Virus record (IMG/VR): IMGVR_UViG_3300032053_000047
Coordinates: 1 to 64,000 of that record
Length of the DNA: 64,000 nucleotides
Strand: one strand, 5' to 3'
Source: a virus
In this document: one piece after another, positions 1 to 64,000 of the stretch
Layout: each line of letters begins with the position of its first letter
Numbering within the stretch: the first letter of the stretch is position 1
Translations under genes and position numbers: made by a program
The notes under the pieces: generated by a model
The model's input: only the letters and a program-made list of their open reading frames with translations
Database searches by the model: none
Told to the model about the DNA's origin: nothing

Positions 1-36
1 ACCCGCGCAGGATTAAGCCGCCGAAGCTTGGTATGA
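1..36 (+). CDS. 3' end of an upstream gene (partial)
   Basis: An open frame runs from the first base to a TGA at 34-36, giving only 11 residues. The TGA overlaps the ATG at 33 in the ATGA arrangement used by many genes here, which is the main reason to call it. No function can be read from this fragment. It could be chance. Confidence 0.3.
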   Translation, partial: TRAGLSRRSLV

Positions 37-92
37 AGGCCACCCTTATAGATGGCGAAGCGTATTGGATTCAGGCGGAGGTAAAGGTATGA
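33..92 (+). CDS. Tiny ORF (19 aa) bridging two genes
   Basis: ATG at 33 and TGA at 90-92 define a 19-residue ORF. Both ends overlap a neighbour as ATGA, and the GGAGG that serves the next gene lies inside it. It belongs to a class of 12-19 aa ORFs seen repeatedly in this phage (2396, 56706, 61043, 62448, 63058). The peptide may have no function of its own; keeping ribosomes moving to the next start is an inference. Confidence 0.4.
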   Translation: MKATLIDGEAYWIQAEVKV

Positions 93-307
93 GCGCAACA
101 CAACGGCGGGCGAAACGCGAGGCGCGTGAAGCATATGAGCGGGCGCACCAAGAGCGGGTCGAGTGTGAGAGCGCGATCTTAGCGTCCTACCGCGGTAGCC
201 TGGTTCCACGCCATCCACAACGGGTCATAAAAGCATTCTACCGCGCCCTACTTGCCGCGGAACGTGACGCTAAGACCGCGCTGGATGCGGTGAAGGAGAA
301 AGTATGA
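89..307 (+). CDS. Hypothetical charged alpha-helical protein
   Basis: A 72-residue protein, rich in Arg, Glu and Ala, predicted by eye to be largely helical. The ATG at 89 is preceded by GGAGG at a spacing of 7, so it is preferred over an upstream ATG at 65 with no ribosome binding site. Its stop overlaps the next start (ATGA at 304). I do not recognise the family. Confidence 0.65.
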   Translation: MSATQRRAKREAREAYERAHQERVECESAILASYRGSLVPRHPQRVIKAFYRALLAAERDAKTALDAVKEKV

Positions 308-642
308 TCACCGTTTATTATGTCCATGATTCGTCAAGAACACCTGAGCCTGTTGAATGCAAAATGCTCAGTTTCCCAAACCTTGATGCTTTGGGGCGAA
401 TGATGTATGAGAACACGCACTATGCTACCGAAGAAGCGGCATGGGAAAAAATACGGCGTACCGCACCCTTATGGACTGAGAATGCCGACCGAGATTTACA
501 AGTTGCCAAAATCAGGCTTACGAAGGCAGAACAATTCTACGCTCGTGCTATTGAACATGTCACGGCTGTCAACCGGAATTATGAGCGGTTCATGGCAGAA
601 CGGAGTGCGCAAGCTATAGATACGACGAAGGAGATGCCGTGA
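304..642 (+). CDS. Hypothetical protein
   Basis: A 112-residue soluble protein in the 5' accessory operon. It begins with an ATGA overlap on the previous gene and ends in a GTGA overlap with the next. The C-terminal half (about residues 60-105) is a long charged helix. No domain is recognised. Confidence 0.65.
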   Translation: MITVYYVHDSSRTPEPVECKMLSFPNLDALGRMMYENTHYATEEAAWEKIRRTAPLWTENADRDLQVAKIRLTKAEQFYARAIEHVTAVNRNYERFMAERSAQAIDTTKEMP

Positions 643-845
643 GAACGTGGCCCGGTGCGTGCCCGCATTGTGGCGGAACTGCAGGAATTGAGACACGGAC
701 CAAAGCGTATGTAACCCAATGGTTGCGATGGAATGGGCAACCTGAAACTACGGAAATAAATAGCATCACGTTTGCTAGGCGTGGTGAATGTATCGAATGT
801 GGGCGACTTGTGACATTACCAAAAGTGGTGAAGGAGCAGCCATGA
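639..845 (+). CDS. Small zinc-ribbon protein
   Basis: A 68-residue protein with two CxxC pairs (CPHC near residue 9 and CIEC near residue 51), the layout of a treble-clef or zinc-ribbon fold. It starts at a GTG overlapping the previous TGA. Small zinc ribbons of this sort are common phage accessory proteins; whether it binds DNA, RNA or protein cannot be told. Confidence 0.6.
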   Translation: MRTWPGACPHCGGTAGIETRTKAYVTQWLRWNGQPETTEINSITFARRGECIECGRLVTLPKVVKEQP

Positions 846-1480
846 CCGACAAGCCAATGAAACCGCTACTAATGTGCGGCCCCATGGTGCGGGCGTACAT
901 GGAGGGGCGGAAAACTGCTACCCGCCGCGTCATGGTGCCGCAACCAAGCCCACCGTGTCATGATGCAGAGCTTGTATCTTTGGCAAATGGCGATTATGGA
1001 TGGTGGCTGGATGGCGAAGTATTTGGCCCATTTTATAAGCCGCGCTACCAGCCCGGCGACATACTGTGGGTGCGGGAAACATGGATGGAAATCCCATGGG
1101 CTGATGGAGTTACGGTATCGAAACGCGCAATTTATCGGGCTACAGATGAGGAATGGTTTGACAAGTCTATCGGCGATAAGTGGCGTCCTTCCATCTTCAT
1201 GCCGCGCAAGTACGCCCGCCTGTTTCTGGGTGTCATCGATGTGCGGGCCGAGCAGTTGCAGGATATTACGGAAGAAGATGCGATAGCCGAAGGAATGGAG
1301 CTCCTATGGACATCGGCTTCGTATGACTGGAAAGATTATCAGGTTAGCTCACCCGCCCATTGCCTTTCAGCCCGTGATTCATTTATGACATTGTGGGATA
1401 AGTTGAATTCCAAACGCGGCTACCCTTGGAGTGGCAACCCGTGGGTGTTCCGGTATGGGCTGGGAAAGGAGAAGGGGTGA
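842..1480 (+). CDS. ASCH-like phage protein
   Basis: A 212-residue protein resembling a phage family related to ASCH domains. It shows the family pattern: an N-terminal MKPLLMCGPMVRAYMEGRKTxTRR stretch, a PGDILWVRET motif, a PSIFMPRKYAR motif, the DITEEDAIAEGM segment, and a C-terminal YPWSGNPWVFRY. ASCH folds are thought to bind RNA or modified nucleotides; the role in phages is not settled. The ATG at 842 follows GGAG and overlaps the preceding gene's stop. A second, more typical ASCH protein lies at 5345-5710. Confidence 0.75.
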   Translation: MTDKPMKPLLMCGPMVRAYMEGRKTATRRVMVPQPSPPCHDAELVSLANGDYGWWLDGEVFGPFYKPRYQPGDILWVRETWMEIPWADGVTVSKRAIYRATDEEWFDKSIGDKWRPSIFMPRKYARLFLGVIDVRAEQLQDITEEDAIAEGMELLWTSASYDWKDYQVSSPAHCLSARDSFMTLWDKLNSKRGYPWSGNPWVFRYGLGKEKG

Positions 1481-1644
1481 GCGCCATATGGCTTAGATAT
1501 TTCTGTTGGCGCTGTAGGCTCTGGAATGCACTCGAAAAGTGCCGTTCATGTAAGGGTACATGTTCACAACCAGGATCGAGAGCTAGTGCTGAAATTGCGA
1601 TTGAAGCGCGAAAGCGCGCGGAGCCATGGAAGGAGCTGGCATGA
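1477..1644 (+). CDS. Small zinc-ribbon protein
   Basis: A 55-residue ORF starting at a GTG that overlaps the TGA of the preceding gene, with AAAGGAG upstream. It has two CxxC knuckles (CWRC and CRSC), suggesting one zinc site. Its stop overlaps the ATG of the radical SAM gene, so it is probably cotranslated with it. No further function can be assigned. Confidence 0.5.
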   Translation: MSAIWLRYFCWRCRLWNALEKCRSCKGTCSQPGSRASAEIAIEARKRAEPWKELA

Positions 1645-2399
1645 ACAAGACCAGCGCAAAACCATATCTGACAGGCGGGATTTATCAACCCAAGGGGAAG
1701 GCGGGTGAGTATTCAAAATATGCCTGCAACCTGTATCGCGGTTGCGGCCACCAGTGCGTCTACTGCTACTGTCCAGCCATGCTCCGCATGAAACCTGCTG
1801 ACTGGCACGCACTGAAACCAACCCCGCGTAAGAACATACTGCGGGCACTGGAAAAAGACGTGATAAGGCTTGCGAATATAGAACCGGGGGCGGAAGTGTT
1901 CCTGTGCTTTACCTCAGACCCATACCACGGCGGGGATACTAGCACAACACGGGAGGCGATCCGCATCATTGGCGCAGCGGGGCTTGTGCCGGTGATTTGT
2001 ACCAAGGGCGGTGCACGGGCAGAACGCGACTTTGATTTAATGAAACAATATAGCGGCAAGTTCGGGACAACGATGGTGTTCTACGATGACTATGTGCGGG
2101 CGCAATGGGAGCTACACGCACCATCAATTGAGGATCGCATAGACGCGATTCAAATAGCGCATCATGAGGGGATCTATACATTCGTGTCTCTTGAACCGGT
2201 GATCGATCCAAGGGAAACCCTGCAAGTGATTCGGAACATGGCGCGATATGTGCGGCACTGGAAAGTCGGCAAGATTAACTACGATCCTGTGCGCGAACGG
2301 GCTGTAGACTGGCATGATTTTTACAAGGAAGTAACAAGAGTACTTGATTCAGTTGGCGCGGATTACTACATCAAAGAAAGTTTGAGGGCTTACGCATGA
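1641..2399 (+). CDS. Radical SAM protein, SplB-like family
   Basis: A 252-residue protein with the radical SAM cluster motif CGHQCVYC (C35, C39, C42 of this start), which binds a 4Fe-4S cluster and cleaves S-adenosylmethionine. The surrounding sequence (YRGCGHQCVYCYCP, then FTSDPYH and the SLEPVID segment) matches the spore-photoproduct-lyase-like and phage radical SAM families. Substrate is unknown; nucleic acid repair or modification is the usual guess. The ATG at 1641 has AAGGAG six bases upstream and is preferred over 1626. Confidence 0.8.
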   Translation: MNKTSAKPYLTGGIYQPKGKAGEYSKYACNLYRGCGHQCVYCYCPAMLRMKPADWHALKPTPRKNILRALEKDVIRLANIEPGAEVFLCFTSDPYHGGDTSTTREAIRIIGAAGLVPVICTKGGARAERDFDLMKQYSGKFGTTMVFYDDYVRAQWELHAPSIEDRIDAIQIAHHEGIYTFVSLEPVIDPRETLQVIRNMARYVRHWKVGKINYDPVRERAVDWHDFYKEVTRVLDSVGADYYIKESLRAYA

Positions 2400-2449
2400 A
2401 CGGCCGCGTGCTGGACGGGCGGGAGTATAACGGGGGGATTGCGTGGTGA
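2396..2449 (+). CDS. Tiny ORF (17 aa) after the radical SAM gene
   Basis: The ATG overlaps the radical SAM stop (ATGA) and the 17-residue frame closes at 2447-2449. The peptide includes LDGREYN, which resembles the tail of some phage radical SAM proteins, so it may be a detached remnant. A second 17-residue GTG frame (2446-2499) overlaps its stop and leads to the next gene. Confidence 0.35.
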   Translation: MNGRVLDGREYNGGIAW

Positions 2450-2500
2450 GGCGGCGACGGGCTGCAAATGGTGGCGGGTCTGGGCTGAGGAAGTGGTAGT

Positions 2501-2995
2501 ATGGTAGGAAAACCAGGGCGGCATACGAAACTGACGCCGGAAGTGCAACAAATAATTGTAGATAGTATCTTAACTGGTTACACTCTGGGGAGCGCGGCAA
2601 AATTAGCTGGTATACGGCGAAGTACGTTATTTCTTTGGCTCACCCAAGGCAATCCGCGTAATGCCCCTAAACTATTTATGGACTTTTCGGACTCGGTTCG
2701 CGCAGCACAGAAACAGGCCGCAGAAGTTAAGATTAAAGCCAACCCGCGGCCATTGGCCCGCGCCCGGTATGAACGGGATGCCACGCCGGATGAAATGCGG
2801 AATGCATTTTTTCTGGAGATTATACGATGTCGAAAACAAGGGCGAGTGCCCTATGATGCGGCGCTAGAGGCTCTACAGATGGCCATAGACGAACTTGAAG
2901 ATAGTATGGCGGAGGAATCCTTGTCGTGGGTTGATGACCCTGTGGCGGCCCCTGTGCACGGCGGTAGCCGCGGGCGGATGAGTGGTAGAGAGTGA
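2501..2995 (+). CDS. Helix-turn-helix phage protein
   Basis: A 164-residue protein whose first 60 residues (KLTPEVQQIIVDSILTG... then AKLAGIRRSTLFLWL) form a clear helix-turn-helix of the kind seen in small terminase-like and transposase-like DNA-binding proteins. The C-terminal part is charged and unassigned. Since a better small terminase candidate sits next to terL at 5809, this one is more likely a regulator or a paralogue. Confidence 0.65.
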   Translation: MVGKPGRHTKLTPEVQQIIVDSILTGYTLGSAAKLAGIRRSTLFLWLTQGNPRNAPKLFMDFSDSVRAAQKQAAEVKIKANPRPLARARYERDATPDEMRNAFFLEIIRCRKQGRVPYDAALEALQMAIDELEDSMAEESLSWVDDPVAAPVHGGSRGRMSGRE

Positions 2996-3177
2996 TAATC
3001 TTGGAAGTCGGCGATGAGCGCGTAGTAAGGCACGGCCACGGCAGGTACACGTTTGGCAATAAACAGACCGCGACTGGGATTGATCCCGCGCTTGGTAGGG
3101 CGATAGAAGTGCTTGTGACTGAACGTGATGAGGCGGTAAAACGAGCGGATAAATTGGAAGTTGATGAAACAAATTAG
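2992..3177 (+). CDS. Hypothetical protein
   Basis: A 61-residue ORF with a GTG start overlapping the previous TGA. The C-terminus (from about residue 35) looks like a short coiled coil. No family recognised. It is the last gene of the 5' operon; the following 110 bases are strongly purine-rich and carry no ORF that I would call. Confidence 0.5.
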   Translation: MIILEVGDERVVRHGHGRYTFGNKQTATGIDPALGRAIEVLVTERDEAVKRADKLEVDETN

Positions 3178-3287
3178 CCGCAAGGCTGAAGCCGGGCTAT
3201 AAGAGAAAGAGAGAAAAGTAGCAAAAGAGAGAAAGAGAATTGACCGGAAAGAGGGTTGACAAAGCGAAAGAAGGGAAAGCCGATTGA

Positions 3288-3623
3288 ATGGCAATGAAAT
3301 GGCTGAAAAAGAAAACCGCGCGGCTGCTGTTGCGCTTCTTGCCGGAATACAGCATGGAAATACAGCGGCATGAAGACTGGCTACAACATCCAGGCGCGGA
3401 AACGTTCCGCGTTGTGCGCCGGTATTGCGGGGCAAGGCGGGTGGTTACTGAAATTGAATGCACGGGGTATGAAGGCGTCTTTGTGGCGACTAATGCCTTG
3501 CAGTTACAGTGTATGGAGCGAGAGGTAATTCTGCAAAAAGTACTCCCGGATTGGTATAAGCGATTGCTGCTAATGAAGTTCGGATATCCCGCCGACCATT
3601 TAGAGAAGGCGCGTCTGTCCTAG
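3288..3623 (+). CDS. Hypothetical protein
   Basis: A 111-residue basic protein with an N-terminal KWLKKKTARLLLRF stretch that could be amphipathic. It sits between the purine-rich gap and the first CGGTACACTT element. No domain recognised. Confidence 0.55.
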   Translation: MAMKWLKKKTARLLLRFLPEYSMEIQRHEDWLQHPGAETFRVVRRYCGARRVVTEIECTGYEGVFVATNALQLQCMEREVILQKVLPDWYKRLLLMKFGYPADHLEKARLS

Positions 3624-3656
3624 ACGCCGCGCGGTACACTTCGCCATAGTCCTACT
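3620..3656 (+). promoter_or_regulatory. CGGTACACTT element, copy 1
   Basis: The sequence CTAGACG, 5 bases, then CGGTACACTT (3632-3641) lies directly before the ParB-like gene. Exactly 15 bases separate the motif from the ATG at 3657. Five further copies occur at 7529, 9175, 23560, 23759 and 36514, all on the plus strand in gaps before structural or DNA genes. A phage-specific promoter or activator site is inferred. Confidence 0.55.
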
Positions 3657-4250
3657 ATGGTAACAGGTAGTATCCCAAAAAAGAACCCCTATAATATCAA
3701 GGCTTTAGGCGACATTTCTCCTGATCCGAAAAATGCAAATCGTGGGACTGAACGCGGGCTCGGGATGCTGGAGCAGTCCTTGCGCACATACGGCGCGGGC
3801 CGGTCGATCCTATGCGACCGTCATGGGGTCTGTATCGCAGGAAATAAAACGTTAGAACGGGCTGCTGATATCGGCATGGACGTGGAGGTAGTCCAGAGCG
3901 ACGGCAAGCGGCTCGTGGTGGTACAGCGGACCGACTTGGACTTGGCGGAAGGCGGGGCCGCGCGTGAACTGGCCTATGCCGACAACCGGGCGGGGCAGGT
4001 TGGACTCGACTGGGACCCGGCAGTACTGGCAGCGGACCTTGCGGCGGGGATCGACTTGGACAAGTTCTGGTTGCCGGGGGAAATGGAATTGATCGGGCCA
4101 GAAAAAGAGTCGGAACCGCTGGATGCTTCGCCCCAACTTGGCGCACTGGAATACCGGATCATCGTGACGTGCCGGGACGAAGAACATCATGCCGAAGTCT
4201 TGTCGATGCTTCAAAAAGAAGGGCTTGAATGCAAAGTTTTGATATCGTAG
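3657..4250 (+). CDS. ParB-like N-terminal domain protein
   Basis: A 197-residue protein. Residues 15-110 follow the ParB/Srx fold: a statement of where other data lie (ISPDPKNANRGTERG), a middle GNKTLERAADIG in place of the usual G-hxR-hxA box, and an ELAYADNRAGQ segment. Phage ParB-like proteins of this class are often called nucleases, but activity is not shown by sequence. It overlaps the ABC-acetyltransferase gene by 22 bases, suggesting that the two products work together. Confidence 0.7.
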   Translation: MVTGSIPKKNPYNIKALGDISPDPKNANRGTERGLGMLEQSLRTYGAGRSILCDRHGVCIAGNKTLERAADIGMDVEVVQSDGKRLVVVQRTDLDLAEGGAARELAYADNRAGQVGLDWDPAVLAADLAAGIDLDKFWLPGEMELIGPEKESEPLDASPQLGALEYRIIVTCRDEEHHAEVLSMLQKEGLECKVLIS

Positions 4251-5356
4251 TCGAAAGCAACGTGTCCGCTTCTGCGCGGTGCAGACAACTAGAAGGCATG
4301 TTCGATGTGCCGCCGTCGAAACGATCGCGCCTACAGTTTAGTGGCGAGGTCGACCTCGACTCGCAATCGTGGAACGTGGGCCTGATTGTCGGGCCGTCCG
4401 GGGCGGGCAAGTCCACAATCGCTAAGCACTTGTTTCCCGCCGAGTATGGGCGCATTTACGAGTGGGGCAAACAGAGCGTTATAGACGACTTCTCAGAGAC
4501 GCTTTCGGTTGCGGACATATCGAGCGTATGTCAGGCGGTCGGGTTCAACACTATACCGGCGTGGCTACGCCCGTTTGCTGTGCTTTCCACTGGCGAGCGA
4601 TTCCGAGTGGAACTTGCCCGCAACCTTATCGAAGGCGGCGATCTCATTGTAATGGACGAATTCACGTCCGTTGTGGATCGGCAAGTCGCGCAGATCGGCG
4701 CGAACGCAGTCCAGAAATACGTGAGACGAAACGGAAAACGGTTTGTGGCCGTTTCGTGTCATAGTGACATTATCGATTGGCTACAACCCGACTGGATTTA
4801 CGAACCGGCCTTGTCCAGGTTCGTAAGGGGGTTAGTTCGGCGACGCCCAAGCATGGAGGTTGAAATCACAAGAGTCAGCTATGAAGCGTGGAAACTATTC
4901 GCTCCATTTCACTATCTGACGGCAGAACTAAACCGGGTGGCGAAATGTTTCGGCCTATGGATTGGCGGGCGCTTAACGTCCTTTGCTGGATTGCTCTGCC
5001 GCCCAACCAAGAAAGCGGATCTATGGGGTGTGAGTAGGCTTGTGACGCTACCAGACTGGCAGGGATTGGGATTGGCAATGATACTAGCGTGCAAGATGGG
5101 CGGGGCGCACAAAGCCATTGGCAAGCGGCTCCACATGTACCCGGCGCATCCGAGCCTTATACGATCGTTTGACAAATCGCCGGAATGGGCGCTCATAAAG
5201 AAGCCAGGAGAATTCAAGGGCAAGGAAAACCAAAAGGGGTTTAAAGCCATGAAGGGAAACCGCATAGATCCGAATAACGAGGGCCGTCCCTGTGCCGTGT
5301 TCGAATACTGCGGCCCGGCAATGGACCGGGCGGCGGCGGAGGCCCTACTTGCGTAA
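4229..5356 (+). CDS. ABC-type ATPase fused to a GNAT-like domain
   Basis: A 375-residue fusion. The N-terminal half is an ABC ATPase: Walker A GPSGAGKST (residues 55-63), signature LSTGERFRVELAR (from 119) and Walker B DLIVMDEF (138-145), followed by an SCHSD switch-like segment. Residues about 210-330 look like a GNAT acetyltransferase, with the RLVTLPDWQGLGLAMIL acetyl-CoA-binding stretch. The architecture matches COG2401 (ABC ATPase fused to a predicted acetyltransferase). No membrane segments are present, so it is not a transporter. Target unknown. Confidence 0.75.
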   Translation: MQSFDIVVESNVSASARCRQLEGMFDVPPSKRSRLQFSGEVDLDSQSWNVGLIVGPSGAGKSTIAKHLFPAEYGRIYEWGKQSVIDDFSETLSVADISSVCQAVGFNTIPAWLRPFAVLSTGERFRVELARNLIEGGDLIVMDEFTSVVDRQVAQIGANAVQKYVRRNGKRFVAVSCHSDIIDWLQPDWIYEPALSRFVRGLVRRRPSMEVEITRVSYEAWKLFAPFHYLTAELNRVAKCFGLWIGGRLTSFAGLLCRPTKKADLWGVSRLVTLPDWQGLGLAMILACKMGGAHKAIGKRLHMYPAHPSLIRSFDKSPEWALIKKPGEFKGKENQKGFKAMKGNRIDPNNEGRPCAVFEYCGPAMDRAAAEALLA

Positions 5357-5710
5357 CGTCACAATGCGCGGCTCCTGGCCTTTGGGCCGGACTTCGACAC
5401 GGAAGAACCCGAGACTCCCCTTCGCCGGAATCGGGTTGATTCGCCGCACATTAGCGATAGCCCACGCGAACATGCCGGGGATGTGCTCGACACAAGCGGC
5501 GTCTTCGTCTGCGCGTACAAACGGGCGGCACTCGATAATGTCGAACACGGCAATCGCAAAACCCGCGGGGTATATTGCGGGCGACGCCGAGGAACACAAG
5601 AGCACCCCTTTGCGAGCGGGCGTTGTCCACGTTCTCACTTCAATTGTTTTTCGCCCGTCTGCAATCATGCTCGCCCACGGCTGCTTGATAGATATCGCGT
5701 CAAGTTCCAT
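5345..5710 (-). CDS. ASCH domain protein
   Basis: A 121-residue protein spanning an ASCH domain: SIKQPWASMIADGRKTIEVR at the start, the WTTPARKGVLLCSSA segment, and a C-terminal FFRVEV strand. ASCH proteins share a fold with PUA domains and are thought to bind nucleic acids or modified nucleosides. It is one of the few minus-strand genes, convergent with the ABC-GNAT gene (stop codons overlap by 12 bases), and has its own host-like promoter at 5716-5744. Confidence 0.75.
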   Translation of the reverse strand: MELDAISIKQPWASMIADGRKTIEVRTWTTPARKGVLLCSSASPAIYPAGFAIAVFDIIECRPFVRADEDAACVEHIPGMFAWAIANVRRINPIPAKGSLGFFRVEVRPKGQEPRIVTLRK

Positions 5711-5715
5711 GCTTT

Positions 5716-5744
5716 ATTCTATCAAATTTATTGGGATACCGCAA
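5716..5744 (-). promoter_or_regulatory. Sigma-70-type promoter for the ASCH gene
   Basis: Read on the minus strand: -35 TTGCGG (5744-5739), a 17-base spacer, then -10 TAGAAT (5721-5716), ending six bases before the ATG of the ASCH gene. The spacing is ideal and the stretch is AT-rich against the background. It suggests expression by host polymerase independent of the late operon. Confidence 0.5.
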
Positions 5745-5808
5745 GCAAAATCATCTATCCTAAGTTGCGCTGATTCCAGCACTTACAGCGGTTTTATTGG
5801 TTTAAATT

Positions 5809-6297
5809 ATGCCTAAGAACGGCAAACCCCGCCCGCGCCAGCTATACGACCCCGCGCGCACGCCGGGTATCATCCGCGCACTCGCCCAGGTGGGCCACAC
5901 GAACGCTGAAATGTCCGCTCTACTCAACGTGTCCAGCAAATGCCTATGGCAGTGGCGGGATAAATATCCGGAGGTCAAGGCGGCGTTGGAAGATGGCAAG
6001 AGCGTTGCCGACCAAATGGTGGTAGACGCGCTATACAAACGGGCGCTCGGGTATGAGTACGAGGAAACCGAAGTCAAAGGCGTGGTGGACGAACACGGCA
6101 AGTCTATTGGTAACAAGGAACTCAAAAAGGTCAAGAAACAACTCGCTCCGGACGTGGGCGCTATTTGTTTTTGGCTCAAAAACCGCAGGCCCGATGAATG
6201 GCGCGATGTATACAAACAGGAACATAGTGGCGACGTTATACTATCTATAATCCCGCCACCTAAACCTAATGCCGCTCAAGTCCCGCCTACAGATTGA
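5809..6297 (+). CDS. terS: Terminase small subunit
   Basis: A 162-residue protein with an N-terminal helix-turn-helix (residues about 25-50, VGHTNAEMSALLNVSSKCLW) and the C-terminal signature APDVGAICFWLKNRRPDEWR typical of a phage small terminase family. It would bind the packaging site and load the large subunit. The gene overlaps terL by 29 bases, the normal terS-terL order. Confidence 0.85.
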   Translation: MPKNGKPRPRQLYDPARTPGIIRALAQVGHTNAEMSALLNVSSKCLWQWRDKYPEVKAALEDGKSVADQMVVDALYKRALGYEYEETEVKGVVDEHGKSIGNKELKKVKKQLAPDVGAICFWLKNRRPDEWRDVYKQEHSGDVILSIIPPPKPNAAQVPPTD

Positions 6298-7516
6298 CCT
6301 CAGCCGTTTACGCGAGGCGAGTCTCCCCAAGTTCTATCCCCTATTCGAGAATCAATCCCGATTCCTTGTACTGGTTGGCGGGGCCGGTTCAGGCAAATCC
6401 CATTTCGCGGCAGAGAAAACGCTTGTCCGGCTCGTGTCTGAACCGGGCCCACACCGTTTTGTAATTGTGCGTAAAGTGGCGCGGACATTGCGGGCATCCT
6501 GTTTCCGTCTCTTGAATGATTACATAACCCGCTGGGGCTGGTTGAAATATTTCAATGTCAATAAGAGCGACCTCGATATTACGTTTCTGCCGACAGGCGC
6601 ACAGATCATGTTTCTCGGCATGGATGATCCCGAGAAACTGAAATCTATTGAACAGCCGACGGGCTTTTGGCTTGAGGAAGCTACTGAACTTGAGGCCGAT
6701 GATCTTGAACAGATAAACCTTCGGCTACGCGGCGAGATGCCGAATTACAAACAAATCGTCTTGACGTTCAACCCAGTAAGTATCAACCACTGGCTAAAAA
6801 CCCGATTTTTTGACTGTGAACCGTCCGACCGTGTGACCACCATGCGGACAACCTATCTCGATAACCAGTTTATTGATGCCGCATATCGCGCTGAACTGGA
6901 AGACCTCCGGCTTCGCAACCCGTCCTGGTGGACCATTTACGGCCGTGGCGAGTGGGGCGTCATGGAAGGGCTGATATACAACCCGCCCATTATCGGCCCG
7001 TGGCCGGAATCGTTTGACGAAACCTTCTATGGACTCGACTTCGGGTTTAACAACCCGACGAGTCTTATCCGGGTGGATATGAAAGACGCAGGCGCATACT
7101 TGACCGAAGATCTCTATGAGACGGGGCTTACCAATGCCGATCTGATTGCCCGGTTGCGGGAAATTATACTAAGGCGCAGCCTGCCGATTTACGGCGACTC
7201 TACTGAACCGGGACGGATTGCCGAGATATGCCGGGCGGGGTTTAACTGTCAGGCCGCTGACAAGGGGCCTGGCAGCGTTCATGCGGGAATATCTTTCTGC
7301 CAAGGGCTTAAACTCCATAGTAGATCTGCCAATGCCAACCTAAATGCCGAGTTTAGTTCTTACGTGTGGGCTAAAGACAAGAATGGCAAGACGTTAGATG
7401 AGCCGGTAAAATTCAAGGATCATGCCATGGACGCCATGCGAATGGCCCTCTGGACCCACTTGGGCAAGCGCGAACGTGTCCCCGCCCCGTTCTCCCGCAA
7501 GTTAATTGGCGCATAG
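6269..7516 (+). CDS. terL: Terminase large subunit
   Basis: A 415-residue packaging motor. The ATPase half has Walker A GGAGSGKS (residues 37-44) and Walker B/catalytic FWLEEATE (133-140). The nuclease half has the RNase-H-like metal ligands: D257 in YGLDFGFNNP, the YGDSTEP segment, and the C-terminal FKDHAMDAMRMALW. Length fits the Terminase_3/PBSX XtmB type. It threads DNA into the prohead through the portal and cuts it. Confidence 0.95.
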   Translation: MPLKSRLQIDLSRLREASLPKFYPLFENQSRFLVLVGGAGSGKSHFAAEKTLVRLVSEPGPHRFVIVRKVARTLRASCFRLLNDYITRWGWLKYFNVNKSDLDITFLPTGAQIMFLGMDDPEKLKSIEQPTGFWLEEATELEADDLEQINLRLRGEMPNYKQIVLTFNPVSINHWLKTRFFDCEPSDRVTTMRTTYLDNQFIDAAYRAELEDLRLRNPSWWTIYGRGEWGVMEGLIYNPPIIGPWPESFDETFYGLDFGFNNPTSLIRVDMKDAGAYLTEDLYETGLTNADLIARLREIILRRSLPIYGDSTEPGRIAEICRAGFNCQAADKGPGSVHAGISFCQGLKLHSRSANANLNAEFSSYVWAKDKNGKTLDEPVKFKDHAMDAMRMALWTHLGKRERVPAPFSRKLIGA

Positions 7517-7528
7517 CTAGACGTGCCC

Positions 7529-7538
7529 CGGTACACTT
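7529..7538 (+). promoter_or_regulatory. CGGTACACTT element, copy 2
   Basis: CGGTACACTT preceded by CTAGACG as in copy 1, within the 91-base gap after terL. It is followed after 19 bases by an ATG opening an 8-codon frame, then by CCGGAT...ATCCGG arms, and the next real gene starts at 7608. The shared CTAGACG extension supports common function with copy 1. Confidence 0.5.
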
Positions 7539-7607
7539 GCCTCTAAATAACCCCCGGATGAGCGCATTACGCGCTTTGTAGCCACAACAGATCCGGGAGA
7601 TCGCGCC

Positions 7608-8702
7608 ATGACTGCAACATCAAGCCCTATCGTAGATCCTGAATTTTCAAAACTCATTCCGCCGTTGACGCCAGAAGAGATTTCGCTTCTGGCCAACTCG
7701 TTGCTCGAAGACGGATGCCGCGATCCCCTTGTGGTGTGGGATGAAAAGTGCATTTTGCTTGACGGCCACAACCGCCTGCGCCTATGCCAAAAACATGGTA
7801 TTGAGTATCAGGTGGCCCGGTTGTCATTTTCAGATAGGGCGGCGGCGGAAACATGGATAATCCGCAATCAGTTAGGTCGCCGCAACCTCAGCCCCGACGC
7901 GGCCAGTTACCTGCGGGGACTCTTATACAACCGGGAGAAGAAAGCGGTTGGCAAGCCCAAAGGAACGATATTAGATCAAAATGATCCAATATCCACAGCC
8001 GAACGCTTAGCCAAAGAGCACGGAGTGTCCGCGCCGACGATCAAGCGTGACAGCCAATTCGCCAAGGCCGTGGAAACGCTCAAGCCCCACGTGGCCGATA
8101 TTGAACAGCGGGTTATGTCGGGCAATATTCCCGATAAGCAACGCATTATTGAGGCAGCAAAAACCCCGGAAAAAGCAGAAAAACTGCTTACTGAAAAGGT
8201 TGTGCATGTTTCACACAACAGCGGCGAGAATGAGTGGTACACGCCCGCACCTCTTGTTGAAGCGGCCCGCAAGACGATGGGCGGCATTGACTGCGATCCG
8301 GCGTCAAGCAAAATTGCAAACCAGACAATCAAGGCAAAAACCTTTTACACAAAAGACAATGATGGGCTCACCCAGAAATGGGCAGCTCGCGTATGGATGA
8401 ATCCCCCGTATGCGCAACCGCTCATCTCACAGTTTTCCGATGCACTTGTGAAGCGCTTTAAATCAGATGAAGTCAAGCAGGCGTGCGTGTTGGTAAACAA
8501 TGCAACGGAAACAGAGTGGTTTCAGACCATGCTTCGCGTGGCGAGTGCCGCCTGTTTTCTCAAGGGGCGCGTCCGCTTTATCGACCAAGAAGGCAACCCG
8601 TCTGGCGCTCCACTTCAGGGGCAGGCGATGCTTTATCTCGGCGGAAATATTGAACGGTTCAAAACGGAATGGTCACCGTTTGGGATTGTCCTTTTGCGAT
8701 GA
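7608..8702 (+). CDS. ParB-like domain fused to phage Dam-type adenine methyltransferase
   Basis: A 364-residue fusion. Residues 15-110 are ParB-like (EEISLLANSLLEDG, LLDGHNRLRLC). Residues 205-364 are a phage N6-adenine methyltransferase: EWYTPAPLV, DCDPAS (228-233), the catalytic NPPY (265-268), and the GRVRF...QGQAMLYLG end. It probably methylates adenine in phage DNA, perhaps against restriction. It overlaps the nuclease gene that follows (ATGA). Confidence 0.85.
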   Translation: MTATSSPIVDPEFSKLIPPLTPEEISLLANSLLEDGCRDPLVVWDEKCILLDGHNRLRLCQKHGIEYQVARLSFSDRAAAETWIIRNQLGRRNLSPDAASYLRGLLYNREKKAVGKPKGTILDQNDPISTAERLAKEHGVSAPTIKRDSQFAKAVETLKPHVADIEQRVMSGNIPDKQRIIEAAKTPEKAEKLLTEKVVHVSHNSGENEWYTPAPLVEAARKTMGGIDCDPASSKIANQTIKAKTFYTKDNDGLTQKWAARVWMNPPYAQPLISQFSDALVKRFKSDEVKQACVLVNNATETEWFQTMLRVASAACFLKGRVRFIDQEGNPSGAPLQGQAMLYLGGNIERFKTEWSPFGIVLLR

Positions 8703-9115
8703 CTGAACGCGGGAAAATATATAACCGTGAATATGCTGCGCAACTCCGGGATTTCTCGGGGTTGCGATACGGCAAAATTACCCCAACTGACATAGATGGT
8801 TTTATGGATTTTGGGGGCAAAGCGTTTGTTTTTATTGAAGCAAAATACGGCGATTCCGAAATGCCGTTTGGCCAGAAATTAGCACTTGAACGTCTTTGTG
8901 ATGCTTGTGATAAGGGCGGGATCAACGCGGTTGTCCTTGTCGCGTCACACAATACCAGGGAAGACATAGACTTTGCGGCGATGACCGTAACGATGGTTCG
9001 GCACAATGGGGTGTGGCGGCCGCCACGGCGAGAACTCACGGTTAGGCAAACAATAGACGCCTTTCTTGAATGGACTTCCGCCGCCAAACTTCCTAGATCT
9101 TCACCCTCCCGGTGA
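8699..9115 (+). CDS. PD-(D/E)XK nuclease-like protein
   Basis: A 138-residue protein with a nuclease core: TDIDGFMDFGGKAFVFIEAKYGD carries the D...ExK signature (catalytic D, then E and K), followed by GQKLALERLCD and a VVLVAS strand. Such small phage nucleases are found next to methyltransferases and terminases. The ATG at 8699 overlaps the methyltransferase stop (ATGA) and is preferred over 8669. Confidence 0.7.
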   Translation: MTERGKIYNREYAAQLRDFSGLRYGKITPTDIDGFMDFGGKAFVFIEAKYGDSEMPFGQKLALERLCDACDKGGINAVVLVASHNTREDIDFAAMTVTMVRHNGVWRPPRRELTVRQTIDAFLEWTSAAKLPRSSPSR

Positions 9116-9174
9116 ACGCCCCGCCAGTGCGGAGTTGTGGCCGCAAAATAACTGGCGGGGCACTTTACAGTATC

Positions 9175-9200
9175 CGGTACACTTGCCCATAAATCCCCGC
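9175..9200 (+). promoter_or_regulatory. CGGTACACTT element, copy 3
   Basis: CGGTACACTT (9175-9184) with 16 bases to the portal ATG at 9201. No Shine-Dalgarno sequence lies in that gap, which reads GCCCATAAATCCCCGC. The absence of a ribosome binding site suggests that the transcript starts at or near the ATG, or that the element sets a start by other means. Confidence 0.5.
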
Positions 9201-10655
9201 ATGGCAATACAACTGACACCTGCTGATATCCTGACAATTTGGAATAATTCGGAAACCGACCGCACCTTACAGACGGAACGGGCCGAATATTATGCGGGCG
9301 ACCAGGCGATTTGCGACGAAACAGTCGAACGATATGACGGCCAGGACCGCAATCTCGTTGTCACCAACTGGGTTAGATACATTGTTAATAAACATGTTGG
9401 GTTTCTAACTAGCAAACCCATTCGCTATACGGCGCGGGAAGGGCAAGAGCCGGAAGCGCTCGTTAACCTGGATGCCATTTCTCGATACAACTACCTAAAC
9501 GCCATTGATGTTGAACATCTAAGAAATGCGATCCTCGCCGAATTTGGTGTCGAGGTCCACGGGTTTGATGGCGAGCAAATTGAGATCACCGGATACCCGC
9601 CGCACAACTGGGCGTTTCTTGAAGATGCAGACGGCAATATCTTGGCCGCAGTGTACTGCGCAACGTTGCCGATTGGTACATGGTGGCAGGACAAGATCCT
9701 AATAGCCGAACTCGATGTTTACACCTGCTATACCGATACAGAAATCATAACCCTTACTCTTGTTACCCAAAATGCGTCTGTGCCGGTGCAGGGAATCCCA
9801 ACTTCAACGCCTGGCGCAACTGCGGCAGCACTTCAGATTGTTGGTGAACCCGTCAAACACGAATATGGCTGCGTCCCGGTTATCCGTATGGCGGTTAGTG
9901 CTGACCGTACCGCCTTCATAGACAACGCTTTCATAACCCAGCAGGACGTGTTCAATGAAACCCGCAGCCGCAACGCTGACGATGTTGAATATAACGTTGA
10001 TGCACTTCTGAAAATCATTGGATACGCCCCCGATGCGATGACTCAGGTAGATACGGATGGCAAGACGTTCCTAGAGAAAATGCGGGAACATCGAATCCTG
10101 CCGCTTAAAGAAGGTGGTGAAGCCGAGTTTCTTACTAAGGGCAATGAATATACGAAAGCTGAATTTGATCTAAACCTCACCCGCGACGCGATTCATCTGA
10201 TGGGATCTGTTGCTGACACTGAGGCTATTGCGGGTGCGACAGGTGCCACATCGGGGATCGCCCTAAAGCTAAAACTCCAACCTCAGATAGCCCAAGCGGG
10301 CGTATTTACCTCGTATTTCGAGCAGGGTATCCGCGAACGTATTGACCTCATAAATATCATTTGGGCAGCTCAAGGTAAACCGCTCCTCGAAGATTATGAC
10401 GTGTCATTCAGCCTGCAAATCCCCATCAATGAACAGGAGATTTGGCAGGGACTGCCTTATCTAGATCCCTATCTAACTAAAGAAGACATCTTGAAACTTA
10501 TCCCCAGCGTAGAGGACCCAGCGGCGGCGGCAGAAGCGAAACAGGCAGAACTGGACGCCAATACGCCGACGTTTGAACCCCTTAACCCTGTGGGTGAGAT
10601 AGACGAAGAGGACGAAACGGAAACCCCAACTGAAGAGGAAAACGTAAATGCCTGA
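9201..10655 (+). CDS. Portal protein, SPP1 Gp6-like
   Basis: A 484-residue portal of the SPP1 Gp6 family: it opens with MAIQLTPADI, has an early YYAGDQAI segment, VVTNWVRYIVNKHVGFLTSKP near residue 60, and the helical MGSVADTEAIAGATGATSG region in the second half. It forms the dodecameric ring at one head vertex. I chose 9201 because the upstream in-frame codons from 9066 run through the CGGTACACTT element and do not resemble portal sequence. The acidic C-terminus overlaps the scaffold gene. Confidence 0.9.
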   Translation: MAIQLTPADILTIWNNSETDRTLQTERAEYYAGDQAICDETVERYDGQDRNLVVTNWVRYIVNKHVGFLTSKPIRYTAREGQEPEALVNLDAISRYNYLNAIDVEHLRNAILAEFGVEVHGFDGEQIEITGYPPHNWAFLEDADGNILAAVYCATLPIGTWWQDKILIAELDVYTCYTDTEIITLTLVTQNASVPVQGIPTSTPGATAAALQIVGEPVKHEYGCVPVIRMAVSADRTAFIDNAFITQQDVFNETRSRNADDVEYNVDALLKIIGYAPDAMTQVDTDGKTFLEKMREHRILPLKEGGEAEFLTKGNEYTKAEFDLNLTRDAIHLMGSVADTEAIAGATGATSGIALKLKLQPQIAQAGVFTSYFEQGIRERIDLINIIWAAQGKPLLEDYDVSFSLQIPINEQEIWQGLPYLDPYLTKEDILKLIPSVEDPAAAAEAKQAELDANTPTFEPLNPVGEIDEEDETETPTEEENVNA

Positions 10656-11355
10656 AGAAAAAACCGAGGATCAAAAGGCCGCGACGGATGACGCTGCAAA
10701 AACGTCAACGGACGGCGCTATTGACACTCAAGACAAAGAACCCGATCTGGACACGCTTCTGAAAGACAAGCGGATCCAGGGCGAGATTGACCGGCGGATA
10801 GCTTCATTGCAAAAAACAATGGAGTTAAAAGCTAAGGAACGCGAGGCGGCTGCAGCAGATAAGGCCAAACGCGAATTCGCCGAGGCGAAGTTACTGGAAG
10901 ACAAGAAATTCCAGGAACTTGCTGAACTCAAAGCGAAAGAAGCCACTGATGCCCTGGCCAAACTAGAACGCTATGAACATGAAGCGAAAGTTGCTGCACT
11001 TCTCGACAAGAAGGGCGTGACAGACCCCGAATTGCGCTTATTGTTCATGCGTTTTAACGGCGATTTAACCGAACTGGACCCGGTGATCGACAAGTTCCAT
11101 TCACAGATCGAGGTCCAGGTCGAGAAGCGCGTCAATGAACGCCTCAAGACGCCGCCACCGCCGTCCAAGAGCGAAGCGAAACCCAAGGAAGACACTTCGC
11201 TGGACGCCCAAATTGCCGCGGCAGAAAAGGCCGGCGACTACAAAGAGTCGCTACGACTCAAGCAGATAAAAAGCAACCAACTCAATCAAATCATGCGGAA
11301 AGCACCCGCGTCAATAACGGAAGTAATAATGCCCCCAATGCCGGGGCAACAGTAA
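10648..11355 (+). CDS. Capsid scaffolding protein
   Basis: A 235-residue, highly charged Glu/Lys/Ala-rich protein predicted to be coiled coil from about residue 45 to 120. Its place between portal and major capsid, overlapping the portal stop by 8 bases, is the standard position for the scaffold that guides prohead assembly and is then removed. No protease domain is visible in it. Confidence 0.8.
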   Translation: MPEEKTEDQKAATDDAAKTSTDGAIDTQDKEPDLDTLLKDKRIQGEIDRRIASLQKTMELKAKEREAAAADKAKREFAEAKLLEDKKFQELAELKAKEATDALAKLERYEHEAKVAALLDKKGVTDPELRLLFMRFNGDLTELDPVIDKFHSQIEVQVEKRVNERLKTPPPPSKSEAKPKEDTSLDAQIAAAEKAGDYKESLRLKQIKSNQLNQIMRKAPASITEVIMPPMPGQQ

Positions 11356-11392
11356 CGTGTAATGCCGTCGGTGCCCGCTAGGAGAACCACAA

Positions 11393-12346
11393 ATGGCTTC
11401 TCAGACAGAGCCTATTTCAACGTATGATGTCCCCAATTATGTAGGCGAGGTTCTTTACCTCGGCGCTACACTGGGGAAAAGCCCACTCCTGTCCATGGCG
11501 GGCCTGACAGACGGTTATGAAACATCCCAGTGGAATGAGTATCCAATGGGCAACGTCCTCAGTGGTAACGCTGCCGCGCAGAACGTCGTAACTGAAGATG
11601 CTTCTATTGCGGCTATTGCCAGAACCAGTTATGCCGCAGCCCAGGCAACGAACTTCCTGGAAATCCACGACGTATCATACGTCCAGTCATACGCCCGCGC
11701 AGCCCTTCAGGGCGGAATCAGCGGCGTGGCTATCAATGGTGCAAAAGCTGCCGTGATTGGCAGCCTGGAAACCCAGCGGACAGCCCACCTAAAACAGTTG
11801 GCGTGTGATCTCGAATTCTCAGCCCTCCGCGGCACGGTCCAAGCATGGACGAATGCTGCTACTGCCGGCGCGACCCGCGGTCTCGTAACCGCCATCGAAG
11901 CCGGGTCCGAAACTGCTGCGGCTGGCGCATCGCTATCCAAGACGTTGATCGACACCGAGATCGCGCGTATGGCCGCGGCGGGTGCCGAGTTCACTCGCAT
12001 GGTGATCGCGTGCAACGCTCACCAAATGCAGATGTTGAACACCTTGTACGGGTTTGCCCCCCAGAGCATTACCGTTGCGGGCGTCCAACTTCAGCAGATC
12101 TGGTTGCCAATTGCGGGCCAGTGCGGCGTGGTCTATGACTCCGTACTCGCAACCGACGACCTAGTGTTCGTGGACATGGAGCATTTCCGGCCCGTGTTCG
12201 GAATCGTGCCGGGCAAACCGCCGATCTTCGTCGAACCGCTCGGCAAGATCGCGGCAGGCGAACAGGAACAGTTGTACTGCCTGTTCGGCATCGACTACTC
12301 GAACATCATCTTCCACGGCATGGTGAGCGGACTTGCCACGTCGTAA
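11393..12346 (+). CDS. Major capsid protein
   Basis: A 317-residue protein at the capsid position, with the DUF5309/SU10-type HK97-fold features: an N-terminal strand-rich arm (EPISTYDVPNYVGEVLY), an Ala-rich spine helix around residues 95-130 (RAALQGGISG...ETQRTAHLKQLACDLEFSAL), and a C-terminal strand region with VDMEHFRPVFG. The ribosome site GGAG lies before the ATG. It is followed by a GC-rich hairpin. Confidence 0.85.
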   Translation: MASQTEPISTYDVPNYVGEVLYLGATLGKSPLLSMAGLTDGYETSQWNEYPMGNVLSGNAAAQNVVTEDASIAAIARTSYAAAQATNFLEIHDVSYVQSYARAALQGGISGVAINGAKAAVIGSLETQRTAHLKQLACDLEFSALRGTVQAWTNAATAGATRGLVTAIEAGSETAAAGASLSKTLIDTEIARMAAAGAEFTRMVIACNAHQMQMLNTLYGFAPQSITVAGVQLQQIWLPIAGQCGVVYDSVLATDDLVFVDMEHFRPVFGIVPGKPPIFVEPLGKIAAGEQEQLYCLFGIDYSNIIFHGMVSGLATS

Positions 12347-12367
12347 GCAGTAAACAGTTGAAGTGCG

Positions 12368-12391
12368 GCGGGGTCTAATAATAGGCCCCGC
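12368..12391 (+). terminator. GC hairpin after the major capsid gene
   Basis: GCGGGGTC, an 8-base loop, then GGCCCCGC form an 8-bp stem. There is no U-run after it, so a partial terminator or 3'-end stabiliser is more likely than full termination. Similar hairpins follow 12863, 13955 and 25510. Confidence 0.5.
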
Positions 12392-12419
12392 TAATTAACC
12401 ACAAATAGAGAGGATCTAT

Positions 12420-12863
12420 ATGGACGCGATACACATGCAAGCGAGGCTCGATGCGTTTTATCACGAAATGTCCGCGATGATCACTGATGTCGGGGTACAG
12501 GATGTTGCTGAAACCGACCTCGATGAAATCCTTGTGATATTACGGGAACGCTGCCTGTGGAAGAAAGAAAACGACACCACACTAAACGCTATGGGCACTG
12601 GTAGTAAATCCCGTGCGCAGGCGTTTGGAGAACTCAGTCTTGGCAATGCGCAAATCCAACGGATTCTCAAAGAGTTTTATGTGGGGCGACCAAAACTGAA
12701 AATGCTGGTAACGGAAACACCTAAACCGGAAACACTAGAAGCGCTTCCGGCATTTCCGATTCCGGTAACGCCCCTAGTGAAACGCGGGCCGGGTAGGCCT
12801 CCTAAAGTACGTGATGCGGAACTTGCGCCCCCGGAATCTGCCCCTACGCCCGAAACTGAATAA
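12420..12863 (+). CDS. Hypothetical head-region protein
   Basis: A 147-residue protein: a helical N-terminal 90 residues, then a Pro-rich linker with KRGPGRPPK, an AT-hook-like motif, and an acidic tail. Its place after the capsid gene suggests a head-associated role. No family recognised; DNA binding through the AT-hook is only a suggestion. Confidence 0.6.
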   Translation: MDAIHMQARLDAFYHEMSAMITDVGVQDVAETDLDEILVILRERCLWKKENDTTLNAMGTGSKSRAQAFGELSLGNAQIQRILKEFYVGRPKLKMLVTETPKPETLEALPAFPIPVTPLVKRGPGRPPKVRDAELAPPESAPTPETE

Positions 12864-12876
12864 CCACGGAACCAAT

Positions 12877-12895
12877 GGGGGCGTTCACCGCCCCC
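12877..12895 (+). terminator. GC hairpin between head genes
   Basis: GGGGGCG, loop TTCAC, CGCCCCC: a perfect 7-bp stem in the 51-base gap. No U-run follows. Likely an attenuator or mRNA stabiliser. Confidence 0.4.
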
Positions 12896-12914
12896 TACGT
12901 GAAAGGACCACGAA

Positions 12915-13541
12915 ATGAAAACACACGGTAGTATCCAAAACCCCGAACTACGCATGATCCTGAATGCCGAAGGGTTGAAGCAGGTGGCGTTCATGCCCCT
13001 AGCGCCGGATGATGACTGGTTTAAAGTCTCGACCGTGCCGACGGCACACGCAACTTCCAGCGTGACCACGTTACTCGCCGCAGCAATGACGTTACCCTAC
13101 TGCCCCGGCTGGCCGGTTGTTCCCGTGTTGACGTGCATCGAAGACACGCACGATACGTGGACGGTAGTTTCGGCACTCGTTACGGGCATCAACCAGTTTG
13201 GCGATTGGTGCCAAGAAACAATTGCGGGTGTGAATAGTCCCGCGAAAACATGGACCGCAACGTGCTTAAACGCTTACCAGACCTTGATCAGCATCGTCAT
13301 CACGATCACGGGCGATGTTGCTGCGGCTGACAGGTACAAACTCGGGTTCAATAAAACCTATGGCGTCGGCTACCACCTCGAAGCGGCCACGGACCTGATC
13401 TGTTCACTGTTCAACTTCGCGGCGGACGCGGGCACGTTGTCTCTGGCATATCAGACATACATTATTGCGGGTACGCCAGCAGCAAGCGTCGCAACGAATG
13501 TGATCCTGCTCATGAGGCCGCAGCACTACTTCGGCAAATAG
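12915..13541 (+). CDS. Putative structural protein of the head module
   Basis: A 208-residue protein with alternating hydrophobic and small residues and few charges, as in virion proteins. A ribosome site GAAAGGA precedes the ATG. It sits between capsid and connector genes, so it may be a decoration or head-fibre protein. No family recognised. Confidence 0.6.
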   Translation: MKTHGSIQNPELRMILNAEGLKQVAFMPLAPDDDWFKVSTVPTAHATSSVTTLLAAAMTLPYCPGWPVVPVLTCIEDTHDTWTVVSALVTGINQFGDWCQETIAGVNSPAKTWTATCLNAYQTLISIVITITGDVAAADRYKLGFNKTYGVGYHLEAATDLICSLFNFAADAGTLSLAYQTYIIAGTPAASVATNVILLMRPQHYFGK

Positions 13542-13562
13542 GCCGAGGAGAGGCGGTGCATC

Positions 13563-13955
13563 ATGGCACTAGCAGTTACCAGAGAAGAATATTGCGAGGA
13601 CTGGCTCGCCTGTTACACGCTCGAATGGGTATCGGCTGCTGATGGCACGTTAAGCGAAATCATTGCGGCCATCCAGGGCACGATAGAACGTATTGTGTTC
13701 AAACCCTCAAGCGATGCCGGTGAAACCCCGTTCAGTCTCTATGACGTGACCCTACTTGATCGGGATGGTATCGACATACTATCCGGCAAAGGCGCAAACC
13801 TGAGCAACACGGCGGCATCCAGCGTGCTCGTTACAGACACCACGCCGGTACTGCCGATTGCGACTATAGGCCTGCTCACGTTGAACGTCGCCCATGCCGA
13901 TAGCGGCGGTGCTGGTACACACTCGGGCACAATCCGCATTTACCTGAGACGATAA
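13563..13955 (+). CDS. Putative beta-rich structural protein
   Basis: A 130-residue protein with regular beta-strand pattern and a C-terminal GTHSGTIRIYLRR strand. GAGGAGAGG precedes the start. The composition and position suggest a head decoration or vertex protein. Unrecognised. Confidence 0.6.
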   Translation: MALAVTREEYCEDWLACYTLEWVSAADGTLSEIIAAIQGTIERIVFKPSSDAGETPFSLYDVTLLDRDGIDILSGKGANLSNTAASSVLVTDTTPVLPIATIGLLTLNVAHADSGGAGTHSGTIRIYLRR

Positions 13956-13959
13956 AACC

Positions 13960-13991
13960 TCCGGGGCGGGGCGTTCGCATCCTGCCCCGGA
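13960..13991 (+). terminator. GC hairpin after the structural gene
   Basis: TCCGGGGC and GCCCCGGA form an 8-bp stem around a 16-base loop, directly after the stop codon. No U-run. Same class as the hairpins after the capsid and tail-tube genes. Confidence 0.45.
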
Positions 13992-14012
13992 TAACTCTAT
14001 TGAGGGCGTGTC

Positions 14013-14453
14013 ATGGCGAGCACATGGATTTCTGAAGTCGCTGCCGATACCTATTTCGCAACGCGGCTCGGCGCATCAACCTACTGGAGCAGCGGGGCAG
14101 AAAAAGAGGCCGCGCTAACTACGGCACAATGGCAGATCGAGAATTCCGATCTGTTTGGCGGTTATCCCGATGTATCCGTAACGGGCGAAGTTGCAACGCA
14201 GGCCATGGCGGATGCCGTGTGCGAGCAGGCGCTGTTCCTATTGCAAGACGCCGATGTCGATACCCGCGTGAACCTACAGGCGCAAGGAGTTCAGCAGGCA
14301 GGCATGGTGCAGGAGACGTACAAATTGGGCAACGGCAGGATCGCCATATCGGGCCGTGCTTATGCGTGTATGCAGAAAGCGGGCTACCTCAAATACGGTA
14401 AGGGGTTCCGGTATGACAGTCTGGCCAGCCAGAACGCCGATGATCTCGACTAA
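14013..14453 (+). CDS. Head-tail connector / DnaT-like family protein
   Basis: A 146-residue protein with the pattern of the phage family annotated as DnaT-like or head completion: an early ADTYFATRLGAS segment, AALTTAQWQIEN, and an all-helical middle (ADAVCEQALFLLQDAD). These proteins usually dock under the portal. Its start follows GAGGGCGTGTC, and its stop overlaps the next gene. Confidence 0.65.
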   Translation: MASTWISEVAADTYFATRLGASTYWSSGAEKEAALTTAQWQIENSDLFGGYPDVSVTGEVATQAMADAVCEQALFLLQDADVDTRVNLQAQGVQQAGMVQETYKLGNGRIAISGRAYACMQKAGYLKYGKGFRYDSLASQNADDLD

Positions 14454-15799
14454 TGAAGGCAACCCACGTAATGCTTTTACAGCGGCGTAACGCGCAACGA
14501 AATCAAGTAGTTGATAATCAGGAAATATACAAGTCACAAATGTCGCCGCCGATCCCGCCCTGCCCCCTTTCCACACAACCGATTTGCGGACAACCTCTAT
14601 ACACGGTCCTCGACGACGGGGCTTGGGCGGGACAACGTTGTTTTCTAATTGGCGGCGGACCCTCTTTGATCGGATTCGATTTCTCGCGTTTGGATGGCGA
14701 ACTTGTTATCGGGATCAACCGGGCGTATGAAAAAATTGATCCGGCGATCATCTACACGATGGATACCCGTTTTATCGCATGGGCATCTAGCGGCACTATC
14801 AGTATTGAGGCACGCAAAAAACTCTATACGTCATTGGCTACCCGCGTTTTTTCTCGGGCATCTACAAAAAATTATCCTAAAGGTTTTTACATTATCGAAC
14901 GTTCAGGAAGCGACTTGTTTCAAGGCAGTTTACGCAAAGGGTGGTGTGGGCACAACAATTCCGGGTCCGGCGCATTATCTTTGGCGATAGCCCTCGGCTG
15001 TTCTGAAATTTACTTGCTTGGGTTTGACATGCACGGCGATCCGGTTACGGACAAACAAACCTGGTGGCATTCAGGGTATCCGGCGGACAGCATACAGAAA
15101 GCCAGCGTGGTCTACAAGGCAATGCGGAGCGCATTCGGACATCATGCGGATGCCATTAAAGAACGCGCGCGCGTTATTAACTGCAATCCCGATAGCGCAC
15201 TTCGCTGTTTTGAGTTTGGAGATCTCCCTGAACCATGTCCGCCGCGCCCTACGGTTGTGGGTTTCTACACGGCTGGAACTGGGTATGAAGCCGAAGCGCG
15301 AGAGATGATCGCCAGCGCTCACCGTATGGGACTCAGGACTGATGTGCGGGCAATTGAGAATCAGGGTTGGCAACGGAACACCTCGTATAAGCCGCGGTTG
15401 TTGCAGGAAATGGTAGAGAAATATTGGGAATCCGCTATCGTCTATACCGACGCCGACTCCCGGTTTATGCGTTACCCGGCGTTATTCAATGCCGATGGCG
15501 GTCTAGCCGATTTTGCCTATCACCGCCATAAGAGCAAAGAGGTTCTATCCGGCACGTTATTTATCCGCTGTAACGAATCCACCGCGGCACTTATGCGGCT
15601 CTGGGCTAAAACGTGTGAGCAAAATCCGCAGACATGGGATCAACGAAACCTGGAAATCGCGCTGGGCAAATGGGACGGCAACTGTTCCATATTGCCAGCC
15701 GAATATTGTTGCATCTTCGATTACAAACCCGCTCCCGATAAGCCCGTGGTAATTCACTATCAGGCGAGTCGGCGGCTGAAAAAGGAAGTAGGTGCCTAA
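14453..15799 (+). CDS. Two-domain glycan enzyme (DUF115-like plus nucleotide-diphospho-sugar transferase-like)
   Basis: A 448-residue protein. Residues about 58-250 resemble DUF115/MptE-like Rossmann proteins: QRCFLIGGGPSL, DGELVIGINRAYEKI, IYTMDTRF and the GSGALSLAIALGCSEIYLLGFDM segment. Residues about 265-445 look like a GT-A-type sugar transferase with VVGFYTAGTGYEAEA and the putative metal site AIVYTDADSRF. It opens the island of glycosyl- and methyltransferases. Acceptor unknown. Confidence 0.7.
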   Translation: MKATHVMLLQRRNAQRNQVVDNQEIYKSQMSPPIPPCPLSTQPICGQPLYTVLDDGAWAGQRCFLIGGGPSLIGFDFSRLDGELVIGINRAYEKIDPAIIYTMDTRFIAWASSGTISIEARKKLYTSLATRVFSRASTKNYPKGFYIIERSGSDLFQGSLRKGWCGHNNSGSGALSLAIALGCSEIYLLGFDMHGDPVTDKQTWWHSGYPADSIQKASVVYKAMRSAFGHHADAIKERARVINCNPDSALRCFEFGDLPEPCPPRPTVVGFYTAGTGYEAEAREMIASAHRMGLRTDVRAIENQGWQRNTSYKPRLLQEMVEKYWESAIVYTDADSRFMRYPALFNADGGLADFAYHRHKSKEVLSGTLFIRCNESTAALMRLWAKTCEQNPQTWDQRNLEIALGKWDGNCSILPAEYCCIFDYKPAPDKPVVIHYQASRRLKKEVGA

Positions 15800-16020
15800 T
15801 GTACTTCCTAGTCACCGGCGTACTGCGTGGCAGACCGGGCAAACATCATTTTGCGATCTGCGCCGATGACCATGAGCAGGCGGCCACGACGTTGCGGCGA
15901 ACACGCCCGAATCTCTGCGATGTTCGGTTTGAAGCATGGAAAATGTTTGCTGGAGAATCCTGGTTTAGTTACGAACTTGATGAAGATACAAAACAATGCC
16001 TGGTAAAACTACAAAACTAA
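15799..16020 (+). CDS. Hypothetical protein
   Basis: A 73-residue ORF overlapping the stop of the preceding gene by one base (TAATG). Mixed alpha/beta pattern; no family recognised. It overlaps the next gene by 25 bases. Confidence 0.5.
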   Translation: MYFLVTGVLRGRPGKHHFAICADDHEQAATTLRRTRPNLCDVRFEAWKMFAGESWFSYELDEDTKQCLVKLQN

Positions 16021-16208
16021 AGAGCGGCAAAGTCCGCGTGCGATGGGGCGGCAAAGTCGTTGCCAAGAAGACGACAAAGAAGAAAGCCCAAGCCCAACTA
16101 AGGTTGCTCAGGGGAGTCGAACACGGATGGAAGCCAACAGGGAAAAAAGCGAGCAAAAAGAAGAGCAAGAAGGCGAGCAAAAAGAACCGGCGGAGTAAAC
16201 GGAAATGA
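15996..16208 (+). CDS. Small lysine-rich basic protein
   Basis: A 70-residue protein with about 40% Lys/Arg; the C-terminal third is a run of KKASKK-like repeats. The N-terminal part (GKVRVRWGGKVVAK... QLRLLRGVEHGW) resembles a small phage protein found near structural genes. Nucleic-acid or capsid-interior binding is plausible from charge alone. Confidence 0.6.
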   Translation: MPGKTTKLKSGKVRVRWGGKVVAKKTTKKKAQAQLRLLRGVEHGWKPTGKKASKKKSKKASKKNRRSKRK

Positions 16209-17083
16209 TCGGCCACTACGTTACCGGCAATGACAAGGCCCATCTATATACGCCCACCTATGAACATTATTTCAACTGTCCCATCATAGGCACATTCAAC
16301 GTCAAGATCGATGGACGCATTAACGATTACCGGCCCTGTATTGTAGATGAGCAGGAACTAGACCGCCGCTTTTGGGTTGTCCGTATCAATGACAAATATT
16401 TCGCATGGGCGGTACGTTGGCGCGGTTCAAAAATGCCGTACAACATAATCGAACTCGTGTCCAAAATGCCGTTACCCGACGATCTCAAAGAAGGCGATCT
16501 ATCTATCGAAGTGCTGGAACCGCTCATAGGCGCTGAACTCCAGAAGTGGATATCTCAGCAAACCTACTGGTTCCAAAGTTTCTCATGGTCGCCGCAACGG
16601 GCCGACTCGGCACTAGTATGGAACGCCGTCAAGGATCATGTGGATTGGTCTGGCAAAACATTACTCGATATCGGCGGGGCAAACGGGGCGCATTGTTTCC
16701 CGCCGTCGCGGCTGGGGGCGCGGGTTACGTGTTTTGAACCCGATACGCCCGCCCGCGAAAAAGGGATGTTCATAAACGACCATATTGAGATGTGTGACGT
16801 GACCTTCTGCGATGCCGACTCCGATGGCGTGTTCGACGTGATTTTCTATTTCTCCGTGCATCACCAATGGGATGAAGCCTATTCGCATTTAGCGGAAACG
16901 CTTGCGCAGTTTAAGAATCGGGCGCGAGAGAAAGTCTTTGTCGAACTGATTGTACCTGACCTCACTAACAAACTCACTGAACTGCAGATTGACGCGATTG
17001 TCGGCGGTCAACCACTTCTAACCTATCGGCACAAAGTACGGCGAGTGCGGCGGATTTATGAACTAATAGGGGAAGCCGAATGA
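16205..17083 (+). CDS. Class I SAM-dependent methyltransferase
   Basis: A 292-residue protein. The C-terminal domain from about residue 145 has motif I (KTLLDIGGANGAHC), the acidic end of strand 2 (VTCFEPD), and a motif IV-like VIFYFSVHHQWDEA. The first 120 residues are a separate domain with no match that I know. The substrate may be a sugar or virion protein, inferred from the flanking glycosyltransferases. Confidence 0.7.
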   Translation: MIGHYVTGNDKAHLYTPTYEHYFNCPIIGTFNVKIDGRINDYRPCIVDEQELDRRFWVVRINDKYFAWAVRWRGSKMPYNIIELVSKMPLPDDLKEGDLSIEVLEPLIGAELQKWISQQTYWFQSFSWSPQRADSALVWNAVKDHVDWSGKTLLDIGGANGAHCFPPSRLGARVTCFEPDTPAREKGMFINDHIEMCDVTFCDADSDGVFDVIFYFSVHHQWDEAYSHLAETLAQFKNRAREKVFVELIVPDLTNKLTELQIDAIVGGQPLLTYRHKVRRVRRIYELIGEAE

Positions 17084-17826
17084 TCTCTATCGTCATGCCC
17101 ACGTATAACCAAGGCTGGTATATCGCTGAATCCGTCCGCAGTGTTCTGGCGCAAACCTATAGCGATTTTGAATTGATCGTTGTGAATGATGCTAGTACCG
17201 ATGATACCGCGCAAGTGCTTAGTGCGTTTTTTCATCCCCGGATGATTGTCTTGACACGCACCGAAAACGGCGGCACGGGATTGACGTTAAACACCGGATT
17301 CAATGCGGCGTCACCCCAATCGGTTTATGAGACGTGGTGGGCATCAGATAACGTGATGTACCCGCAGAACCTGGCGATCCTTACGAAATACCTCGATGAT
17401 CACCCTGAAATAGATTTCGTTTACGGCAACTGTGATATCCGGCAAATGGATGCGAACGGAAAAGAGATCGGGCGCAAAAACTTACTGGCTGAGGTTAAAA
17501 CACAGACGTGGGATTTAGATCGCTTCTTACAGTCCTACCACCTCGGCATCTGCTGGTTATGGCGTCGGGCATTGCGGGAACGGGCCGGATGCTGGTTTCA
17601 AAAAACACCTTGCGAAGACTATGACATGACCGTGCGTATGGCCGCTGTCGGCGGACAGTTTGCCCATATCCCGCAGACGCTCGGGTGGTTCCGGCGGCAC
17701 AATCAGAATATGTCATGCCGCATCCGGGGCAAGGGGATCGCGCCGAATTACGCGCAGAACTTGCGCAAATTTCAGTATATCCAAGAACACGGTATCAGTG
17801 CGTGGATGAAAGAAACGGCGCAATGA
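17080..17826 (+). CDS. Family 2 glycosyltransferase
   Basis: A 248-residue GT-A enzyme: ISIVMPTYNQGWYIAESVRS at the N-terminus, ELIVVNDASTDDT, and a WWASDN element in place of the usual DxD. Such enzymes transfer sugar from a nucleotide-sugar. The ATGA overlap on the methyltransferase and the ATGA overlap with the next gene place it in one translated unit. Confidence 0.85.
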   Translation: MISIVMPTYNQGWYIAESVRSVLAQTYSDFELIVVNDASTDDTAQVLSAFFHPRMIVLTRTENGGTGLTLNTGFNAASPQSVYETWWASDNVMYPQNLAILTKYLDDHPEIDFVYGNCDIRQMDANGKEIGRKNLLAEVKTQTWDLDRFLQSYHLGICWLWRRALRERAGCWFQKTPCEDYDMTVRMAAVGGQFAHIPQTLGWFRRHNQNMSCRIRGKGIAPNYAQNLRKFQYIQEHGISAWMKETAQ

Positions 17827-18782
17827 AGATCCTACTCCTAAATTTGGAATTCGATTGCGGCGGCGCATCTTGGAATCTGATGGAGGCGATCCGGACGTGC
17901 CACCCTGGGCACGAAGTCAGGCACGCCATATTCAAGACCACCTACGCCGCTCCTAATAGTGACATTCTATTCAAGCGAGTAGAAGATCTGTTGCCGTTCT
18001 GCGAATGGGCCGATGTGATTCACTTCAATAACTGGCTTTGGACACACAAACCCGGCAACAATCGGCTCGGGTTCTATCCCGTTAATGAGTATGGCGGACC
18101 CTCGCCGTTTGAATCCGTATTGCAGGACAAAAGCAAAACTATCGTTTATCATTTCCACGGCGGCAATCACCAACTCAACCCGAAATATTGGCTTGACGAA
18201 TGCACTCGCATTGGCGTTCGTATCCTGAAATGCGACCCGTTGTGTCCGATACCCGGTGCAACATGGTTGCCAAACGTACTCGACCTGAAACCCGCGCAGG
18301 TCTGCCGACATCAGCCGTTCGGCGTGGCTATCATGGGCAATGTTAGCGATCAACGCCGAAACAATTATGCTATCCAATCCGTGTTGAAATACCTCGATAT
18401 CCCGCACAAGTTTTTTGGTGAAGTTCCCCGTCAAATTGCTCTCGTGGAACGCCGCAAATACCCGGTGTGTATTGATAATCTCACCCAGGGGTTCGCAGGC
18501 ATGTGGACGTGGGAAGCCCTCGCCATGGGACAGGTGCCGATTGCGCGGCTGGACCCGGCGGTAACGGTGCAATATCAGGGTGCGCCTATTGTCCAATGTC
18601 CCAACCTCGATTGGGTATCATTTCGACTTCGGCGATTTCAGGATGACCCGGTATTCTGGGATCAATGGTCGCGGGCCGGGGTTGCGTGGACGGAGGAACA
18701 CAATTCATCTGCCGCGGTAGCGGGCCGGTATATCGAGTTTTACCAAAAGGCAAAAGATGATCCAGACAATCTCAATCATTGA
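17823..18782 (+). CDS. GT-B-type glycosyltransferase-like protein
   Basis: A 319-residue protein starting MKILLLNLEFDCGGAS, with ADVIHFNNW in the N-domain and a C-domain reading GVAIMGNVSDQRRNNY and WTWEALAMGQVPIARLDP. This is the GT4/GT1-like two-Rossmann layout. The ATG at 17823 overlaps the previous stop and is preferred over 17685. Donor and acceptor are unknown. Confidence 0.7.
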   Translation: MKILLLNLEFDCGGASWNLMEAIRTCHPGHEVRHAIFKTTYAAPNSDILFKRVEDLLPFCEWADVIHFNNWLWTHKPGNNRLGFYPVNEYGGPSPFESVLQDKSKTIVYHFHGGNHQLNPKYWLDECTRIGVRILKCDPLCPIPGATWLPNVLDLKPAQVCRHQPFGVAIMGNVSDQRRNNYAIQSVLKYLDIPHKFFGEVPRQIALVERRKYPVCIDNLTQGFAGMWTWEALAMGQVPIARLDPAVTVQYQGAPIVQCPNLDWVSFRLRRFQDDPVFWDQWSRAGVAWTEEHNSSAAVAGRYIEFYQKAKDDPDNLNH

Positions 18783-19299
18783 CATCTGCAACCTAATACT
18801 TAAAAAGTGGGGTGCTGAATCCGCCCTTGAACTCGGTTGCGGTATCTGCGGGATGATTTCCCGCCTGCATCTAAACGAACGCCGCGTCGGTATTGATAAC
18901 TGGCAACCGTCTCTAGATGAAGCACGCGAGAAATTCCCTTTTGTAAAAACCATTTGCGCAGACATCCGCAGGGTAGGCGAGTTGTTCGTCCCCAGTAGTA
19001 TAGATATCGTCTGCGGGTTCGATATCTTGGAACACCTCCTATATGCAGATGCTATGCAGGTTATGGATGCTGCCGAACGCATAGCCCGGAAAGGAGTCAT
19101 TTGGTGGGGACCGCTCGAAGAAGACGAACCGCGCGATATTGAAACCCATGGCAACCCCGGCATGAAACACATACGGATTATCAACCTGAATGAATTTGAG
19201 ACACGGGATTATGAATTGATCACGTTTCCCCATTATTGGACAGAACTACCCATGTATGGGGCTACCGGATTTTTGGCATTCAAAGGAAGTGCGCAATGA
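18757..19299 (+). CDS. Class I SAM-dependent methyltransferase
   Basis: A 180-residue protein with motif I SALELGCGICGM, VGIDNW at strand 2, TICADI at strand 3 and the motif IV region IVCGFDILEHL. The layout is that of a small Rossmann methyltransferase. It overlaps the preceding gene by 26 bases and the radical SAM gene by 4. Confidence 0.8.
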   Translation: MIQTISIIDICNLILKKWGAESALELGCGICGMISRLHLNERRVGIDNWQPSLDEAREKFPFVKTICADIRRVGELFVPSSIDIVCGFDILEHLLYADAMQVMDAAERIARKGVIWWGPLEEDEPRDIETHGNPGMKHIRIINLNEFETRDYELITFPHYWTELPMYGATGFLAFKGSAQ

Positions 19300-20270
19300 C
19301 CCAATCAGGTCCGGCCTTAGTAACACAATATTTATCAGCCAGCACGTATCCGGCAAAACTGATTGCCGATCCGGGTACGATTGCGATGATCAAACGCGGG
19401 TTTATCCCGCCCATTCACGTACAACTATCACCAACAAACCGTTGTACACGCGCCTGTAGTTTTTGCAACTGCCGGGGCCGCGACAAAGACGCCGAACTAT
19501 CATTAGCCCAGATCATGCAATGCCTCCGGGACTTTTTCTCGTTAGGTGCGCGGGCATTGACCATTACGGGCGGCGGCGAACCGCTTTGTTATCCCGATCT
19601 CGATGCCGTGATCGAGTTTGCTGCTAACCTCGGGTATGACGTGGGGCTGATCACAAACGGCGATTTACTGAGTGTGAAACCGTCAGATGCCGCGCTTCAC
19701 CGCCTAACATGGTGCCGGATCAGTGCAAGCGATGAAACGAATCAGATAGCCGCACTGGAAGAGCGTGTTGCCGCCCATTTTTCCGTTGACTGGGCGCTCA
19801 GTTATGTTGTCACGGCAAAATTCGATTCAAGTAACCTAATGGAACATATCGCATGGGCTGAACGCGCCAATATGACGCATATCCGCATCCTAGAAGATCA
19901 CACCAATCTCGGCAAGACGCTGGGCATTGAACAGGTTGAAGCGCTTGTCGGGGTTGACAATCCGCGCATCATCTACCAGCACCGAAAAGAGTTCTTCCGC
20001 GGTCCCGCTAATTGCCGGATCGGATTGCTCAAGCCCTATGTCGGCTCTGAAGGAAACATATACCCCTGTTGCGGAATCCAATTCGCCCTCGGTGATAAAC
20101 GATATGCTCTACCGAAAGAATTGTCTCTATGCGCTATTGAAGACATTAAAGAGTTCTGGCATAAGCCGACGCTATTCAACGGTTCCCAATGCGTCCAGTG
20201 CTACTATCAAATGTACAATGACGTACTGCGGATTCTCACTTCCAATATTGCGCATGGGGGGTTTCTATAA
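19296..20270 (+). CDS. Radical SAM protein with C-terminal cysteine cluster
   Basis: A 324-residue protein with the radical SAM motif CTRACSFC (C50, C54, C57) and ALTITGGGEPLCYPD for SAM binding. The C-terminus has CC...C and CVQCYYQMYND, like SPASM-type auxiliary cluster proteins, which often modify peptides or sugars. The ATG at 19296 overlaps the methyltransferase stop. It is the last large enzyme of the island. Confidence 0.8.
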   Translation: MTQSGPALVTQYLSASTYPAKLIADPGTIAMIKRGFIPPIHVQLSPTNRCTRACSFCNCRGRDKDAELSLAQIMQCLRDFFSLGARALTITGGGEPLCYPDLDAVIEFAANLGYDVGLITNGDLLSVKPSDAALHRLTWCRISASDETNQIAALEERVAAHFSVDWALSYVVTAKFDSSNLMEHIAWAERANMTHIRILEDHTNLGKTLGIEQVEALVGVDNPRIIYQHRKEFFRGPANCRIGLLKPYVGSEGNIYPCCGIQFALGDKRYALPKELSLCAIEDIKEFWHKPTLFNGSQCVQCYYQMYNDVLRILTSNIAHGGFL

Positions 20271-20441
20271 ATGGCCGACAAACCCAGAACAATAAGCAGC
20301 GAGGAGTATCTGCGGCGTACTACCCAGTACGCGGCGGAATCTCAGGCCGAACGACTTGAAATGGAAAATAGTATGTTGCGGCAAGAAAACGAGGAACTGA
20401 AACGGCGGTTAAAGTGCAAAGATAAAAAGGAGATACGCTAA
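20271..20441 (+). CDS. Small coiled-coil protein
   Basis: A 56-residue ORF directly after the radical SAM gene; residues about 20-50 have a leucine-zipper-like heptad pattern (RLEMENSMLRQENEELKRRL). Its TAA shares a base with the next ATG. Function unknown. Confidence 0.55.
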   Translation: MADKPRTISSEEYLRRTTQYAAESQAERLEMENSMLRQENEELKRRLKCKDKKEIR

Positions 20442-20767
20442 TGCGACAAGTAAGTTGGTATTTCAAGCAGATGTTACCGTTGCAATACAGGTCACGTTAT
20501 AGTGAGGATGACAATGAATGTATAGCCATTTGGCGTATGTGGTTTGGTCGCGTATTTTGGCACCGGGTTTTTGCATTCCCAAGTAGCGGGTTTATTACTA
20601 GGGAATTTGCCAAAGCCATGACGCGAATTAAAAAGTTACAGGGAGCGATTCTTGCAATTGAACGTGCGCCATTAACCGAAATGAATTCCGATCTACGAAC
20701 TGCAATCGGTGATGCAGTTAAGGTTGTATGGGAAGGTGCTAAATGCCTAAAGGAAGCGAATACGTGA
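20441..20767 (+). CDS. Hypothetical protein
   Basis: A 108-residue protein; the N-terminal half is aromatic-rich (WYFKQM, IWRMWFGRVFWHRVF) and may be partly membrane-associated, the C-terminal half is helical. The start overlaps the preceding stop (TAATG). Not recognised. Confidence 0.5.
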   Translation: MRQVSWYFKQMLPLQYRSRYSEDDNECIAIWRMWFGRVFWHRVFAFPSSGFITREFAKAMTRIKKLQGAILAIERAPLTEMNSDLRTAIGDAVKVVWEGAKCLKEANT

Positions 20768-20771
20768 AATC

Positions 20772-21191
20772 ATGAAACAAATCTATATCGGCACATGGGC
20801 GCTTAGCTGGCGAAACGTTGACCTATATGGACGCGAAGAATACGGAGGACATGGCGATGTACTACCCAAGGACAAGGGCAATGCCAGACTCGAAATCTCT
20901 CTTGCGCCCAAAGAATGGGTTGATATTCTCTTTGCCCTGTTACATGAAACAGAAGAATTTCTATTAAACGAAGCTGGAGTAAGCTTCAGGAAGTTGCGCG
21001 ATTGTTCAAACGATACAGGGAATAGATACTTTCAGTTTTCCCATCAGGAACTTACTTCAATCAACGCCCATCAAGCCGACTTCATCGCAGCCTGTGAAGA
21101 CGCCGTGAAGAAGGCCTGGCGTGAGTTTAGGAAAAAACTCATGCCCCCTAAAGGCAAGAAGATTGCAAAAAAGAAAAAATCCACCAAATGA
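20772..21191 (+). CDS. Hypothetical protein with HExxE-like motif
   Basis: A 139-residue protein. The helix WVDILFALLHETEEFLLNE contains HETEE, loosely like the metal site of small phage metallopeptidase-like proteins, but the third ligand is not obvious. The C-terminus is a Lys-rich tail. Metalloprotease activity should not be assumed. Confidence 0.5.
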   Translation: MKQIYIGTWALSWRNVDLYGREEYGGHGDVLPKDKGNARLEISLAPKEWVDILFALLHETEEFLLNEAGVSFRKLRDCSNDTGNRYFQFSHQELTSINAHQADFIAACEDAVKKAWREFRKKLMPPKGKKIAKKKKSTK

Positions 21192-21463
21192 CTGCAACAG
21201 AAATTAGCGCACTCAATGCGACCGTAGACAAAATCCTCGGGGTTCTACAGGGTGAACCCGGCGAAACGGGACTTGTCAGTGAAGTTAAGGCTATTGGGGT
21301 AGAACTCGCTCAGCAAGGAGTCCGCCTTGAAATACACCTAACGGCACACAAGGAATGCGATACTAAAAAAGAAACTCGCATGTGGGATATATTTAAGACC
21401 ATACTTATTCCGCTTGCCGCCGGACTAGTTAGCGCAGCCCTCGTAGTATGGGGTCTAAAATGA
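21188..21463 (+). CDS. Small membrane protein with C-terminal TM segment
   Basis: A 91-residue protein with an amphipathic N-terminal part and one C-terminal membrane span (TILIPLAAGLVSAALVVWGL). The layout resembles XhlA-type phage membrane proteins, though the true lysis genes appear to lie at 38-41 kb. ATGA overlaps couple it to both neighbours. Confidence 0.55.
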   Translation: MTATEISALNATVDKILGVLQGEPGETGLVSEVKAIGVELAQQGVRLEIHLTAHKECDTKKETRMWDIFKTILIPLAAGLVSAALVVWGLK

Positions 21464-23337
21464 GCGCCCAGCGGGGTCGCCCCAACCTGCCGCCCGACGT
21501 GACGCGCGCGCAACAGGAACTTATCCGGGCATACCGAAATGCTACCCGGCGGCTAGAACGGCAACTCTCAGGAGCCGCCCTTACGGATTTCCAGCGGTTC
21601 CGAATCACCGAACAGCTTCAACAGATCCGAGTTATCATTGCAGCCCTTAATCAACAGGCCCAGGATGCCGCACAGCGCATGATCGGCCCATCCTATAGGG
21701 TAGGGATCAAACTGTCCGCGGACGCCCTTGTACGGGCTGGTATCGAAGTGAATATGGGCAATGTATTGGCTACTGAGGCTATTGCGGTTGTTGCCGATCA
21801 AATGGCGATGGATCTTATTGCTGCGAATGCCAGTTTGGAAATACAGGCGCGGCGGTTTTTGCGGCTTACGCAACAAAAGTTGCTCACTGAACAACAGATT
21901 AACCAAGGGATCGCCCGAGGGATTATCGAAGGTGAAACCCGGAAACAGGTGAGCGACCGGCTGTTGAAGCAGCTTAAGGGGAAGATGGAAGAAGGCGCAC
22001 GGATCGTTATCAAGTGCAAGGATGGCAAACTCCGGTCCTACGACCCGGCCCAATATGCCGAACTTGTAGCACGCACGCGCACGCGGGAAGCCGTTACGCA
22101 GGGGACGATCCGCACCGGCATGGACTATGAAGTCTACCTATTTCAGGTATCCGTGCATTCCGGGGCGTGTGAGATGTGTATCCCGTTTCAGGGCAAAGTG
22201 TTTGCTATAGTTGACGGTACGGGGTATCCGATACTAAAGGAAAGCCCCCCGTTTCATCCGAACTGCATTTTGCCGGAAACGCCTGTCTTTGCCCCTGGTA
22301 AGCGGGCCGCATTTGTTGCCGCCTACAACGGCCCGGTAATCGATATTATTCTGTCCAATTCCGCAAGGGTGTCCGTCACCCCGAATCACATGCTCCTGAC
22401 CCCGACCGGGTTCGCTTTTGCAAAGGATCTTTGCGAGGGACAAGAGGTACTCTATAGCACCGCCTTTGAGAATGTAGTATTTGGACACCCAAATAATAAC
22501 AACCGTCCATCCTTCATCGCGGATATAGTCGAATCGCTTTCTAAAACGAGCGGCATGTGCTCCAGTAGCGTGCCAGCTACCTCCGAAGATTTCCACGGCG
22601 ATGGGCGGTTCGTTAATAGCGACATCAATGTTATATGGGCCAATGGCCTTTTGCGAAGTAATATCGAATCCAAATCGGGCGAGGTGCCGAGCGAGAACGA
22701 TTTCGATGGGACTGACATTGCTCTGTTTGGTCTCACGTGTTGTCGCACGACGGCAAAGATGCTCAAAACTTTGGCGCTTGCCGCGGACGGCATCATGGGC
22801 GGCTTTCGTGATGGCTGCGCGGCCCTCTGGCCCCATCTTCGCCATGGCAATTTTGGTGGCTTCGCTTCCAGTACGCTTCTTAATTTTACCCCTGCGGAGA
22901 ATTCCATCAATGACGCACTGAATTGTTCCGAATTCACGCATCAATTCTCCTACACTCTCTCCGGCACAATAGCGCGAGCAAATCTCATTCGCGGGCAACA
23001 ACAGTCCCGGCCTTTGATTTCTCTTGATGCCCCGCCTTTTCAGGATGCCGTTAACATCAACGGGAAATTGTTTCTTGATTTCCTTAAACGGAATTCTAGC
23101 CAAATAGGCGTTGCACACGTCGTCTTTAAGGGAATTCGGCAATATTCTGGGCATGTCTATGATCTCCAAACTGATTCATCATTATACCTATGTAATGGCA
23201 TAGTATCAAGTAATTGCGGCCATGTCCTAACTGCCTTTATCCCCCGCGACGACGAACAAAACACCGCCCTGCGCCAGTTTTCCCACACCCGGGGGGGCGT
23301 TGCAGATTATGAGGAATACCAGGCCGCAATAGCTTAA
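21460..23337 (+). CDS. MuF-like minor head protein interrupted by an intein
   Basis: A 625-codon frame. The exteins form a MuF-type head protein of about 308 residues: helical N-terminus, RTREAVTQGTIRTGM, then CEMCIPFQGKVF and the family signature FHPNC. The intein (residues 269-585) splits that signature exactly at HPN|C, and the C-extein is the last 40 residues beginning CGHVLTAF. The ATG at 21460 overlaps the preceding stop and is preferred over 21448. MuF proteins sit inside the head near the portal. Confidence 0.85.
   Translation: MSAQRGRPNLPPDVTRAQQELIRAYRNATRRLERQLSGAALTDFQRFRITEQLQQIRVIIAALNQQAQDAAQRMIGPSYRVGIKLSADALVRAGIEVNMGNVLATEAIAVVADQMAMDLIAANASLEIQARRFLRLTQQKLLTEQQINQGIARGIIEGETRKQVSDRLLKQLKGKMEEGARIVIKCKDGKLRSYDPAQYAELVARTRTREAVTQGTIRTGMDYEVYLFQVSVHSGACEMCIPFQGKVFAIVDGTGYPILKESPPFHPNCILPETPVFAPGKRAAFVAAYNGPVIDIILSNSARVSVTPNHMLLTPTGFAFAKDLCEGQEVLYSTAFENVVFGHPNNNNRPSFIADIVESLSKTSGMCSSSVPATSEDFHGDGRFVNSDINVIWANGLLRSNIESKSGEVPSENDFDGTDIALFGLTCCRTTAKMLKTLALAADGIMGGFRDGCAALWPHLRHGNFGGFASSTLLNFTPAENSINDALNCSEFTHQFSYTLSGTIARANLIRGQQQSRPLISLDAPPFQDAVNINGKLFLDFLKRNSSQIGVAHVVFKGIRQYSGHVYDLQTDSSLYLCNGIVSSNCGHVLTAFIPRDDEQNTALRQFSHTRGGVADYEEYQAAIA
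22234..23154 (-). CDS. Vsr-type homing endonuclease encoded antisense to the intein
   Basis: A 306-residue protein from ATG 23154, preceded by GGAG nine bases upstream. Two helix-turn-helix units occupy about residues 7-45 and 55-90, then a linker with PEGRAAITKAAHDAVRG. A Vsr/DUF559-type nuclease domain follows: PIEIVLARHL, YNIDVAI with the catalytic Asp, and AVEIFGGSWH with Glu and His. After it comes a tail of about 60 residues that is the complement of the intein N-terminal domain and runs 30 bases into the extein. It probably cuts intein-less MuF alleles. Confidence 0.8.
   Translation of the reverse strand: MPRILPNSLKDDVCNAYLARIPFKEIKKQFPVDVNGILKRRGIKRNQRPGLLLPANEICSRYCAGESVGELMREFGTIQCVIDGILRRGKIKKRTGSEATKIAMAKMGPEGRAAITKAAHDAVRGKRQSFEHLCRRATTRETKQSNVSPIEIVLARHLARFGFDITSQKAIGPYNIDVAINEPPIAVEIFGGSWHATGAHAARFRKRFDYIRDEGWTVVIIWVSKYYILKGGAIEYLLSLAKILCKSEPGRGQEHVIRGDGHPCGIGQNNIDYRAVVGGNKCGPLTRGKDRRFRQNAVRMKRGAFL
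22264..23214 (+). other. Intein in the MuF gene (sense strand)
   Basis: 317 codons from Cys1 to Asn. Block A is CILPETPVF; block B VSVTPNHMLLT with the TxxH pattern; block F YSGHVYDLQT; block G NGIVSSN followed by extein Cys+1. The penultimate residue is Ser, not the usual His. Between blocks B and F lie about 220 residues with no LAGLIDADG or HNH motifs. That stretch reads as the in-register complement of the endonuclease on the other strand. Confidence 0.85.
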
Positions 23338-23346
23338 GCGGGTTTG

Positions 23347-23375
23347 TGGACAACTCAGGAAAGGTATGATATACT
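23347..23375 (+). promoter_or_regulatory. Sigma-70-type promoter for the tRNA-like gene
   Basis: -35 TGGACA (23347-23352), 17-base spacer, -10 TATACT (23370-23375) with a preceding ATG A. The expected transcription start is near 23382, about 25 bases before the tRNA-like sequence. This is one of the best host-type promoters in the window and sits inside the late module. Confidence 0.6.
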
Positions 23376-23406
23376 ATTGCTGTGATTGGCTATGCCTGAC
23401 AAGCGT

Positions 23407-23503
23407 AAGGTCGTCGTCTAGCTGGCTTAGGACAGTTCCAAAAAGGCAGTTTGTCGCTGCTGAGTACCGAGAAAACGCGGGTCCGAATCCCGCCGACCAG
23501 CCA
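23407..23503 (+). tRNA. Atypical tRNA-like gene, identity unclear
   Basis: A D-arm in the style of Glu tRNAs (GTCT, loop with GG, GGAC at 23416-23433) and a good T-arm (GCGGG, TCCGAAT, CCCGC at 23477-23493) are present, and the 3' end CGACCAGCCA carries CCA. The acceptor pairs at only 5 of 7 positions. A GCAG/CTGC stem with a 7-base loop (23447-23461) could be the anticodon arm, reading UGU, but is displaced by about 11 bases. Possibly degenerate or specialised. Confidence 0.4.
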
Positions 23504-23559
23504 TCACTCGCTTGCTTGAAAGCGATTTCCGCAATAACCTAACCCGCCTTTACCCAATC

Positions 23560-23569
23560 CGGTACAGTC
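23560..23569 (+). promoter_or_regulatory. CGGTACACTT element, copy 4 (variant)
   Basis: CGGTACAGTC, a two-base variant, in the gap after the tRNA-like gene. An ATG four bases on opens only a 7-codon frame. Possibly a decayed duplicate of copy 5, which lies 199 bases downstream. Confidence 0.4.
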
Positions 23570-23605
23570 CCCCATGCTTAATCTAATCCGCTAATGCGGA
23601 GGTGG

Positions 23606-23684
23606 AAGGCCCGTGCAGGGCCTTTGTTGCCACTGAAATCGCGTATGCGCCGTAGGTGACTTGGTGGTGGTGAAATTCACCTAC
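23606..23684 (+). other. Two hairpins in the noncoding gap
   Basis: AAGGCCC/GGGCCTT (23606-23624) with a T-rich tail resembles a terminator for the tRNA-like transcript. GTAGGTGA (23652-23659) and TCACCTAC (23677-23684) form a second 8-bp stem. No ORF is supported between 23338 and 23783. Confidence 0.45.
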
Positions 23685-23705
23685 CATAGAATAGGTAGAA
23701 TTCTT

Positions 23706-23736
23706 GGCCCGCCAACATCATGGCGGGCCTTGTATT
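23706..23736 (+). terminator. Rho-independent-type terminator
   Basis: GGCCCGCC, an 8-base loop, and GGCGGGCC form a perfect 8-bp stem followed by TTGTATTG. It would end transcription of the preceding unit just before copy 5 of the CGGTACACTT element restarts it. Confidence 0.6.
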
Positions 23737-23758
23737 GTATTCGCCTCTTTACCTTCCC

Positions 23759-23783
23759 CGGTACACTTCCCCACCCTATCCCC
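23759..23783 (+). promoter_or_regulatory. CGGTACACTT element, copy 5
   Basis: CGGTACACTT (23759-23768) with 15 bases to the ATG at 23784; no Shine-Dalgarno sequence between. The spacing is the same as in copies 1 and 3. Confidence 0.5.
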
Positions 23784-24080
23784 ATGTTGGACTCCTATCT
23801 GACAGATTCGATTGTGTGGGTTCAATCCACCGGAAACGATGAATTCGGCGATCCGCTGACTCCCACGTCCACCACGATCAAGGCCCGCGTCAATTGGGTT
23901 ACGAAACTCGTAACGGACTTTGCGGGCGAACAGGTGCTTGCCGCGGGTCACGTGGACATGAAATCCAAACCGTCCCACGCTGATAACCTCACGATTAGCG
24001 GGGTAGATCACATCATTATCCGTATCGAAGAACTCAAATCCTACTCCCGCGTCTGGGGATACCGGGTGTATTTCCAATGA
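23784..24080 (+). CDS. Head-tail adaptor / head closure protein
   Basis: A 98-residue, beta-rich protein with TDSIVWVQSTGNDEFGDPL at the start and a GVDHIIIRIEELKSY strand pair near the end, as in small head-closure proteins of siphoviruses (SPP1 gp16-like fold). The order head closure, neck, terminator, tube that follows supports it. The ATG at 23784 sits 15 bases after the CGGTACACTT element and is preferred over longer forms. Confidence 0.65.
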   Translation: MLDSYLTDSIVWVQSTGNDEFGDPLTPTSTTIKARVNWVTKLVTDFAGEQVLAAGHVDMKSKPSHADNLTISGVDHIIIRIEELKSYSRVWGYRVYFQ

Positions 24081-24547
24081 GCGCCGAACGCGATCTATCT
24101 GCGGGCCTGGGCGCGGCTGATAAGGCCATGCGTGATGCGGCCATGTTCGGCATGGGCCGGGCAGGGTTGATGCTGTTACATGACTCAATTTTAGAACAGC
24201 CGACAGTGCCGAAAAAAGAGGGTGATCTACGCGGGTCAGGTTCAGTTCATGTACAGGGCAAGTTCCTAGAGGCATCCCCGGCTATCGGTATTGATTCAAC
24301 GCCAAACACGGCCAACATTGACCCGCCGATTGGCGACGTTATCGAAGCCACGGTCGGATTCAACAAACCCTATGCGGCTGTCCAGCATGAAGGCACATGG
24401 CAGACCGGCCCGCTGGCAGGTGTCCAGATCGTCAACTACACCGAACCGTCAAGTGGGCCGAAATTTCTTGAATCCAAAATGGCGGCACACGGCGAACGCT
24501 ATATAGAAGAGGCAGCGGACACCATGCGGCGGAGGATGGGATCATGA
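24077..24547 (+). CDS. Neck / tail-joining protein, HK97 gp10-like
   Basis: A 156-residue protein with a helical start, RGSGSVHVQ, FNKPYAAVQHEG (family-typical YA..hE) and a C-terminal PKFLESKM...AADTMRRR helix. These features fit the HK97 gp10-like neck proteins that join head and tail. ATGA overlaps couple it to both neighbours. Confidence 0.7.
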   Translation: MSAERDLSAGLGAADKAMRDAAMFGMGRAGLMLLHDSILEQPTVPKKEGDLRGSGSVHVQGKFLEASPAIGIDSTPNTANIDPPIGDVIEATVGFNKPYAAVQHEGTWQTGPLAGVQIVNYTEPSSGPKFLESKMAAHGERYIEEAADTMRRRMGS

Positions 24548-24957
24548 TGAAATCCTTCTGCTGCTGGCTGGTAGATCAGCTTCCCACGGGCGATCTCGTA
24601 TTGGGTGATACATTGCACCGGGGGTTCATGCCGCAAGACGTTCCGAACCTTTGTACGGCAATTATGGAACGCACACCGGGCCGGACAAATCCATATCTAG
24701 ATCATCGGACGGAGAAATATTATCAGCTTTTGACGCGGGGACCCTCCTATACCGCCGCTGAAACTGAAGCCCGGAAAATCTATGCCGTTGTCATCAACCT
24801 TCGGGCGATTGATCTCACCCCTTATGTGAATACCGGCGAAGACATTTACACCATTCTGATTACTGAAGGCAATGAACCGGCGTATATCGGACAGGACCCG
24901 AAGAGCCGGTTTGTGTTCAGCGCAAACCTGACCCTGCGGGTCAAAAAGGAGAATTAA
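24544..24957 (+). CDS. Putative tail terminator protein
   Basis: A 137-residue alpha/beta protein with IMERTPGRTNPYLDHRT and a YYQLLTRGPSYTAAETEA helix, the pattern of small phage minor-tail or tail-terminator proteins placed just before the major tail gene. Start at 24544 or 24547 (ATGATG). Confidence 0.6.
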   Translation: MMKSFCCWLVDQLPTGDLVLGDTLHRGFMPQDVPNLCTAIMERTPGRTNPYLDHRTEKYYQLLTRGPSYTAAETEARKIYAVVINLRAIDLTPYVNTGEDIYTILITEGNEPAYIGQDPKSRFVFSANLTLRVKKEN

Positions 24958-24958
24958 A

Positions 24959-25510
24959 ATGTTTCCAAGCACAGACCTTGGCCCGTGCGAAATATGGGCC
25001 GGAACTAACATTGCGGCTGCCGTCAAAATCTGCGACACCGTTGGCGGATTCAAACTCGGCTATACCGAAGAATACGCCGAAACCAAAATGGACAAAACAG
25101 GCAACCGCGGTCGATCTAAAGTAGTCATTGGCGGCGAATGCAAAGGCACTGGCGCAGCCGGTGAAGCAACTTTAACGCAGATTGCCGCACTAGCAGGTCA
25201 AACCGTTGATACCGGGGGTACTCGGCTCGCGTTAAATTCACGTATTGGCGATGACCTTCGGGCCGACGCCCAGCTTGTCGTGATCAAGCCGATCATCAAC
25301 AACGTAGTAAGTACTACGGCTGCCGACTGGTTCTATATCCCGGCGGCAACGTTTGAGGTCAACTGGGAGCTTGTGTGGGACGTTTCCGGCCAGCGCGTGT
25401 ATGGATTCGCTATCGAAGGCCATCCCGTAACAGAAGATGAAATAGTCACTGGCGGACGCCTCATATCGGACGGGTATGACGAAGGCGACATCCTCGTACT
25501 CGGCAACTAA
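24959..25510 (+). CDS. Major tail (tube) protein
   Basis: A 183-residue protein in the tube position, with GPCEIWAGTN at the start, GGFKLGYTEEYAETKMDKTG, and IPAATFEVNWELVWDVSGQR near the end. Beta-rich pattern and length suit a siphovirus tube subunit that polymerises around the tape measure. A strong GC hairpin follows, as after the capsid gene. Confidence 0.75.
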   Translation: MFPSTDLGPCEIWAGTNIAAAVKICDTVGGFKLGYTEEYAETKMDKTGNRGRSKVVIGGECKGTGAAGEATLTQIAALAGQTVDTGGTRLALNSRIGDDLRADAQLVVIKPIINNVVSTTAADWFYIPAATFEVNWELVWDVSGQRVYGFAIEGHPVTEDEIVTGGRLISDGYDEGDILVLGN

Positions 25511-25527
25511 TTTCAAATAATGGAACT

Positions 25528-25551
25528 GGGGGCCGGTATGGTCCGGCCCCC
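25528..25551 (+). terminator. GC hairpin after the tail-tube gene
   Basis: GGGGGCCGG, loop TATGGT, CCGGCCCCC: a perfect 9-bp stem without a U-run. Likely reduces read-through into the chaperone gene or protects the tube mRNA end. Confidence 0.5.
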
Positions 25552-25573
25552 GCATACAACGGAGGTTTTACTT

Positions 25574-25897
25574 GTGGCTCGACACATGAATATTGATGAA
25601 TTGCCCTCGGCTAACGAAGCAGTGACGTTTACGCTTGGCGGCAAAATCTACACAATTACCGATTATAGCCGCGAGATGTACGGGCGAGTCCTTGCTATTG
25701 AAGAAGAGGGACAGGCGAGCAATCAGAACCCTGGCGCAATCCACGCAAAACAGTTGGCCATGATGACGGGCCAGCCGGAGGAAGAGTTCCTAGTTGTGAA
25801 TGATTTGCGCAAAACGGCAGCGGCAATTGGATTCGCCATGGGCGCCATTATCGAATCAGCGGATGCGGCCACAAATAGAAAAAAGCCGAGGCGGTAG
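25574..25897 (+). CDS. Tail assembly chaperone, G-like
   Basis: A 107-residue protein in the lambda gpG position between tube and tape measure. The GTG at 25574 is eight bases after GGAGG, better supported than 25520. Near its end the codons AGA AAA AAG contain the in-frame slippery heptamer A AAA AAG; a -1 shift there leads into the downstream T-like frame, giving a G-T fusion. Confidence 0.75.
   Translation: MARHMNIDELPSANEAVTFTLGGKIYTITDYSREMYGRVLAIEEEGQASNQNPGAIHAKQLAMMTGQPEEEFLVVNDLRKTAAAIGFAMGAIIESADAATNRKKPRR
25879..25885 (+). other. Programmed -1 frameshift site
   Basis: A AAA AAG in the correct phase relative to the G-like frame, the same heptamer used in E. coli dnaX. A GGGG/CCCC hairpin (about 25905-25920) lies some 20 bases downstream and may stimulate slipping. 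Confidence 0.7.
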
Positions 25898-26196
25898 CTG
25901 ATGTTTGGGGGACGTTCCCCGGATTTAGTTACCGTGAAATAAAGAGGCTTCCCGAACGCCCCATAGTGTTAGCGTCGTGGGTACGGCAGGCACAACGGAT
26001 TGAAGCACGCCGACAGTTAGACGCGATGACAGCAGCGGATATCCCATTTATGGATAACGACAAACGCGAAAAGTTGCGCAGAACGTTGATCCAGATCGCT
26101 GAGACAGAAGACATACGGGCGGAGGCCACGCAAGAAGCGCAGTGGGCGGCTAACCGCGAATCAGTACGGCGTGGGTTGAAGAGAAAAAGGATCTAG
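25879..26196 (+). CDS. T-like extension reached by -1 frameshift
   Basis: After slipping at A AAA AAG (25879-25885) the -1 frame is open through 26196, adding about 103 residues. It includes RLPERPIVLASWVRQAQ and a charged helical C-terminus. An independent ATG at 25966 exists but has no clear ribosome site. The lambda-type G/GT chaperones assist tail-tube assembly around the tape measure. Confidence 0.75.
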   Translation, partial: KKAEAVADVWGTFPGFSYREIKRLPERPIVLASWVRQAQRIEARRQLDAMTAADIPFMDNDKREKLRRTLIQIAETEDIRAEATQEAQWAANRESVRRGLKRKRI

Positions 26197-26198
26197 TC

Positions 26199-29159
26199 AT
26201 GGCCTATGACGCAGGTGCGGTGGTCGGCCATTTACGGATGGACATGTCCGGGTGGACGCAGAACGTCGCCAAGGCACAATCCGATTCAACGTCACTCAAA
26301 GCGACTATGAAAAGCCTTGGCGATAGTGTCCGTATGGCGTCCCTGGCATTCGGCGCAATTGGTGCAGCCATAACCTTGCCTCTCAAAAAGATGATCATGT
26401 TGGCGGGTGAAGATCAGCGGATATTTGCGCGCCTGCAACGGGCTGTTGAAAACGTCGGCGTGTCGTGGTCGAGTGCCGCTAAACGTGTTGATGAATTTAC
26501 CATGGCGATAGAACGGCAGTCCGTTTATAGTCACGATGAAGCGGCCGCATCTTTAACGCGCCTAATCATTATGACGGGCGATCTTGAGTCCGCCATGGGC
26601 GGCGTGAAATTGGCGGCTGATTTTGCTTCAAGCGGATTAGTTGATTTTCAAACTGCCTCTAAATACGTCGGTATGGCGATGTCTGGCCAGATATCTAAGT
26701 TGGGAAGAATGCTACCCGACATGTCGGTTGCCAATGATGAAATATTGAAGACGATGACCGGAGTGCAGTTAGCAGTATATGGGATTGATCTACTACAAAA
26801 GAAATTCAGAGGACTATCTGAAGCCGAACTACAAACATTACCTGGCCAATTAAAACAGTTGCATAACTATCTTGATCTCGTACAGGAATCTATCGGCGAG
26901 ACGATGATTCCGACTGTAACGGATTTTGTGAAACGCATGGGGGATGCTGCAACCGGACTTACGCGATTCATAAAAGCCAATAGTGAGGCGGTCGGGAAAG
27001 TGACTTTAGTCGCATCGGGCGTAGGCGTTGCTTCACTTGCTATCGCTGCCATGGGTGCTACATTGACGCTAGTAGTCCCTGGTATAGTTATGGGGTTTCA
27101 TGCAATAGCTATTGCAGCGGGCGTAGCGTGGGCGGCGATACTTGGTCCCATCGGCCTTATAGTTGCCGGACTCGCGGGAGTTGCTGTTGCTGCCTATGTA
27201 TTACGGGCGGAATTCAAACAGAATCTATATGGAATGAAAGCGGAATTCCAGGGGCTTGTTAATTTCATCGGCAAGGGTCTTGAAAACATGGTGGGCAATT
27301 TTGGCGGGTTCTTTCACGTTGTCGGCAAAGGATTTATTAACCTATTTAATTCCATAGTCGGCGGTTGGATGGGGATCAATGCTGTAATCAATAGTAGTAT
27401 TAGGAATATGTTTGATCCTAGTGGTCTTAATAAAGCTCTTGATGCTGGTCTTGCCGCAGTACGGAAGGACTATTTTGGGCCTCTATTCAATTTTATAACA
27501 GATGAATTCAAAGCGGAATGGATGAATTTGAAAGAGATTGGTGCGGCAACTGCCGCACAAATGATAGCAGACATTGCGGTGATACGCGGAAAGTTTCCCG
27601 GTCAGTCCGTGGGCGAACAGATGCAATCCTGGTTTCCTGTTATACCTGAACCCAAACCCGCGCCTGGCGCATCCGATGTCGAAAAGGGGGCCGCTGATGC
27701 TGCTAAAAAGGCACTGGAAGATCTTATCGATGCGGGCAAAGCCGCCTATTACGCAATAAACCCGGTTGAGGGCATCTTTGCCAAACTACAAGAGGATCTA
27801 CTCGGTATAAAAGCCGCCGGATTACTTACCGATGACACGCGCAGCCTGCTCGGGGTTGCCTTATGGGACCAGATCAAAGAACTCGCACCTGCGTCTATAC
27901 AGGCCATCATAGACAAGATCGCCGCACTTGACCCTGCAATTGCAGCCGCTACGGAATCGGTCCGCCAACTCGCCATAGCGGGCGAAGCCACGAAGATCCT
28001 CACCGAAGCCCAACCCGATCTCATGGCGTTCCAAAAGATCACTGGCGAACTTGAAACGCTCAAAACGGCGGGCCGCATGGGCGACGAGACTATGAACATC
28101 ATGTCCGCCCAGTACTGGCGCGAATGGGGCGGCATGGCTGATGCGGAATTGCAGCGGCTCATAGATCGGCTCGACGAAATGGGTGGGGCGGCGGCGGAAG
28201 TTGGCGAACAGTTACGGACCAATATGGCGTTAGAAAGCGTTGAAAAAAAAGCCGATCCAGAACTGGCAAAAATCAATAGAAAAATAAAAGCGTGGGAGGA
28301 TTTGCGCGGAATGGTAGGCAGTCTGGCAGGCGAATTATCTACCTTGGGATCAAATATGGGTAGCACGGCACTCCAGGCAATCGGACAAATTATTAGTGCT
28401 CTACTTACTATGATAATCACCTACTATATGATGATGGCGGCGGCTATTGCTGCGGGAACGGCGGCGGCGATGGCATGGATGGCAATACTAGGACCAATTT
28501 ATCTTGTTGTTGCAGCGATAAACCTTGTTATCAGTCTTTTCATGATGTGCGGTAGTACAGCCAAAAAAGAAATCACCACCATTCAAAAATTGATGAAGGG
28601 CCTGCAAGACGTAATGAATTCCGCCATAGACAGTTTTGCCGACGCCTGGGTGGATTTCCTCGAAACCGGCAAGTTCGAGTTCAAGGAATTTGTAGACAGC
28701 GTTTTGAAAGATCTTGCCCGTATGATGGCCCGGCTGGCCATGCAGGAAATTATCGGCGGTGTCTTTGGTCTAAGTGCAAGTGTGTTCAGCGCCAAAGGCA
28801 ATGTGTTCAAGGCGGGCAACATCGTGCCGTTCGCACGCGGCGGCGTAGTTCCCTACCCCACCATGTTCCCCATGCCGGCCAACAAACGCGGCATGATGGG
28901 CGAGGCGGGGCCGGAAGCGGTGTTCCCGCTTACACGGACACGCGGGGGCGATCTCGGTGTGCGGGGACAGGTTGCGCCGGTCAACATCGTGGTCAACGAC
29001 ATGCGCCGGGGCGGCGAGCCGGTCCAGGTATCCGAACAGACGGCCCGCGACGGCACACGGCAATTACAGATCACAATCCGCGACGCCATTGAGAGCATTG
29101 CCGCTGAAGGCGGGTTAAAGCGCACACTCCGGCTGGCAGGCATACAGGGGGCCTACTAA
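26199..29159 (+). CDS. Tail tape measure protein
   Basis: A 986-residue protein, the second longest here. It is mostly helical, with hydrophobic spans around residues 265-340 (VASGVGVASLAIAAMGATL and on) and again around 715-785, the usual transmembrane-like segments of tape measures. The C-terminal 100 residues (MMGEAGPEAVFPLTRTRGG) contain the very common tape-measure end motif GEAGPEAV. It sets tail length. Confidence 0.9.
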   Translation: MAYDAGAVVGHLRMDMSGWTQNVAKAQSDSTSLKATMKSLGDSVRMASLAFGAIGAAITLPLKKMIMLAGEDQRIFARLQRAVENVGVSWSSAAKRVDEFTMAIERQSVYSHDEAAASLTRLIIMTGDLESAMGGVKLAADFASSGLVDFQTASKYVGMAMSGQISKLGRMLPDMSVANDEILKTMTGVQLAVYGIDLLQKKFRGLSEAELQTLPGQLKQLHNYLDLVQESIGETMIPTVTDFVKRMGDAATGLTRFIKANSEAVGKVTLVASGVGVASLAIAAMGATLTLVVPGIVMGFHAIAIAAGVAWAAILGPIGLIVAGLAGVAVAAYVLRAEFKQNLYGMKAEFQGLVNFIGKGLENMVGNFGGFFHVVGKGFINLFNSIVGGWMGINAVINSSIRNMFDPSGLNKALDAGLAAVRKDYFGPLFNFITDEFKAEWMNLKEIGAATAAQMIADIAVIRGKFPGQSVGEQMQSWFPVIPEPKPAPGASDVEKGAADAAKKALEDLIDAGKAAYYAINPVEGIFAKLQEDLLGIKAAGLLTDDTRSLLGVALWDQIKELAPASIQAIIDKIAALDPAIAAATESVRQLAIAGEATKILTEAQPDLMAFQKITGELETLKTAGRMGDETMNIMSAQYWREWGGMADAELQRLIDRLDEMGGAAAEVGEQLRTNMALESVEKKADPELAKINRKIKAWEDLRGMVGSLAGELSTLGSNMGSTALQAIGQIISALLTMIITYYMMMAAAIAAGTAAAMAWMAILGPIYLVVAAINLVISLFMMCGSTAKKEITTIQKLMKGLQDVMNSAIDSFADAWVDFLETGKFEFKEFVDSVLKDLARMMARLAMQEIIGGVFGLSASVFSAKGNVFKAGNIVPFARGGVVPYPTMFPMPANKRGMMGEAGPEAVFPLTRTRGGDLGVRGQVAPVNIVVNDMRRGGEPVQVSEQTARDGTRQLQITIRDAIESIAAEGGLKRTLRLAGIQGAY

Positions 29160-29527
29160 TGAGCGCGGGATCATGGCCTAGCGGGTTGCCGCAACTGCCG
29201 TTAGTCGGGGTAGCTGAAGAACATCTTGCCAACTATATTGAATCGGATGTTGATGCCGGACCCCCGAAACGCAGGCGCAACACTACCAAACGCCGCATAA
29301 TCCAGACCGTATCGTTGGAATTTACCGGCGCGCAATACGCCATTTTCAAGACATTCTATCAGGACACGCTCGAAGACGGGGCGCTCACGTTCGATTGGAC
29401 CGATGCGGTTGACGATACGGCTGTTGAATTCCGGTTTGCAGAACCCCCCCAGGTCGGACAATGGACACCCGCACCCGACCCGGATGACAGGTTCTATACA
29501 CTCACCCTGAAACTGGAGGTTATGTAA
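29159..29527 (+). CDS. Minor tail protein
   Basis: A 122-residue protein after the tape measure, with beta strands (RIIQTVSLEFTGAQYAIFKTFY, GALTFDWTDA) and a FYTLTLKLEV end. It resembles distal tail proteins of similar size that sit in the lambda gpM position. The start overlaps the tape measure stop. Confidence 0.65.
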   Translation: MSAGSWPSGLPQLPLVGVAEEHLANYIESDVDAGPPKRRRNTTKRRIIQTVSLEFTGAQYAIFKTFYQDTLEDGALTFDWTDAVDDTAVEFRFAEPPQVGQWTPAPDPDDRFYTLTLKLEVM

Positions 29528-30019
29528 ATGCCCCGCGTGGTGTCGGCACAAGTCAAGGCGGCGGCAAACGCGCGGGAAACCGGCGTCATCCTGTTACAGA
29601 CGATTGATATAGTGCTTCCGGGCGGAACTACGCTCTATGTGGTCAACAATCCCGAAGACATTTCGGTCAACGCCCAGCCCTATACGCGCGCGGGGTTCCA
29701 GTTCGATATGCCGGAGGAAACCGAAGAAGGATTTTCAACGGCTCGGATGGCGGTAGACAACGTCGAACAATGGTTAACGCCCCACATCCGAAATCTGTTC
29801 GGACCCGTAACCGTAATAGTCCGGGTAGTCTCGCAATCCAACCTGGCGGCAAGTCCGCCCGAATTTGACAACGTAGAATTCCTATCGCGTCCGCTTCAAC
29901 TAAAAAATGTGACCTATGATACGCGGACAATGCGCGGCGTCCTGTCATACAACGATACGGCTAAACAATCGTGGCCGCACGATGGGTTTACGCCAAACCA
30001 TTTTGCGGGGTTGTTCTAA
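29528..30019 (+). CDS. DUF1833-like tail protein
   Basis: A 163-residue protein with the pattern of the DUF1833 tail family: an early ARETGVILLQTIDI strand, YVVNNPEDIS, then ARMAVDNVEQWLTPHIR and FLSRPLQLKNVTYD. The position matches lambda gpL. Likely a tail tip hub component. Confidence 0.7.
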   Translation: MPRVVSAQVKAAANARETGVILLQTIDIVLPGGTTLYVVNNPEDISVNAQPYTRAGFQFDMPEETEEGFSTARMAVDNVEQWLTPHIRNLFGPVTVIVRVVSQSNLAASPPEFDNVEFLSRPLQLKNVTYDTRTMRGVLSYNDTAKQSWPHDGFTPNHFAGLF

Positions 30020-30399
30020 TGGACTGGACCAAATACATCGGAATCCCTTTCTCCTGGCATGGCCGCGACTGGACTGGCGTGGATTGTTACGGCATTCTAT
30101 GTCTCGTATTTGAAGCGCGCGGCATTATCCTACCCGACTATGGGTATTTGGACGCCCCCAATCTTACGCCACTTTTTAGTGCGGGTCTCCACGAATCGTG
30201 TTGGCGGCGAGTCGATAAACCCACTACATTCGATGCCGTACTGTTTTCGATCAACGGCCAGCCGCTTCATTGCGGCGTTATGGTGGATGACACGCGATTC
30301 CTGCACGCCCGCGCGGGCGTGAACAGTTGTATTCAGCGCGTAGACGGTATGGCGTGGCGCAACCGCGTACTGGGGTTCTACCGATATGTACAGCCCTAG
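30019..30399 (+). CDS. NlpC/P60-like tail-tip hydrolase
   Basis: A 126-residue protein with the papain-like core of NlpC/P60 enzymes: the catalytic Cys in TGVDCYGILCLVF near residue 20, and a His in PLHCGVMVDD near residue 87. This is the lambda gpK position; such enzymes cut peptidoglycan peptides during entry. The ATG at 30019 shares a base with the previous stop. Confidence 0.75.
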   Translation: MDWTKYIGIPFSWHGRDWTGVDCYGILCLVFEARGIILPDYGYLDAPNLTPLFSAGLHESCWRRVDKPTTFDAVLFSINGQPLHCGVMVDDTRFLHARAGVNSCIQRVDGMAWRNRVLGFYRYVQP

Positions 30400-33300
30400 A
30401 ACAATAGATAAAGTTATCATAACAGCGGGTTCACTATTTTTCCCCGGTATCCGCACCCGCATGGAAGCTGAACCCGGCGGTTCGATTCTGGATCTTATCA
30501 GGTTGGCGAAAATCCCGGAACGGTATCATTCATACCTAACCGTATGGCTTGATGAAATGCCTATCCCAGAAACGTTCTGGCCGCGTGTCAGACCGCGGGC
30601 GGGCCATATTCTGGCTATCGGCATGGCACCCGCGGGCGACCTCACTGGCGCGAACGGGAAAGACACCCTGCAACTGGCGATTCCCGTCATGCTCCAATTT
30701 GGCGCAATGGCAGGCGCGCTCGCGTTGGGCGCTCCGGGGATTCTCGCTGGCGCAGCGAGTCTTGCGGGCGGCGGGATCGGGGTATGGATTGCACAAAACC
30801 TGATTCATGTGCCGGAACCCTATACGAATCCGGGGTTCAGCACAATCGTTGGGGCACGCAACCAGGTCCGTAAATATGAATGTGTTCCCCGCGTTTACGG
30901 GCGTATCCGGTATGCGCCGCCGCTTGCAGCTATGGCAGATATGCCATTCGAGGGGGCGGATCAATATGCCAAACTATTATTGACGCCCGGACACGCGCCT
31001 TTGGCGATTAGTGCGATCCGTATTGGCGATATTCCAATTGTTGACGCTGAGGCTGTAAACATTCAGATTGAACGTGTATGTCACTGGCACGACCAGGATA
31101 CGATTACACTATTCAGCCGCGACGTTCATACTATTATGCTTGAAAAGCAACTCAATTATGCCGATAGTTGGATAAATACTGAAGATCGATCCGGCGCAGA
31201 ATCTCCACACCTAAACGTCGTCACTGCTGCAACGCAGGAAAAAACCACGGAAGTCACGATAGATTTCTTGTTTCCCGATGGATTATGGAAGGAAAATAAC
31301 AAAGAGGTTGAATCGCGTACAGTTACGCTTGCCATTCGATACCGGCTCAGGGGTGCTACCGGGTCTAACTCTTGGATGTTATATTCAACTAGAGAGTTGG
31401 TATCCCCAAAACCTAAATCCGCTTGGGTTGCCGATCCGTGGACCTATACAAGCCTTGCGACGTGCAACAGCGTGCTTACAACAGCCGACGCCGCAATGAC
31501 GCTTATTGATGTAGGATCTAGGACCGTTTCGATGACTGTATGGACGTATTTCTTGGCGAAACTATCCAGCGTTGATGCTCGACTAGCGGCGAACATTGCA
31601 CAGGGTTTTCTTACATCTAATCAAGAAACAGAATCTATAACTGCCCGCGTCCTAATTGCCTCAATATCTGCAACACTCAACACGGCAACAATTACAGCAG
31701 ACATGACGGAATCCACCGCCTCTGATTTTAATGATGCGCTATCAGGTTTAACGTTTGTCCTCGATGCCATAGACTGCATAGAGCAAATGTTAGAGGCCCG
31801 CAACAATAACCTAGATTGGGATTCCCTTCCGGCATGTCACCGTCTTTGTATGTATGAATTGGGACTTACATTAGTGTGGCCACCGCGCCCATCTAATACA
31901 AGCGCGATTATCGTGACTGCGGCAAGCGCTGCGCCTTTGCCATACGCGGTTTCATGGTATGTTCCCGAAGGCCAGTATGATATTCAGGTCCGCAAGACTT
32001 CAGCGGATAACTATGGCGATCAAACCGTCCATGCAGTCATCGAGTTGTTTGCCTACCGGAGCACCTCGTTGGAAGCGGCTGTATCCGAGGCAATGAAACA
32101 AAAACTGGCATTCGTAGCCATGAAGATCAAGGCGACTGACGAGTGGAACAACCAGATCGACCAGATCACCATGCTGTGCGAGTCACCCTTGTACTGGCAT
32201 GACGGATTAGTATGGCGCGGCCCGGATCTCCTAGATGACGCCGGATATGAAGTATCCCGCAATCCGGCGTGGCAGATGTGCGATATCCTGCGGGGCGGCG
32301 CGGCCAAAGAACCCATTACGGACGACGATGATCTCGATCTTGTGCGGATTCGGGAGTTTGCCAATTATTGCAACACGCACAAGTACACCTGCGATATCGT
32401 ATTTGACAAACGGGTTAGCGCCGAAGAAGCGATGATGACCGTATGCCGGTGCGGGAAAGCCACCCCGAGTAAAACGGGTGAAGGCAAGTATACTGTAATT
32501 ATAGATCAACCTCAAACTACTCCCGTTGCCCTTATAACCCCGCGCGTGAGCAGCAATTTTGTTGCCACAAAAAATATGGAGGAACGCCCGCACGCACTCC
32601 GGGTGAAATTTCAAAATGCCAATAAAGATTATCAGGAAGATGAGGCATATGTTTATGCGGACGGATACGGGATAGAACACGGACTTGCCGAACCGACCGT
32701 CATAGAAGATGTTGAAATGCCCGGCGTTACCAGCCCCACGATGATCAAACATTTGGGCCGGTATTTCCTTGCTTGTTCCCAGTTGCGGCCCGAGATTTTT
32801 CAGGTTGACATAGATTTCAAAGCCATTGTATTCGAGCGCGGCGATCAGGTCCTGCTCCAGCATGATGTGCCGTTATTTGGCCGCGGGTCAGCCCGTATAA
32901 CGGCGTTGGAAGTCATTGGGGCACGCACGTTCGTAACGCTCGACGAACACCCAACAGCATGGGCGTGGGGTGCGGGTGCGTCAAATGCGATCCGTATTCA
33001 GACAGGAGGCAACCTGTTTGCCTATACGCCGTGTATTTACGATATTGAGGTTGATGCGGATCGGCTTTATGTTGATGAACCATACCCGACTAACTGGGGA
33101 AGTATCGCAGTAGGCGATCTTATTGCAGTTGGCGCAATTGACCTGGAAACGGTTGAATGTATTGTGCGCGGGATTTCGCCCGGCCCGGACCTGACATACC
33201 GCGTCACATTCCTCGATCATGCGCCCGAAGTCCATGACGCCGACGACGATATCCCGGAATACGATTCGCACATCACTTTACCGTATCATCCCGAACTTGC

Positions 33301-34777
33301 ACGGCCCCCACGCCCTGAAGTCATCGGGATTTCAACGGCTGATTCCGCAACGGTGCGGCAGACTGATGGAACCAAAGCAGCGCGTATCCTGCTATCGCTC
33401 CGGTTATCGCGTGGTGTAACGCCAATCGAACGGGTAGCGGCACAGAATGTTACGGGCGTCGAAGTCCAGTATCAGCGCATTAGTAGTTCCGGGTCCACTA
33501 ATGACCCCTGGCAGGTTATGCCGGTATTCACCCGCGATCTCAGTAACGTCTATGTGGACCCGATAGAGAAAGGGAAACCGTACAACATCCGGGTGCGCAG
33601 CGTCACCCGCACGGGCGTACCATCGGAATGGTTTTTACTCCTAAACATAATCGCGCTCGGCAAACAGGCGCGCCCGCCGGATGTTACTAGCTTGAAATAT
33701 GAAAACGGCGTGTTGACATGGAACACTTTTATCTCGCCGGACTTCGCCGGGTTTGAAGTGCGAATGGTTATTGGCAACGGAAACACCTGGGGTACTGCGG
33801 CCACGGCGCACAGCGGACTCCTCTATGCGGCCCGGTTTGAATGTCCAAAGATTGACCGCGTACAAGTGGAGTATTTTGTCAAAGCGTTTGATACATCCGG
33901 CAATGAATCGCATCGTGCCGCCTATCTGGCTATCACAATTCCGGCGTCGAAAGAAATGTATGATCTGGGCGGCTATGCTGACTGCCTATTATTCTCCACT
34001 CTTAATGGAATGGAGGCATATTTTACGGGGGATGGGGGCGTCCGTGCAGTCTCCGGTCGGTCTACGCGCTTCTATGACGGTTCCGGCGAACCGCTCTACC
34101 GCGCCGCAGGCACGCCTTTTTATGGAACTCTTTATGGTGCCTGTTCACTCATCACGCCTATCTTAGATGCCTATACTGATGCCACAGAAGAAAGCAATGC
34201 CAATGTGACCCATGATAACACGGAGTTTATCTGGTTCCGGTTGACTCAGACCAGTGATAAATGGCGCTTGCTTTATCGGAATACGGCTAAAGATCTTTGG
34301 CCGGCAGATCTCGATAATAATCTTTGGCCCGATGATATGAATGCCGATTTTTGGCCGGACCATTCGGCGAATTTCGAGGTTTTAATGGAAAAACCGCGGA
34401 CGCCGCTTCATCCCGATGCCAGTACATACGGGCATCAATTCAAATTTGAGTTTCCGCCGTGTGATACGCGGCCTGACATGACTAGTCTGCGAATAGTACG
34501 CGAGTTCCGCCGTCTTGAAGAAAGCGGACAAGGCCTTGCTGTGGCAGATAGTGGGAACGTATATATTCCGATAAAACTACCTTGGCAATATTGTGATGAA
34601 CATACTGTTGCATTAAGCAACGATCCTGACCAGAACGTTAACGCCGTAGGCGCATTAGCCCTTACGGCGACGCCCAATAGCGATACCGAAGGCCCGAAAG
34701 TTGTTGTTTACGGCGCAGGCGGATATCCGGCAGATCGTGTTGAAGGTATTATTGATTTTCACCTTGTGGGGTTTTAA
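30386..34777 (+). CDS. Tail tip host-specificity protein, J-like
   Basis: A 1463-residue protein, the largest here, at the lambda gpJ position. An early YSPRTIDKVIITAGSLFF region is followed by a small ubiquitin-like stretch, a hydrophobic Ala/Gly segment (about residues 90-140, as in gpI/gpJ-like fusions), ARNQVRKYECVPRVYGRIRY typical of J, and fibronectin-like strands around 1040-1190. It overlaps the NlpC/P60 gene by 14 bases. It likely carries the central tail-tip receptor function. Confidence 0.85.
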   Translation: MYSPRTIDKVIITAGSLFFPGIRTRMEAEPGGSILDLIRLAKIPERYHSYLTVWLDEMPIPETFWPRVRPRAGHILAIGMAPAGDLTGANGKDTLQLAIPVMLQFGAMAGALALGAPGILAGAASLAGGGIGVWIAQNLIHVPEPYTNPGFSTIVGARNQVRKYECVPRVYGRIRYAPPLAAMADMPFEGADQYAKLLLTPGHAPLAISAIRIGDIPIVDAEAVNIQIERVCHWHDQDTITLFSRDVHTIMLEKQLNYADSWINTEDRSGAESPHLNVVTAATQEKTTEVTIDFLFPDGLWKENNKEVESRTVTLAIRYRLRGATGSNSWMLYSTRELVSPKPKSAWVADPWTYTSLATCNSVLTTADAAMTLIDVGSRTVSMTVWTYFLAKLSSVDARLAANIAQGFLTSNQETESITARVLIASISATLNTATITADMTESTASDFNDALSGLTFVLDAIDCIEQMLEARNNNLDWDSLPACHRLCMYELGLTLVWPPRPSNTSAIIVTAASAAPLPYAVSWYVPEGQYDIQVRKTSADNYGDQTVHAVIELFAYRSTSLEAAVSEAMKQKLAFVAMKIKATDEWNNQIDQITMLCESPLYWHDGLVWRGPDLLDDAGYEVSRNPAWQMCDILRGGAAKEPITDDDDLDLVRIREFANYCNTHKYTCDIVFDKRVSAEEAMMTVCRCGKATPSKTGEGKYTVIIDQPQTTPVALITPRVSSNFVATKNMEERPHALRVKFQNANKDYQEDEAYVYADGYGIEHGLAEPTVIEDVEMPGVTSPTMIKHLGRYFLACSQLRPEIFQVDIDFKAIVFERGDQVLLQHDVPLFGRGSARITALEVIGARTFVTLDEHPTAWAWGAGASNAIRIQTGGNLFAYTPCIYDIEVDADRLYVDEPYPTNWGSIAVGDLIAVGAIDLETVECIVRGISPGPDLTYRVTFLDHAPEVHDADDDIPEYDSHITLPYHPELARPPRPEVIGISTADSATVRQTDGTKAARILLSLRLSRGVTPIERVAAQNVTGVEVQYQRISSSGSTNDPWQVMPVFTRDLSNVYVDPIEKGKPYNIRVRSVTRTGVPSEWFLLLNIIALGKQARPPDVTSLKYENGVLTWNTFISPDFAGFEVRMVIGNGNTWGTAATAHSGLLYAARFECPKIDRVQVEYFVKAFDTSGNESHRAAYLAITIPASKEMYDLGGYADCLLFSTLNGMEAYFTGDGGVRAVSGRSTRFYDGSGEPLYRAAGTPFYGTLYGACSLITPILDAYTDATEESNANVTHDNTEFIWFRLTQTSDKWRLLYRNTAKDLWPADLDNNLWPDDMNADFWPDHSANFEVLMEKPRTPLHPDASTYGHQFKFEFPPCDTRPDMTSLRIVREFRRLEESGQGLAVADSGNVYIPIKLPWQYCDEHTVALSNDPDQNVNAVGALALTATPNSDTEGPKVVVYGAGGYPADRVEGIIDFHLVGF

Positions 34778-34779
34778 CC

Positions 34780-35673
34780 ATGGCCTTTCCAGCAGCAGGT
34801 ACGTTTGAAGTCCCGGCAACGCCCGCCGATTTTATAGCAGACGATTTTGAGATAGCGCAAGAGGCGTTTTTGGCCGCGACTAAACAACTCATTGGCGCGG
34901 CGACACGAACAGAACTAACGTTATCCGCCGGAATCATTGTGCCGACAATCGGTTCGCACACCGTCGATACCGAAGCGGGCGCGGCAACCGATGATCTGAC
35001 AAACATCCAATATACCAATTTTGAAGACGGAGCCGCAATAGTCCTTTGGCCGGAAAATGCCGCGCGTGTTGTAACCCTAAAACACCTGGCGGGCGGCGTT
35101 GGTCAAATCAGCGTCTTAACGGAAGTGGATTTAGAGTTAACTATCCCGGTAGTTCTACAACGCCATGGCTCAGTCTGGTACGAGATGTTTCACGGGGAAG
35201 GCGTTGGCGTGCATATTGCAATACTCGCAACCATCGCAACACTTGGCCGCTGGCTAATCCGGGCGGCAGGCGGTTCAATCACGGACGACTATACTGGCGG
35301 GTACGCGGGCGGCACGAGCGGTTATAACGCCATGTTGGTGACGCAAACGGCCCCCGCATCGATGAAAGTCGCGGTTGCCGCCGGACTCTTTGCGATTGAC
35401 AATGTTCCCTATACGTTTATTGCCGCCGGCGATAGCGCCGTAATGACCGCGCCAAATGCTCAGCCGCGGATAGATAAAATCTGTTTGGATACCGACGAGA
35501 CGATTCAAGTAACGACCGGCGCTGAAGCCGGTTCGCCAGTTACTCCCGCAACCCCGGTAGGACAGTTTGCACTCGCCACGATCTATCACCGCGTTGGCGA
35601 AACCAGTATCAAGACAGTTGATGATACCGTGAACGGCTATGTCTATACCGACGAACGACATTTCTTCAATTAA
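34780..35673 (+). CDS. Tail fibre protein 1
   Basis: A 297-residue protein following the J-like gene. Its C-terminal 100 residues (APNAQPRIDKICLDTD, ATIYHRVGETSIKTVDDTVNGY) are clearly paralogous to the middle of the next gene. The beta-rich pattern and position suggest a short fibre or fibre-attachment module. Confidence 0.7.
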   Translation: MAFPAAGTFEVPATPADFIADDFEIAQEAFLAATKQLIGAATRTELTLSAGIIVPTIGSHTVDTEAGAATDDLTNIQYTNFEDGAAIVLWPENAARVVTLKHLAGGVGQISVLTEVDLELTIPVVLQRHGSVWYEMFHGEGVGVHIAILATIATLGRWLIRAAGGSITDDYTGGYAGGTSGYNAMLVTQTAPASMKVAVAAGLFAIDNVPYTFIAAGDSAVMTAPNAQPRIDKICLDTDETIQVTTGAEAGSPVTPATPVGQFALATIYHRVGETSIKTVDDTVNGYVYTDERHFFN

Positions 35674-35686
35674 AGGAGCGTGACCC

Positions 35687-36487
35687 GTGGCATATGAATT
35701 CCCTGGACCTAACCCCATGGCGGAAGTGATCCCCAGCCGGAAAGCTCAAGACTTTTTTGACTGGCTGGAAGACAACGTGGGAGTCGCATTTGTGGATGTG
35801 CAACAAGCCGTGTTTTGGATGATCTCCAACGCCATTGCGGGTACTGGCGATTGGTATTTCCGTTCTGATGGCGGCTCCAACGTTTTAGCGACAACCCCAA
35901 CTTCAATGCAGGTGACGTTGAAAGCCGGGTTTGGTTTTTTGAACGGCGTACCGTTATACATAGCCGCTGATATTACGAGCGACGTGTTTGTCGCACCGAA
36001 TTCTGATCCCCGGATCGACGTACTGGCAATTGACGCCGATACCCGCCTCATTGTAATTTTCGAGGGCGCAGAAGATCCGGCTCCAGTAGCGCCAGCCGTT
36101 ACGGGCAATTGCGTTGGGGTTGCGGAAATCTATCATAGGGTCGGTGAAACTACCATTAAACAACTTGATGATAGCGTGAACGGATACATTACGAATCTCT
36201 ATATGTCCATACAGGCATTCACGGACGCTGACGCTACCCCGTCGGTGCTAGCCGCAAAACTCATTAGTACCCCGACAACAGTTGCGGCTCCCTACAACAT
36301 AACCATGTTCCATGACGGCTACAGAGGCCAGGAGATTACGCTGATTGGCTATAATCCCGATTGCACGGTAAAACAGGGAAGCAACCTGAAAATCAATGGT
36401 GATTGGACCGCCACGGCATATTGCACGTTACGGCTCCTATTCGGCGGGACGAACTGGTTTGAAATCTCGCGGTCCCCAAATGCCTAA
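35687..36487 (+). CDS. Tail fibre protein 2
   Basis: A 266-residue protein starting at GTG 35687 after AAAGGAG. Residues about 85-165 repeat the NSDPRIDVLAID and IYHRVGETTIKQLDDSVNGY module of fibre 1. The last 75 residues, from FTDADATPSV to WFEISRSPNA, share a second module with the end of fibre 3. It thus links the other two fibres by shared domains. Confidence 0.7.
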   Translation: MAYEFPGPNPMAEVIPSRKAQDFFDWLEDNVGVAFVDVQQAVFWMISNAIAGTGDWYFRSDGGSNVLATTPTSMQVTLKAGFGFLNGVPLYIAADITSDVFVAPNSDPRIDVLAIDADTRLIVIFEGAEDPAPVAPAVTGNCVGVAEIYHRVGETTIKQLDDSVNGYITNLYMSIQAFTDADATPSVLAAKLISTPTTVAAPYNITMFHDGYRGQEITLIGYNPDCTVKQGSNLKINGDWTATAYCTLRLLFGGTNWFEISRSPNA

Positions 36488-36513
36488 ACGGTTATTGTGT
36501 TATTGTATTTTCC

Positions 36514-36523
36514 CGGTACAATT
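36514..36523 (+). promoter_or_regulatory. CGGTACACTT element, copy 6 (variant)
   Basis: CGGTACAATT in the gap before fibre 3. Seven bases later an ATG TAA (36531-36536) forms a start-stop minigene; the fibre ATG is at 36560 with AAAGGA upstream. It is the most downstream copy. Confidence 0.45.
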
Positions 36524-36559
36524 CGCCACCATGTAACTAATAGATAAAGGATCGATTCA

Positions 36560-38092
36560 ATGCGAAAATACACACCTTTTGCCCTTGCCGCTCTAGTCCT
36601 GATTTTCGTTTGTACTATCGCCGGGTTTTCGGGCGTTGTTCTGCACAGATCCGTTAAGATCGGTATGGATGACAGCGTTGGCCTCACAATTGACGACGCC
36701 GGGGCCGTGGACACCGACGGCGCAATACTGTCGGCCTCTACCGTCACGGGTACGCGACTCATTTCAACTATCGCCACCGGCACGGCCCCGCTGACTGTGG
36801 CAAGTACGACGGAGGTTGCCAACCTCAGAGCGGCAAAGGCGACGGCGCTTAACACGCCCCGCGCAATCAACGGCGTGAACTTCGACGGCACAGCGCCGAT
36901 CACGGTGCCGGTCAACAATACGAATGACACCGCGACCAATGCCTCAGTCTTTCCCGTTTGGGTTAAGACGGCAGCCGGCAACTACAGTGCCTATGTCACA
37001 ACGGACGACCTCTATTTCAATCCCTTCACGGGGATGCTAACGGCGGCGGGGTTGACGGCCAGTGACGGTACTAATGGGACGGTATACCTTAAACGTGTAT
37101 CGAATGCGTCACCAAACGTAGCACAAACGGTTTTCGCGACACGTGTTGGGATTAATGAAGTAATTCACTGGCTTGTGGGACTCAGGGGAGACCTAGCACC
37201 CGGAACAGAAGATTTTGGATTCTACAACAACGCAATGTCGTGGGTTCCGACACTATTACTTCAATATGCCACTGGCAACGTTGGCATCGGGACGACGGTG
37301 TTTGATTATGTTGCGTTTCCGTGGACTACTGCTATTCACTGTAGTACAGTTATTAAAGGGAAGACATCTGGCATATCCGGTGATTCTCCACTAGCGTTGA
37401 TAGACAGCAATTCTCAAGTGTCTGCAATATTTGCAAACAGTGGAAGACTCGATTTGATTAATTATGGTGGATTTGGAGGGACAATGGTTTTACAGAATCA
37501 GACTTCCCCGGCTGTTAATGATGAGCAGACAGGACATTATGCCTTTTCTGGAAGAAATTCTGCCGGAAATATGAACACAACTGGAACGATTTTCAATTTT
37601 ATTCGAGATGTTACAGAGACCAGTATGAACAGCGAATTTCATTTTGGTTTTATGGATCATCAGGATGCAAGTGGGAGCGACTATAAACAGCCAAATAGAT
37701 ATATTGTTCTCGGTTACCAAGGCTTGAATCTTATAGACTATCCGTTAAACACAACCGGCGTAATTACTTCTGGCGGGATCATTAGTACCGGGCCGATATC
37801 CAGTTCCACCGTAACCACATTCACCGGTAATGATACGACTCCATCTGTTGCCTCGGGGAACCTTTTCATTGTGCCGGGCACATGGACGACGGGCAACAAT
37901 GTAGTTGATTTCGACGGTGGGTCTATTGGGCAGACACTCCACATTCGCGGTGGTGACAGTGATTGCGTCGTAGTTGACGGGGGCGAGTTGGCGTTAACCG
38001 GAAATTGGATAGCCGCTACTAATGCAACTCTCGTGTTGACTATGTACACACTCGGGAACTGGACGGAAGAAAGCCGCTCGGCTAACGGATAG
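36560..38092 (+). CDS. Tail fibre protein 3
   Basis: A 510-residue beta-rich protein. It has a signal-like hydrophobic N-terminus (RKYTPFALAALVLIFVC), unusual for a tail fibre. A GNVGIGTT motif, common in fibre and chaperone-type repeats, is near residue 240. The C-terminal block from FTGNDTTPSV to WTEESRSANG is homologous to the end of fibre 2, probably a receptor-binding or trimerisation tip. Confidence 0.7.
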   Translation: MRKYTPFALAALVLIFVCTIAGFSGVVLHRSVKIGMDDSVGLTIDDAGAVDTDGAILSASTVTGTRLISTIATGTAPLTVASTTEVANLRAAKATALNTPRAINGVNFDGTAPITVPVNNTNDTATNASVFPVWVKTAAGNYSAYVTTDDLYFNPFTGMLTAAGLTASDGTNGTVYLKRVSNASPNVAQTVFATRVGINEVIHWLVGLRGDLAPGTEDFGFYNNAMSWVPTLLLQYATGNVGIGTTVFDYVAFPWTTAIHCSTVIKGKTSGISGDSPLALIDSNSQVSAIFANSGRLDLINYGGFGGTMVLQNQTSPAVNDEQTGHYAFSGRNSAGNMNTTGTIFNFIRDVTETSMNSEFHFGFMDHQDASGSDYKQPNRYIVLGYQGLNLIDYPLNTTGVITSGGIISTGPISSSTVTTFTGNDTTPSVASGNLFIVPGTWTTGNNVVDFDGGSIGQTLHIRGGDSDCVVVDGGELALTGNWIAATNATLVLTMYTLGNWTEESRSANG

Positions 38093-38152
38093 GAGATTCA
38101 TATGAACATCATATTGAAATGGATAATGGCGACAAATTAAAGGTGATGGTAA

Positions 38153-38692
38153 ATGATACTTGCTGAGATCCGCCGCCTTTGCGTTGACTGCGCAGCCCGG
38201 TTTCCCAATCCGGAACATGCGGCGGATTTGCTGCTCGGCACTGCCGCGCAGGAAAGCGGGTTTATACATCGGCGACAGATCGGGTTTGGCGACGAACTCC
38301 GCGGCGGGTTTGGATTGTGGCAGGTTGAACCGGGATCTATAAAAAGTAGCCTATCCTATATTAACAGACGGCTTGAGTTTACTGTGGCAGGCTTAGCGTT
38401 TCTCGCGTCTTATCAATTTGGGTTATGCGATCTACTCCGTTCACAAAACGTTGCTGACATCGCCAACATCATGCGGGATCCGGCAGGCGATCCTATGGCA
38501 TGTTTATTTGCCCGCTATCATTTCCTGCGCATATCCGCGCCGATTCCCGAGGATTTACATGCACAAGCAGCCTATTGGAAGCAATACTACAATACTAAAC
38601 GTGGTAAAGGGATAGCGCAACAGTATATAGATAATTGGCAGAGACTATGCCAACAGGAGGAGGACAGAGCCGGAGACCATAATGAGCCGTGA
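38153..38692 (+). CDS. Endolysin, lysozyme/transglycosylase-like
   Basis: A 179-residue protein with LLLGTAAQESGFIHRRQIGFGDELRGGFGLWQVEP: a catalytic Glu in AQESGF followed by GFGLWQ, as in phage lytic transglycosylase/lysozyme-like endolysins. There is no signal peptide, so it needs a holin. It heads the lysis region. A tiny 12-codon frame (38102-38140) lies just upstream. Confidence 0.75.
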   Translation: MILAEIRRLCVDCAARFPNPEHAADLLLGTAAQESGFIHRRQIGFGDELRGGFGLWQVEPGSIKSSLSYINRRLEFTVAGLAFLASYQFGLCDLLRSQNVADIANIMRDPAGDPMACLFARYHFLRISAPIPEDLHAQAAYWKQYYNTKRGKGIAQQYIDNWQRLCQQEEDRAGDHNEP

Positions 38693-38975
38693 TCATTTAA
38701 AGGTTGGCAACATCGTATATCTAGTTATCCGAAAAGCAAAAATTATTTTCCGCGGTAAGGAACAGGGCGGTCTGTTTTGTCCAAAAGAACAGGAAATACA
38801 TATTCTCGATGGAATCCCCCACAATGACGAGCAGGAATATAGGTAGGAAGAGATATTACATACTGTTGAATTCCAACAGGGGTTGAATATCAATCACAAA
38901 CACTTACGGGTGCTCGCAGCCGCGATACCCTACATTCTCCGCGATAACCCCTATATGAGGCGAGGGGCTGAATGA
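38682..38975 (+). pseudogene. Small gene with internal in-frame TAG
   Basis: ATG 38682, with GGAG seven bases upstream, opens 54 codons to a TAG at 38844-38846. The same frame then stays open for 42 more codons to a TGA at 38973-38975, which overlaps the next gene's ATG (ATGA). That preserved junction implies that the intact gene was about 97 codons. Either a nonsense mutation or regulated read-through. Product unrecognised; it is near lysis genes. Confidence 0.55.
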
Positions 38976-39769
38976 CTATAGAGACAATCGGGATAATTGC
39001 CGACTTGCATTGTGGGAGCAAATGCGGCCTCTTGCCGCCGTCATACTGGAATGATTATACCCCGGACGCGATCAAGTGGCTATGGGAACAGTACACTACA
39101 CTTCTAACGTTGTGGCCGAAACGTCTTGATCTACTCATTATTAATGGCGATCCTATTGATGGGAAACAATCGCGGGCCGCAGGGACAGGGCTTGTGGACA
39201 ATGACCTGAGCGGCCAGGTGCGGATCGCTATCGAATGTCTTGAGCCATTTGTGGAACGATCCGGCAAGACAATCCGCATGTGCGGCACAGCATACCATGA
39301 ATCATTCGATGGGCCGCTTGCCGCACTTGATGAACATTTCGGAATCACGCGACCGCCGACGTACCAGAAAGAAATTATCCGCGACATCGAACTTGAAGAC
39401 GGGGCGATCCTGAACATCAAACATCAGCCGGAAGGCGAAGGGATGCTTTATCGCGGGACAGGATATGACCGTGAACTATTATGGGCAACAGTGACGGAAA
39501 CATTAAAGCATTTTCCACGGGCAACGCATATTGTCCGTGCGCACATTCATTCAGATGGTCACATGCGCGGATTCGGCAAGGAAATCAACATCTGTCCATG
39601 CTGGTGTTTTCAGGCACCGTATGCGCTACACAAAAAGCGGTATCGTTGGGTTCCTGACATTGGTGCAATACTAATGCGGCGAGACCCAGAAGGCTATAAA
39701 GGATACAATACGTGGATCAAAACTTTCCCAATCCCGGCAGAAGGAGCGGACAGTTATGACGATCTCTAA
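38972..39769 (+). CDS. Metallophosphoesterase
   Basis: A 265-residue calcineurin-like phosphoesterase: GIIADLHCG (D-x-H), INGDPIDG (GD), a GTAYHE segment in place of the GNH box, NIKHQPEG, and the closing HIVRAHIHSDGH. Two metals would be bound. The substrate might be phosphorylated RNA ends, cyclic nucleotides or DNA. ATGA overlap with the interrupted gene upstream. Confidence 0.75.
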   Translation: MTIETIGIIADLHCGSKCGLLPPSYWNDYTPDAIKWLWEQYTTLLTLWPKRLDLLIINGDPIDGKQSRAAGTGLVDNDLSGQVRIAIECLEPFVERSGKTIRMCGTAYHESFDGPLAALDEHFGITRPPTYQKEIIRDIELEDGAILNIKHQPEGEGMLYRGTGYDRELLWATVTETLKHFPRATHIVRAHIHSDGHMRGFGKEINICPCWCFQAPYALHKKRYRWVPDIGAILMRRDPEGYKGYNTWIKTFPIPAEGADSYDDL

Positions 39770-40076
39770 TCCAAACATCGTCGCCGCATGGATTCATGCG
39801 CAATTAGCTGAAGCGGATATACCTTCAATTGAACGCATCTATAATGCTGTGATGGCTGCATATAAAACTGCCGTTGAATCAGGCGATAAGACCCTATTGG
39901 CTACGCGGCACATAGTGGGGTGTACCCTTAACCTATCTGGTCCGCAAGTAGGGCGGTATTTGTGTGAATTAAAAAACAATGGGCGGATACAGTCATTTCG
40001 AGTAGGCAAAGATGTGTATTACGTTCCACGAATCGAAATAAAAACCAGCGGCCCGACCGCCGCAGAAAGTGAGTAA
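39756..40076 (+). CDS. Winged-helix-like small protein
   Basis: A 106-residue protein; the second half (NLSGPQVGRYLCELKNNGRIQSFRVGKDVYYV) has the shape of a winged helix with a recognition helix and wing. It overlaps the phosphoesterase by 14 bases. A DNA-binding regulator is suggested. Confidence 0.55.
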   Translation: MTISNPNIVAAWIHAQLAEADIPSIERIYNAVMAAYKTAVESGDKTLLATRHIVGCTLNLSGPQVGRYLCELKNNGRIQSFRVGKDVYYVPRIEIKTSGPTAAESE

Positions 40077-40080
40077 CAAA

Positions 40081-40497
40081 ATGAAGACGAGTATTGCGAT
40101 TTTGATGTGTATGGTGGCGCTCCTTATTGGCGTCAGTTACGTGTCCGCGGACGCGGGCGGGATGGCGAAGGTGCGCGAGTTAACTGTAAATCAGGCGTTG
40201 GCAGCGAACGGTGCCGCCATCGATCTATACCCATGCACAACTGCCGTCGAGTTCGGCAGTCTATATCTTGATAAAGGCTGCAAAGGCTATGACGCAATCG
40301 ACGGCGATATTAGTCACCTGGTTGAATCAACCTATTTAGACGGCCCCGTGGACACGAATGTGCTGAATGGTATTTTTCGCGTCCGCTACGATGTGACCAA
40401 CAGTAAAGGGATACCGGCGGAACCTGCCGTTCGGAGGATTGTCGTAATCGACACGCGCCCTCCGATACTGGAGATCGAAGGTTGCGACGAATTCTAA
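40081..40497 (+). CDS. Secreted protein with Ig-like DUF5011-type domain
   Basis: A 138-residue protein with a signal-type N-terminus (KTSIAILMCMVALLIGVSY). The rest follows a bacterial Ig-like DUF5011 domain: KGYDAIDGDISHLV, NGIFRVRYDVTNSKGIPAEPAVRRIVVIDTRPP. Envelope-exposed in the lysis region; it could act as an outer-membrane disruptor, but its sequence is not that of a known spanin. ATG 40081 is preferred over GTG 40069. Confidence 0.6.
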   Translation: MKTSIAILMCMVALLIGVSYVSADAGGMAKVRELTVNQALAANGAAIDLYPCTTAVEFGSLYLDKGCKGYDAIDGDISHLVESTYLDGPVDTNVLNGIFRVRYDVTNSKGIPAEPAVRRIVVIDTRPPILEIEGCDEF

Positions 40498-40571
40498 TCG
40501 CGGTCTTCGCCGTTGTCTTGTGGTTTATTTTCGCCCTTGCATCGAGGCGGCGTAGACGGTGTAGGAAATGA
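40482..40571 (+). CDS. 29-aa transmembrane peptide
   Basis: A TTG start at 40482 with GGAG eight bases upstream gives a 29-residue peptide with one membrane span (ILIAVFAVVLWFIFALA) flanked by Arg on both sides. The stop overlaps the next gene's ATG as ATGA, the junction used by real genes here. It overlaps the 3' end of the Ig-like gene. Possible antiholin or pinholin-like partner of the following gene. Confidence 0.45.
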   Translation: MRRILIAVFAVVLWFIFALASRRRRRCRK

Positions 40572-41011
40572 CGCGCAGGCAGATTGTAAAACTTGTATGG
40601 ACAACATGGCGGCGGAAACGCCGGATAGAAAAAGAGGTACAGAAAATGGATGTTGAGTTGAAACCCTATAAGCCTGAATTGACGCAGGCTAAGGCCGCCA
40701 AGGCTGCGGGGCCGGTAGCTATTGCCGCCGCAGTTGTTGCGCTTTTGCGAGTCGCATTTGGCGACTACCTATTTTGGGGACCTGACAAAGATGCCGTTGC
40801 TGCTGGCGTTGCAGCTACGGCGGTCGCGGGCATATGGAAATACTGGTCCGACCGGCGCAAACACAAGCAGATCGAAGCGGAAGCGTTGGCCGCTGTTGAA
40901 GCGCAAACGAAGGCGGAAACACAAACTGCTTTTTTGAAAGAGATGCACGAAACGGCGGCAGCAAATCGAAAGGCAAAAGATGAAAAAGATACCAGCATTG
41001 GATCGCCATGA
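40568..41011 (+). CDS. Putative holin with two membrane spans
   Basis: A 147-residue protein (or 121 from ATG 40646, which has GAGG upstream). Two hydrophobic spans (PVAIAAAVVALLRVAF and DAVAAGVAATAVAGIW) are followed by a long charged helix. This is the usual holin shape and position after the endolysin. The two possible starts differ by a strongly basic N-terminal extension, as in dual-start holins. Confidence 0.6.
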   Translation: MTRRQIVKLVWTTWRRKRRIEKEVQKMDVELKPYKPELTQAKAAKAAGPVAIAAAVVALLRVAFGDYLFWGPDKDAVAAGVAATAVAGIWKYWSDRRKHKQIEAEALAAVEAQTKAETQTAFLKEMHETAAANRKAKDEKDTSIGSP

Positions 41012-41178
41012 CGTTCGGCCAATCTAAACTGCCCGCCGCGCCGGACGCCGCTGCGTTGGGACGCCAGGAAGCCCAGCACGGGGCCGCGTTTGACCCGCAG
41101 CACGTGCGCGAGCGGACTAAGGGTATAAGCGTCCGGTTCCTGCTGCTCGCCTTGTTGAGGCGGCTGCGGCATAAATAG
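41008..41178 (+). CDS. Small protein with hydrophobic C-terminus
   Basis: A 56-residue ORF whose ATG overlaps the holin stop. The first 40 residues are hydrophilic and Ala-rich; the end reads RFLLLALLRRLRHK, an amphipathic or short membrane helix. Last gene of the late operon; strong hairpins follow. Confidence 0.5.
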   Translation: MTFGQSKLPAAPDAAALGRQEAQHGAAFDPQHVRERTKGISVRFLLLALLRRLRHK

Positions 41179-41189
41179 TTTTCCCCACG

Positions 41190-41257
41190 TCGCCGGGCCT
41201 ATCCCTCCCCCGGCGACTCCTCCCCAGCCCGTCCCGGATAGCCCACCGGGGCGGGCA
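41190..41257 (+). terminator. Tandem strong hairpins ending the late operon
   Basis: GTCGCCGGG/CCCGGCGAC (about 41190-41218) is a 9-bp stem; GCCCGTCCCGG paired with CCGGGGCGGGC (about 41228-41257) is an 11-bp stem with one wobble. Neither has a long U-run. They precede a 200-base AT-rich region with no gene. Confidence 0.5.
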
Positions 41258-41390
41258 CCCTGTTTGCTATCGAGTCCGCTGAAAATACACCCTTACTATA
41301 CTACCGCAATATCAATATTTTCCCGCCCGATTATCCCGTAACTCTATACGGCACAAGGACTTACGGCCTTCGTAATTATTTTAAAAAGTG

Positions 41391-41421
41391 TTGACTTTTC
41401 ACCCTGATTATAGGTTATAAT
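41391..41421 (+). promoter_or_regulatory. Promoter of the small-gene operon
   Basis: -35 TTGACT (41391-41396) and -10 TATAAT (41416-41421) with a 19-base spacer, in an AT-rich stretch. A GCCC-GCGA-GGGC hairpin and the first small gene follow. The long spacer makes activator dependence possible. Confidence 0.5.
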
Positions 41422-41438
41422 TAATGTAGAAAGTTGAG

Positions 41439-41450
41439 GCCCGCGAGGGC
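41439..41450 (+). repeat. RBS-proximal GNRA hairpin, copy 1
   Basis: GCCC-GCGA-GGGC, a 4-bp stem closed by a GNRA tetraloop, immediately before GAGGAG and the ATG at 41463. First of seven or more such hairpins, one before almost every gene to 43.9 kb. Confidence 0.6.
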
Positions 41451-41462
41451 GAGGAGACGGAA

Positions 41463-41885
41463 ATGGAATGGGTTTATGATGACGGCGGCAGGGCATCGGC
41501 GGGATTCCGCGGTTGCACTAACGACTGTGTAACCCGCGCGGTCGCTATTGCGGCGAAATTGCCCTATGTCACTGTCTACTCCGCAATCAATGCCATTGCC
41601 CAGGCAGAGAAACCGCGCAACGGCCGGAAACGTTCGGGCGCCAGAACGGGTGTAATGAAACCGACAACTCGCCGATACATTGAGTCGCTAGGTTGGGTAT
41701 GGACACCCACAATATCCATCGGGAGCGGTTGTAAGGTGCATTTACGAAACGGCGAATTGCCCATGGGATGCCTGATTATTTCAGTATCACGCCATATTGT
41801 TGCCGTAATCGATGGCATTATCCATGACACGCACGATTGTAGCCGGGGCGAAACCCGCTGTGTTTACGGATATTGGTCAAAATAA
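41463..41885 (+). CDS. Putative papain-like cysteine peptidase-like protein
   Basis: A 140-residue protein with CTNDCVTRAVAIA near the start, a central ESLGWVWTPTISIGSGC, LPMGCLIISVSRHIVAVIDG and a closing IHDTHDCSRGETRCVYGYW. The conserved Cys, His and Asp in order suggest a papain-like fold, as in a phage family with GDCVxRA and H-AV-dG motifs. Catalysis is an inference. Confidence 0.55.
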   Translation: MEWVYDDGGRASAGFRGCTNDCVTRAVAIAAKLPYVTVYSAINAIAQAEKPRNGRKRSGARTGVMKPTTRRYIESLGWVWTPTISIGSGCKVHLRNGELPMGCLIISVSRHIVAVIDGIIHDTHDCSRGETRCVYGYWSK

Positions 41886-41903
41886 TTCCAGCCCGGCTTA
41901 ACG

Positions 41904-41915
41904 GCCCGCGAGGGC
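41904..41915 (+). repeat. RBS-proximal GNRA hairpin, copy 2
   Basis: GCCC-GCGA-GGGC directly before AAGGGAGA and the ATG at 41930. Confidence 0.6.
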
Positions 41916-41929
41916 AAGGGAGAATGCAG

Positions 41930-42187
41930 ATGAAGTTTAGTTGCGGCCATGAGGGAGAAACCCCGCGAGACATGGGGCGCGGCAGGGCGCGGCAGTTGAG
42001 ACTCGTGTGCTATTTCGACCGACTCTGCCCCGAGTGTCATCGTGCAAAGTGGACCGCATTTTTCGCAGGAGATCATCATATCACGGGTAGGGTTTATACT
42101 GCGGATGAACAGGCGCGGGCCGTAGAACGCATGATGACGAGTTGGGAATGCCAAACGAGGCGCATTGTACAATTTTACCGTAGCTAA
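41930..42187 (+). CDS. Small zinc-binding protein
   Basis: An 85-residue protein with an early FSCGHEGE and later CYFDRLCPECHRAKW, giving a probable C-H...C-C zinc site. The ATG at 41930 is set by the hairpin plus AAGGGAGA; an in-frame ATG at 41873 overlaps the previous gene and is rejected. Function unknown. Confidence 0.6.
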   Translation: MKFSCGHEGETPRDMGRGRARQLRLVCYFDRLCPECHRAKWTAFFAGDHHITGRVYTADEQARAVERMMTSWECQTRRIVQFYRS

Positions 42188-42189
42188 TA

Positions 42190-42201
42190 GCCCGCGAGGG
42201 C
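42190..42201 (+). repeat. RBS-proximal GNRA hairpin, copy 3
   Basis: GCCC-GCGA-GGGC before AGGAGG and the ATG at 42215. Confidence 0.6.
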
Positions 42202-42214
42202 AGGAGGATCGGAA

Positions 42215-42565
42215 ATGAGAATCACGCGAGTCACTAACAGCCGGTTTGAAATCGTGTCAGGCTCCAACACGTATCACATTGATCATTATCGGTCCGTTGG
42301 GCAGATGAGGTGGACGTGCAGCTGCCCCGCGCTGGGCGCGTGCAAACACCTACGCACGGTGCGAGGGTGCGAGGGGCTGGGGGTGGGAGATAGCATCGAA
42401 CTCGATGCCACACCGAGACCGAAACCGGGACCGGTTGTGGAACATATCGAGACGGAAAGGATAGATGAAGATTACGAGGATCAGCACATGGCCGACGATG
42501 TGGCCCCCGAAATTGAGGCTGCTCGTAGAGGCCGTGCGGCCTATCGTCGGTTTTTGGGATACTGA
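42215..42565 (+). CDS. SWIM-type zinc-finger protein
   Basis: A 116-residue protein with a SWIM finger, WTCSCPALGACKHL (CxC...CxH), after two short strands that include RFEIVSGSNTYHI. SWIM fingers bind nucleic acid or protein. The C-terminal half is acidic. AGGAGG precedes the ATG. Confidence 0.7.
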   Translation: MRITRVTNSRFEIVSGSNTYHIDHYRSVGQMRWTCSCPALGACKHLRTVRGCEGLGVGDSIELDATPRPKPGPVVEHIETERIDEDYEDQHMADDVAPEIEAARRGRAAYRRFLGY

Positions 42566-42569
42566 CAAC

Positions 42570-42581
42570 GCCCGCGAGGGC
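42570..42581 (+). repeat. RBS-proximal GNRA hairpin, copy 4
   Basis: GCCC-GCGA-GGGC before AAGGGAGA and the ATG at 42597. Confidence 0.6.
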
Positions 42582-42596
42582 AAGGGAGAAACGAAC

Positions 42597-42803
42597 ATGT
42601 GGACCATGATCGAAAACAGCGATGGGAGCGAATGGCTGCACCATGACGGCGAACCCTACGCGCGGACGACGCCGTGGCCGGCCGATGCGGACCTGCTCGC
42701 GGCCACTGGCGCAATCCTATTGGGCGAGATCCGGCGAATCACCGGAACCATTTTTGCATTCGGCACGCCAACCAGCCCCGAGTTTTTCACCACGATGTTT
42801 TAG
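42597..42803 (+). CDS. Hypothetical protein
   Basis: A 68-residue protein beginning MWTMIENSDGSEWL. The hairpin and AAGGGAGA fix the start; an ATG at 42465 lies in the upstream gene. No family recognised. Confidence 0.55.
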   Translation: MWTMIENSDGSEWLHHDGEPYARTTPWPADADLLAATGAILLGEIRRITGTIFAFGTPTSPEFFTTMF

Positions 42804-42813
42804 CCTCGATGGC

Positions 42814-42860
42814 GGTCCCCTGCGGGGGATCGACGTGGACGCACAATAGCCCGAGAGGGC
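42814..42860 (+). repeat. Intergenic unit with hairpins, copy A, including GNRA hairpin 5
   Basis: GTCCCCTGCGGGGGAT hairpin, then CGACGTGGACGC, then GCCC-GAGA-GGGC (42849-42860) before AAGGAGA. A near-copy lies at 43165-43210. The loop changes to GAGA but stays GNRA, which argues that the structure matters. Confidence 0.55.
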
Positions 42861-42872
42861 AAGGAGACGGAA

Positions 42873-43151
42873 ATGGAAACGCGGAAATGCCCAAACGTAT
42901 TATGCCCCGGCACAATGTACTACTCTGACGACATGGAAAACCCGTTTGCCGGGACCGATGATCACACCCCATTTTGGCAGTGCGAGTTATGCGGGGATTG
43001 TCAGCCGGAATACACCGCGGCACAGAAACGCCTAATCGAAGAACGGAGGCTAAACTCCCGCTGGGAAAATGCGACTGAGCATGAAATGGCGACAACCCCG
43101 GAAACCGAGGAATACTCGGACGAACGGTACGACCAGGAGAATCAGGACTAA
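42873..43151 (+). CDS. Zinc-ribbon protein
   Basis: A 92-residue protein with CPNVLCPG and, 30 residues on, CELCGDCQPEY; four cysteines suit one zinc ribbon. The C-terminus is acidic. Unknown function. Confidence 0.6.
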   Translation: METRKCPNVLCPGTMYYSDDMENPFAGTDDHTPFWQCELCGDCQPEYTAAQKRLIEERRLNSRWENATEHEMATTPETEEYSDERYDQENQD

Positions 43152-43164
43152 TTCCGCCCCGCCC

Positions 43165-43210
43165 GCTGTCCCCTACGGAGGGCCGACGTGGACGCTACGC
43201 CCGCGAGGGA
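43165..43210 (+). repeat. Intergenic unit with hairpins, copy B, including GNRA hairpin 6
   Basis: GTCCCCTACGGAGGGCC, CGACGTGGACGC and CGCCCGCGAGGGAG repeat copy A with small changes; the last hairpin has lost its final C. Confidence 0.5.
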
Positions 43211-43226
43211 GAGTGGAACATGGAAC

Positions 43227-43445
43227 ATGGCACTAACAAGCAAGGAAGCCATATACGCTGAGATGATCGATGAATTGCACAGGTCACATGCGATGCTACG
43301 ACGTCGGCGGACAAGTGCAGCCCTGCGGACCGCACGTCGAAACATCCATCGTCTGTTGGCGGGTGTGCTCATTGGTGCCTACCCAACCGAGGAGCAATGC
43401 CGCACGGCGATCTGCCAACATCAGGTGGCGATGCGCGGTATCTAA
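43227..43445 (+). CDS. Hypothetical Arg-rich helical protein
   Basis: A 72-residue protein with two helices, the second Arg-rich (LRRRRTSAALRTARRNIHRLL). The ATG at 43227 follows the hairpin and GAGAGTGGA. Unknown; nucleic-acid binding possible from charge. Confidence 0.5.
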   Translation: MALTSKEAIYAEMIDELHRSHAMLRRRRTSAALRTARRNIHRLLAGVLIGAYPTEEQCRTAICQHQVAMRGI

Positions 43446-43473
43446 CAGTGCCGGTGACAAGCCCGGCACACAG

Positions 43474-43485
43474 CCCCGCGAGGGC
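43474..43485 (+). repeat. RBS-proximal GNRA hairpin, copy 7
   Basis: GCCCC-GCGA-GGGC before GAGGGAG; serves the gene at 43500. Confidence 0.55.
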
Positions 43486-43499
43486 GAGGGAGAAATGGC

Positions 43500-43682
43500 A
43501 TGGAAGAAGGAGCGCAACGATATTACCGGGTTATGTGGAACGGGAAAACGCATAGACGATTTGACGAGTTTGAGGATGCTTTAACTTGTCTGCGCCGCCG
43601 ACTAGCAAAACACCCAGGCGCAAACATCGTTATCGTCGAAATCGCCGTCAAGACCACAATTGAGCAAGTGTATCCAGCATAA
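43500..43682 (+). CDS. Hypothetical protein
   Basis: A 60-residue alpha/beta protein: YYRVMWNGKTHRRFDEFEDAL and NIVIVEIAVKTTIEQV. The ATG at 43500 is preferred over 43495, which opens a poorer 29-codon frame; GAGGGAG lies 10 bases upstream. Not recognised. Confidence 0.5.
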   Translation: MEEGAQRYYRVMWNGKTHRRFDEFEDALTCLRRRLAKHPGANIVIVEIAVKTTIEQVYPA

Positions 43683-43750
43683 CGCCGCGCACACTGCCCC
43701 AGGCGGGGCGACCGCGGACGGGATAGGGATAGAGCGCCACGGGAAACAAC

Positions 43751-43764
43751 GCGCCGGAGAGCGC
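43751..43764 (+). repeat. RBS-proximal hairpin, diverged copy
   Basis: GCGC-CGGAGA-GCGC before AAAGGGAGA and the ATG at 43781. The stem sequence has changed but stem, loop place and spacing remain. A similar GCGCC/GGCGC hairpin (about 43920) precedes the next gene. Confidence 0.45.
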
Positions 43765-43780
43765 AAAGGGAGACGTGAAC

Positions 43781-43915
43781 ATGATTAAGCATTGCACACA
43801 ATGCGGGGAAAAACACGAAGAATTAGAACCCTGTCCAGAACTAATTCTTAAGAAATGGTTCCCCGGTGTGAAAGGAATCGGGCCGGATGGGAAGCCGTTA
43901 AAAGGTATTTGGTAA
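43781..43915 (+). CDS. Small zinc-knuckle protein
   Basis: A 44-residue ORF starting MIKHCTQCGEKHEE. It has one CxxC and a third Cys (PCPEL), with AAAGGGAGA upstream. The C-terminus includes KWFPGVKGIGPDG. No family assigned. Confidence 0.5.
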   Translation: MIKHCTQCGEKHEELEPCPELILKKWFPGVKGIGPDGKPLKGIW

Positions 43916-43944
43916 CAACGCGCCACGGCGCGGAAAGGCAGAGG

Positions 43945-44181
43945 ATGCCAACCTTTGAAATTGATAAAAATGGGTATCCGCGACTTGTACCAAATGCACC
44001 CGAGTGCGGATGCCAATATCGAACTGCGGAAGGTCCAGACGGAAAGTGTGAACAGGTTTTGGTTCAGGCTTGTGATTTACATGCCGCAAACCCCAAAGCC
44101 CGCTATATGAAACCATTGCAACAGGGATGGACCGTAGAGGAGCCGCGCACGCAAATAGAAAAAAGAGTAGAGGAAAGGTAG
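43945..44181 (+). CDS. Hypothetical Cys-containing protein
   Basis: A 78-residue protein with ECGCQYRTAEG and CEQVLVQACDLH, a possible zinc site of four cysteines and a histidine. The start at 43945 follows GGAAAGGCAGAGG; 43855 is rejected because it lies in the preceding gene. Confidence 0.5.
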   Translation: MPTFEIDKNGYPRLVPNAPECGCQYRTAEGPDGKCEQVLVQACDLHAANPKARYMKPLQQGWTVEEPRTQIEKRVEER

Positions 44182-44183
44182 AG

Positions 44184-44366
44184 ATGAAACACAACATAAC
44201 TCCCGCCCCTAAACGCGCGGGCCGCCCACCGCTGGACCGGTATACCACACGCACCATGTTTGACCTTAGCGACGAAGATCGGGCGCTATTGCTCGAACTC
44301 GGCAATAGCGTGAGTATGGCGGCGGGCTTGCGGCGGCTACTGGAAAAAGCCCGTGGCAACGTTTAA
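44184..44366 (+). CDS. Small basic protein with AT-hook-like start
   Basis: A 60-residue protein with KRAGRPPLDRYTTR near the start and a helical C-terminus. GAGGAAAGGTAG precedes the ATG. It may be a small ribbon-helix or AT-hook DNA binder; its end overlaps the first integrase arm-type site, so a role near attP is conceivable. Confidence 0.5.
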   Translation: MKHNITPAPKRAGRPPLDRYTTRTMFDLSDEDRALLLELGNSVSMAAGLRRLLEKARGNV

Positions 44367-44548
44367 ATGCCTATGGCAATCCGTGGCAATGTTGCCATAA
44401 GATACGATAATGTTCAGTAGTATACGGTTGTTTGTTGCCATTGTGAACATTAAAAACCCCTTGTTTTATGGGGTTTTTGAAAACTGGCGGAGAGGCCGGG
44501 ATTTGGCTTATACCCCTGATTCATTGGCCTTTTTCTACTCGTTGCCAC
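44353..44548 (+). other. attP region with six arm-type repeats
   Basis: RTGGCAAY occurs six times: forward at 44353, 44373 and 44383, reverse at 44391, 44434 and 44541. The core candidate TGGCGGAGAGGCCGGGATTT (44485-44504) is the complement of a tRNA-Ser 3' end (TCCCGGCCTCTCCGCCA). The layout of repeats on both sides of a tRNA-like core, beside the integrase, is that of a phage attachment site. Confidence 0.65.
44452..44478. terminator. Bidirectional terminator before the integrase
   Basis: AAAAACCCC and GGGGTTTTT form a 9-bp stem with A- and T-runs built into its arms. It works in both directions, separating the plus-strand small-gene operon from the minus-strand integrase operon. Confidence 0.7.
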
Positions 44549-44563
44549 AAGTGACGTGCATTT

Positions 44564-45661
44564 TCAGGTAAATCGCGCCTGCGCCGCGTCTAATTTCGGC
44601 TTGCAATTTCCGGGGTGGACGTAGTGCATTGTCATGCGGATATCGCTATGCCCGGCCTGTCTCTGGACATCCGGCAGGGGTATTCCCCAAACGTTGACGG
44701 CCAGACTGCAAAACGTGTGGCGGAGGTCTTTGACGTTGCACCGCCGCTCGAATCCCTCAGCTGCCAATGCCCGCGTGAGGCCATTGTAGAGGATGTTGTT
44801 CGTGAGGGGATATCCCTCAGTCCCAGTAAACACAATTTCACTACTGATCCCCCGCACCCGTTCCCGTTCCAGGACAGCAATCACGGCCCCGCTGATTTCA
44901 AATGTTGCTAGTCGCCGCGCCTTCTTTTGAGTCCGTTCCACAATTCCCGTTTTCAGGTTTACTTGCCGCCATTTCAGCGCCGTCGCGTCCGAAGGCCGCT
45001 GGCCAGTCAATCCAATCCATCGGATACAATTGGCAATGTGTGGCGCTCGTTGGGCGACAATTTCAAAGACGCGGGCGAGTTGATCCTCAGTCAGCGGCCA
45101 GATCTCCGGTTCCTCGCATTTCGGCAGGAGCCATTTGCGGATCGGCGACTGGCCTATCAGTTCCCGATCCACAGCGGCGTTCAGACAGGCCCTCAACATC
45201 ATCAGCCGGTTCCGCGTCGTCTTGGCCGCATGGCCATCCCGGATGCGGCTGTCGGCGGCCCAGGCGTCCACAGTAGCCGGTGTGAGTTGGGATACCCGCC
45301 CGATATTGCGGCCCGCGCAGAATTGTTGGAAATCATATAGGACGCGGTTCGCCAGCGCGATTGTGCCGTCCGCAGCATTTTTCGCAGGTAGCACTTTATC
45401 TACATAATGGTCAACAATATCCCGAATACGGGGCCCCGCCGGGTCTTCCCCATCGGTCTGGGCCTCAGCAGCATGGTCTGTTATGAGTGCCGGCACGACT
45501 TCTTCCTTATATTGAGTCAGTGCGGCGTGGGCCTCAGCCTCCGACTGGGCGTTTATAAGCCGCCGGGTCCGCTCCTTTGTCCCCGGCCAATAAGTACTAA
45601 TCCCCCAGCGGTTTTTGGCGCGGTTGCGGTAGAGTGAGACGATAGGTTCGTTACGGCGCAT
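44564..45661 (-). CDS. int: Tyrosine recombinase / integrase
   Basis: A 365-residue integrase. The N-terminal arm-binding and core-binding domains cover about residues 1-170. The catalytic domain has the first Arg in LTGQRPSDA, the second Arg in VKDLRHTFCS (Lys in place of the usual first His of HxxR), AGHSDIRMTMHYVH with the third-box His and the nucleophilic Tyr. It would catalyse integration at the tRNA-Ser-like attP just downstream. ATG 45661 is preferred over TTG 45688. Confidence 0.9.
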   Translation of the reverse strand: MRRNEPIVSLYRNRAKNRWGISTYWPGTKERTRRLINAQSEAEAHAALTQYKEEVVPALITDHAAEAQTDGEDPAGPRIRDIVDHYVDKVLPAKNAADGTIALANRVLYDFQQFCAGRNIGRVSQLTPATVDAWAADSRIRDGHAAKTTRNRLMMLRACLNAAVDRELIGQSPIRKWLLPKCEEPEIWPLTEDQLARVFEIVAQRAPHIANCIRWIGLTGQRPSDATALKWRQVNLKTGIVERTQKKARRLATFEISGAVIAVLERERVRGISSEIVFTGTEGYPLTNNILYNGLTRALAAEGFERRCNVKDLRHTFCSLAVNVWGIPLPDVQRQAGHSDIRMTMHYVHPGNCKPKLDAAQARFT

Positions 45662-45935
45662 GGGGCGACTCGGTTTTGACGACTTCAACTACGTCATCAC
45701 CCGGCGCAGCATCGACTATCCGCATACTCATTTTTATCTTGTTTGGGGCGCATGGTAGGGCGGTTAGGACGACCTTTTTCCCAGCTTCCCGCAATGTGTC
45801 CGCGGGGAGTTTATCCGGCCATGCCCGTATGTGGCGGCGGTGGATTTCCGCATAGGTTTCCCGTTGCGTTCGGGCGATGACCTCCCCTTCACGTTCACGG
45901 AATGAACGGGTATCAGGCGGATCTTGCCGGATCAT
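45651..45935 (-). CDS. Hypothetical protein upstream of the integrase
   Basis: A 94-residue soluble protein, charged, with a C-terminal acidic strand region. Its ATG overlaps the stop of the 44-residue membrane protein (ATGA), which decides the start, and its own end overlaps the integrase start by 11 bases. No family recognised. Confidence 0.55.
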   Translation of the reverse strand: MIRQDPPDTRSFREREGEVIARTQRETYAEIHRRHIRAWPDKLPADTLREAGKKVVLTALPCAPNKIKMSMRIVDAAPGDDVVEVVKTESPHAP

Positions 45936-46066
45936 GAAAACATGAATAATGCTGCTATACCGAAGACGGCTAACATAATTGATGACCACATGTTTTCAAA
46001 CGCATTACCCATTCCAAAGAATAGAGGACCAAGGGCACCAATGAATATTCCGAGTAAATCCCACAT
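45932..46066 (-). CDS. 44-aa double-TM membrane peptide
   Basis: ATG 46066 is preceded by AGAGGAGA at ideal distance. The peptide has two hydrophobic spans (LLGIFIGALGPLFFGM and SIMLAVFGIAALFMF). It lies between a lipoprotein gene and the gene at 45651, with a tight stop-start gap and an ATGA overlap. Lysogeny-expressed membrane peptides like this often affect superinfection; that is inference. Confidence 0.6.
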   Translation of the reverse strand: MWDLLGIFIGALGPLFFGMGNAFENMWSSIMLAVFGIAALFMFS

Positions 46067-46067
46067 G

Positions 46068-46439
46068 TCAATTCTCCTCTTTTATCGCTGCTAAAATCCG
46101 TTCGATGTTTCGTTTGTTCTTTCCATATGCGACAATTTGGCCTAATGTCTTAGAATTGGCCTCGATACGCGTAGTTTTTTCGTCTACGGGGGTGAGAATC
46201 AGCGTGACTTCATCACCCCATGTCCAGAGACTTACCGGCGTACCTGCTGTGATTATGCCCGCCTGTTTATCACTGAACTTGACGGTCCAACCAAGATCGG
46301 CGACTGCACGGACCGCCGCAGAGAAAGCCGTATCTATATTTCCGCCGTAAACGACAGGGTCAATGCCGCCGCGCCCCGTACTCGTGGAAGCACACCCGAA
46401 GAGGAACAAAACTAAAACAATACACAATCCGCGTTTCAT
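46068..46439 (-). CDS. Lipoprotein
   Basis: A 123-residue protein with a signal sequence and lipobox (IVLVLFLFGCAS, Cys at residue 16). The mature part has an alpha/beta pattern (FSAAVRAVADLGWTVKFSDKQAGIIT). It is an envelope protein made from the lysogenic region, so a lysogenic-conversion or superinfection-exclusion role is plausible. GGAGG lies upstream. Confidence 0.65.
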   Translation of the reverse strand: MKRGLCIVLVLFLFGCASTSTGRGGIDPVVYGGNIDTAFSAAVRAVADLGWTVKFSDKQAGIITAGTPVSLWTWGDEVTLILTPVDEKTTRIEANSKTLGQIVAYGKNKRNIERILAAIKEEN

Positions 46440-46442
46440 CGC

Positions 46443-46955
46443 CTACCGACCTCCGTAGTTGCTCGCGCGCGCTTCCCGTTTATGCGTCACCGCCTCAATG
46501 GCTTTTTGTCGCCATAATGCTGTATCTCCGGCATTTCCGGGCGCAGTCTGAGTGATCGGCACAAGATCTGTATGAATGCCGTCTGGCAGATTGGCAGATG
46601 CACCACTTGCCGCGTCAATCCCTATGCCTATAGGCGCAAGCAGGCCGATTAGTAATAGGTTGCCAAAACCCGATCCCGCCGCGTTCTTTCCTACTGTTCG
46701 GTTAATAGGAGAGGTGACGGTATGATATCCGTCAAGAGTGTAGGTAGCAAAATAGTTCTTCTTTTTGGAGAGTTTTATTGTCCCCGGTGTGGTAGTCGTA
46801 AAGTAAAGACCCGGCTTTTTCGATTCCACGGCCACCTTTGCGCCGCGAGGTTCAGAGGTAAAAGTAACGTTCTTGCTCGTATTGCCTAGAATTGTAGCGC
46901 AACTCGCCAAAGAAACGAGCATAATTATAATCACTGCAACCCTAACCCTTCTCAT
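46443..46955 (-). CDS. Lipoprotein with PEGA-like domain
   Basis: A 170-residue protein: signal and lipobox MLVSLASCA, then VTFTSEPRGAKVAVESKKPG and KLSKKKNYFATYTLDGYHT as in PEGA-like surface domains, and a hydrophobic LLLIGLLAPIGIGIDAASGA segment. ATG 46955 has AAGGGG upstream; the longer form from 47039 is rejected. First gene of the minus-strand lysogeny operon. Confidence 0.65.
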   Translation of the reverse strand: MRRVRVAVIIIMLVSLASCATILGNTSKNVTFTSEPRGAKVAVESKKPGLYFTTTTPGTIKLSKKKNYFATYTLDGYHTVTSPINRTVGKNAAGSGFGNLLLIGLLAPIGIGIDAASGASANLPDGIHTDLVPITQTAPGNAGDTALWRQKAIEAVTHKREARASNYGGR

Positions 46956-47159
46956 AATGTCCCCTTTCTCGGTTTTTCCACTAGCTTTGTCCAGTGTTTC
47001 CTTCAATAATACCGTATTACTTATAACTCCTATTGACAAAGAAACCTATTGGTGATAAAAGGATTCCGCTGCGGTGCAGGCCACTCCTGAGTCTGCCGGG
47101 GTGCCGCCGATCCTGCCTAAATGATTTGGGGAGGTACGGGCATGAAGTCACAATACGAG

Positions 47160-47561
47160 TCATTTTTTGCCTGTCTTAAACGGCATCTCGGCGCGATCCA
47201 TCGCGGTCGCATAGCAGGTTACAAACGTGCCAAGCTTTTCGATCTTTCGGTCGAGGCTGAACTCGCGGTCGGGCAAATTAAGAGCAGCGGCAAGCGCATT
47301 CGCGTCAAGCCTGGCAACCCTAAGCGGGTCCGAAGTTGAATCGCTAATTTCAGCGGGCGGCATTATCTTCATAATAAATCCATGTTCACGCAACCAAGGC
47401 TCTAGGCTGGAACGCTTCTCTGGGCCAAGAACGCCACGGCTCACAAAATCATACAGCGGCTGCGGAGTTTTCAATCCAATTGCTTTGGCGATATCTGTTA
47501 CGTGAATTCGCTTAGACGCGGCGGAAAGCGCCGCTCGTAGCCGTTCTTTTTCCGGTTCCAT
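47160..47561 (-). CDS. Putative immunity repressor
   Basis: A 133-residue protein with a helix-turn-helix region (HVTDIAKAIGLKTPQPLYDFVSRGVL) near the N-terminus and an unassigned C-terminal part. It is divergent from the Cro-like gene at 47694 across a region with six TCTA operator-like sites. The promoter TTGTGA-17-TACAAT would start transcription at about the ATG 47561, giving a leaderless message as with lambda cI. Confidence 0.6.
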   Translation of the reverse strand: MEPEKERLRAALSAASKRIHVTDIAKAIGLKTPQPLYDFVSRGVLGPEKRSSLEPWLREHGFIMKIMPPAEISDSTSDPLRVARLDANALAAALNLPDREFSLDRKIEKLGTFVTCYATAMDRAEMPFKTGKK

Positions 47562-47568
47562 GTTGAAC

Positions 47569-47597
47569 ATTGTAAACGCTGTAAGTCCTTATCACAA
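47569..47597 (-). promoter_or_regulatory. Repressor promoter
   Basis: On the minus strand: -35 TTGTGA (47597-47592), 17-base spacer, -10 TACAAT (47574-47569). Its expected start coincides with the repressor ATG. TCTAGA sites at 47603 and 47613 lie just upstream. Confidence 0.5.
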
Positions 47598-47602
47598 GCC
47601 TC

Positions 47603-47684
47603 TCTAGAGCAATCTAGACACCCCAGTCAAAATTCCTCTTGACAAATCTAGGTAAATCGTCTAAGATTCTAAACGGAATCTAGG
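47603..47684. promoter_or_regulatory. Operator region with six TCTA sites
   Basis: TCTAGA at 47603 and 47613 (one helical turn apart), TCTAGG at 47647, TCTAAG at 47660, TCTAAA at 47668 and TCTAGG at 47679. They overlap the rightward promoter. Likely binding sites for the repressor and the Cro-like protein. Confidence 0.55.
47639..47667 (+). promoter_or_regulatory. Early rightward promoter
   Basis: -35 TTGACA (47639-47644), 17-base spacer, -10 TAAGAT (47662-47667). It drives the Cro-like gene and probably the whole early operon. Three TCTA sites lie within it. Confidence 0.7.
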
Positions 47685-47693
47685 AGGTACACG

Positions 47694-48005
47694 ATGAACA
47701 AAGACAATAATGACCGCCCGCCGAGGGCTGAACGGCTTCGTGAATTACGCGGTGAACGAACCCTCCGCGAAGTAGCTAAACAGTTGGGGCTTTCACCTGC
47801 AACCATATCACTTAATGAAAATGGATACCCAATTTCCGCCGAGGTAGCCAACCTCTACAGCCAATTCTATGGCGTCGAAGTATCCGAATTTTGGACGCCA
47901 CCGGAACTTCCAATGGCCGACGCGGCCCAATCCGCGTCCTCTTGCGCTGACAATAGTTTACCACTGGCCGACGAAAATTTCAACCTGGAAGATGTCCATG
48001 CCTAA
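47694..48005 (+). CDS. Cro/XRE-like HTH regulator
   Basis: A 103-residue protein with an XRE-type helix-turn-helix (AERLRELRGERTLREVAKQLGLSPATIS...) in residues 10-45 followed by YSQFYGVEVSEFW. AGGAGG precedes the ATG. First gene of the rightward early operon, expected to compete with the repressor at the TCTA sites. Confidence 0.75.
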   Translation: MNKDNNDRPPRAERLRELRGERTLREVAKQLGLSPATISLNENGYPISAEVANLYSQFYGVEVSEFWTPPELPMADAAQSASSCADNSLPLADENFNLEDVHA

Positions 48006-48288
48006 AGTCGCAACTGCCGATCTCGCGATGCGCGAGTACTGGACCCCCGCCCAGGCGGCGCGGGTGCTCGGCCACGGGGCGGCATTCTGGCGGGCCGCGT
48101 TTGACCGCGGCGACGTCCAGGGGCAACTCGCGGGGGATCGCCGGTATCTAGTCGCCGGTTCAGCCCGCGTCTACCTGACTGGCCTATGCCGGGCCACTGC
48201 GCCCACAAAACCGCTGCAAACCCGCGGAGAAGCGGCTGTAGCGCGGTTCATGGCCCAACATGGGGCGCGGCCAGTTAGTACGAATTGA
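47998..48288 (+). CDS. Excisionase/MerR-like HTH protein
   Basis: A 96-residue protein; residues 10-55 (REYWTPAQAARVLGHGAAFWRAAFDRGDVQG...RRYLV) follow the winged-helix HTH_17 layout of excisionases and plasmid regulators. It overlaps the Cro-like gene by 8 bases. It may be the directionality factor or an early regulator. Confidence 0.6.
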   Translation: MPKVATADLAMREYWTPAQAARVLGHGAAFWRAAFDRGDVQGQLAGDRRYLVAGSARVYLTGLCRATAPTKPLQTRGEAAVARFMAQHGARPVSTN

Positions 48289-48317
48289 CGAAAACGGAGG
48301 GGATCTGAAATTTGAAT

Positions 48318-48402
48318 CGGCAACGCCGACGGCAGGCTTGGCGCGGCTAGGCACGGCGAGGAATGGCCTGGCTAGGACCGGCTGGGCACGGCATGGGATG
48401 GT
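48318..48402 (+). repeat. 5-nt-period GGC-rich repeat, block 1
   Basis: GGC-type pentamers (GGCAC, GGCGA, GGCCT, GGCTA, GGCTG, GGCAT) follow one another with a 5-base period and drifting third to fifth bases. It fills most of the gap before the gene at 48424 and is preceded by TTGAATC. No ORF is supported in it. Confidence 0.65.
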
Positions 48403-48423
48403 TTACAAAATGGAGGAAACAAC

Positions 48424-49095
48424 GTGAAGAAGACAGAGGAAGCGGAAGCGGCACCAAAACAAAAGACGGTTTTAATTGAAAAGCCAAACATGGAAATCGG
48501 GCTTTTCCGTATCCGTGGAACGGCTCCTTATGTGCAACACCGTTTCGCCACGAAAGCCAAGGAAATGATGAAGGCGAAACAGGAAGCCGGATCAACGGCA
48601 GCAAAAGGCGCAAAGCGAGAAGCTAAAAACTTCATGGCAGAGTATGAGGCGGCGATGTACAAGATCGGCGCAAACGGGAAACCGGTGGAACATGGCATTC
48701 CCGCGCCTGCATTCCGTAACGCCATGATCTCGGCTTGCCGGGTTGTCGGCTTCCCTATGACGCGCGGCAAGTTGGCCGTGTTTGTGGAGGCCGATGCGTT
48801 CGATGAAAGCGACGGCACGCCCTTGGTGCGCATCATCAAAGGCAAACCCCACTGTACTGAAATGCCAGTGCGCCTCGAAACAGGCGTGATCGATATTAGG
48901 GTACGCCCGATGTGGGACGCGGGGTGGGAAGCCGAAGTGCGTATCCGATTCGATGCCGACATGTTCACGTTGGAAGACATCGGAAATCTGTTGTTCCGGG
49001 CGGGCGTGCAGGTAGGTATCGGTGAAGGACGGCCCGACAGCAAAAAGTCCTGCGGGATGGGCTGGGGGTTATTCGAGGTTGTCAAAAGCAAGTAG
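48424..49095 (+). CDS. Conserved phage protein, RAMP-like C-terminus
   Basis: A 223-residue protein of a phage family I know only as hypothetical: IRGTAPYVQHRFATKAKEMM near the start, GIPAPAFRNAMISACR, and a C-terminal glycine-rich GVQVGIGEGRPDSKKSCGMGWGLFEV. The last feature recalls the G-rich loop of RAMP/Cas7-like folds; that link is speculative. It begins the recombination/replication region and is followed by a second repeat block. Confidence 0.65.
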   Translation: MKKTEEAEAAPKQKTVLIEKPNMEIGLFRIRGTAPYVQHRFATKAKEMMKAKQEAGSTAAKGAKREAKNFMAEYEAAMYKIGANGKPVEHGIPAPAFRNAMISACRVVGFPMTRGKLAVFVEADAFDESDGTPLVRIIKGKPHCTEMPVRLETGVIDIRVRPMWDAGWEAEVRIRFDADMFTLEDIGNLLFRAGVQVGIGEGRPDSKKSCGMGWGLFEVVKSK

Positions 49096-49121
49096 CCGCC
49101 GCTGTGTGTGATAGTTGAATC

Positions 49122-49270
49122 AAGGCAGGCACGGCGGGGCCGGGCATGGCGGGGCTCAACGGGGTTCGGCTTGGCGCGACTTGGCGAGATAGGCTTGGCA
49201 GGCGCGGTTCGGCGGGGCGGGGCGGGGCGGGGCGGGGTATGGCACGGTTCGGCAAGGCATGGCAGGCATG
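49122..49270 (+). repeat. 5-nt-period GGC-rich repeat, block 2
   Basis: About 30 pentamer units of GGC type, including a perfect run of four CGGGG, lie between the genes at 48424 and 49311. It is preceded by AGTTGAATC. Same design as block 1, so the two blocks bracket one gene. Confidence 0.7.
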
Positions 49271-49310
49271 AAACGGTTGAGTGAGCGAAACGACGAAAGG
49301 ACAGAACGGA

Positions 49311-49763
49311 ATGGACAGTTCAGTGTTGGATGAACTTGAGATGATCCGCGTCAAAAGCGGCGGCGTGCTCAAGCCAGAAGATGTAGTCCAGCGGGCGAAG
49401 GGCAAAAGCAACCCGCTACACAAGTATTTCACATGGGATGATACGGCGGCGGCGCGTGAATACCGCCTGTGGCAGGCCCGTGAGTTAATCCGCGTTCATG
49501 TGCGTATCGAATCACCGGGGCAAACATTTCCAACCCGCGTGTACGTCAGTCTCGATGCCGACCGGCAAGATGCGGGCGGCGGGTATCGCCACATCGACGA
49601 CGTGTTAACCAATACAGACTTGCGCAGCCAACTACTTGACGAGGCCGACCGCGACTTCCGGTATTGGGAAGCCAAGTATTCACACTTGAAAGAACTCGCT
49701 GGCGTTATCGAATCAATGGATATGGTGCGGACAAGACGTAGCAAGAAATCCAAGGCGGCGTAA
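49311..49763 (+). CDS. Conserved phage protein
   Basis: A 150-residue protein with VKSGGVLKPEDVVQRAK, NPLHKYFTWDDTAAAREYRLWQAR and a helical C-terminus. It resembles a phage family whose members accompany the gene before it. AAAGGA lies upstream of ATG 49311. Function unknown; perhaps part of the recombination module. Confidence 0.65.
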   Translation: MDSSVLDELEMIRVKSGGVLKPEDVVQRAKGKSNPLHKYFTWDDTAAAREYRLWQARELIRVHVRIESPGQTFPTRVYVSLDADRQDAGGGYRHIDDVLTNTDLRSQLLDEADRDFRYWEAKYSHLKELAGVIESMDMVRTRRSKKSKAA

Positions 49764-49773
49764 CGGAGGCCAC

Positions 49774-50049
49774 ATGACGGCACGTAAGTGGAAACAGAAA
49801 CGGGCATTACAGCGGTTCGCGGAGGCGGTCCAGGCGCTACCCGGATTAGCCTTATGGGGAAAATGCAAAACGCTTGAAGACGTTCTGTATCGCGTTGCCC
49901 ATCCCGCTTGGCTGCCAATTGTAGATGCATGTACGGAAAGAACTGGTTTTGCGCCAATGGATGCGGCCAACATCGAATCCCGCAAGGATATTCGCTGGCT
50001 CTACCGGAGGTTACTTACCGCCTGCGGTGTTGATGCACGGCACGTATAG
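49774..50049 (+). CDS. Hypothetical protein
   Basis: A 91-residue basic helical protein with KWKQKRALQRFAEAVQAL at the N-terminus. GGAGG is upstream. Not recognised. Confidence 0.55.
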   Translation: MTARKWKQKRALQRFAEAVQALPGLALWGKCKTLEDVLYRVAHPAWLPIVDACTERTGFAPMDAANIESRKDIRWLYRRLLTACGVDARHV

Positions 50050-50058
50050 GAGAGGGGC

Positions 50059-50214
50059 ATGAAAACGGCGATAGTCGCGTGTAAATGCGCACACGCATGG
50101 CAGGACGCCCGTTACGGCGCACACAACCGCGTGCATAACTACTCCCCGAACAAAACTTCGCCGAAATGGGTTTGCACAGTATGTCGCGCTGAAAAACCAG
50201 CGCCTAATATTTAA
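50059..50214 (+). CDS. Small zinc-binding protein
   Basis: A 51-residue ORF with VACKCAHAWQD and WVCTVCRAEKP: CxCxH plus CxxC make a likely zinc site. GGAGAGGGGC precedes the ATG. No family assigned. Confidence 0.55.
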   Translation: MKTAIVACKCAHAWQDARYGAHNRVHNYSPNKTSPKWVCTVCRAEKPAPNI

Positions 50215-50229
50215 GAAAGGAGAGGAACT

Positions 50230-50463
50230 ATGAGACTAGAACTCTACGGCAGTGGACCACCGCAAGAGCAGGTGACACGGATTCGGGTGCGGCAAAATAC
50301 TGACGCCATCATTATTGACGCAGTTGATGCCAATGGCAACCAAGTAGAGCATGGACTTTTGTTCGAGTTGACACCTAAAGGCCTTGAATGTTTTTGCAAG
50401 GTTAATAAGACATTGGGATTTCCCCTTGAAGGTGCTGGTTATATCAAGGTCATTAACAAATAG
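50230..50463 (+). CDS. Hypothetical protein
   Basis: A 77-residue beta-rich protein (RIRVRQNTDAIIIDAVDANGN, then LLFELTPKGLECF). AAGGAGAGGA lies before the ATG. Last gene before the noncoding RNA region. Confidence 0.55.
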   Translation: MRLELYGSGPPQEQVTRIRVRQNTDAIIIDAVDANGNQVEHGLLFELTPKGLECFCKVNKTLGFPLEGAGYIKVINK

Positions 50464-50520
50464 CCTCCTTCCGCCGCGAGCCGGGGCGCGGAGTAGTACC
50501 CCGGCATAGAATTGAACTGT

Positions 50521-50593
50521 AGTCGTGTAGCGCAATAGGTAGAGCGCGGCGCTGTTAACGCCGAGGTTGTAGGTTCGAGTCCTACCGCGACTG
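50521..50593 (+). tRNA. tRNA-Asn (GUU)
   Basis: Acceptor AGTCGTG/CGCGACT, anticodon stem CGGCG/CGCCG with loop CTGTTAA (anticodon GUU), T-arm GTAGG, TTCGAGT, CCTAC. All standard apart from a mismatch in the D-stem. No CCA is encoded. TTGAAC lies three bases upstream of its 5' end. Confidence 0.85.
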
Positions 50594-50618
50594 TTAAAAG
50601 TTGAAGAACCGATCCCCG

Positions 50619-50716
50619 GTGTGCCGCTGGGCACGTTCATCCTCACCATCCAACCCAGTAGCCGATTCACTCAGATAGGGACGCGCCACCCTCGCGTCCC
50701 ATGCTCAGCGGCACAC
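50619..50716 (+). ncRNA. Structured RNA with 10-bp terminal stem
   Basis: GTGTGCCGCT (50619-50628) pairs perfectly with AGCGGCACAC (50707-50716). Inside, GGGACGCG/CGCGTCCC (50678-50700) forms an 8-bp hairpin with a 7-base loop. TTGAAG lies 12 bases before the 5' strand. There is no T-loop sequence, so it is not a normal tRNA. Unknown class. Confidence 0.5.
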
Positions 50717-50740
50717 TATAAAAATTGAATAGCTTTTTGA

Positions 50741-50802
50741 TGTGCTGGGAAATGGTATAGCGGAGTTTGATAGTAAACAGGTTTCGATTCCTGCCAGCAC
50801 AT
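50741..50802 (+). ncRNA. Minimal tRNA-like RNA (62 nt)
   Basis: TGTGCTG pairs perfectly with CAGCACA, and the flanks extend the helix to about 13 bp. A T-arm-like CAGG, TTTCGATT, CCTG is present but has one extra loop base. The middle has a GTTT/AAAC stem with a 6-base loop. It is about 12 nt shorter than a normal tRNA; no anticodon can be assigned with confidence. ATTGAATAG lies upstream. Confidence 0.5.
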
Positions 50803-50973
50803 CGAGTTTGCGAGGATGTCACCGGGATTACCCGATGGCATTTCCGCAAAGTGGCGTCACCTGCCGTGCTCCGTTTATGCCTAGGCTGAGCGAAGTGGTG
50901 AGGGAACGCCGCCAGACTAGGCGTGACTTAATGCCACGGTTCAGAGTAACCGAGGCGAAGAAATTGAATAGTT

Positions 50974-51167
50974 CTTGATGTGTTGCGGCGTGGTGGGACA
51001 CGCTAAAAGGCGGCAACGACCGGCTAGAACCACAAAGGGGTAGTGACCCTTTCGATTGTCGGTAAGTAGGTGAGCTACTTGTAAGACGAGCGCGGAAAGT
51101 GCCGATATTGACCCGCGCATGTGGAACCGAACAAACGGGCAGGTTCAAATCCTGCCAGCGCATCGAG
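50974..51167 (+). ncRNA. tRNA-capped RNA with a large insert
   Basis: CTTGATGTGTTG (50974-50985) pairs with CAGCGCATCGAG (51156-51167) using only wobbles as exceptions. A D-arm-like GCGTG/CACGC (50988-51003) and a canonical T-arm GCAGG, TTCAAAT, CCTGC (51139-51155) are in place. Between them are about 135 nt in place of the anticodon arm, with AAAGGG/CCCTTT, AAGTAG/CTACTT and GCGCGG/CCGCGC hairpins. tmRNA has a like plan, but none of its conserved 5' sequence is present. Confidence 0.5.
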
Positions 51168-51258
51168 TTTTTGCCCGCCGAATGAGGGCAGTAGAACGCG
51201 AGAGAGGAGGTGGTCCGCGAGACGGCTAAGCGGACCCCATGACACAGTTGAATCTGAT

Positions 51259-51360
51259 CTTTGGCGTGCTACCGGCTACCCTTGCGGAACATGCGCGAAC
51301 CCTGCGGACTGTCTAGACAGCGCCGTAGCAAGTATGCACTAACGGTTTAGCACACCAAAG
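51259..51360 (+). ncRNA. Structured RNA with 13-bp terminal stem
   Basis: CTTTGGCGTGCTA (51259-51271) pairs with TAGCACACCAAAG (51348-51360), one mismatch. A CTGT/ACAG palindrome sits in the middle. No T-loop. TTGAATC lies five bases upstream, and TTTTTG follows, so transcription could stop there. Confidence 0.5.
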
Positions 51361-51482
51361 TTTTTGCGGCCTGTGATGCCGCGAGCGGCGACACCAAGGA
51401 TTCAATCTAGCCGCATAGTGCGTGCGGTGCCGGGTTTGTGGAAACTTTCCCGGCACCGCCCTCCCCAACGAAAGGAGAACTA

Positions 51483-51839
51483 ATGTTCAGGTTAACGACA
51501 AACGACGATACTGTTGTGTTTCAGGTCCCGTGTGGAGAGGGAACTATCCGCTTTGAATGTTATTGCGGAAGCGGAGGCGCTGCATTAGTCGTTGCTAATG
51601 CACTTCGCAATGCCCATCCGGTTCTCTTCGACACCATTGAAACGGAACCCCATGTGTTAAAAAGTGAAGGGGATTGGCTACGTGAACGGTTACATGAAGT
51701 ACAGACGAAAATGGATCGTGCCGTGGCGGAGATACGCGATTTGGAGAAGATAGCGAAAAATACATCACCTATCCCTACACTTCAAGAATTTGGATTGTTT
51801 CGAGACGCCGTGTTCGCGGCGGTGAAAAGAATCGAATAG
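51483..51839 (+). CDS. Hypothetical protein within the RNA region
   Basis: A 118-residue protein with strands in the first 50 residues (TVVFQVPCGEGTIRFECYCG) and a coiled coil in the second half. AAAGGAGAA precedes ATG 51483. The only protein gene inside the 2-kb RNA region. Not recognised. Confidence 0.6.
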   Translation: MFRLTTNDDTVVFQVPCGEGTIRFECYCGSGGAALVVANALRNAHPVLFDTIETEPHVLKSEGDWLRERLHEVQTKMDRAVAEIRDLEKIAKNTSPIPTLQEFGLFRDAVFAAVKRIE

Positions 51840-51858
51840 TTACCAAAGTTGAATTCGT

Positions 51859-51947
51859 GGGCGAGTGGCGAAATTGGCAAACGCAGCGGACTTAAAATCC
51901 GCTACCCCGGCCAGGGGTTTTTGTAGGTTCGAGTCCTGCCTCGCCCA
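51859..51947 (+). tRNA. tRNA-Leu (UAA)
   Basis: Acceptor GGGCGAG/CTCGCCC, D-arm GCG...CGC, anticodon stem GCGGA/TCCGC with loop CTTAAAA (anticodon UAA), a long variable arm (CCCC...GGGG) as expected for Leu, and T-arm GTAGG, TTCGAGT, CCTGC. 89 nt; CCA not encoded. TTGAAT ends four bases before the mature 5' end. Confidence 0.9.
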
Positions 51948-52017
51948 TCTTATGAATTATTAAACTATTAGGTTTTGGCTAATAGTTGCCCCGGAGAGTA
52001 CGGGTATACAGTTGAAT

Positions 52018-52362
52018 ATTTTTAGGTGTGCTGTGGCCGAAGGAATGCGTGACGGGCGCGAGAAATCGCGTTGGTAGTGCGACGACGGCCCCAACGGTCG
52101 GCTCAATGATGGAGTAAGGAACAAACCCCTAGAGCAGCAAGCAGGTCAGCCGGGCGCGGGTGATTTTACCCGTAATGACAGTACAGGCCGAGATAATCGC
52201 CTGATAGCCATAGTATACCGATTTCCCAGCAGCGACCTTGCGGGGCCGTGCGGTGACATGGCGTAGCTCTCCCATAGAGAACGTCATGGCATCGTTACAT
52301 CAACCCGTTCCGGTTCTATCACGGCTGAGGCCGGACGCCGCTCGGATAACAGTTGACGGGTA
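52018..52362 (+). ncRNA. Long structured noncoding RNA candidate
   Basis: No ORF is supported here. After TTGAATA (52012) comes GTGTGCTGTGGCCGAAGG, which looks like the 5' half of a class II tRNA. Then follow a CGCGA-GAAA-TCGCG hairpin, CGGGT/ACCCG, and TCTC/GAGA hairpins. It might be one RNA with the element at 52363-52476. Large phage RNAs such as GOLLD and ROOL also lie near tRNAs, but I cannot match their cores by eye. Confidence 0.4.
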
Positions 52363-52476
52363 TCGGCGGATGTCCCAATGGCACTGTCCAGGAACAGTGG
52401 TCGGGCTTCGTGCGGTGCGTCCCTGGCGGGTGCGTGGGGTTCGATTCCCCAACGCACAGAATGCAGCATCCGCCGA
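52363..52476 (+). ncRNA. tRNA-like RNA with 10-bp terminal stem and T-arm
   Basis: TCGGCGGATG (52363-52372) pairs perfectly with CATCCGCCGA (52467-52476). Inside are CACTGT/ACAGTG and a canonical T-arm TGGGG, TTCGATT, CCCCA followed by ACGCACA. GTTGAC lies ten bases upstream. The T-arm is thus buried within a larger closed structure. GTTTT follows the terminal stem. Confidence 0.45.
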
Positions 52477-52538
52477 GTTTTAGCGATGCCAAGGAGCGGG
52501 TCAACAGCGGCCCGCCCCCGCAAAGAAAGGAAAATGAT

Positions 52539-52769
52539 ATGAAAATCGTAGACAATAGAATCACTAAAACATCAATAATGGTAAATTCAGAAGATATTAA
52601 AGTGGGCATATATTTTATGGGACGCATCAATGAATGTAACGGCCTTTTCTTGCGTATCTATGAGGGAGTCGTATTTATCGATGATCCGGCCTATACGTGG
52701 AATGGATCGTGTGATGTAAGTGAGTACGAGCCTATCGAGGTCGAGATCCACATTGAACGGAACCCGTAA
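52539..52769 (+). CDS. Hypothetical protein
   Basis: A 76-residue beta-rich protein. AAAGGA precedes ATG 52539; the longer frame from 52353 runs through the RNA element and is rejected. Not recognised. Confidence 0.55.
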   Translation: MKIVDNRITKTSIMVNSEDIKVGIYFMGRINECNGLFLRIYEGVVFIDDPAYTWNGSCDVSEYEPIEVEIHIERNP

Positions 52770-52897
52770 TGGCTAACTTCACGCGCCAGATCCGCCTGAA
52801 GCGTAGGCGTAGTAAACCTAAATTCAGAGGTACGAAAGCGGGCAAAGAATCGGGTTACACACGGGCGGTTAAACGGGCGTTTGGAGGAACGCGGTAA
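52769..52897 (+). CDS. Small very basic protein
   Basis: A 42-residue ORF, about 40% Arg/Lys (IRLKRRRSKPKFRGTKAGK), sharing one base with stop and start of its neighbours (TAATG on both sides). Charge suggests nucleic-acid binding. Confidence 0.5.
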   Translation: MANFTRQIRLKRRRSKPKFRGTKAGKESGYTRAVKRAFGGTR

Positions 52898-53094
52898 TGG
52901 CAGAGTTCATATCAAAAAGCGAGATTTTAGAAGCTATCAAAAGCGCACGAGCGACAATGCGGTCCGCAGATGAAGCCGCGAACGACATGGCTATCCTACT
53001 GATTGGTAGATTGCATCATGTTGGCTCATATGCCCTGAACGAGCTAAAGCACGAACTTGCGCGGTACAACATGCATACGCAGATGTGGATATGA
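52897..53094 (+). CDS. Hypothetical helical protein
   Basis: A 65-residue, fully helical-looking protein (EILEAIKSARATMRSADEAA...). TAATG junction upstream, ATGA junction downstream. GGAGGAAC precedes the ATG. Not recognised. Confidence 0.55.
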   Translation: MAEFISKSEILEAIKSARATMRSADEAANDMAILLIGRLHHVGSYALNELKHELARYNMHTQMWI

Positions 53095-53351
53095 CAACCC
53101 CACGCCCGATCTTCGCCAAGACGATCAAACCGGATAACCCGCCCCGGTCCACGCGCATCGCAGCCAGCCACTACCATTTTCAGGGCGCATACTACGACGC
53201 CGATCCTATCCACCAACCTGACAAACCCACCCGCAAACGCCCACCCGATTACGATTATGACCGCCGCTGTACCGGGTGTGGCAAAGTGCCCGAATGTTGC
53301 GAATGTGATGAGGAAGACGCACGAAACTACCGGGAAAGGCACGGATTATGA
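53091..53351 (+). CDS. Small Cys-rich protein
   Basis: An 86-residue protein with a Pro-rich N-terminus and a C-terminal RRCTGCGKVPECCECDEED zinc cluster. The ATG at 53091 overlaps the previous stop. Not recognised. Confidence 0.55.
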   Translation: MTTPRPIFAKTIKPDNPPRSTRIAASHYHFQGAYYDADPIHQPDKPTRKRPPDYDYDRRCTGCGKVPECCECDEEDARNYRERHGL

Positions 53352-53599
53352 ACCAGACCATCAAAGAGGGTCTCGACCGCTATACACAACACCATGTACA
53401 AACAGGTTCGTTTCTACGGGCTGTGCTTGAAAACGATCTCAGAGACGCCGTGTGTAGGGCTGATGATGACAATATGCGTGATCTGCGGGAGATCGTCATG
53501 TACGTATACTGGGAACTACCGGGCCAGTGTTGGGGATCGCCTGAACTTGTCCGGGCATGGCTTGCACAGAAACCGGCGACAGCGGAAGCAACAGTATGA
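53348..53599 (+). CDS. Conserved small phage protein
   Basis: An 83-residue helical protein with GSFLRAVLENDLRDAVCRADDDN and a W-containing end (ELPGQCWGSPELVRAWL). It belongs to a small-protein type I recognise from many phage early regions (pattern LRAVL.NDL..A..RAD), always without known function. Confidence 0.6.
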   Translation: MNQTIKEGLDRYTQHHVQTGSFLRAVLENDLRDAVCRADDDNMRDLREIVMYVYWELPGQCWGSPELVRAWLAQKPATAEATV

Positions 53600-53799
53600 T
53601 CACCGAGCGCCACTTAGCTCTAACTGAAATAATGATCGCCATTCTTGAGGAAATGACTCGCGTATGCGGTGCGCTATCACCACTGGCGTGCAAATATTAC
53701 GCGACCCTGGAGGGCTGTTACACTGGTATTGCGCATAGCCGCGCAGTCGAGGTTCTGCATGTGCGGAACTGTGGCGGTGCTACGGGGTGTACTGAATGA
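53596..53799 (+). CDS. Hypothetical protein
   Basis: A 67-residue ORF with an ATGA overlap on the preceding gene. N-terminal helix, three cysteines. Not recognised. Confidence 0.5.
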   Translation: MITERHLALTEIMIAILEEMTRVCGALSPLACKYYATLEGCYTGIAHSRAVEVLHVRNCGGATGCTE

Positions 53800-53868
53800 A
53801 CTGAAACGGGTCGCCAGTGCGGGCACCGCGCTAGCGGATACAACGAAGACAACGAAGGGAGACTCGGA

Positions 53869-54819
53869 ATGGGAACTGAATTAGTAGCACAAAATGAACG
53901 TGATCTCGCAACTCGCTCAGACGTATGCCATATGCTGAGCGTTGCCGAGGTCAAGGCGCAAATGGATGCACTTGAAGAACTCATGCGTATCTGCCTGAAA
54001 AAGGGCGATCTTGCCAAGGGCAATGAGGGCGATTACTACACGTTGCCCGGTGGCAAAAAGCCCTGTCTAAGTAAGGCGGGCGCACAAAAAGTAGCGACGA
54101 TGTTTCGCTTTGCCGCATCCTACCCGATCATCGAAGATCTGAGCACAGCGAATGAATCGCGGTATCGCGTCCTGTGCCGCCTCACCCGGCCCGATGGTTT
54201 ATTCGTTGGCGAACAATGGGGCGAGGCCAGTTCGGCGGAATCAAAAAATCGGTGGCGTAAGGCGCTCGATGACGAAGAGTTTGACAGTTCACATGAAGAT
54301 GAGAAACGGATCGTAAAACGCAAGAACCAAAACGGCGACGTGTACGAAGTGAAGCAGATCATGGTAAACCGCGCCGATAGTACAACGAACGTGTTGCCAA
54401 AGGCGCAGAAACGTGCCTACGTTCAAGTTGTGCTTGCCGCCTCGGGCGCGTCCTGCCTGTTTACGAGCGGCCTTGAACCGGATGATCCCGATTCTGCTGG
54501 TGATGGTAACGGCAAAGAGCCGCACAAACCGATTCAGAAACCCCAGGCGAAAAAGGAGTCCGCGCCCGCATCCGACAGTAGTGATATCAAAACGATCCAA
54601 GGCGTGGTTACGCGAGTAGCTGAAAAACCAACAGCCAAGGGTGGTACTCGCTTTGGTGTCTGCATTTTGGATGCATGGTACAACACATTTGATGACAAAA
54701 TCGCGGCAGTGTGCGCAAAGGGCGTGATCATCACGCTGGTCTATAAAGTCGGTCAGTACGGCAACGATATTGTATCGGCGGAAATATTCAACGAACAACC
54801 AGGCGAGGCGGCGGAATGA
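53869..54819 (+). CDS. Putative annealing-associated protein with OB-like C-terminus
   Basis: A 316-residue protein. The N-terminal two thirds follow a phage family found with recombination genes: LPGGKKPCLSKAGAQKVATMF, RYRVLCRLTRPDG, and the STTNVLPKAQKRAYVQVVLAASGAS segment. After a Pro/Lys linker, residues about 235-305 (IQGVVTRVAEKPT... VSAEIF) look like an OB fold. It lies directly before the exonuclease, as an annealing partner would. GAAGGGAG precedes the ATG. Confidence 0.55.
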   Translation: MGTELVAQNERDLATRSDVCHMLSVAEVKAQMDALEELMRICLKKGDLAKGNEGDYYTLPGGKKPCLSKAGAQKVATMFRFAASYPIIEDLSTANESRYRVLCRLTRPDGLFVGEQWGEASSAESKNRWRKALDDEEFDSSHEDEKRIVKRKNQNGDVYEVKQIMVNRADSTTNVLPKAQKRAYVQVVLAASGASCLFTSGLEPDDPDSAGDGNGKEPHKPIQKPQAKKESAPASDSSDIKTIQGVVTRVAEKPTAKGGTRFGVCILDAWYNTFDDKIAAVCAKGVIITLVYKVGQYGNDIVSAEIFNEQPGEAAE

Positions 54820-55397
54820 TCGTCTGTACCTCCGACCACACTTACGTTGATGATGCTACCGGGCGCACCTACCCCGGCGTCACGCAAATTATCTATGAGG
54901 CCGGACTCATGGGGTACATGCCCGGTGATGATTGGTACATGACGCGCGGTACGCTTGTTCATGAATGCACCGCCATGTGGGATTGCGGCATATTGTGGGA
55001 GGAGGCACTCGACCCCGCGCTGACCGGGTTTCTGGCGGCATGGAAACGATACCGGGCCGACACCGGGTTTACGCCCGCGCCGGACTTCATCGAGCGGATC
55101 TGTTTCGATCCGGTGTTGGGGTACGCGGGCACGATTGACCGTGATGGATTGGACATTAAAGCGGGTGTGCCCACCAAGTGGTTTTTGATTCAGGCTGCCG
55201 CCTACTGGCATTCGCCCGAGGTAAATAAGGGGCCGTGGCGAACGGTCTTTCTCCGCGAAGAGGGTACCTATAAGGTCATCGTTTACAACCCGCAAGATTT
55301 GTATAGGGCATTTCAGGTGTTTACCGCCGCACTTACCCTATACGCATGGAAAGCCCAGAACGGGTTATTAACATCAAATCAAGGGGTTATATTGTGA
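54816..55397 (+). CDS. PD-(D/E)XK exonuclease
   Basis: A 193-residue nuclease of the RecB/Cas4-like type: GVTQIIYEAGL, RGTLVHECTAMWD, FDPVLGYAGTIDRDG (catalytic Asp), LDIKAG (D-x-K) and LIQAAAYWHS. It probably makes the single-stranded ends used by the annealing-like protein upstream, as lambda Exo does. The C-terminus abuts an HNH gene, which may have displaced a few residues. Confidence 0.75.
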   Translation: MIVCTSDHTYVDDATGRTYPGVTQIIYEAGLMGYMPGDDWYMTRGTLVHECTAMWDCGILWEEALDPALTGFLAAWKRYRADTGFTPAPDFIERICFDPVLGYAGTIDRDGLDIKAGVPTKWFLIQAAAYWHSPEVNKGPWRTVFLREEGTYKVIVYNPQDLYRAFQVFTAALTLYAWKAQNGLLTSNQGVIL

Positions 55398-56005
55398 ACA
55401 CCCGAACACCATATTGTCTAAGTAATAGAGCAGCAAAGCATGGAAATACATGGAGTGGTTTTACAAAGACTGCAAGCTGGAGAGAGTTGTCCGTGAGAAG
55501 TCGGTGGTTTGTGCTCGCCGGGTGCGGTGAGAAAAATGATTGCTGGTTATGGCGCGGTTGTATCAACGAGAATGGCTATGGATCGTTAAACTTCCATCAT
55601 TCAAATATTTTAGCTCACCGCATCGCCTATGAATTGTTCATCGGTCCAATTCCGCCAGGGCTAGTAATTGATCACCTTTGCCGTAATAAGGGGTGCGTAA
55701 ATCCACTTCATCTTGAGGCCGTCACTGATAGGGTAAATATTCTGCGCGGCGAAGGACCGGCTGCAATTGAGGCGAGACAAACCCACTGTATCCATGGCCA
55801 TGAACTGAGTGGCGAAAACCTTCGCATTACCATGTTCAAAGGTAGAACTTATCGTGGCTGCATGGCGTGTCAAAGACAACGCAAGCCTAAAGACCGTGAG
55901 AAATACCTGGAGTATCAGCGCCAATATAACATCGATAGGCATGATGCAAAGTTGGCATATATGAAGGAATATAGAAAAAGGAAAATGGAGAACAAAATCC
56001 GATGA
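55394..56005 (+). CDS. HNH homing endonuclease
   Basis: A 203-residue protein from GTG 55394, whose start overlaps the exonuclease stop. It has WLWRGCINENGYGS, AHRIAYELFIG, and the HNH core LVIDHLCRNKGCVNPLHLEAV, followed by a GHELSGENL motif with cysteines. This is the usual free-standing phage HNH endonuclease. Composition is more AT-rich than its neighbours, fitting recent arrival. It overlaps the next gene by 4 bases. Confidence 0.85.
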   Translation: MNTRTPYCLSNRAAKHGNTWSGFTKTASWRELSVRSRWFVLAGCGEKNDCWLWRGCINENGYGSLNFHHSNILAHRIAYELFIGPIPPGLVIDHLCRNKGCVNPLHLEAVTDRVNILRGEGPAAIEARQTHCIHGHELSGENLRITMFKGRTYRGCMACQRQRKPKDREKYLEYQRQYNIDRHDAKLAYMKEYRKRKMENKIR

Positions 56006-56709
56006 GTGCAATTATCGAAGAACCTCCGCAGGTAAAAACCTTACGCGCGATTGTGCCGTTCACAGAAAATACTGAGAGCGCGATAGCCCTTGTAAACATG
56101 GCCCGGTCATTCAAGATTGTCACGGTGGACGATCGTGTATATGCCGAGCGATTGATTCAAGCCCTCGATGCCGCATCAACATGGTGGCATAACGAACACA
56201 TCGACAATAAAAACAAGGCGTATGCAGCGTATCAATCCGCGCTCCGGTTGCACGATGACAAAATCACGGAACTTGATGATGCCCGCAAGAAACATCTGAA
56301 ACAGGAGTGCATCCGGTGGGATGCCGAGCAGGAAGCAATTCGCCGCGCAGAGGAAACGCGATTACAGGCCATTGCGCAGAAACAAGCCGAAGATGAGGCG
56401 CTGGCAATGGCCGCACAAGCCGAAGCCGCGGGCGACCACGAGATCGCCGAGGCTATTGTAGCCGCGCCCGTGGTTGCACCTACCGTGCGAATCATCCCAA
56501 CCGCGCCCACGCCGTCTAGGTTGACCGCTGGACGTTCTGATTGGACCGCCGAGGTAGTTAACCTCATGACGCTAGTCCAGGCCGTGGCGGCTGGTACACA
56601 GCCGATAGAACTGCTCCTGCCGAACCAGGTGGCATTGAACAGAATGGCGAAGGCGCTGCATTCGGGGTTCAAGGTCCCTGGCGTCCGCGCCGTGGAAAGG
56701 AAAGTATGA
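56002..56709 (+). CDS. Coiled-coil protein of the recombination region
   Basis: A 235-residue protein with a long charged helix from about residue 65 to 145 (ARKKHLKQECIRWDAEQEAIRRAEE) and a compact C-terminal domain (LMTLVQAVAAGTQPIELLLPN). It resembles phage proteins that sit beside exonuclease and annealing genes. Function unknown. Confidence 0.6.
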   Translation: MSAIIEEPPQVKTLRAIVPFTENTESAIALVNMARSFKIVTVDDRVYAERLIQALDAASTWWHNEHIDNKNKAYAAYQSALRLHDDKITELDDARKKHLKQECIRWDAEQEAIRRAEETRLQAIAQKQAEDEALAMAAQAEAAGDHEIAEAIVAAPVVAPTVRIIPTAPTPSRLTAGRSDWTAEVVNLMTLVQAVAAGTQPIELLLPNQVALNRMAKALHSGFKVPGVRAVERKV

Positions 56710-56765
56710 CAGACACACAGGTAGTTACCGTACCGCACTTCAAGGCCGAAGAGGAGAAAGTATGA
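56706..56765 (+). CDS. Tiny ORF (19 aa) bridging two genes
   Basis: ATGA overlaps on both ends, and GAGGAGAAAG for the next gene lies inside. Same class as 33-92 and 63058-63117. Confidence 0.4.
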   Translation: MTDTQVVTVPHFKAEEEKV

Positions 56766-57061
56766 TTGAACTCAACCATGTGCCGCCGCTGACGGATGAC
56801 GGCATAACCGCAATAATGCAAAAGTGGAGTACCGGACATGACGCATTAACGATACTACGCCGGTATCTGCCCGATGGCCTAACCCATAGGCAAACACTAG
56901 AATATCTCGATACTATTTGCCAGCAAGCCGCGAAGTGGCGGGAATTTGTGAGCCTCATAACACTCACCGATGCCATTCACAGAACAGAGAAAGCCGTATC
57001 CGATCTTGAACAGCGCGTGGAATTCCTTGAACAGATCATACGAGACGGGAGAGTGGAATGA
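56762..57061 (+). CDS. Hypothetical protein, paralogue of the next gene's N-terminus
   Basis: A 99-residue helical protein. Its start MIELNHVPPLT, the RRYLPDGL segment and LEYLDTICQQAA recur in the first 75 residues of the next gene (MIELRQGVEPLT, ARYLPAF, LLLDGICEQAA), so the two arose by duplication. C-terminal coiled coil. Confidence 0.6.
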   Translation: MIELNHVPPLTDDGITAIMQKWSTGHDALTILRRYLPDGLTHRQTLEYLDTICQQAAKWREFVSLITLTDAIHRTEKAVSDLEQRVEFLEQIIRDGRVE

Positions 57062-57705
57062 TTGAACTGAGACAGGGCGTGGAACCGTTGACGGTAAATA
57101 GTCCCGAGATAAGAAACTGTGCTTTAAACACAAGTGAGCCAGCCTTTCATCAAATGTGGTCCGACTGGATGGATGTCGTTGCGCGCTATTTACCGGCCTT
57201 TGAGTCTGAATCTATAGTCTACCGCGAATCCCTTCTTTTGCTCGACGGTATCTGCGAGCAGGCCGCACAGGCGCAGGCCATCGAAGCGGAACTCGTGCGA
57301 CTTAAGGCCATAAACGACTTCGGGCGCGTGGTCAGGCCAGCTTTATCAGAAGACGAAATCGACGCCGTGATTGACGATTTTGCCGAGAATGGCGCTAAAC
57401 CACGGGCCGACGTGCGCGATGCGGAGACGTGGAAGCGGGAATTGTGCGACGAGGTTCTGCTAGATCATAACATGTACATTACTATTGAACTTGCCACGTT
57501 CAACAAACTTGTCGATGCCGCTGCGAACCGGGGCGGTAAGACGTTGCGGGATGAACTCGCAATGGAAGTCATGAAGAAAATGCTGGAGTTTGTTTTAACA
57601 CATGAAAATCGCCCCGATGTGCCGGTTGAACGGATCGCAAAACAAGCCTACGGTCTTGCTGACGCCATGCAGGTCGCATCGAAACAGAAAGAGAGTAATA
57701 AATGA
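57058..57705 (+). CDS. Hypothetical protein, longer paralogue
   Basis: A 215-residue protein with an N-terminal module shared with the gene before it, then about 130 residues unique to it, including DEIDAVIDDFAENG. ATGA overlaps on both sides. Not recognised. Confidence 0.6.
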   Translation: MIELRQGVEPLTVNSPEIRNCALNTSEPAFHQMWSDWMDVVARYLPAFESESIVYRESLLLLDGICEQAAQAQAIEAELVRLKAINDFGRVVRPALSEDEIDAVIDDFAENGAKPRADVRDAETWKRELCDEVLLDHNMYITIELATFNKLVDAAANRGGKTLRDELAMEVMKKMLEFVLTHENRPDVPVERIAKQAYGLADAMQVASKQKESNK

Positions 57706-57986
57706 AACTCGATGTCTATGGAAAACCCGGTGATTTTGCAGCAAGCGGCGAATATGAAAACGCTATTATCGATGGCGTTCTTTCTCCATGTCCGTTTTGT
57801 GGGAGCGTCGTTTTAGAAGTAGGCAATACACATACGCCGCACTATACGGTGATATGCGCTGATTGTGGTGCAGAAAAACCGTGTGCAATAGGTAGTGGAA
57901 AGCATTTTAAATCGAAGGACGCCTGTGTTCGGGCACACCGCCAAAGTTTTAGGTCAGCAATCACGGAATGGAATACGCGGGCATGA
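57702..57986 (+). CDS. Lar-like restriction alleviation / zinc-ribbon protein
   Basis: A 94-residue protein with SPCPFCGSVVLEV, CADCGAEKPC and a closing SAITEWNTR. This is the Lar-family layout (CPFCG...CxxCGA...A...WN.R). Lar proteins modulate type I restriction in Rac-like phages; whether this one does is unproven. Confidence 0.7.
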   Translation: MKLDVYGKPGDFAASGEYENAIIDGVLSPCPFCGSVVLEVGNTHTPHYTVICADCGAEKPCAIGSGKHFKSKDACVRAHRQSFRSAITEWNTRA

Positions 57987-58348
57987 GCAAACATAGCAAT
58001 CTCAAATGCCCCGACTGCGGAGCCCTCATGATTCTGCGGAAAAGTCAGCATGGCCCATTTTTCGGCTGTACTAGTTGGCCTAATTGCGCGGCCACGCACG
58101 GCGCACACCCGGACGGTACCCCGCTTGGCATTCCCGGCACACGTGAGGTTAAAGATGCGCGGATCGCCGCGCACGCCGCATTTGATGCGTTCTGGCGCGG
58201 GGCCGGTATGACGCGAAAACGAGGGTATGCGTGGTTACAAGATCTACTCGGCTTGATACCGGAAGCATGTCATTTTGGGCGGTTTGACGTGGCGACGTGC
58301 GAGCGGGTAATTGAGATCATTGTAAATGCGCGGGGGAAACTGGTATGA
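57983..58348 (+). CDS. Topoisomerase-type C4 zinc-finger protein
   Basis: A 121-residue protein with LKCPDCGALMILRKSQHGPFFGCTSWPNC, a C4 finger as at the C-terminus of topoisomerase I, used for DNA binding. The C-terminal 60 residues (YAWLQDLLGLIPEACHFGRFD) resemble a phage zinc-finger family of unknown role. ATGA overlaps. Confidence 0.7.
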   Translation: MSKHSNLKCPDCGALMILRKSQHGPFFGCTSWPNCAATHGAHPDGTPLGIPGTREVKDARIAAHAAFDAFWRGAGMTRKRGYAWLQDLLGLIPEACHFGRFDVATCERVIEIIVNARGKLV

Positions 58349-58632
58349 ACGCGCCCGCCCGCACACGCGCTGATTTCATCCGCATAACGCGGTCCTACCG
58401 GCTGTTGCGCGAGTTCATGCGCGACGGCCAGCCACACACGTTGCGCGAAATGGCGGTGGCTGCGGAATGTTCGGAATCTGCCGTATCGGCCCGGTGGCGC
58501 GAGTTGAAATACCCGTGTTCATTGGACAGGTTCGCCGGGTATGAACAGTACAAAGTTAAAATACGCGATACTGGCGTTTGGGTATATTGGATAAGACTGC
58601 GGGGTGTAGAGCAGATAATGTTAGCAGTGTGA
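58345..58632 (+). CDS. Winged-helix DNA-binding protein
   Basis: A 95-residue protein; [28 protein letters not shown] is a clear helix-turn-helix and the end ([15 protein letters not shown]) a wing. Found in many phage early regions next to replication genes. Regulator or replication accessory. Confidence 0.65.
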
Positions 58633-58696
58633 CAACAATGCCCGGCGCACGGATGCGCGGGCTTGGGGGCAGGGACGCCGAATGCGGGGAGTTGAT

Positions 58697-59377
58697 ATGC
58701 AGATTAAAAGCCGATGGAATGGCGAAGTACTGTATGAATGTGAGGCCGATAGTCTAATCGAGGTTGTCATTAAGGCCGTAGAAGCGGAGGCCAACCTCGC
58801 GGGGGCCAACCTCGCGAGGGCCGACCTCACGAGGGCCGACCTCACGAGGGCCGACCTCGCGGGGGCCAACCTCACGAGGGCCGACCTCACGAGGGCCAAC
58901 CTCACGGAGGCCGACCTCGCGGGGGCCAACCTCGCGGAGGCCAACCTCACGAGGGCCGACCTCGCGAGGGCCAACCTCGCGGGGGCCGACCTCACGAGGG
59001 CCTACCTCGCGAGGGCCGACCTCACGAGGGCCAACCTCGCGGGGGCCGACCTCACGGGGGCCGAGTTACCACATTTCCAAATCTGTCCTGAAGTCGGTAG
59101 TTTTATCGGCTTCAAAAAGCTAGACAACGGCATAATTGCCACACTATTGATCCCAGACGGTGCGCGGCGTATGACGCCGCTCGGTTATCGGAAATGCCGG
59201 GCTGAACGTGTGCGTGTATTAAGCGGCAATGGCAAAAGTCCAACCGCCAATACCAAACTGGAATACCGCGAGGGCGACATGGTTGAGGCGGACTCGTTTG
59301 ATGATGATATCCGGGTCGAATACAGCCACGGGATCGCGTTTTTTGTGACGCGGAAGGAAGCTGAGGAGTGGATATGA
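58697..59377 (+). CDS. Pentapeptide-repeat protein with DUF5758-like C-terminus
   Basis: A 226-residue protein. Residues about 30-120 are some 18 tandem pentapeptides ([15 protein letters not shown]), forming a right-handed quadrilateral helix. The DNA repeats every 15 bases (GCCGACCTCACGAGG). The C-terminal domain ([45 protein letters not shown]) matches DUF5758. Pentapeptide proteins can mimic DNA and bind gyrase. GGGGAG precedes ATG 58697. Confidence 0.8.
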
Positions 59378-59718
59378 AAGTCATCTATATCGGCGGCCCG
59401 TTCCGCGCACCTAACGCATGGGAACGCGAGAACAATATCCGTGAGGCGGAAACGCTGGGGTTTGAAGTTGCAAAACTCGGGGCAATGCCCGATATCCCAC
59501 ACGCAGGCACACGATTTTTCGACGGCACATTGACGCCGGAATTCTGGTTAGCGGGTACGCTTGAAAAGATGCGACGTTGTGACGCCATACTACTCACGCC
59601 GCACTGGCGTGAATCCGAGGGCGCGTGTATGGAAGTAGACGAGGCGGAACGGTTAGAAATGCCAATATTCGATAACCTGGACGATCTACAAGAATGGCTA
59701 AAAAGTGAAGGGGTTTGA
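59374..59718 (+). CDS. DUF4406 / deoxyribosyltransferase-like protein
   Basis: A 114-residue protein: [35 protein letters not shown], and [23 protein letters not shown]. This is the Rossmann-like fold of nucleoside 2-deoxyribosyltransferases with the S-G-A-x-x-E catalytic region, common in phages. A nucleotide-metabolism role is likely. Confidence 0.75.
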
Positions 59719-59720
59719 TA

Positions 59721-59776
59721 TTGAATAGTAAGTGTAAATTGCACCGGCCAGGGGCGTTCTGGTTGAGGTCCGCTTG
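59721..59776 (+). other. Short noncoding gap with TTGAATAG leader
   Basis: TTGAATAG at 59721 is the same leader found before the RNAs at 50741 and 50974. It is followed by CCAGG/CTGG hairpin sequence and a degenerate T-arm-like segment. Too short for a tRNA; may be a remnant of one. Confidence 0.35.
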
Positions 59777-60508
59777 ATGAATAAATCCCCCGGCTTCCAC
59801 TTTTACCCTGATAAGTATATTTCACATACGAAGCACTTATGTCATCTGGCCGGCAGAATTTACATGGATATCCTGTGTTGGATGTGGGATCACAGTCCGT
59901 CTCATTGTCAGATTTCTACCGACCCAGGCACTATCGCGTTGCTAACCGGACATCCGCTCGAAGATGTTAAAGCAGCTATTTTTGAAATACAAAACCCCGC
60001 CATGAAACTGCTAAAAGAAAAAGGGAAATTATACATTAGTAACGGACTTAAAAAGGAAGCAGACAAACAGGCGACATTTGCCCAAAAACAAAGTAACTCT
60101 GCTAAAGCGTTGTGGGCACAAAGGAAAGCATTGAAGTCTAGTACAACTAAAGTAAGCCAACCTTATGCCCGCGCGAAGAAAGAGAAAGAGAAAGAGAAAC
60201 GGAAAGATCCTAATGATCTTCCAGAGGGATTTAAAGACTTCTGGGTAGCCTATCCTAAGAAGAAGGCCAAAGATGATGCGATCCGGGCGTGGGTAAAACT
60301 TAACCCAACCTCGGAAATCGAAGTAGCCATCCTTGCGGCATTGAAGTGGCAATGCCAATTGCCCGACTGGAAAAAAGAAAACGGACAATACGTTCCTTTT
60401 CCGGCGAGCTACCTGAACGGGCGGCGGTGGACCGACGAACAGGAAGTCAAACGGGTTATCAAAATGACCGATGTTGAAATTTTACGAATCCAACAAGGCG
60501 GGTGTTAA
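59777..60508 (+). CDS. Replication initiator-like protein (DUF1376/DnaD-like)
   Basis: A 243-residue protein. The N-terminal 100 residues (FHFYPDKYISHTKHL... RIYMDILCWMWDH) match DUF1376, a winged-helix domain of phage replication proteins. A Lys/Glu linker follows. The C-terminus (FKDFWVAYPKKKAKDDAIRAW...PFPASYLNGRRW) matches the conserved end of these initiators. It probably opens the phage origin and recruits host helicase. Confidence 0.75.
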   Translation: MNKSPGFHFYPDKYISHTKHLCHLAGRIYMDILCWMWDHSPSHCQISTDPGTIALLTGHPLEDVKAAIFEIQNPAMKLLKEKGKLYISNGLKKEADKQATFAQKQSNSAKALWAQRKALKSSTTKVSQPYARAKKEKEKEKRKDPNDLPEGFKDFWVAYPKKKAKDDAIRAWVKLNPTSEIEVAILAALKWQCQLPDWKKENGQYVPFPASYLNGRRWTDEQEVKRVIKMTDVEILRIQQGGC

Positions 60509-60569
60509 TGGACATCTCGTGTGAGTGGACCCAATAGACCCGCGGCGTGTGGGGATACGGAGGATGGGA

Positions 60570-61043
60570 ATGAAAAAAGAATACGTAGTTGGGTTTTTCT
60601 TAGAGGGTACAGGGGCGGAATTTCCCGAGGATGTGTATGTGGTTCTTATCCGCAAGAGCAAACCGCTATGGCAAGTGGAGCGGCTAAACGGTATCGGTGG
60701 CAAAATAGAACCGGGCGAGTTGCCCATAAATGCAATGGCGCGTGAATGGTATGAGGAAACCGGAACCATGTGGACCTCATGGGGCGCACTTTTTACGCTA
60801 CAACACCCCGATCCCGCCGGCAAAAATGAATATACCCTCTACGGTTTTTTCACAACGTCAAATGACACGCGGGCCAGTGAATTACTTCATGGCAGGCTCG
60901 TATCAGGTGAAGGGGTAATTGAAATTTGTAATGCCCGCCATCTACCTGATGCCATTATTGGCAATCTGCGGTGGATGATCGGACTTGCACTTGATGCCGA
61001 TATTTCAAAACCCGTTCTCCTGAATGACAACGGGGGCAACTAA
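60570..61043 (+). CDS. Nudix hydrolase
   Basis: A 157-residue protein with a full Nudix box GGKIEPGELPINAMAREWYEETG (GX5EX7REUXEEXGU). It would hydrolyse a nucleoside diphosphate linked to another moiety. GGAGG precedes ATG 60570, which is preferred over 60525. Confidence 0.85.
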   Translation: MKKEYVVGFFLEGTGAEFPEDVYVVLIRKSKPLWQVERLNGIGGKIEPGELPINAMAREWYEETGTMWTSWGALFTLQHPDPAGKNEYTLYGFFTTSNDTRASELLHGRLVSGEGVIEICNARHLPDAIIGNLRWMIGLALDADISKPVLLNDNGGN

Positions 61044-61099
61044 TGAACCGCAACTTTCAGACCCGCGGCGAGTTCGCGTGGGGCGGGTGGGAACAATGA
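61043..61099 (+). CDS. Tiny ORF (18 aa) bridging two genes
   Basis: TAATG junction with the Nudix gene and ATGA junction with the next. Same class as the other tiny linking ORFs. Function doubtful. Confidence 0.35.
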   Translation: MNRNFQTRGEFAWGGWEQ

Positions 61100-61533
61100 A
61101 CGGTTTCCCCGCACACTGGCCCGCGGAACTCGTGGAACGGTTACGATTTCAGCGGCAAATGCGGCATACGGACTTGCCGCCCGTTCCGCCAAAGCATTGT
61201 CGTTGGTGCGGAAAACCCGTTGCTGGACGGCGGCAATGTTAGTGTAGCGATAAATGTGTGCATGAATACGAGTTGAGGGCAAATAGGGGGGCTGTTCTTA
61301 ATGCCGTTATCCAACGTGACGGTTATATATGCGCGATCTGTGGCAGGCGACCTTGGAACCCGCAGGTTGATCATGTGGTTCCCATTGCCGAAGGTGGCGG
61401 TTGTTGTGGGCTGGAAAATCTGCGCTTATTGTGCTGGGAATGTCACAACCGTGTAACCGCCGAACTTGCAGCGCGGTTAGCGGCGAAACGGAGAGTAGAC
61501 GCGGGACAACCCGTACAGGAGGTGCTTGTATGA
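61096..61533 (+). pseudogene. HNH endonuclease interrupted by an in-frame TAG
   Basis: ATG 61096 opens 48 codons to TAG 61240-61242; the same frame continues as CSDKCVHEYELR, then the HNH core VIQRDGYICAICG, QVDHVVPIAEGGG, NLRLLCWECH. The first part (HCRWCGKPVAGRRQC) and the second form one zinc-ribbon-plus-HNH family in which the TAG position is normally aromatic. A Trp TGG to TAG change would explain it. If translation restarts at 61258, an HNH domain of 91 residues is made. Confidence 0.7.
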
Positions 61534-61548
61534 AAACGGAGAACCATA

Positions 61549-62232
61549 ATGGATATTTTTAGAATCAAGAGTATTAGTGACTTTGAGCAATTCAAAACTG
61601 AAATCGGCTACCACGTGAAAGGACATCTGAAAATCGAATGTCCTATCTCACTCTGTGGATCGTTAATCGTTGATGGGTCCATCCATGCGGGCGAGTCCAT
61701 CAAGGCGGGCGGGTTCATCGAGGCGGGCAGGTCCATCCATGCGGGCGAGTTCATCAAGGCGGGCAGGTTCATCAAGGCGGGCGGGTTCATCGAGGCGGGC
61801 AGGTCCATCCATGCGGGCGAGTCCATCAAGGCGGGCGGGTTCATCGAGGCGGGCAGGTTCATCAAGGCGGGCGGGTTCATCGAGGCGGGCGGGTTCATCG
61901 AGGCGGGCGGGTCGATCCAGGCGCATGAGTCCATCCATGCGGGCGAGTACATCCATGCGGGCGGGTTTGTGTTTTCCTTCACCTTCTCTTTGTCCTGTAA
62001 GTGGCTTGAAACGCGCCTACTGCCGTTTTGGCGCGAATTCTATGCAACTATGCCACCGTTGCAAAAGTGGCGAGACAAGATTCTCAGCAAATCTTCTTGT
62101 TGGGGTGATCTACAAACATTAGTCACGCCTGATGAGGCTATGACTATCTGTGCATGGGATGGCTGGCATCCAATCATTAAGGCGCAACTGGAAATGTTTT
62201 TCGGTCTCAAAAAGCGCGTTGACTTTACCTAA
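61549..62232 (+). CDS. Hexapeptide-repeat protein
   Basis: A 227-residue protein. Residues about 43-140 are tandem units of six residues (SIHAGE, SIKAGG, FIEAGR, FIKAGG), coded by 18-base DNA repeats. Such repeats should build a beta-helix. Ends: an N-terminal cap and a 90-residue C-terminal domain (WLETRLLPFWREFYATMPP). Similar phage repeat proteins exist with no known role. Confidence 0.75.
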   Translation: MDIFRIKSISDFEQFKTEIGYHVKGHLKIECPISLCGSLIVDGSIHAGESIKAGGFIEAGRSIHAGEFIKAGRFIKAGGFIEAGRSIHAGESIKAGGFIEAGRFIKAGGFIEAGGFIEAGGSIQAHESIHAGEYIHAGGFVFSFTFSLSCKWLETRLLPFWREFYATMPPLQKWRDKILSKSSCWGDLQTLVTPDEAMTICAWDGWHPIIKAQLEMFFGLKKRVDFT

Positions 62233-62253
62233 ATCGGCACAAAAGGAAACACA

Positions 62254-62451
62254 ATGATAGCCCCTACACGCCCCGCGCCGTGCCCTAAGCCCCGTTACCC
62301 CTACGGCGGGGGTGATCGTGCCGTACGTGGCAGCGTAGGCGGCTCCAGCACGGCCCTGATGGACGAGTGGATACGCAATGTCGGGACCACGGCGGACATC
62401 CCGGTGATGATCCCGATCTTGTGGACCCTCATGAAGGATGACGGTTTATGA
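62254..62451 (+). CDS. Hypothetical protein
   Basis: A 65-residue protein with a Pro/Gly-rich start and a helical end. AAAGGAAAC is upstream. Not recognised. Confidence 0.5.
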   Translation: MIAPTRPAPCPKPRYPYGGGDRAVRGSVGGSSTALMDEWIRNVGTTADIPVMIPILWTLMKDDGL

Positions 62452-62486
62452 ACGACGCGATTGACGGAACAAAAGGAGATTCGTAA
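62448..62486 (+). CDS. Tiny ORF (12 aa) bridging two genes
   Basis: ATGA junction upstream, TAATG junction downstream, with AAAGGAG for the next gene inside. Coding is doubtful, but the arrangement is the same as in the other tiny linkers. Confidence 0.3.
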   Translation: MNDAIDGTKGDS

Positions 62487-63061
62487 TGAGACAAAAAGCG
62501 AAGGCGATACTTAATGCGGTGTATGAAGCATCGAACTACATGGCTTGTAGTGAGGCGGCAGATCATGCCAATCAAGCGGCGGCGACTCTAGCTGTTGGCG
62601 CTGGCATGGAGTGGATGCTTGCTGATTTTGGCGAGGTACAAGGATATTGGCGTAAGCATTGTTACCCGTTCGACCGCGAATACTGTTATGCCCTGGCAAT
62701 AGCCGTTGGAAATACGAGTTATATCAAAGCATTTGAAAAAAGTGAGGGTCGTAAGCCGTTCTTTGCGAATAAGGTGGAACCTGCTAATAGTCGCGGCTAT
62801 CTGCACATGGTCGGTATACGGATGCGCGAACGTCTCGGGATTGGATCGCAGGTTTGTCTGAATCTCCCTGGCTGTTACGCATGGGCAGAAGTCACAAGTA
62901 TCGATAATGAGCGCGTAGTGTTGACCGCGAAGAAAATGGACGGCGAGGATGGGGTGCGCAGGATTTTAAAACTCGATCATGACGCCTGCGCGAAAATGTT
63001 CCCCGCGCCGAAACGGGCGAAGGTGAAAGCGGCCGAAGAGACAGAGGTGCAGAGCGCATGA
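62486..63061 (+). CDS. Hypothetical protein
   Basis: A 191-residue protein; a helical N-terminal half and a small beta domain (QVCLNLPGCYAWAEVTSIDNERVVLTAKK) resembling an SH3-like barrel. AAAGGAG precedes the ATG. Not recognised. Confidence 0.6.
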   Translation: MRQKAKAILNAVYEASNYMACSEAADHANQAAATLAVGAGMEWMLADFGEVQGYWRKHCYPFDREYCYALAIAVGNTSYIKAFEKSEGRKPFFANKVEPANSRGYLHMVGIRMRERLGIGSQVCLNLPGCYAWAEVTSIDNERVVLTAKKMDGEDGVRRILKLDHDACAKMFPAPKRAKVKAAEETEVQSA

Positions 63062-63117
63062 CGCCCGCCCGTATCGAGGCCGCGATCCGGGGCGGCGTAC
63101 AAGGAGAGTTGGTATGA
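63058..63117 (+). CDS. Tiny ORF (19 aa) bridging two genes
   Basis: ATGA overlaps at both ends; AAGGAGAG for the next gene lies near its 3' end. Same class as 33-92 and 56706-56765. Confidence 0.4.
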   Translation: MTPARIEAAIRGGVQGELV

Positions 63118-63422
63118 GACTTATAGAAATTGGAGCATCACAGTCCGTAGGGATTTTCGGATTGCATTTGCAACTTGTAGACACAGCGCGAGTACAAACG
63201 TTTTATCTGATGCGTAAACAGGCCCAGGAACTCATACCCCTCTTGCAGCACTTCGCAGACACGGGCGAGTTACCCATAGATGACCCTACCGCGCCACTGA
63301 TCTGGAAAGTGATTGAGGAGTTTGGGGAATCAATACCGGAGATCGAATGGGACAAGAGGAAACAGAAACAGACTATTTCTGATGCCACGAAACAGGCCGG
63401 GGGCGATGATAATGCCCACTGA
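63114..63422 (+). CDS. Hypothetical protein
   Basis: A 102-residue protein with two early strands and a helical middle; charged C-terminus. ATGA overlap upstream, 11-base overlap downstream. Not recognised. Confidence 0.55.
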   Translation: MRLIEIGASQSVGIFGLHLQLVDTARVQTFYLMRKQAQELIPLLQHFADTGELPIDDPTAPLIWKVIEEFGESIPEIEWDKRKQKQTISDATKQAGGDDNAH

Positions 63423-63738
63423 ACATGCGGAATGGATGGAAGCCGAAGTGCGTGTGCTGAAACGCAAAGAGCGTGAAAGTAAAAAGGCATTGCTTGTTTT
63501 GGTTGATGCCACTGGCGCGTTCCTAGAACAGTTCGCGGCCACCATGAAACAACCGGAATCAAAGAAACGCAATAAAGCCATTATAGAACTCTTCAGCGAA
63601 CTGAATATGGCACGAGATCGCGCACGTTATTTTGCACTAAATATCGACTACAGAACCGATAGCCTGAACACCAAATACAAACCGCTCGGGTGCTATGACT
63701 GCGAACTGAGGGCCGAAAAGGAGAGCGACAATGGCTAA
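63412..63738 (+). CDS. Hypothetical helical protein
   Basis: A 108-residue helical protein with EAEVRVLKRKERESKKALLVL at the start and CYDCEL near the end. ATG 63412 follows GGGGGCG; the longer form from 63313 lies within the preceding gene. Not recognised. Confidence 0.55.
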   Translation: MPTEHAEWMEAEVRVLKRKERESKKALLVLVDATGAFLEQFAATMKQPESKKRNKAIIELFSELNMARDRARYFALNIDYRTDSLNTKYKPLGCYDCELRAEKESDNG

Positions 63739-64000
63739 CGTGACGCCGTTGAGCGATGCGGAAATGCGGATGTTAGAGGCCGTTCAGGATTACATGTATA
63801 TTGAACTACACTGTTGGAATTGTGAGGTATGTAAACAGAAGGGCGATCCCAATCCCGAAAATGAACCGTGCAAAACATGTATATCTGCGCGTATGCCGTT
63901 CAGCCGCCTTGTTGCCGCTCTGCGCGACCGCGACAGGAAGCTGGCCATACTCCGGGCGCACCGGCTTGATCCCGATTACCTATGGGCGCAGACACGCGGA
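63731..64000 (+). CDS. Hypothetical protein with Cys cluster (partial)
   Basis: ATG 63731 after GAGAGC opens a frame that runs off the window end (90 codons seen). It contains LHCWNCEVCKQKGD and CKTCISA, a probable zinc site. It overlaps the preceding gene by 8 bases. Confidence 0.55.
   Translation, partial: MANVTPLSDAEMRMLEAVQDYMYIELHCWNCEVCKQKGDPNPENEPCKTCISARMPFSRLVAALRDRDRKLAILRAHRLDPDYLWAQTRG

Follow-up and report, generated by a model that had tools for sequence, protein, structure and literature searches.

Canonical large inteins are inserted in frame at a conserved motif of the host protein, have the blocks of the Hint domain and carry, between blocks B and F, a linker endonuclease of the LAGLIDADG or HNH type that is part of the intein polypeptide. 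Homing endonucleases of the Vsr type (EDxHD) are known with split inteins and with group I introns; I-Bth0305I and its family combine a Vsr-like catalytic fold with an N-terminal DNA-binding region, and are associated with inteins. Two other arrangements are also close to the one described here. The ShiLan insertion in a phage DNA methylase holds an HNH endonuclease hidden out of frame on the sense strand, keeps the frame of the host gene open and has no splicing motifs (PMC11855218). In nuclear group I introns of Porphyra, homing endonuclease genes lie on the complementary strand, antisense to the host gene within a splicing element (PMC2585584); because this element is an RNA intron the host-strand frame need not stay open, and there is no dual coding. 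No account of an antisense endonuclease within an intein was found in the searchable literature (bioRxiv and most subscription journals lie outside the search), and the ‘complementary strand’ of two intein papers refers to contig orientation only. For overlapping frames in actinophages, the ShiLan paper cites a preprint by Gosselin, Arsenault and Gogarten (10.1101/2025.01.02.630785) and Gorbalenya 1998, ‘Non-canonical inteins’ (PMC11855218). The preprint, on actinophage inteins of ‘non-canonical architecture’, could describe the Gordonia cases treated below.

The window, by which we mean the whole stretch of 64,000 nucleotides that was analyzed, belongs to a virus record of 72,989 bases and contains a muF-like minor capsid gene (21460..23337, + strand) whose product matches PF04233 (Phage_Mu_F), PF06152 (Phage_min_cap2) and the minor head protein phrog_4611 (2.9e-38). 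The MuF frame runs without a break across an insert of 317 codons (951 bp; 22264..23214, +) with the junctions HPN|CILPET...VSSN|CGH. We consider it very probable that this insert combines an intein and a homing endonuclease, each encoded by one strand of the same DNA. A preliminary description had placed a complete intein, with blocks A, B, F and G, in the muF gene, and all four blocks are seen, including Cys1, TPNH in block B, GHVYDLQ in block F and NGIVSSN|C in block G. C1, H42 and N317 are invariant among 38 relatives, T39 is among the residues that are invariant or nearly so, and the C+1 nucleophile is present in 125 of 125 elements. Matches to intein families are weak, at 4.5e-5 for PF14890 (Intein_splicing), which is under the gathering score of the family, and 15.8 bits for TIGR01443 (intein_Cterm), with a cut-off of 15.6; profile matches to inteins in the PDB reach 2.9e-10, and Foldseek pairs the intein model with Mtu RecA inteins, with a probability of 1.00 but an E value of 0.004, and with other inteins. 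In a model of the sense protein, built from an alignment comparable to that used for the endonuclease, the splicing ends mostly have a pLDDT above 90, while the linker is largely of low confidence (below 50 for residues 193–261). By its motifs the sense strand is an intein within MuF, with intact splicing residues, and it falls into class 1: the catalytic residues and the predicted Hint fold of the splicing domain are in place, the HPN|C site is in frame and empty alleles occur in relatives of the element. The MuF precursor would be expected to splice.

On the opposite strand lies a predicted homing-endonuclease gene of 306 codons and a stop (22234..23154, −; PF18741 MTES_1575, 1.3e-9), which runs from the ATG at 23154 to the TAG at 22234 with codon boundaries that coincide with those of the sense frame. 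Exact register is to be expected, because no other antisense register lets both strands stay free of stops simply by dropping TTA, CTA and TCA, codons whose amino acids have synonyms. None of the three occurs among the 31 Leu and Ser codons of the endonuclease or in the 297 overlapped codons of the sense frame, and there are five in the 20 sense codons beyond the endonuclease ATG. Over 125 elements they number 0 against about 760 expected in the endonuclease frame, and 15 against 1026 in the frame of the sense linker. What the preliminary description had claimed for this layout holds, one point excepted: a 306-codon antisense gene in register and free of the three codons, an ATG that lies opposite the His codon of block F as its complement (CAT, 23152–23154) and a GGAG over the Leu-Gln codons (23164–23167, CTC-CAA). 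Its statement that one 951-bp element codes for both proteins stands for the two frames but not for the limits, since the endonuclease frame of the window overshoots the intein by 30 bp and ends inside the N-extein, unlike 116 of the 125 elements, in which the endonuclease stop lies inside the intein.

The AlphaFold model of the antisense protein, based on an alignment of 38 relatives, has a mean pLDDT of 90 and bears out, together with the fold search, the two helix-turn-helix units and the Vsr-like domain that had been read from the sequence at the outset. It consists of two trihelical helix-turn-helix units (residues 7–40, 23035..23136, −; residues 55–88, 22891..22992, −), for which the relatives also match helix-turn-helix families, and a nuclease domain of the order alpha-beta-beta-beta-alpha-beta-alpha (residues 146–246, 22417..22719, −). 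PF18741 (MTES_1575, restriction-endonuclease-like) is matched by 37 of the 38 relatives, and there are weak matches to DUF559 and Vsr as well. Among solved structures, VIA-align superposes the model best on 3hrl (Z 11.1), on Vsr (1cw0; Z 10.3, 2.7 Å over 111 residues) and on the catalytic domain of the homing endonuclease I-Bth0305I (3r3p; Z 10.1, 3.6 Å over 95 residues), and Foldseek finds Vsr and I-Bth0305I with E values of 0.011 and 0.055 and a probability of about 1. D177, E188, H195 and R207 are invariant and E151 is nearly so; by conservation alone these residues are consistent with the EDxHD motif, with R207 located where the last Asp of that motif might be expected. The antisense protein is thus a predicted Vsr-like (PD-(D/E)xK) endonuclease with two putative DNA-binding helix-turn-helix units, and it is probably the enzyme that spreads the insert.

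Compared with the systems above, the element shares with canonical large inteins its in-frame insertion at a conserved motif, its Hint blocks and the position of the endonuclease between blocks B and F, but the endonuclease is on the opposite strand, with its own start codon and Shine-Dalgarno sequence and often a promoter. It differs from the I-Bth0305I/EDxHD family, with which it shares the catalytic fold, a DNA-binding region at the N-terminus and the link to inteins, in being encoded antisense inside an unsplit intein, in its two helix-turn-helix units and in its Pfam family, MTES_1575. A split intein with an EDxHD endonuclease in a fractured gene was rejected, the sense frame being continuous in the window and in all 153 listed loci. 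The ShiLan insertion likewise keeps its endonuclease out of frame in an open host gene; there, however, an HNH enzyme is encoded on the same strand, whereas the endonuclease of the window is antisense and Vsr-like and the splicing motifs are conserved and under selection, and an insertion of that type was also rejected. The antisense position inside a splicing element recalls the Porphyra introns, but a group I intron with an antisense endonuclease gene was rejected in turn: Rfam has no match at 22000–24100, ARAGORN detects no RNA element in the region either, and the reading frame is open throughout.

Relatives of the element are widespread. A tblastn search of phage genomes returned 128 records, the leading ones antisense within MuF or minor-head genes. 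In 24 annotated phage and plasmid loci the sense frame is open, without a stop, and the endonuclease is antisense in exact register; the phages are those of Gordonia, Mycobacterium, Rhodococcus, Salmonella, Escherichia, Pantoea, Cronobacter, Edwardsiella, Klebsiella, Pseudomonas, Vibrio, Idiomarinaceae and Aggregatibacter. The one plasmid intein locus is in a Chloroflexota record (Promineifilum, L025), the other plasmid matches being mostly DUF559/DUF3320 nucleases. With the endonuclease as query, contigs of IMG/VR and GTDB gave at least 153 loci (108 unique at 95% identity), from scans that took the best 80 loci each, so that uncommon members, decayed or otherwise arranged, may be underrepresented; prophage-type loci are found in genomes of Chloroflexota, Actinomycetota, Gemmatimonadota, cyanobacteria, gammaproteobacteria and others. 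All 153 listed loci have the gene antisense inside an intein, in phase 0 and without an in-register stop, and in every case the endonuclease match falls within the sense ORF; stops average 17.2 and 8.2 in the remaining two frames of the complement. The N-terminal splicing domain alone, used as query, led to 21 loci, every one on a contig already known to carry the antisense gene. Small multi-member alignments were needed as queries for viral contigs, in which the protein of the window by itself recovered no relative. In essentially all relatives the antisense frame is kept and stays open. Two controls behave as they should: an unrelated intein that occupies the same muF site in Gordonia phage Lennon has numerous stops on the antisense strand and lacks such an endonuclease, and a free-standing homologue in Acinetobacter phage P1068 has many in-register sense stops. 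The latter (L023, 1621–2514, +) is convergent with, and overlaps the end of, an uninterrupted muF gene, and is possibly an ancestor-like or escaped form that acts on muF from next door. No host gene other than muF was established; 24 unique loci that miss the MuF profile have either a junction of the MuF type (HPxC/CxC) or divergent surroundings of the minor-head kind.

A few loci depart from the common arrangement. One nonsense codon interrupts the endonuclease at L197/L199 while the intein is intact, as is expected in a homing cycle. Rhodococcus phage REQ3 (L024) has a short intein in which Ala replaces the initial Cys, and an antisense endonuclease frame that is shortened, without the helix-turn-helix part and the usual start codon. 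At L115 the sense ORF (1233–2193, −) stops short of the C-terminal splicing block while the endonuclease is intact, possibly a split, frameshifted or decayed intein.

The complement of blocks F and G also seems to hold the signals for expression of the endonuclease. The complement of block F (YSGHVYDLQT; 23140..23172, +) carries both the start codon and a predicted Shine-Dalgarno sequence, GGAG (23164..23167, −), located 9 nt before the ATG. The ATG usually lies opposite the His codon of block F, which reads CAT in 97 of 108 elements as compared to 42% CAT in the exteins (p = 7e-25), and an SD-like sequence lies over the next block F codons in 88 of 108, against 24 in synonymous shuffles. Upstream is a candidate promoter that the preliminary description did not contain: TTGATA-17-TATAAT (23209–23181, −), with 11 of 12 positions matching the sigma-70 consensus, its −10 hexamer (23181..23186) at the same position in relatives and its −35 hexamer (23204..23209), beyond a 17-nt spacer, over block G codons. 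A perfect TTGACA-N17/18-TATAAT occurs in 18 of 125 elements and at least 11 of 12 matches in 33, mostly with the −10 ending 26–32 nt before the start; at 10 of 12 or better the site is present in 47, and so is not universal, in a scan that covers sigma-70 hosts. The best sites score 7.0 on average, as compared with 3.7 for synonymous shuffles (p = 4e-12), and the AT fraction is 0.59 in block G, 0.46 in the linker and 0.43 in the extein. Thus, about 21 intein codons appear to accommodate, in their complement, a promoter, a ribosome-binding site and a start codon, from which the antisense gene would be transcribed and translated.

Several lines of evidence point to mobility. The muF genes of Gordonia phages Vivi2 and Bibwit are about 96% identical and differ by exactly the intein, which is absent from Bibwit; those of Escherichia phages Snoke and fEg-Eco19, the latter empty, are about 94% identical and likewise differ by the intein. 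The MuF motif is exactly restored at these empty sites, which belong to relatives of the element; for the phage of the window itself, no allele without the intein was found. The inserts nearly always interrupt (H)xN|C(R)C. In KMB36 the Snoke site is unoccupied while a second site in muF holds a related element, and in one muF gene (L185) there are two inteins, each with an antisense endonuclease; another locus (L118) seemingly has two as well, the second of which was studied. Moreover, endonucleases 50–62% identical are found in hosts whose MuF exteins can be aligned over short stretches only. Homing by cleavage of intein-less muF is supported by the Vsr-like homing-endonuclease fold, the empty alleles, the polymorphic sites in close relatives and the similar elements in nearly unrelated hosts; the cleavage activity itself we infer. 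At the empty sites (L180 and L181), alleles with and without the intein are strongly divergent over approximately the first 20 bases past the insertion point, in otherwise nearly identical flanks, which could reflect co-conversion or target-site resistance. It could be argued that the antisense gene has been recruited to another role, for instance to regulate muF or to act as a nuclease against competitors, and has lost homing. Homing nucleases that exclude competitor phages are known, and promoter-driven antisense transcription over muF could repress muF early. Nevertheless, a homing cycle fits the patchy distribution with sites left empty in near-identical phages, the resemblance of elements from unrelated hosts and the occasional decay, and we regard domestication with loss of homing as very unlikely.

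If the element is indeed an intein with an antisense endonuclease, both frames should bear the marks of selection. Codon position 3 of the endonuclease is position 1 of the sense frame and vice versa; therefore, the two hypotheses, of selection on the one protein or on the other, predict opposite patterns. Single-nucleotide codon differences were counted in 28 independent pairs, 50–95% identical. In the linker, differences silent in the endonuclease but changing the intein number 1056, against 430 expected without constraint, and those silent in the intein but changing the endonuclease 287, against 429. In blocks F/G the pattern is reversed, with only 15 differences silent in the endonuclease alone (47 expected) and 140 silent in the intein alone (50 expected); the alignments were guided by the endonuclease frame, and it is these same alignments that give the reverse result. 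In the region of blocks A/B both classes are raised (239 against 174 silent in the endonuclease only; 321 against 179 silent in the intein only), and differences that alter both proteins are rare, at 81 against 321 expected; block B (VTPNHMLLTP; 22372..22404, +) is here the complement of the C-terminal EHVIRGDG segment of the endonuclease, and both frames are selected. The window and its closest relative (L029) agree with the linker pattern, with 46 differences silent in the endonuclease only (16.9 expected) and 11 silent in the intein only (17.0 expected). Selection is therefore not confined to the sense strand, and this result and the conserved, open antisense frame pass the tests by which the preliminary description said it could be refuted. 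Both frames are selected in different stretches, and the selected strand switches along the element: the antisense frame across the linker, the sense frame in the splicing motifs. The sense linker (22464..23100, +), translated as the complement of the endonuclease, is mostly a by-product obliged to stay open.

These counts bear on two further explanations. A real endonuclease might reside in an insertion that is dead or does not splice and that MuF tolerates, a proposal made for ShiLan in the phage methylase, and the PF14890 score under threshold would agree with this; but C1, the block B His, block F and Asn with Cys(+1) are invariant or nearly so in 38 diverse relatives, blocks F/G are strongly selected on the sense strand, and the Hint-fold matches and the exact restoration of MuF at empty sites speak for splicing, which makes a non-splicing insertion very improbable. 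That the antisense ORF is a by-product of stop avoidance on one strand, as often in GC-rich genes, with an accidental likeness to a nuclease, is hardly credible, for although in-register antisense ORFs are common in high-GC genes, and long ones also lie over the MuF extein at some phage loci, homology of 37 of 38 relatives to MTES_1575/DUF559/Vsr, the confident Vsr-like model, frames open in elements of 38–44% GC, where 9–24 TTA/CTA/TCA codons are expected, and linker substitutions that are silent in the antisense protein stand against it, the codon-position test refuting it.

For the intein with an antisense homing endonuclease, we propose the following cycle. The late muF transcript would yield a MuF precursor from which the intein splices itself out, while the antisense promoter would independently drive the endonuclease. 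In a phage genome without the intein, the enzyme would recognize and cut the conserved muF sequence for (H)PN|C(R)C, and repair off the intein-bearing copy would move the element into the cut genome. A likely benefit of antisense coding is that synthesis of the endonuclease, by the host sigma-70 RNA polymerase, would be freed from late muF transcription. We lean, with some reserve, towards the view that these elements form an undescribed class of two-strand mobile elements of about 0.8–1 kb, with a splicing element on one strand and, in register on the other, a mobility gene fully equipped with promoter, Shine-Dalgarno sequence, start and stop, residing at a conserved muF site in phages of several bacterial phyla.

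The element is a strong natural example of how one DNA can maintain, over great divergence, two unrelated proteins and a module of promoter, SD and start on its opposite strands, in which the strand switch in selection serves as an internal control. It offers a tractable system in which to time endonuclease expression against that of a late host gene, and to study how overlapping genes evolve and can be designed. Annotation gives the Snoke intein no endonuclease, and the same is true of all 24 annotated intein loci; annotation practice for ‘mini-inteins’ with long featureless linkers should change accordingly.

Two further features of the window may be noted. Just past muF, at 23411–23503, there is a tRNA-like stretch, uncalled by ARAGORN or Rfam, with a T-arm-like GCGGG-TCCGAAT-CCCGC and a CCA end. 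Between the capsid genes and muF, at 14453–20270, lie, as judged from reading the sequence, glycosyltransferase-like, methyltransferase-like and radical-SAM-like genes, which could modify the phage surface or host products.

What the first reader, a model, noticed from the sequence alone, without database searches (positions are those of the whole stretch)
50464..52538. Two-kilobase cluster of atypical tRNA-like and long-stem RNAs
Alongside ordinary tRNA-Asn and tRNA-Leu lie at least five other units with 10-13 bp terminal stems: 50619-50716, 50741-50802 (a 62-nt tRNA-like RNA), 50974-51167 (acceptor, D-like and T arms around a 135-nt insert), 51259-51360, and 52363-52476 (T-arm inside a larger stem), plus a long structured stretch 52018-52362 with a GNRA hairpin. 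None fits a known class that I can recognise; tmRNA, GOLLD and ROOL are the nearest ideas.
Basis: partly seen in the sequence, partly recalled or inferred. Interest (0 to 1): 0.8.

Follow-up and report, generated by a model that had tools for sequence, protein, structure and literature searches.

The report
Phage tRNA cluster with unclassified RNAs
A temperate phage carries, between two ordinary tRNA genes and just after them, at least six other structured RNAs of no known family that share the same start signal, most of them with a related closing stem; one is kept almost unchanged in a related phage that has no detectable tRNAs, so these look like real RNA genes of unknown job, comparable to two RNAs in phage T4 that have no known function.

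Summary
In 50464-52538 two ordinary tRNAs lie with six non-tRNA units (U2, U3, U4, U5, U7, U8). All eight have TTGA 8-17 nt upstream of their first helix (seven TTGAA). Five non-tRNA units (U2, U3, U4, U5, U7) share a closing helix, GGTGTGCTG...CAGCACACC, that varies by compensating changes. That phage has no detectable tRNA and keeps a U2-like unit next to U7. No unit matches any Rfam 15 family. U4 has a 7-bp acceptor and a perfect T-arm around a long insert, the layout of T4 species 1 RNA (RNAC), whose function is unknown. Most likely these are stable RNAs cut from one + strand transcript together with the tRNAs, with constant ends and differing interiors. What they do is inferred only. Transcription was not testable, only one relative was found, and the interiors are not shown to be homologous. 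Rated a new variant of a known kind.

The parts
50520..50594 (+). tRNA-Asn (GTT); leader TTGAAC starts 8 nt upstream
   Evidence: ARAGORN and Rfam tRNA 65.2 bits; leader
50618..50717 (+). U2: long-stem RNA, 16-bp closing helix, pyrimidine-rich single-stranded interior, 8-bp hairpin before the 3' strand; leader TTGAAG at 50601
   Evidence: fold z -5.3; helix; same layout as unit gA in the related phage
50736..50806 (+). U3: short RNA with 13-bp closing helix and degenerate T-arm; leader TTGAAT at 50725
   Evidence: fold z -4.5; picked up by the U7 covariance model, 20.2 bits, E 2.8e-7 in the 1.4-kb stretch
50810..50847 (+). hairpin in the spacer between U3 and U4 (spacer 50807-50960 may hold a further RNA)
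   Evidence: sequence inspection; sliding-window z about -2.7
50974..51167 (+). U4: tRNA-like RNA, 12-bp closing helix that contains a 7-bp acceptor (50979-50985/51156-51162), T-arm 51139-51155, long insert where the anticodon arm would be; leader TTGAAT at 50964
   Evidence: T-arm and acceptor scan; fold z -3.8; U7 model at the exact boundaries
51259..51360 (+). U5: long-stem RNA, 13-bp closing helix with one C.A mismatch; leader TTGAAT at 51248
   Evidence: helix; U7 model 5.5 bits; fold z only -1.1
51483..51839 (+). small protein gene (118 aa, no Pfam or PHROG match) inside the RNA cluster
   Evidence: ORF with Shine-Dalgarno AAAGGAG
51858..51949 (+). tRNA-Leu (TAA); leader TTGAAT starts 9 nt upstream
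   Evidence: ARAGORN and Rfam tRNA 60.3 bits
52010..52024 (+). leader of U7, AGTTGAATATTTTTA
   Evidence: conserved block begins exactly here
52025..52219 (+). U7: 195-nt structured RNA, 13-bp closing helix (52025-52037/52207-52219), GAAA-capped hairpin 52055-52072, hairpin 52156-52173
   Evidence: 89% identical to G001:42433-42651 with five short frame-breaking indels; three G.U closing pairs become G-C there
52287..52491 (+). outer 11-bp helix (52287-52297/52481-52491) that encloses U8
52363..52476 (+). U8: RNA with 11-bp closing helix and a perfect internal T-arm (52435-52451); leader TTGACG at 52353
   Evidence: weak, insignificant match to the mascRNA tRNA-like family, E 1.3

Best explanation
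This is a polycistronic array of stable RNAs on the + strand of a temperate phage: two tRNAs plus at least six non-tRNA RNAs. Each unit is preceded by a TTGA(A) leader element in an A-rich context, and five of the six non-tRNA units are closed by a related helix. Proposed working (inferred): one long transcript is cut at each leader. The acceptor-like closing helix, with a T-arm in U4 and U8, marks the 5' end for the host tRNA-maturation enzymes (RNase P type) and protects the released RNA from exonucleases. The interiors are different folded cargoes that act in trans during infection. Mimicry or decoying of tRNA-binding or tRNA-cutting host factors is the most likely single role, because the units travel with tRNAs and imitate tRNA ends. 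Shown here: leader, helix and its covariation, T-arms, conservation of U7, absence from Rfam. Inferred: transcription, processing, stability, target.
For: Shared leader in 8 of 8 units including both real tRNAs. Closing helix of five units plus two units of the related phage: 98.4% of cells paired, 4 of 9 pairs changed on both sides, 0 of 500 shuffles reach the covariation score (the seven rows are related and few). A covariance model built only from the two U7 copies finds U3, U4 and U5 at their exact boundaries. U7 is conserved at 89% with single-base indels, so it is kept as RNA, not protein. The conserved block starts at the leader and ends just after the trailer, while the neighbouring protein genes differ. 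The related phage keeps U7 and a U2-like unit without any detectable tRNA. U4 has the layout of T4 species 1 RNA, which is expressed.
Against: No transcript data. Only one relative carries U7; three motif scans of IMG/VR and a model search of 35 related records found no other. The interiors of the units are not demonstrably homologous to one another. U5 and the U7-U8 stretch are not unusually stable as nested folds. The host is unknown. No direct evidence links any unit to RNase P or to a tRNA-binding target.
Confidence: 0.55

Rival explanations
1. Decaying tRNA genes and structured spacer DNA: the units are remnants of a once larger tRNA cluster, with no present function.
For: U3 has a degenerate T-arm and no anticodon; most units are found in one genome only.
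Against: U7 at 89% identity and the U2-like unit persist in a phage with no detectable tRNA; closing helices are kept by compensating changes; U3 keeps a 13-bp helix without mismatch.
Confidence: 0.17
2. Cis-acting elements: the repeated leader and helix act in the transcript itself (antitermination, transcript stabilisation, cleavage sites) to protect a structured, poorly translated operon, and the interiors are incidental.
For: The leader and closing helix are the shared parts while the interiors differ; tRNAs carry the same leader.
Against: U7's interior is conserved at about 90% including apparently unpaired stretches, which a pure closing element would not need.
Confidence: 0.15
3. Regulatory antisense RNAs: the single-stranded loops (for example CCUCAC in U2 and gA) bind ribosome-binding sites of phage or host messages.
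For: U2 and gA share a pyrimidine-rich single-stranded loop that contains CCUCAC.
Against: No phage start region pairs with either loop better than with shuffled loops, apart from the U2 gene's own complement; host targets not testable.
Confidence: 0.08

Closest known systems
T4 species 1 and 2 RNA (RNAC, RNAD), in the T4 tRNA cluster
   Same: Encoded among phage tRNAs; 119-139 nt; RNAC has an acceptor-like helix next to a perfect T-arm around a long structured insert, as U4 does; function unknown (PMC3014915, PMC9697503).
   Different: No sequence similarity beyond tRNA parts. T4 has two such RNAs; here there are at least six, with a shared leader and mostly a shared closing helix. U2, U5 and U7 have no T-arm.
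GOLLD and ROOL RNAs
   Same: Large structured RNAs of phages and prophages, often near tRNA islands, function unknown (PMC12286853).
   Different: No Rfam match; units are 70-195 nt, whereas many GOLLD RNAs exceed 800 nt.
Phage M3 RNA and phage C4 antisense RNA, RNase P substrates
   Same: Small phage RNAs processed by RNase P (listed in PMC11143913).
   Different: No sequence comparison made here; processing of these units is untested.
tmRNA
   Same: Acceptor and T-arm ends around an insert (U4).
   Different: No ARAGORN or Rfam call, no tag reading frame.
mascRNA and menRNA (tRNA-like)
   Same: Weak resemblance of the U8 T-arm and its neighbouring helix.
   Different: E 1.3, 16.6 bits against a 42.5-bit cut-off: not a match.

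Membership tests
tRNA (RF00005), for U3, U4 and U8 | score above the family cut-off; four arms with anticodon | tested here: not met
   Only 50521-50593 and 51859-51947 match
tmRNA | detected by ARAGORN or Rfam | tested here: not met
tmRNA | tag reading frame that ends in a degradation tag | tested here: not met
   no such frame in U4 or U7
GOLLD / ROOL | covariance-model match | tested here: not met
   none at E<=1 over the cluster or E<=10 over sub-stretches
group I intron | covariance-model match | tested here: not met
T4 species 1/2-like phage stable RNAs (a kind, not a sequence family) | encoded within a phage tRNA cluster | tested here: met
T4 species 1/2-like phage stable RNAs (a kind, not a sequence family) | acceptor-like helix adjacent to a T-arm around a long insert | tested here: met
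   U4 only: 7/7 acceptor pairs and perfect T-arm; T4 RNAC fold. Not met by U2, U5 and U7.
T4 species 1/2-like phage stable RNAs (a kind, not a sequence family) | sequence homology to RNAC or RNAD | tested here: not met
   only matches from the two tRNAs and short 12-13-nt chance matches
T4 species 1/2-like phage stable RNAs (a kind, not a sequence family) | accumulates as a discrete stable RNA during infection | not testable with these tools
   needs northern blot or small-RNA sequencing

The most novel reading that the evidence does not exclude
A phage RNA cassette system: a constant leader and closing helix frame exchangeable RNA cargoes, some ending in a tRNA-like T-arm, so that a phage can collect and swap trans-acting RNAs (tRNA decoys or anti-defence RNAs) in its tRNA cluster. 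T4 RNAC would be a distant example of the same idea.
Probability: 0.25. Interest if true: 0.85.

Novelty: new variant of a known kind. Interest (0 to 1): 0.6.

Why it matters
Two stable RNAs in the T4 tRNA cluster are still listed as of unknown function. Here is an independent phage with at least six such RNAs with common starts, and one (U7) conserved in a second phage without detectable tRNAs. That separates these RNAs from tRNA supply as such, gives a defined 195-nt RNA to test, and gives a recognisable signature (leader plus closing helix) with which to look for more in other phages.

Tried and rejected
Known RNA families: Rfam 15 over the whole window and, at permissive thresholds, the cluster and the homologous stretch; nothing convincing but tRNA. 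tmRNA: no tag frame. More U7 homologues: 'phages', 'plasmids' and 'E. coli genomes' collections, three motif scans of IMG/VR whose extra hits, where inspected or aligned, looked like coding DNA by chance, 41 phages that carry the same ATPase gene, a covariance model over 35 records: only G001. The first viral scan with the 316-aa downstream protein, the capsid scan, and a 92-aa protein conserved in G001 brought in no new phage. Full-length homology between U4 and U7 interiors: not robust to alignment settings. Antisense pairing of U2 and gA loops with phage start regions: no better than shuffles. sigma70 promoters at each unit: no convincing + strand site at the cluster. Integron attC sites (GTTGAAT fits GTTRRRY): rejected by eye, because no RYYYAAC partner was seen before the leaders and several of them read ATTGAA. 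Host identification: terminase, integrase and ATPase relatives are too distant and scattered.

Full report
What is there. The window is most of a 72,989-base virus record that carries terminase, capsid and integrase genes, so probably a temperate tailed phage, of unknown host. In 50464-52538 ARAGORN and Rfam see two ordinary tRNAs and nothing else. The rest of the stretch is not empty. Six further units (U2, U3, U4, U5, U7, U8; coordinates in 'parts') have closing helices of 11-16 bp. The 2-kb stretches that overlap the region have the lowest mean folding z-scores of the window, although the effect is moderate and some units are unremarkable as free folds.

Evidence that the units are a set. 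All eight units, including the two real tRNAs, have TTGA 8-17 nt upstream of the first helix, and seven have TTGAA. In 300 random sets of eight positions no 4-mer was shared by more than five and no 5-mer by more than four. A scan of the whole genome for TTGA followed by a strong helix gave seven + strand hits, five of them in this cluster; in the related phage the best + strand hit is U7. The closing helices of U2, U3, U4, U5 and U7, with two from the related phage, align without gaps: 98.4% of cells are paired, four of nine pairs changed on both sides, and no shuffle reached the covariation score. The rows are few and related, and they were laid out by hand as helix strands, so this is support, not proof. 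A covariance model made only from the two copies of U7 finds U3, U4 and U5 at their exact ends; with default filters U4 is also the best non-self match in 160 kb, at an E-value (0.42) that means nothing alone. Six perfect T-arms on the + strand against 0.4 expected, four of them in the cluster, mark U4 and U8 as tRNA-like at that point.

Evidence from a relative. A terminase search found IMGVR_UViG_3300031885_000003 (82,853 bases, called G001 here). It is a mosaic relative: many shared blocks lie in similar order, and protein genes range from 97% identical to unrelated. Of the whole RNA cluster only U7 is shared by sequence, at 89% over 225 bases, plus a 43-base piece before the next gene. The shared block starts at the leader AGTTGAA and ends a few bases after the trailer CGATTT. 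It has several one- or two-base indels that break reading frames, and three G.U closing pairs of the window are G-C in G001. Directly before U7, G001 has a unit (gA, about L012:9350-9426) with the layout of U2: closing helix GGTGCGCCGCC/GGCGGCGCACC, pyrimidine-rich loop, and a short hairpin before the 3' strand. G001 has no tRNA that ARAGORN or Rfam can find, so U7 and the U2-like unit are kept without tRNAs. No third phage with U7 was found in the collections available, and records very near the window's own may be hidden by the tools.

How it most likely works. Shown: leader, helices, T-arms, conservation, absence from Rfam. Inferred: the units and tRNAs are made as one + strand transcript (no good promoter at each unit; a protein gene with a Shine-Dalgarno sequence sits in the middle), cut at the leaders, and trimmed and protected through the acceptor-like closing helix, as tRNA precursors are. 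The interiors then act in trans. A tRNA mimic or decoy is the most natural single guess, because phage tRNAs are known to evade retrons and other defence systems (PMC11555353), but nothing here tests it. A pure cis role of the repeated frame and plain decay of tRNAs are the main rivals.

Known relatives in kind. T4 has two stable RNAs in its tRNA cluster, species 1 (RNAC, 139 nt) and species 2 (RNAD, 119 nt). RNAC folds with a perfect T-arm (CCGGG UUCGAAU CCCGG) next to an acceptor-like helix and a long structured insert, which is the layout of U4. Both are classed as late RNAs and have no known function (PMC9697503, PMC3014915). There is no sequence similarity. GOLLD and ROOL also lie near tRNA islands (PMC12286853) but are far larger and do not match. 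RNase P is known to process small phage RNAs (M3 RNA, C4 RNA; PMC11143913). The cluster is therefore filed as a new variant of a known kind: phage tRNA-cluster RNAs, here in an array with common ends.

Limits. No expression data, one relative, host unknown, and interiors of different units not shown to be homologous. U8 and U5 rest on weaker evidence than U7, U2, U3 and U4.

Noticed in passing
23347-23505 (+): A further tRNA-like RNA outside the given stretch: a sigma70-like promoter (TGGACA, 17 nt, TATACT at 23347-23375) followed by a tRNA-Glu-like D-arm sequence (TCGTCTAGCTGGCTTAGGACA), a 5-bp helix GGTCG/CGACC and a perfect T-arm (GCGGG TCCGAAT CCCGC, 23477-23493), with terminator-like hairpins downstream. 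Not called by ARAGORN or Rfam, fold z near 0, and no match in G001 or eight other records.
   Followed up: partly
21448-23337 (+) and 22234-23169 (-): A head-morphogenesis gene (Phage_Mu_F / minor capsid) interrupted by an intein-like domain; on the opposite strand inside it lies a 311-aa ORF with a restriction-endonuclease-like domain (MTES_1575, E 2e-9, just under its cut-off): possibly an antisense-encoded homing endonuclease.
   Followed up: partly
4229-5356 (+): ABC-type ATPase protein with what looks like a C-terminal acetyltransferase part (a guess from memory), 97% identical in G001 and related to proteins encoded at 52 IMG/VR loci from many phages.
   Followed up: partly
58682-59377 (+); 61549-62232 (+): Pentapeptide-repeat protein with DUF5758, and a second gene with AGGFIEAG-type internal repeats.
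   Followed up: no
both ends of the 72,989-base record: Bases 85-311 and the last ~170 bases match the same G001 segment (from 53853) at 94-98% but no exact terminal repeat was found: a diverged repeat or a near-complete circular genome.
   Followed up: no
8701-8820 (+): Strongest single folding signal of the window (z -5.9), at the start of an ORF that begins at about 8700.
   Followed up: no

Follow-up and report, generated by a model that had tools for sequence, protein, structure and literature searches.

A candidate tRNA-framed structured RNA in the tRNA island of a temperate phage

Layout of the tRNA island

The DNA analysed here (the window) is a 64,000-nt stretch within a 72,989-bp virus record. 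It belongs to a temperate bacterial virus whose record includes terminase, portal, head and integrase genes, and the integrase gene (44564-45688) lies about 5 kb from the structured RNA described below as unit C. The reading frames of the phage fit the standard code. Reassignment of a stop codon was considered and rejected, as dropping any single stop lifted coverage only from 0.869 to at most 0.895 and gave no sign of recoding. An apparent intein (PF14890, below cut-off) was seen in the minor head protein gene (21448-23337, + strand). Inside that gene, a 311-aa antisense frame (22234-23169, − strand) matched a homing endonuclease PHROG and, slightly under the cut-off, the restriction-endonuclease-like family PF18741. 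This is possibly a head-gene intein with its endonuclease encoded antisense.

An array of tRNAs and structured units was found at 50.5-52.5 kb, in the order tRNA-Asn, A, B, C, D, small gene, tRNA-Leu, E, F:

50521-50593, + strand: tRNA-Asn(GTT), ordinary; TTGAA at 50512
50618-50717, + strand: unit A, 16-pair end helix and one strong hairpin, no T-arm; TTGAA at 50601; fold z −5.29
50736-50806, + strand: unit B, 13-pair end helix and tiny interior, both ends common to unit C, with a T-arm-like hairpin (8-nt loop, one extra base in the T-loop); TTGAA at 50725; z −3.49
50806-50960, + strand: structured stretch between B and C; z −3.08 (−3.95 for 50800-50975)
50964-50968, + strand: TTGAA leader of unit C, starting at −10
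50974-51167, + strand: unit C, structured RNA with tRNA-type ends (helix, T-arm, fold) and no anticodon arm
51259-51360, + strand: unit D, 13-bp end helix with one C-A mismatch, weak fold (z −1.76); TTGAA at 51248
51480-51839: small gene (ORF) dividing the array
51859-51947, + strand: tRNA-Leu(TAA), ordinary; TTGAA at 51849
52025-52219, + strand: unit E, 13-pair end helix, no T-arm; TTGAA at 52012; an 89% identical unit in the relative phage G006
52363-52476, + strand: unit F, 11-pair end helix and an internal consensus T-arm (52435-52451); TTGAC at 52353; z near background

Unit C has the same orientation as tRNA-Asn and tRNA-Leu, lies between them and is one member of this array, a point absent from the original prediction. 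Units A, B, C, E and F were marked by a scan for helices of at least 11 pairs closing 30-220 nt, and unit D was picked up through its leader motif. The scan also returned two more helices, one at 52287/52481 and one formed across units B and C by pairing of their arms. With the B-C cross pairing included, the number of such helices was modestly above that in shuffled sequence (reached by 3/200, 2/200 and 1/100 shuffles).

Structure of unit C

The original prediction had described unit C as a tRNA in which the anticodon arm is replaced by a structured insert, and this anatomy was confirmed. The predicted 12-bp end helix, with Watson-Crick and G-U pairs only, is formed by CTTGATGTGTTG (50974-50985) and CAGCGCATCGAG (51156-51167) through 12 contiguous pairs, three of them G-U, of which the outer five exceed the 7-pair acceptor of tRNA type. 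The T-arm is canonical, as had been claimed, with a 5-pair stem (GCAGG-TTCAAAT-CCTGC, 51139-51155), and abuts the 3′ helix strand as in tRNA. In the minimum-energy fold, the 5′ strand is followed by a D-like arm (GGCGTG-GTGGGA-CACGCT, 50987-51004), and no anticodon arm with a 7-nt loop is present. The fold likewise agrees with the predicted 135-nt structured stretch in its place: the insert (51004-51138) forms a multi-branched domain closed by CCACA (51030-51034)/TGTGG, with additional small hairpins. An AAAGGG/CCCTTT hairpin with a 7-nt loop, also part of the prediction, can form at 51034-51052, but in the minimum-energy fold it is displaced by one register and lies within the multi-branched domain.

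Compared with a canonical tRNA, unit C has the T-arm beside the acceptor 3′ strand, an acceptor-like helix, a D-like arm and the same leader. It differs in the missing anticodon arm, in the 135-nt insert and in an end helix of 12 rather than 7 pairs. Lacking an anticodon arm, it would be unable to decode.

Chance and fold stability

The consensus T-arm with a 5-pair stem occurred four times in the window, always on the + strand between 50572 and 52448. These four T-arms, within 1.9 kb, are those of unit C, unit F and the two tRNAs. Across 300 Markov copies of the window (+ strand), the same T-arm was found twice in total, neither time with at least 11 adjacent pairs, against the 12 pairs of unit C. 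The T-arm plus helix of unit C is excluded as a product of chance.

The fold of unit C had a z of −4.26, with 0/200 shuffles equally stable, and −4.6 in a separate run, whereas 48 random windows from the phage had a mean z of −0.18 (sd 1.42, minimum −3.4). Units A (−5.29), C (−4.6) and B (−3.49) were beyond the background minimum, and the folds of D and F were near background. Taken by itself, the insert of unit C was mildly stable (z −2.41 for 51007-51139).

The two main rivals to the reading preferred below are that the units are pieces of one larger ornate RNA, or that they are decayed tRNA genes with inserts. In the first of these, the units would be domains of one or two large RNAs like GOLLD or ROOL, unit C being one such domain. 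The 891-nt stretch 50590-51480 folds with a z of −5.31, with 0/20 shuffles as stable. GOLLD and ROOL, large structured non-coding RNAs of unknown function, are described as neighbours of phage tRNA islands, and tRNAs can occur within the GOLLD linker (PMC12286853, in which the GOLLD and ROOL profiles came from Rfam). Unit C likewise lies in a tRNA island. However, the GOLLD and ROOL covariance models gave no match in the array up to E 5, and a search with all Rfam families at the same limit returned only the two tRNAs and one chance hit. Unlike GOLLD and ROOL, the array consists of short units, some with a T-arm, each bounded by its own end helix and leader, and it is interrupted by the ORF at 51480-51839. 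Moreover, G006 has unit E without B, C and D. We consider the ornate RNA unlikely.

Units B and C

Units B and C are alike at their ends only. The 5′ ends match over 26 nt (88% identity, E 2e-5) and the 3′ ends over 32 nt (88% identity, E 1e-7), while their interiors, tiny in B and large in C, are unrelated. The arms differ at three positions, two of which preserve the pair through G-U; the innermost breaks it. An assembly fault around these repeated ends may be present.

The likeness at the ends only is also what would be seen if B and C were decayed copies of one captured tRNA gene, with the middle deleted in B and recombination debris inserted in C, none of it under selection. The extra base in the T-loop of B fits such decay, as does the cassette-like shuffling apparent in nearby phage genes, and integrating elements are described as leaving partial tRNA genes in prokaryotes (PMC9897764). 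On the other hand, only the innermost of the three arm differences breaks a pair, the fold of unit C is far better than background, and the leader was retained before every unit, even E and A, which have no T-arm. Decay is, in our judgement, rather unlikely.

A leader motif common to tRNAs and units

TTGAA or TTGAC was found 9-17 nt upstream of the 5′ end in 8/8 units, both real tRNAs counted, a count that is biased because unit D was chosen by its leader. TTGAA stands 9-10 nt ahead of both real tRNAs, and in most units the consensus was A-N-A-R-TTGAA. Because of the bias through D, the unbiased test omitted D and included the helix at 52287, which has no such leader. The starts tested were those of six helices of at least 11 pairs (five with the motif; the B-C cross helix was excluded) and of the two tRNAs called by ARAGORN (2/2). 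The motif was found 9-18 nt upstream of seven of these eight starts, unit C among them, and 0/200000 random placements matched this. A sigma-70 promoter was rejected as the identity of the leader, since no promoter-like site was found there and the eight leaders had no conserved −35 block.

The motif was seen at two other places in the window. A-N-A-R-TTGAA also stands a few bases ahead of a GC-rich hairpin (12354-12390) that follows the gene at 11393-12346, a hint that the tRNA region is not its only location. A non-coding-looking G-rich stretch with repeats of the GGCA/GGCGGGG type (49108-49290) opens with the leader motif ATAGTTGAAT at 49111.

Unit E in a related phage

Terminase searches identified one close relative, IMGVR_UViG_3300031885_000003 (G006), with 76-78% protein and 72% DNA identity. 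Of the 13 related records, seven had some match at E up to 10, and only G006 had a convincing match to the array. It covered unit E, with 89% identity from TTGAA onward (E 7e-76; next best E-value 0.015). The unit in G006 keeps TTGAA and the 13-pair helix, in which three of 13 pairs differ, being G-U here and G-C there. Among 57 predicted pairs of unit E, seven were changed on one side, none on both sides and none was broken; the structure was derived from the same two sequences, and these counts are thereby biased in its favour. Elsewhere the two phages have segments that are 94-98% identical. As the relatives share recently exchanged segments, the 89% identity does not prove constraint and can also be a result of such exchange. 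Units B, C, D and F had no match in G006. Searches with unit-E patterns returned G006 alone among viral contigs, and another E pattern was found in none of the genome contigs.

Small-gene cassettes at 42870-43225 and 43706-43937 of the window were 94% and 98% identical to G006, compared with 72% for the terminase DNA, and they had a repeated GCCCGCGAGGGCAAGG-like separator between the small genes.

Directly upstream of its unit E, G006 has a stretch closed by a 12-pair helix (L037:6350-6428, here A′; z −4.94), which resembles unit A in place and arms. A hand alignment of A and A′ gave two double changes of U-A to C-G. Its score of 36 fell within those of shuffles (maximum 39, n=300) and MAFFT left the 3′ arms unaligned, so the comparison was not used as evidence and homology was not accepted.

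G006 also has a tmRNA 3′ end (L037:3534-3614, − strand; RF00023, 17.2 bits, E 0.0012, below gathering) near an integrase-like gene, which is probably its attachment site. By the same token, unit C might be the relic of an attachment site, its T-arm and acceptor 3′ strand copying a host tRNA end. The integrase gene of the present phage, however, is some 5 kb off, and an attP site requires the 3′ half alone, yet B and C both have the 5′ strand and the leader. The 3′ end common to B and C had no exact match among the viral contigs searched. Such a relic is very unlikely.

Homologue and coding searches

The original prediction had proposed looking for conserved homologues of unit C. None was found in phages, where the best of the matches listed fell on the two tRNAs, nor in plasmids, in the 13 related records or in 81 further records (a match in 1/50 and in 1/31, in each case to the genuine tRNA portions of the query). 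As no homologue was found, the pairing of unit C is predicted from one genome.

No relatives were found for the neighbouring proteins (53869-54816 and 51480-51836). None of the seven frames over or beside the array matched a PHROG at E up to 0.1, and a minus-strand 111-aa frame over unit C had no tblastn match in phages. A literature search, which reached few subscription papers, found nothing comparable to the array.

Comparison with known RNAs

Only tRNA-Asn and tRNA-Leu had covariance-model matches over the gathering score; unit C had none, and it was not called by ARAGORN at normal thresholds with introns allowed. At 80% with introns, ARAGORN proposes a tRNA-Arg(gcg) with a 105-nt intron, which could be taken as support for a tRNA interrupted in or near its anticodon loop, one of the identities originally suggested. 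In this model C stands in place of U33 and of the purine at 37, the anticodon stem has a mismatch, and other calls at this setting look spurious. Removal of the insert thus left no sound tRNA beyond the sub-threshold Arg(gcg) model. Nor did any group I intron model match up to E 5, and an intron-bearing tRNA is highly improbable.

A reduced or tag-free tmRNA-like molecule had been suggested as well. Unit C does combine tRNA ends with an enlarged middle. tmRNA, however, has no D-stem, whereas unit C possesses one, and RF00023 gave no match in it up to E 5. Permissive ARAGORN calls of tmRNA at 70% were scattered over both strands. We regard this identity as extremely unlikely.

Bacterial Y RNAs (YrlA) are non-coding RNAs with tRNA-like arms, known from phages too. 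Unit C has a tRNA-like module in common with them, but the end helix of YrlA is a protein-binding stem and not an acceptor beside a T-arm. Rfam probably includes a YrlA model; no match to one was found in the array up to E 5. Theta ribozymes are HDV-like double pseudoknots, whereas unit C is a nested closed helix with no Rfam match. They are structured RNAs beside phage tRNAs, located at the tRNA 3′ end and proposed to act in trailer processing (PMC10879173). Identity of unit C with a theta ribozyme was unsupported.

The last of the originally suggested identities, a non-coding RNA with tRNA ends that might serve protection or aminoacylation, finds support as far as anatomy goes: unit C has the T-arm, the end helix and the leader common to real tRNAs, and no anticodon arm.

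Proposed origin and role of unit C

The reading we prefer, tentatively and with somewhat less than even confidence, makes unit C a structured RNA of the phage tRNA operon that has a tRNA frame but does not decode, and that is released by a 5′-end signal common to the true tRNAs. The array would be co-transcribed with the tRNAs. That the real tRNAs have the same leader as the other units suggests one step by which all their 5′ ends are made, and the leader may mark the site of this step in each unit, at the outermost pair of the end helix. The closed helix would then guard both ends, and unit C, unable to read codons, would persist as a stable RNA about 190 nt long. Most likely the interior would be the working part, with the tRNA-like ends serving release and stability; this is the weakest step. 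The ends may perhaps also engage host tRNA-handling proteins.

RNase P is one candidate for the common step. Its protein subunit is described as touching leader bases upstream of −3 (PMC9433436), and TTGAA of the real tRNAs stands in that region. An acceptor with T-stem/T-loop hairpins is reported to suffice as a substrate, natural examples including phage RNAs (PMC11143913). Non-tRNA substrates (4.5S RNA, phage C4 and M3 RNA, tmRNA) have this acceptor and T-stem/T-loop, as does unit C, but in unit C the leader pairs with the trailer. RNase P is slowed where such pairing lengthens the acceptor stem (PMC9433436). The leader points to a 5′ end of unit C near 50974 and the T-arm ruler to one at 50979. 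Since the helix is five pairs longer than a 7-pair acceptor, it is doubtful that RNase P matures unit C at 50979 in the ordinary way. As E and A have no T-arm, a different nuclease or a promoter may be involved instead.

The units of the array are probably an undescribed group of non-coding RNAs on a common tRNA-style frame. A more far-reaching version, which we regard as doubtful, is a modular RNA-display system in which a frame borrowed from tRNA releases and stabilises interchangeable RNA cargoes, unit C being one of them. The frame would consist of the TTGAA leader, the long end helix and, in some units, the T-arm and D-like arm.

Phage tRNA islands contain structured RNAs of unknown purpose, and unit C can be considered one of these, its novelty being the tRNA-type frame. 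A common leader and common ends with differing interiors would describe non-coding RNA cassettes tied to the tRNA maturation route, and the leader motif together with the end helix offers a simple handle for finding more such RNAs. If this reading is true, tRNA genes can become carriers for other RNAs.
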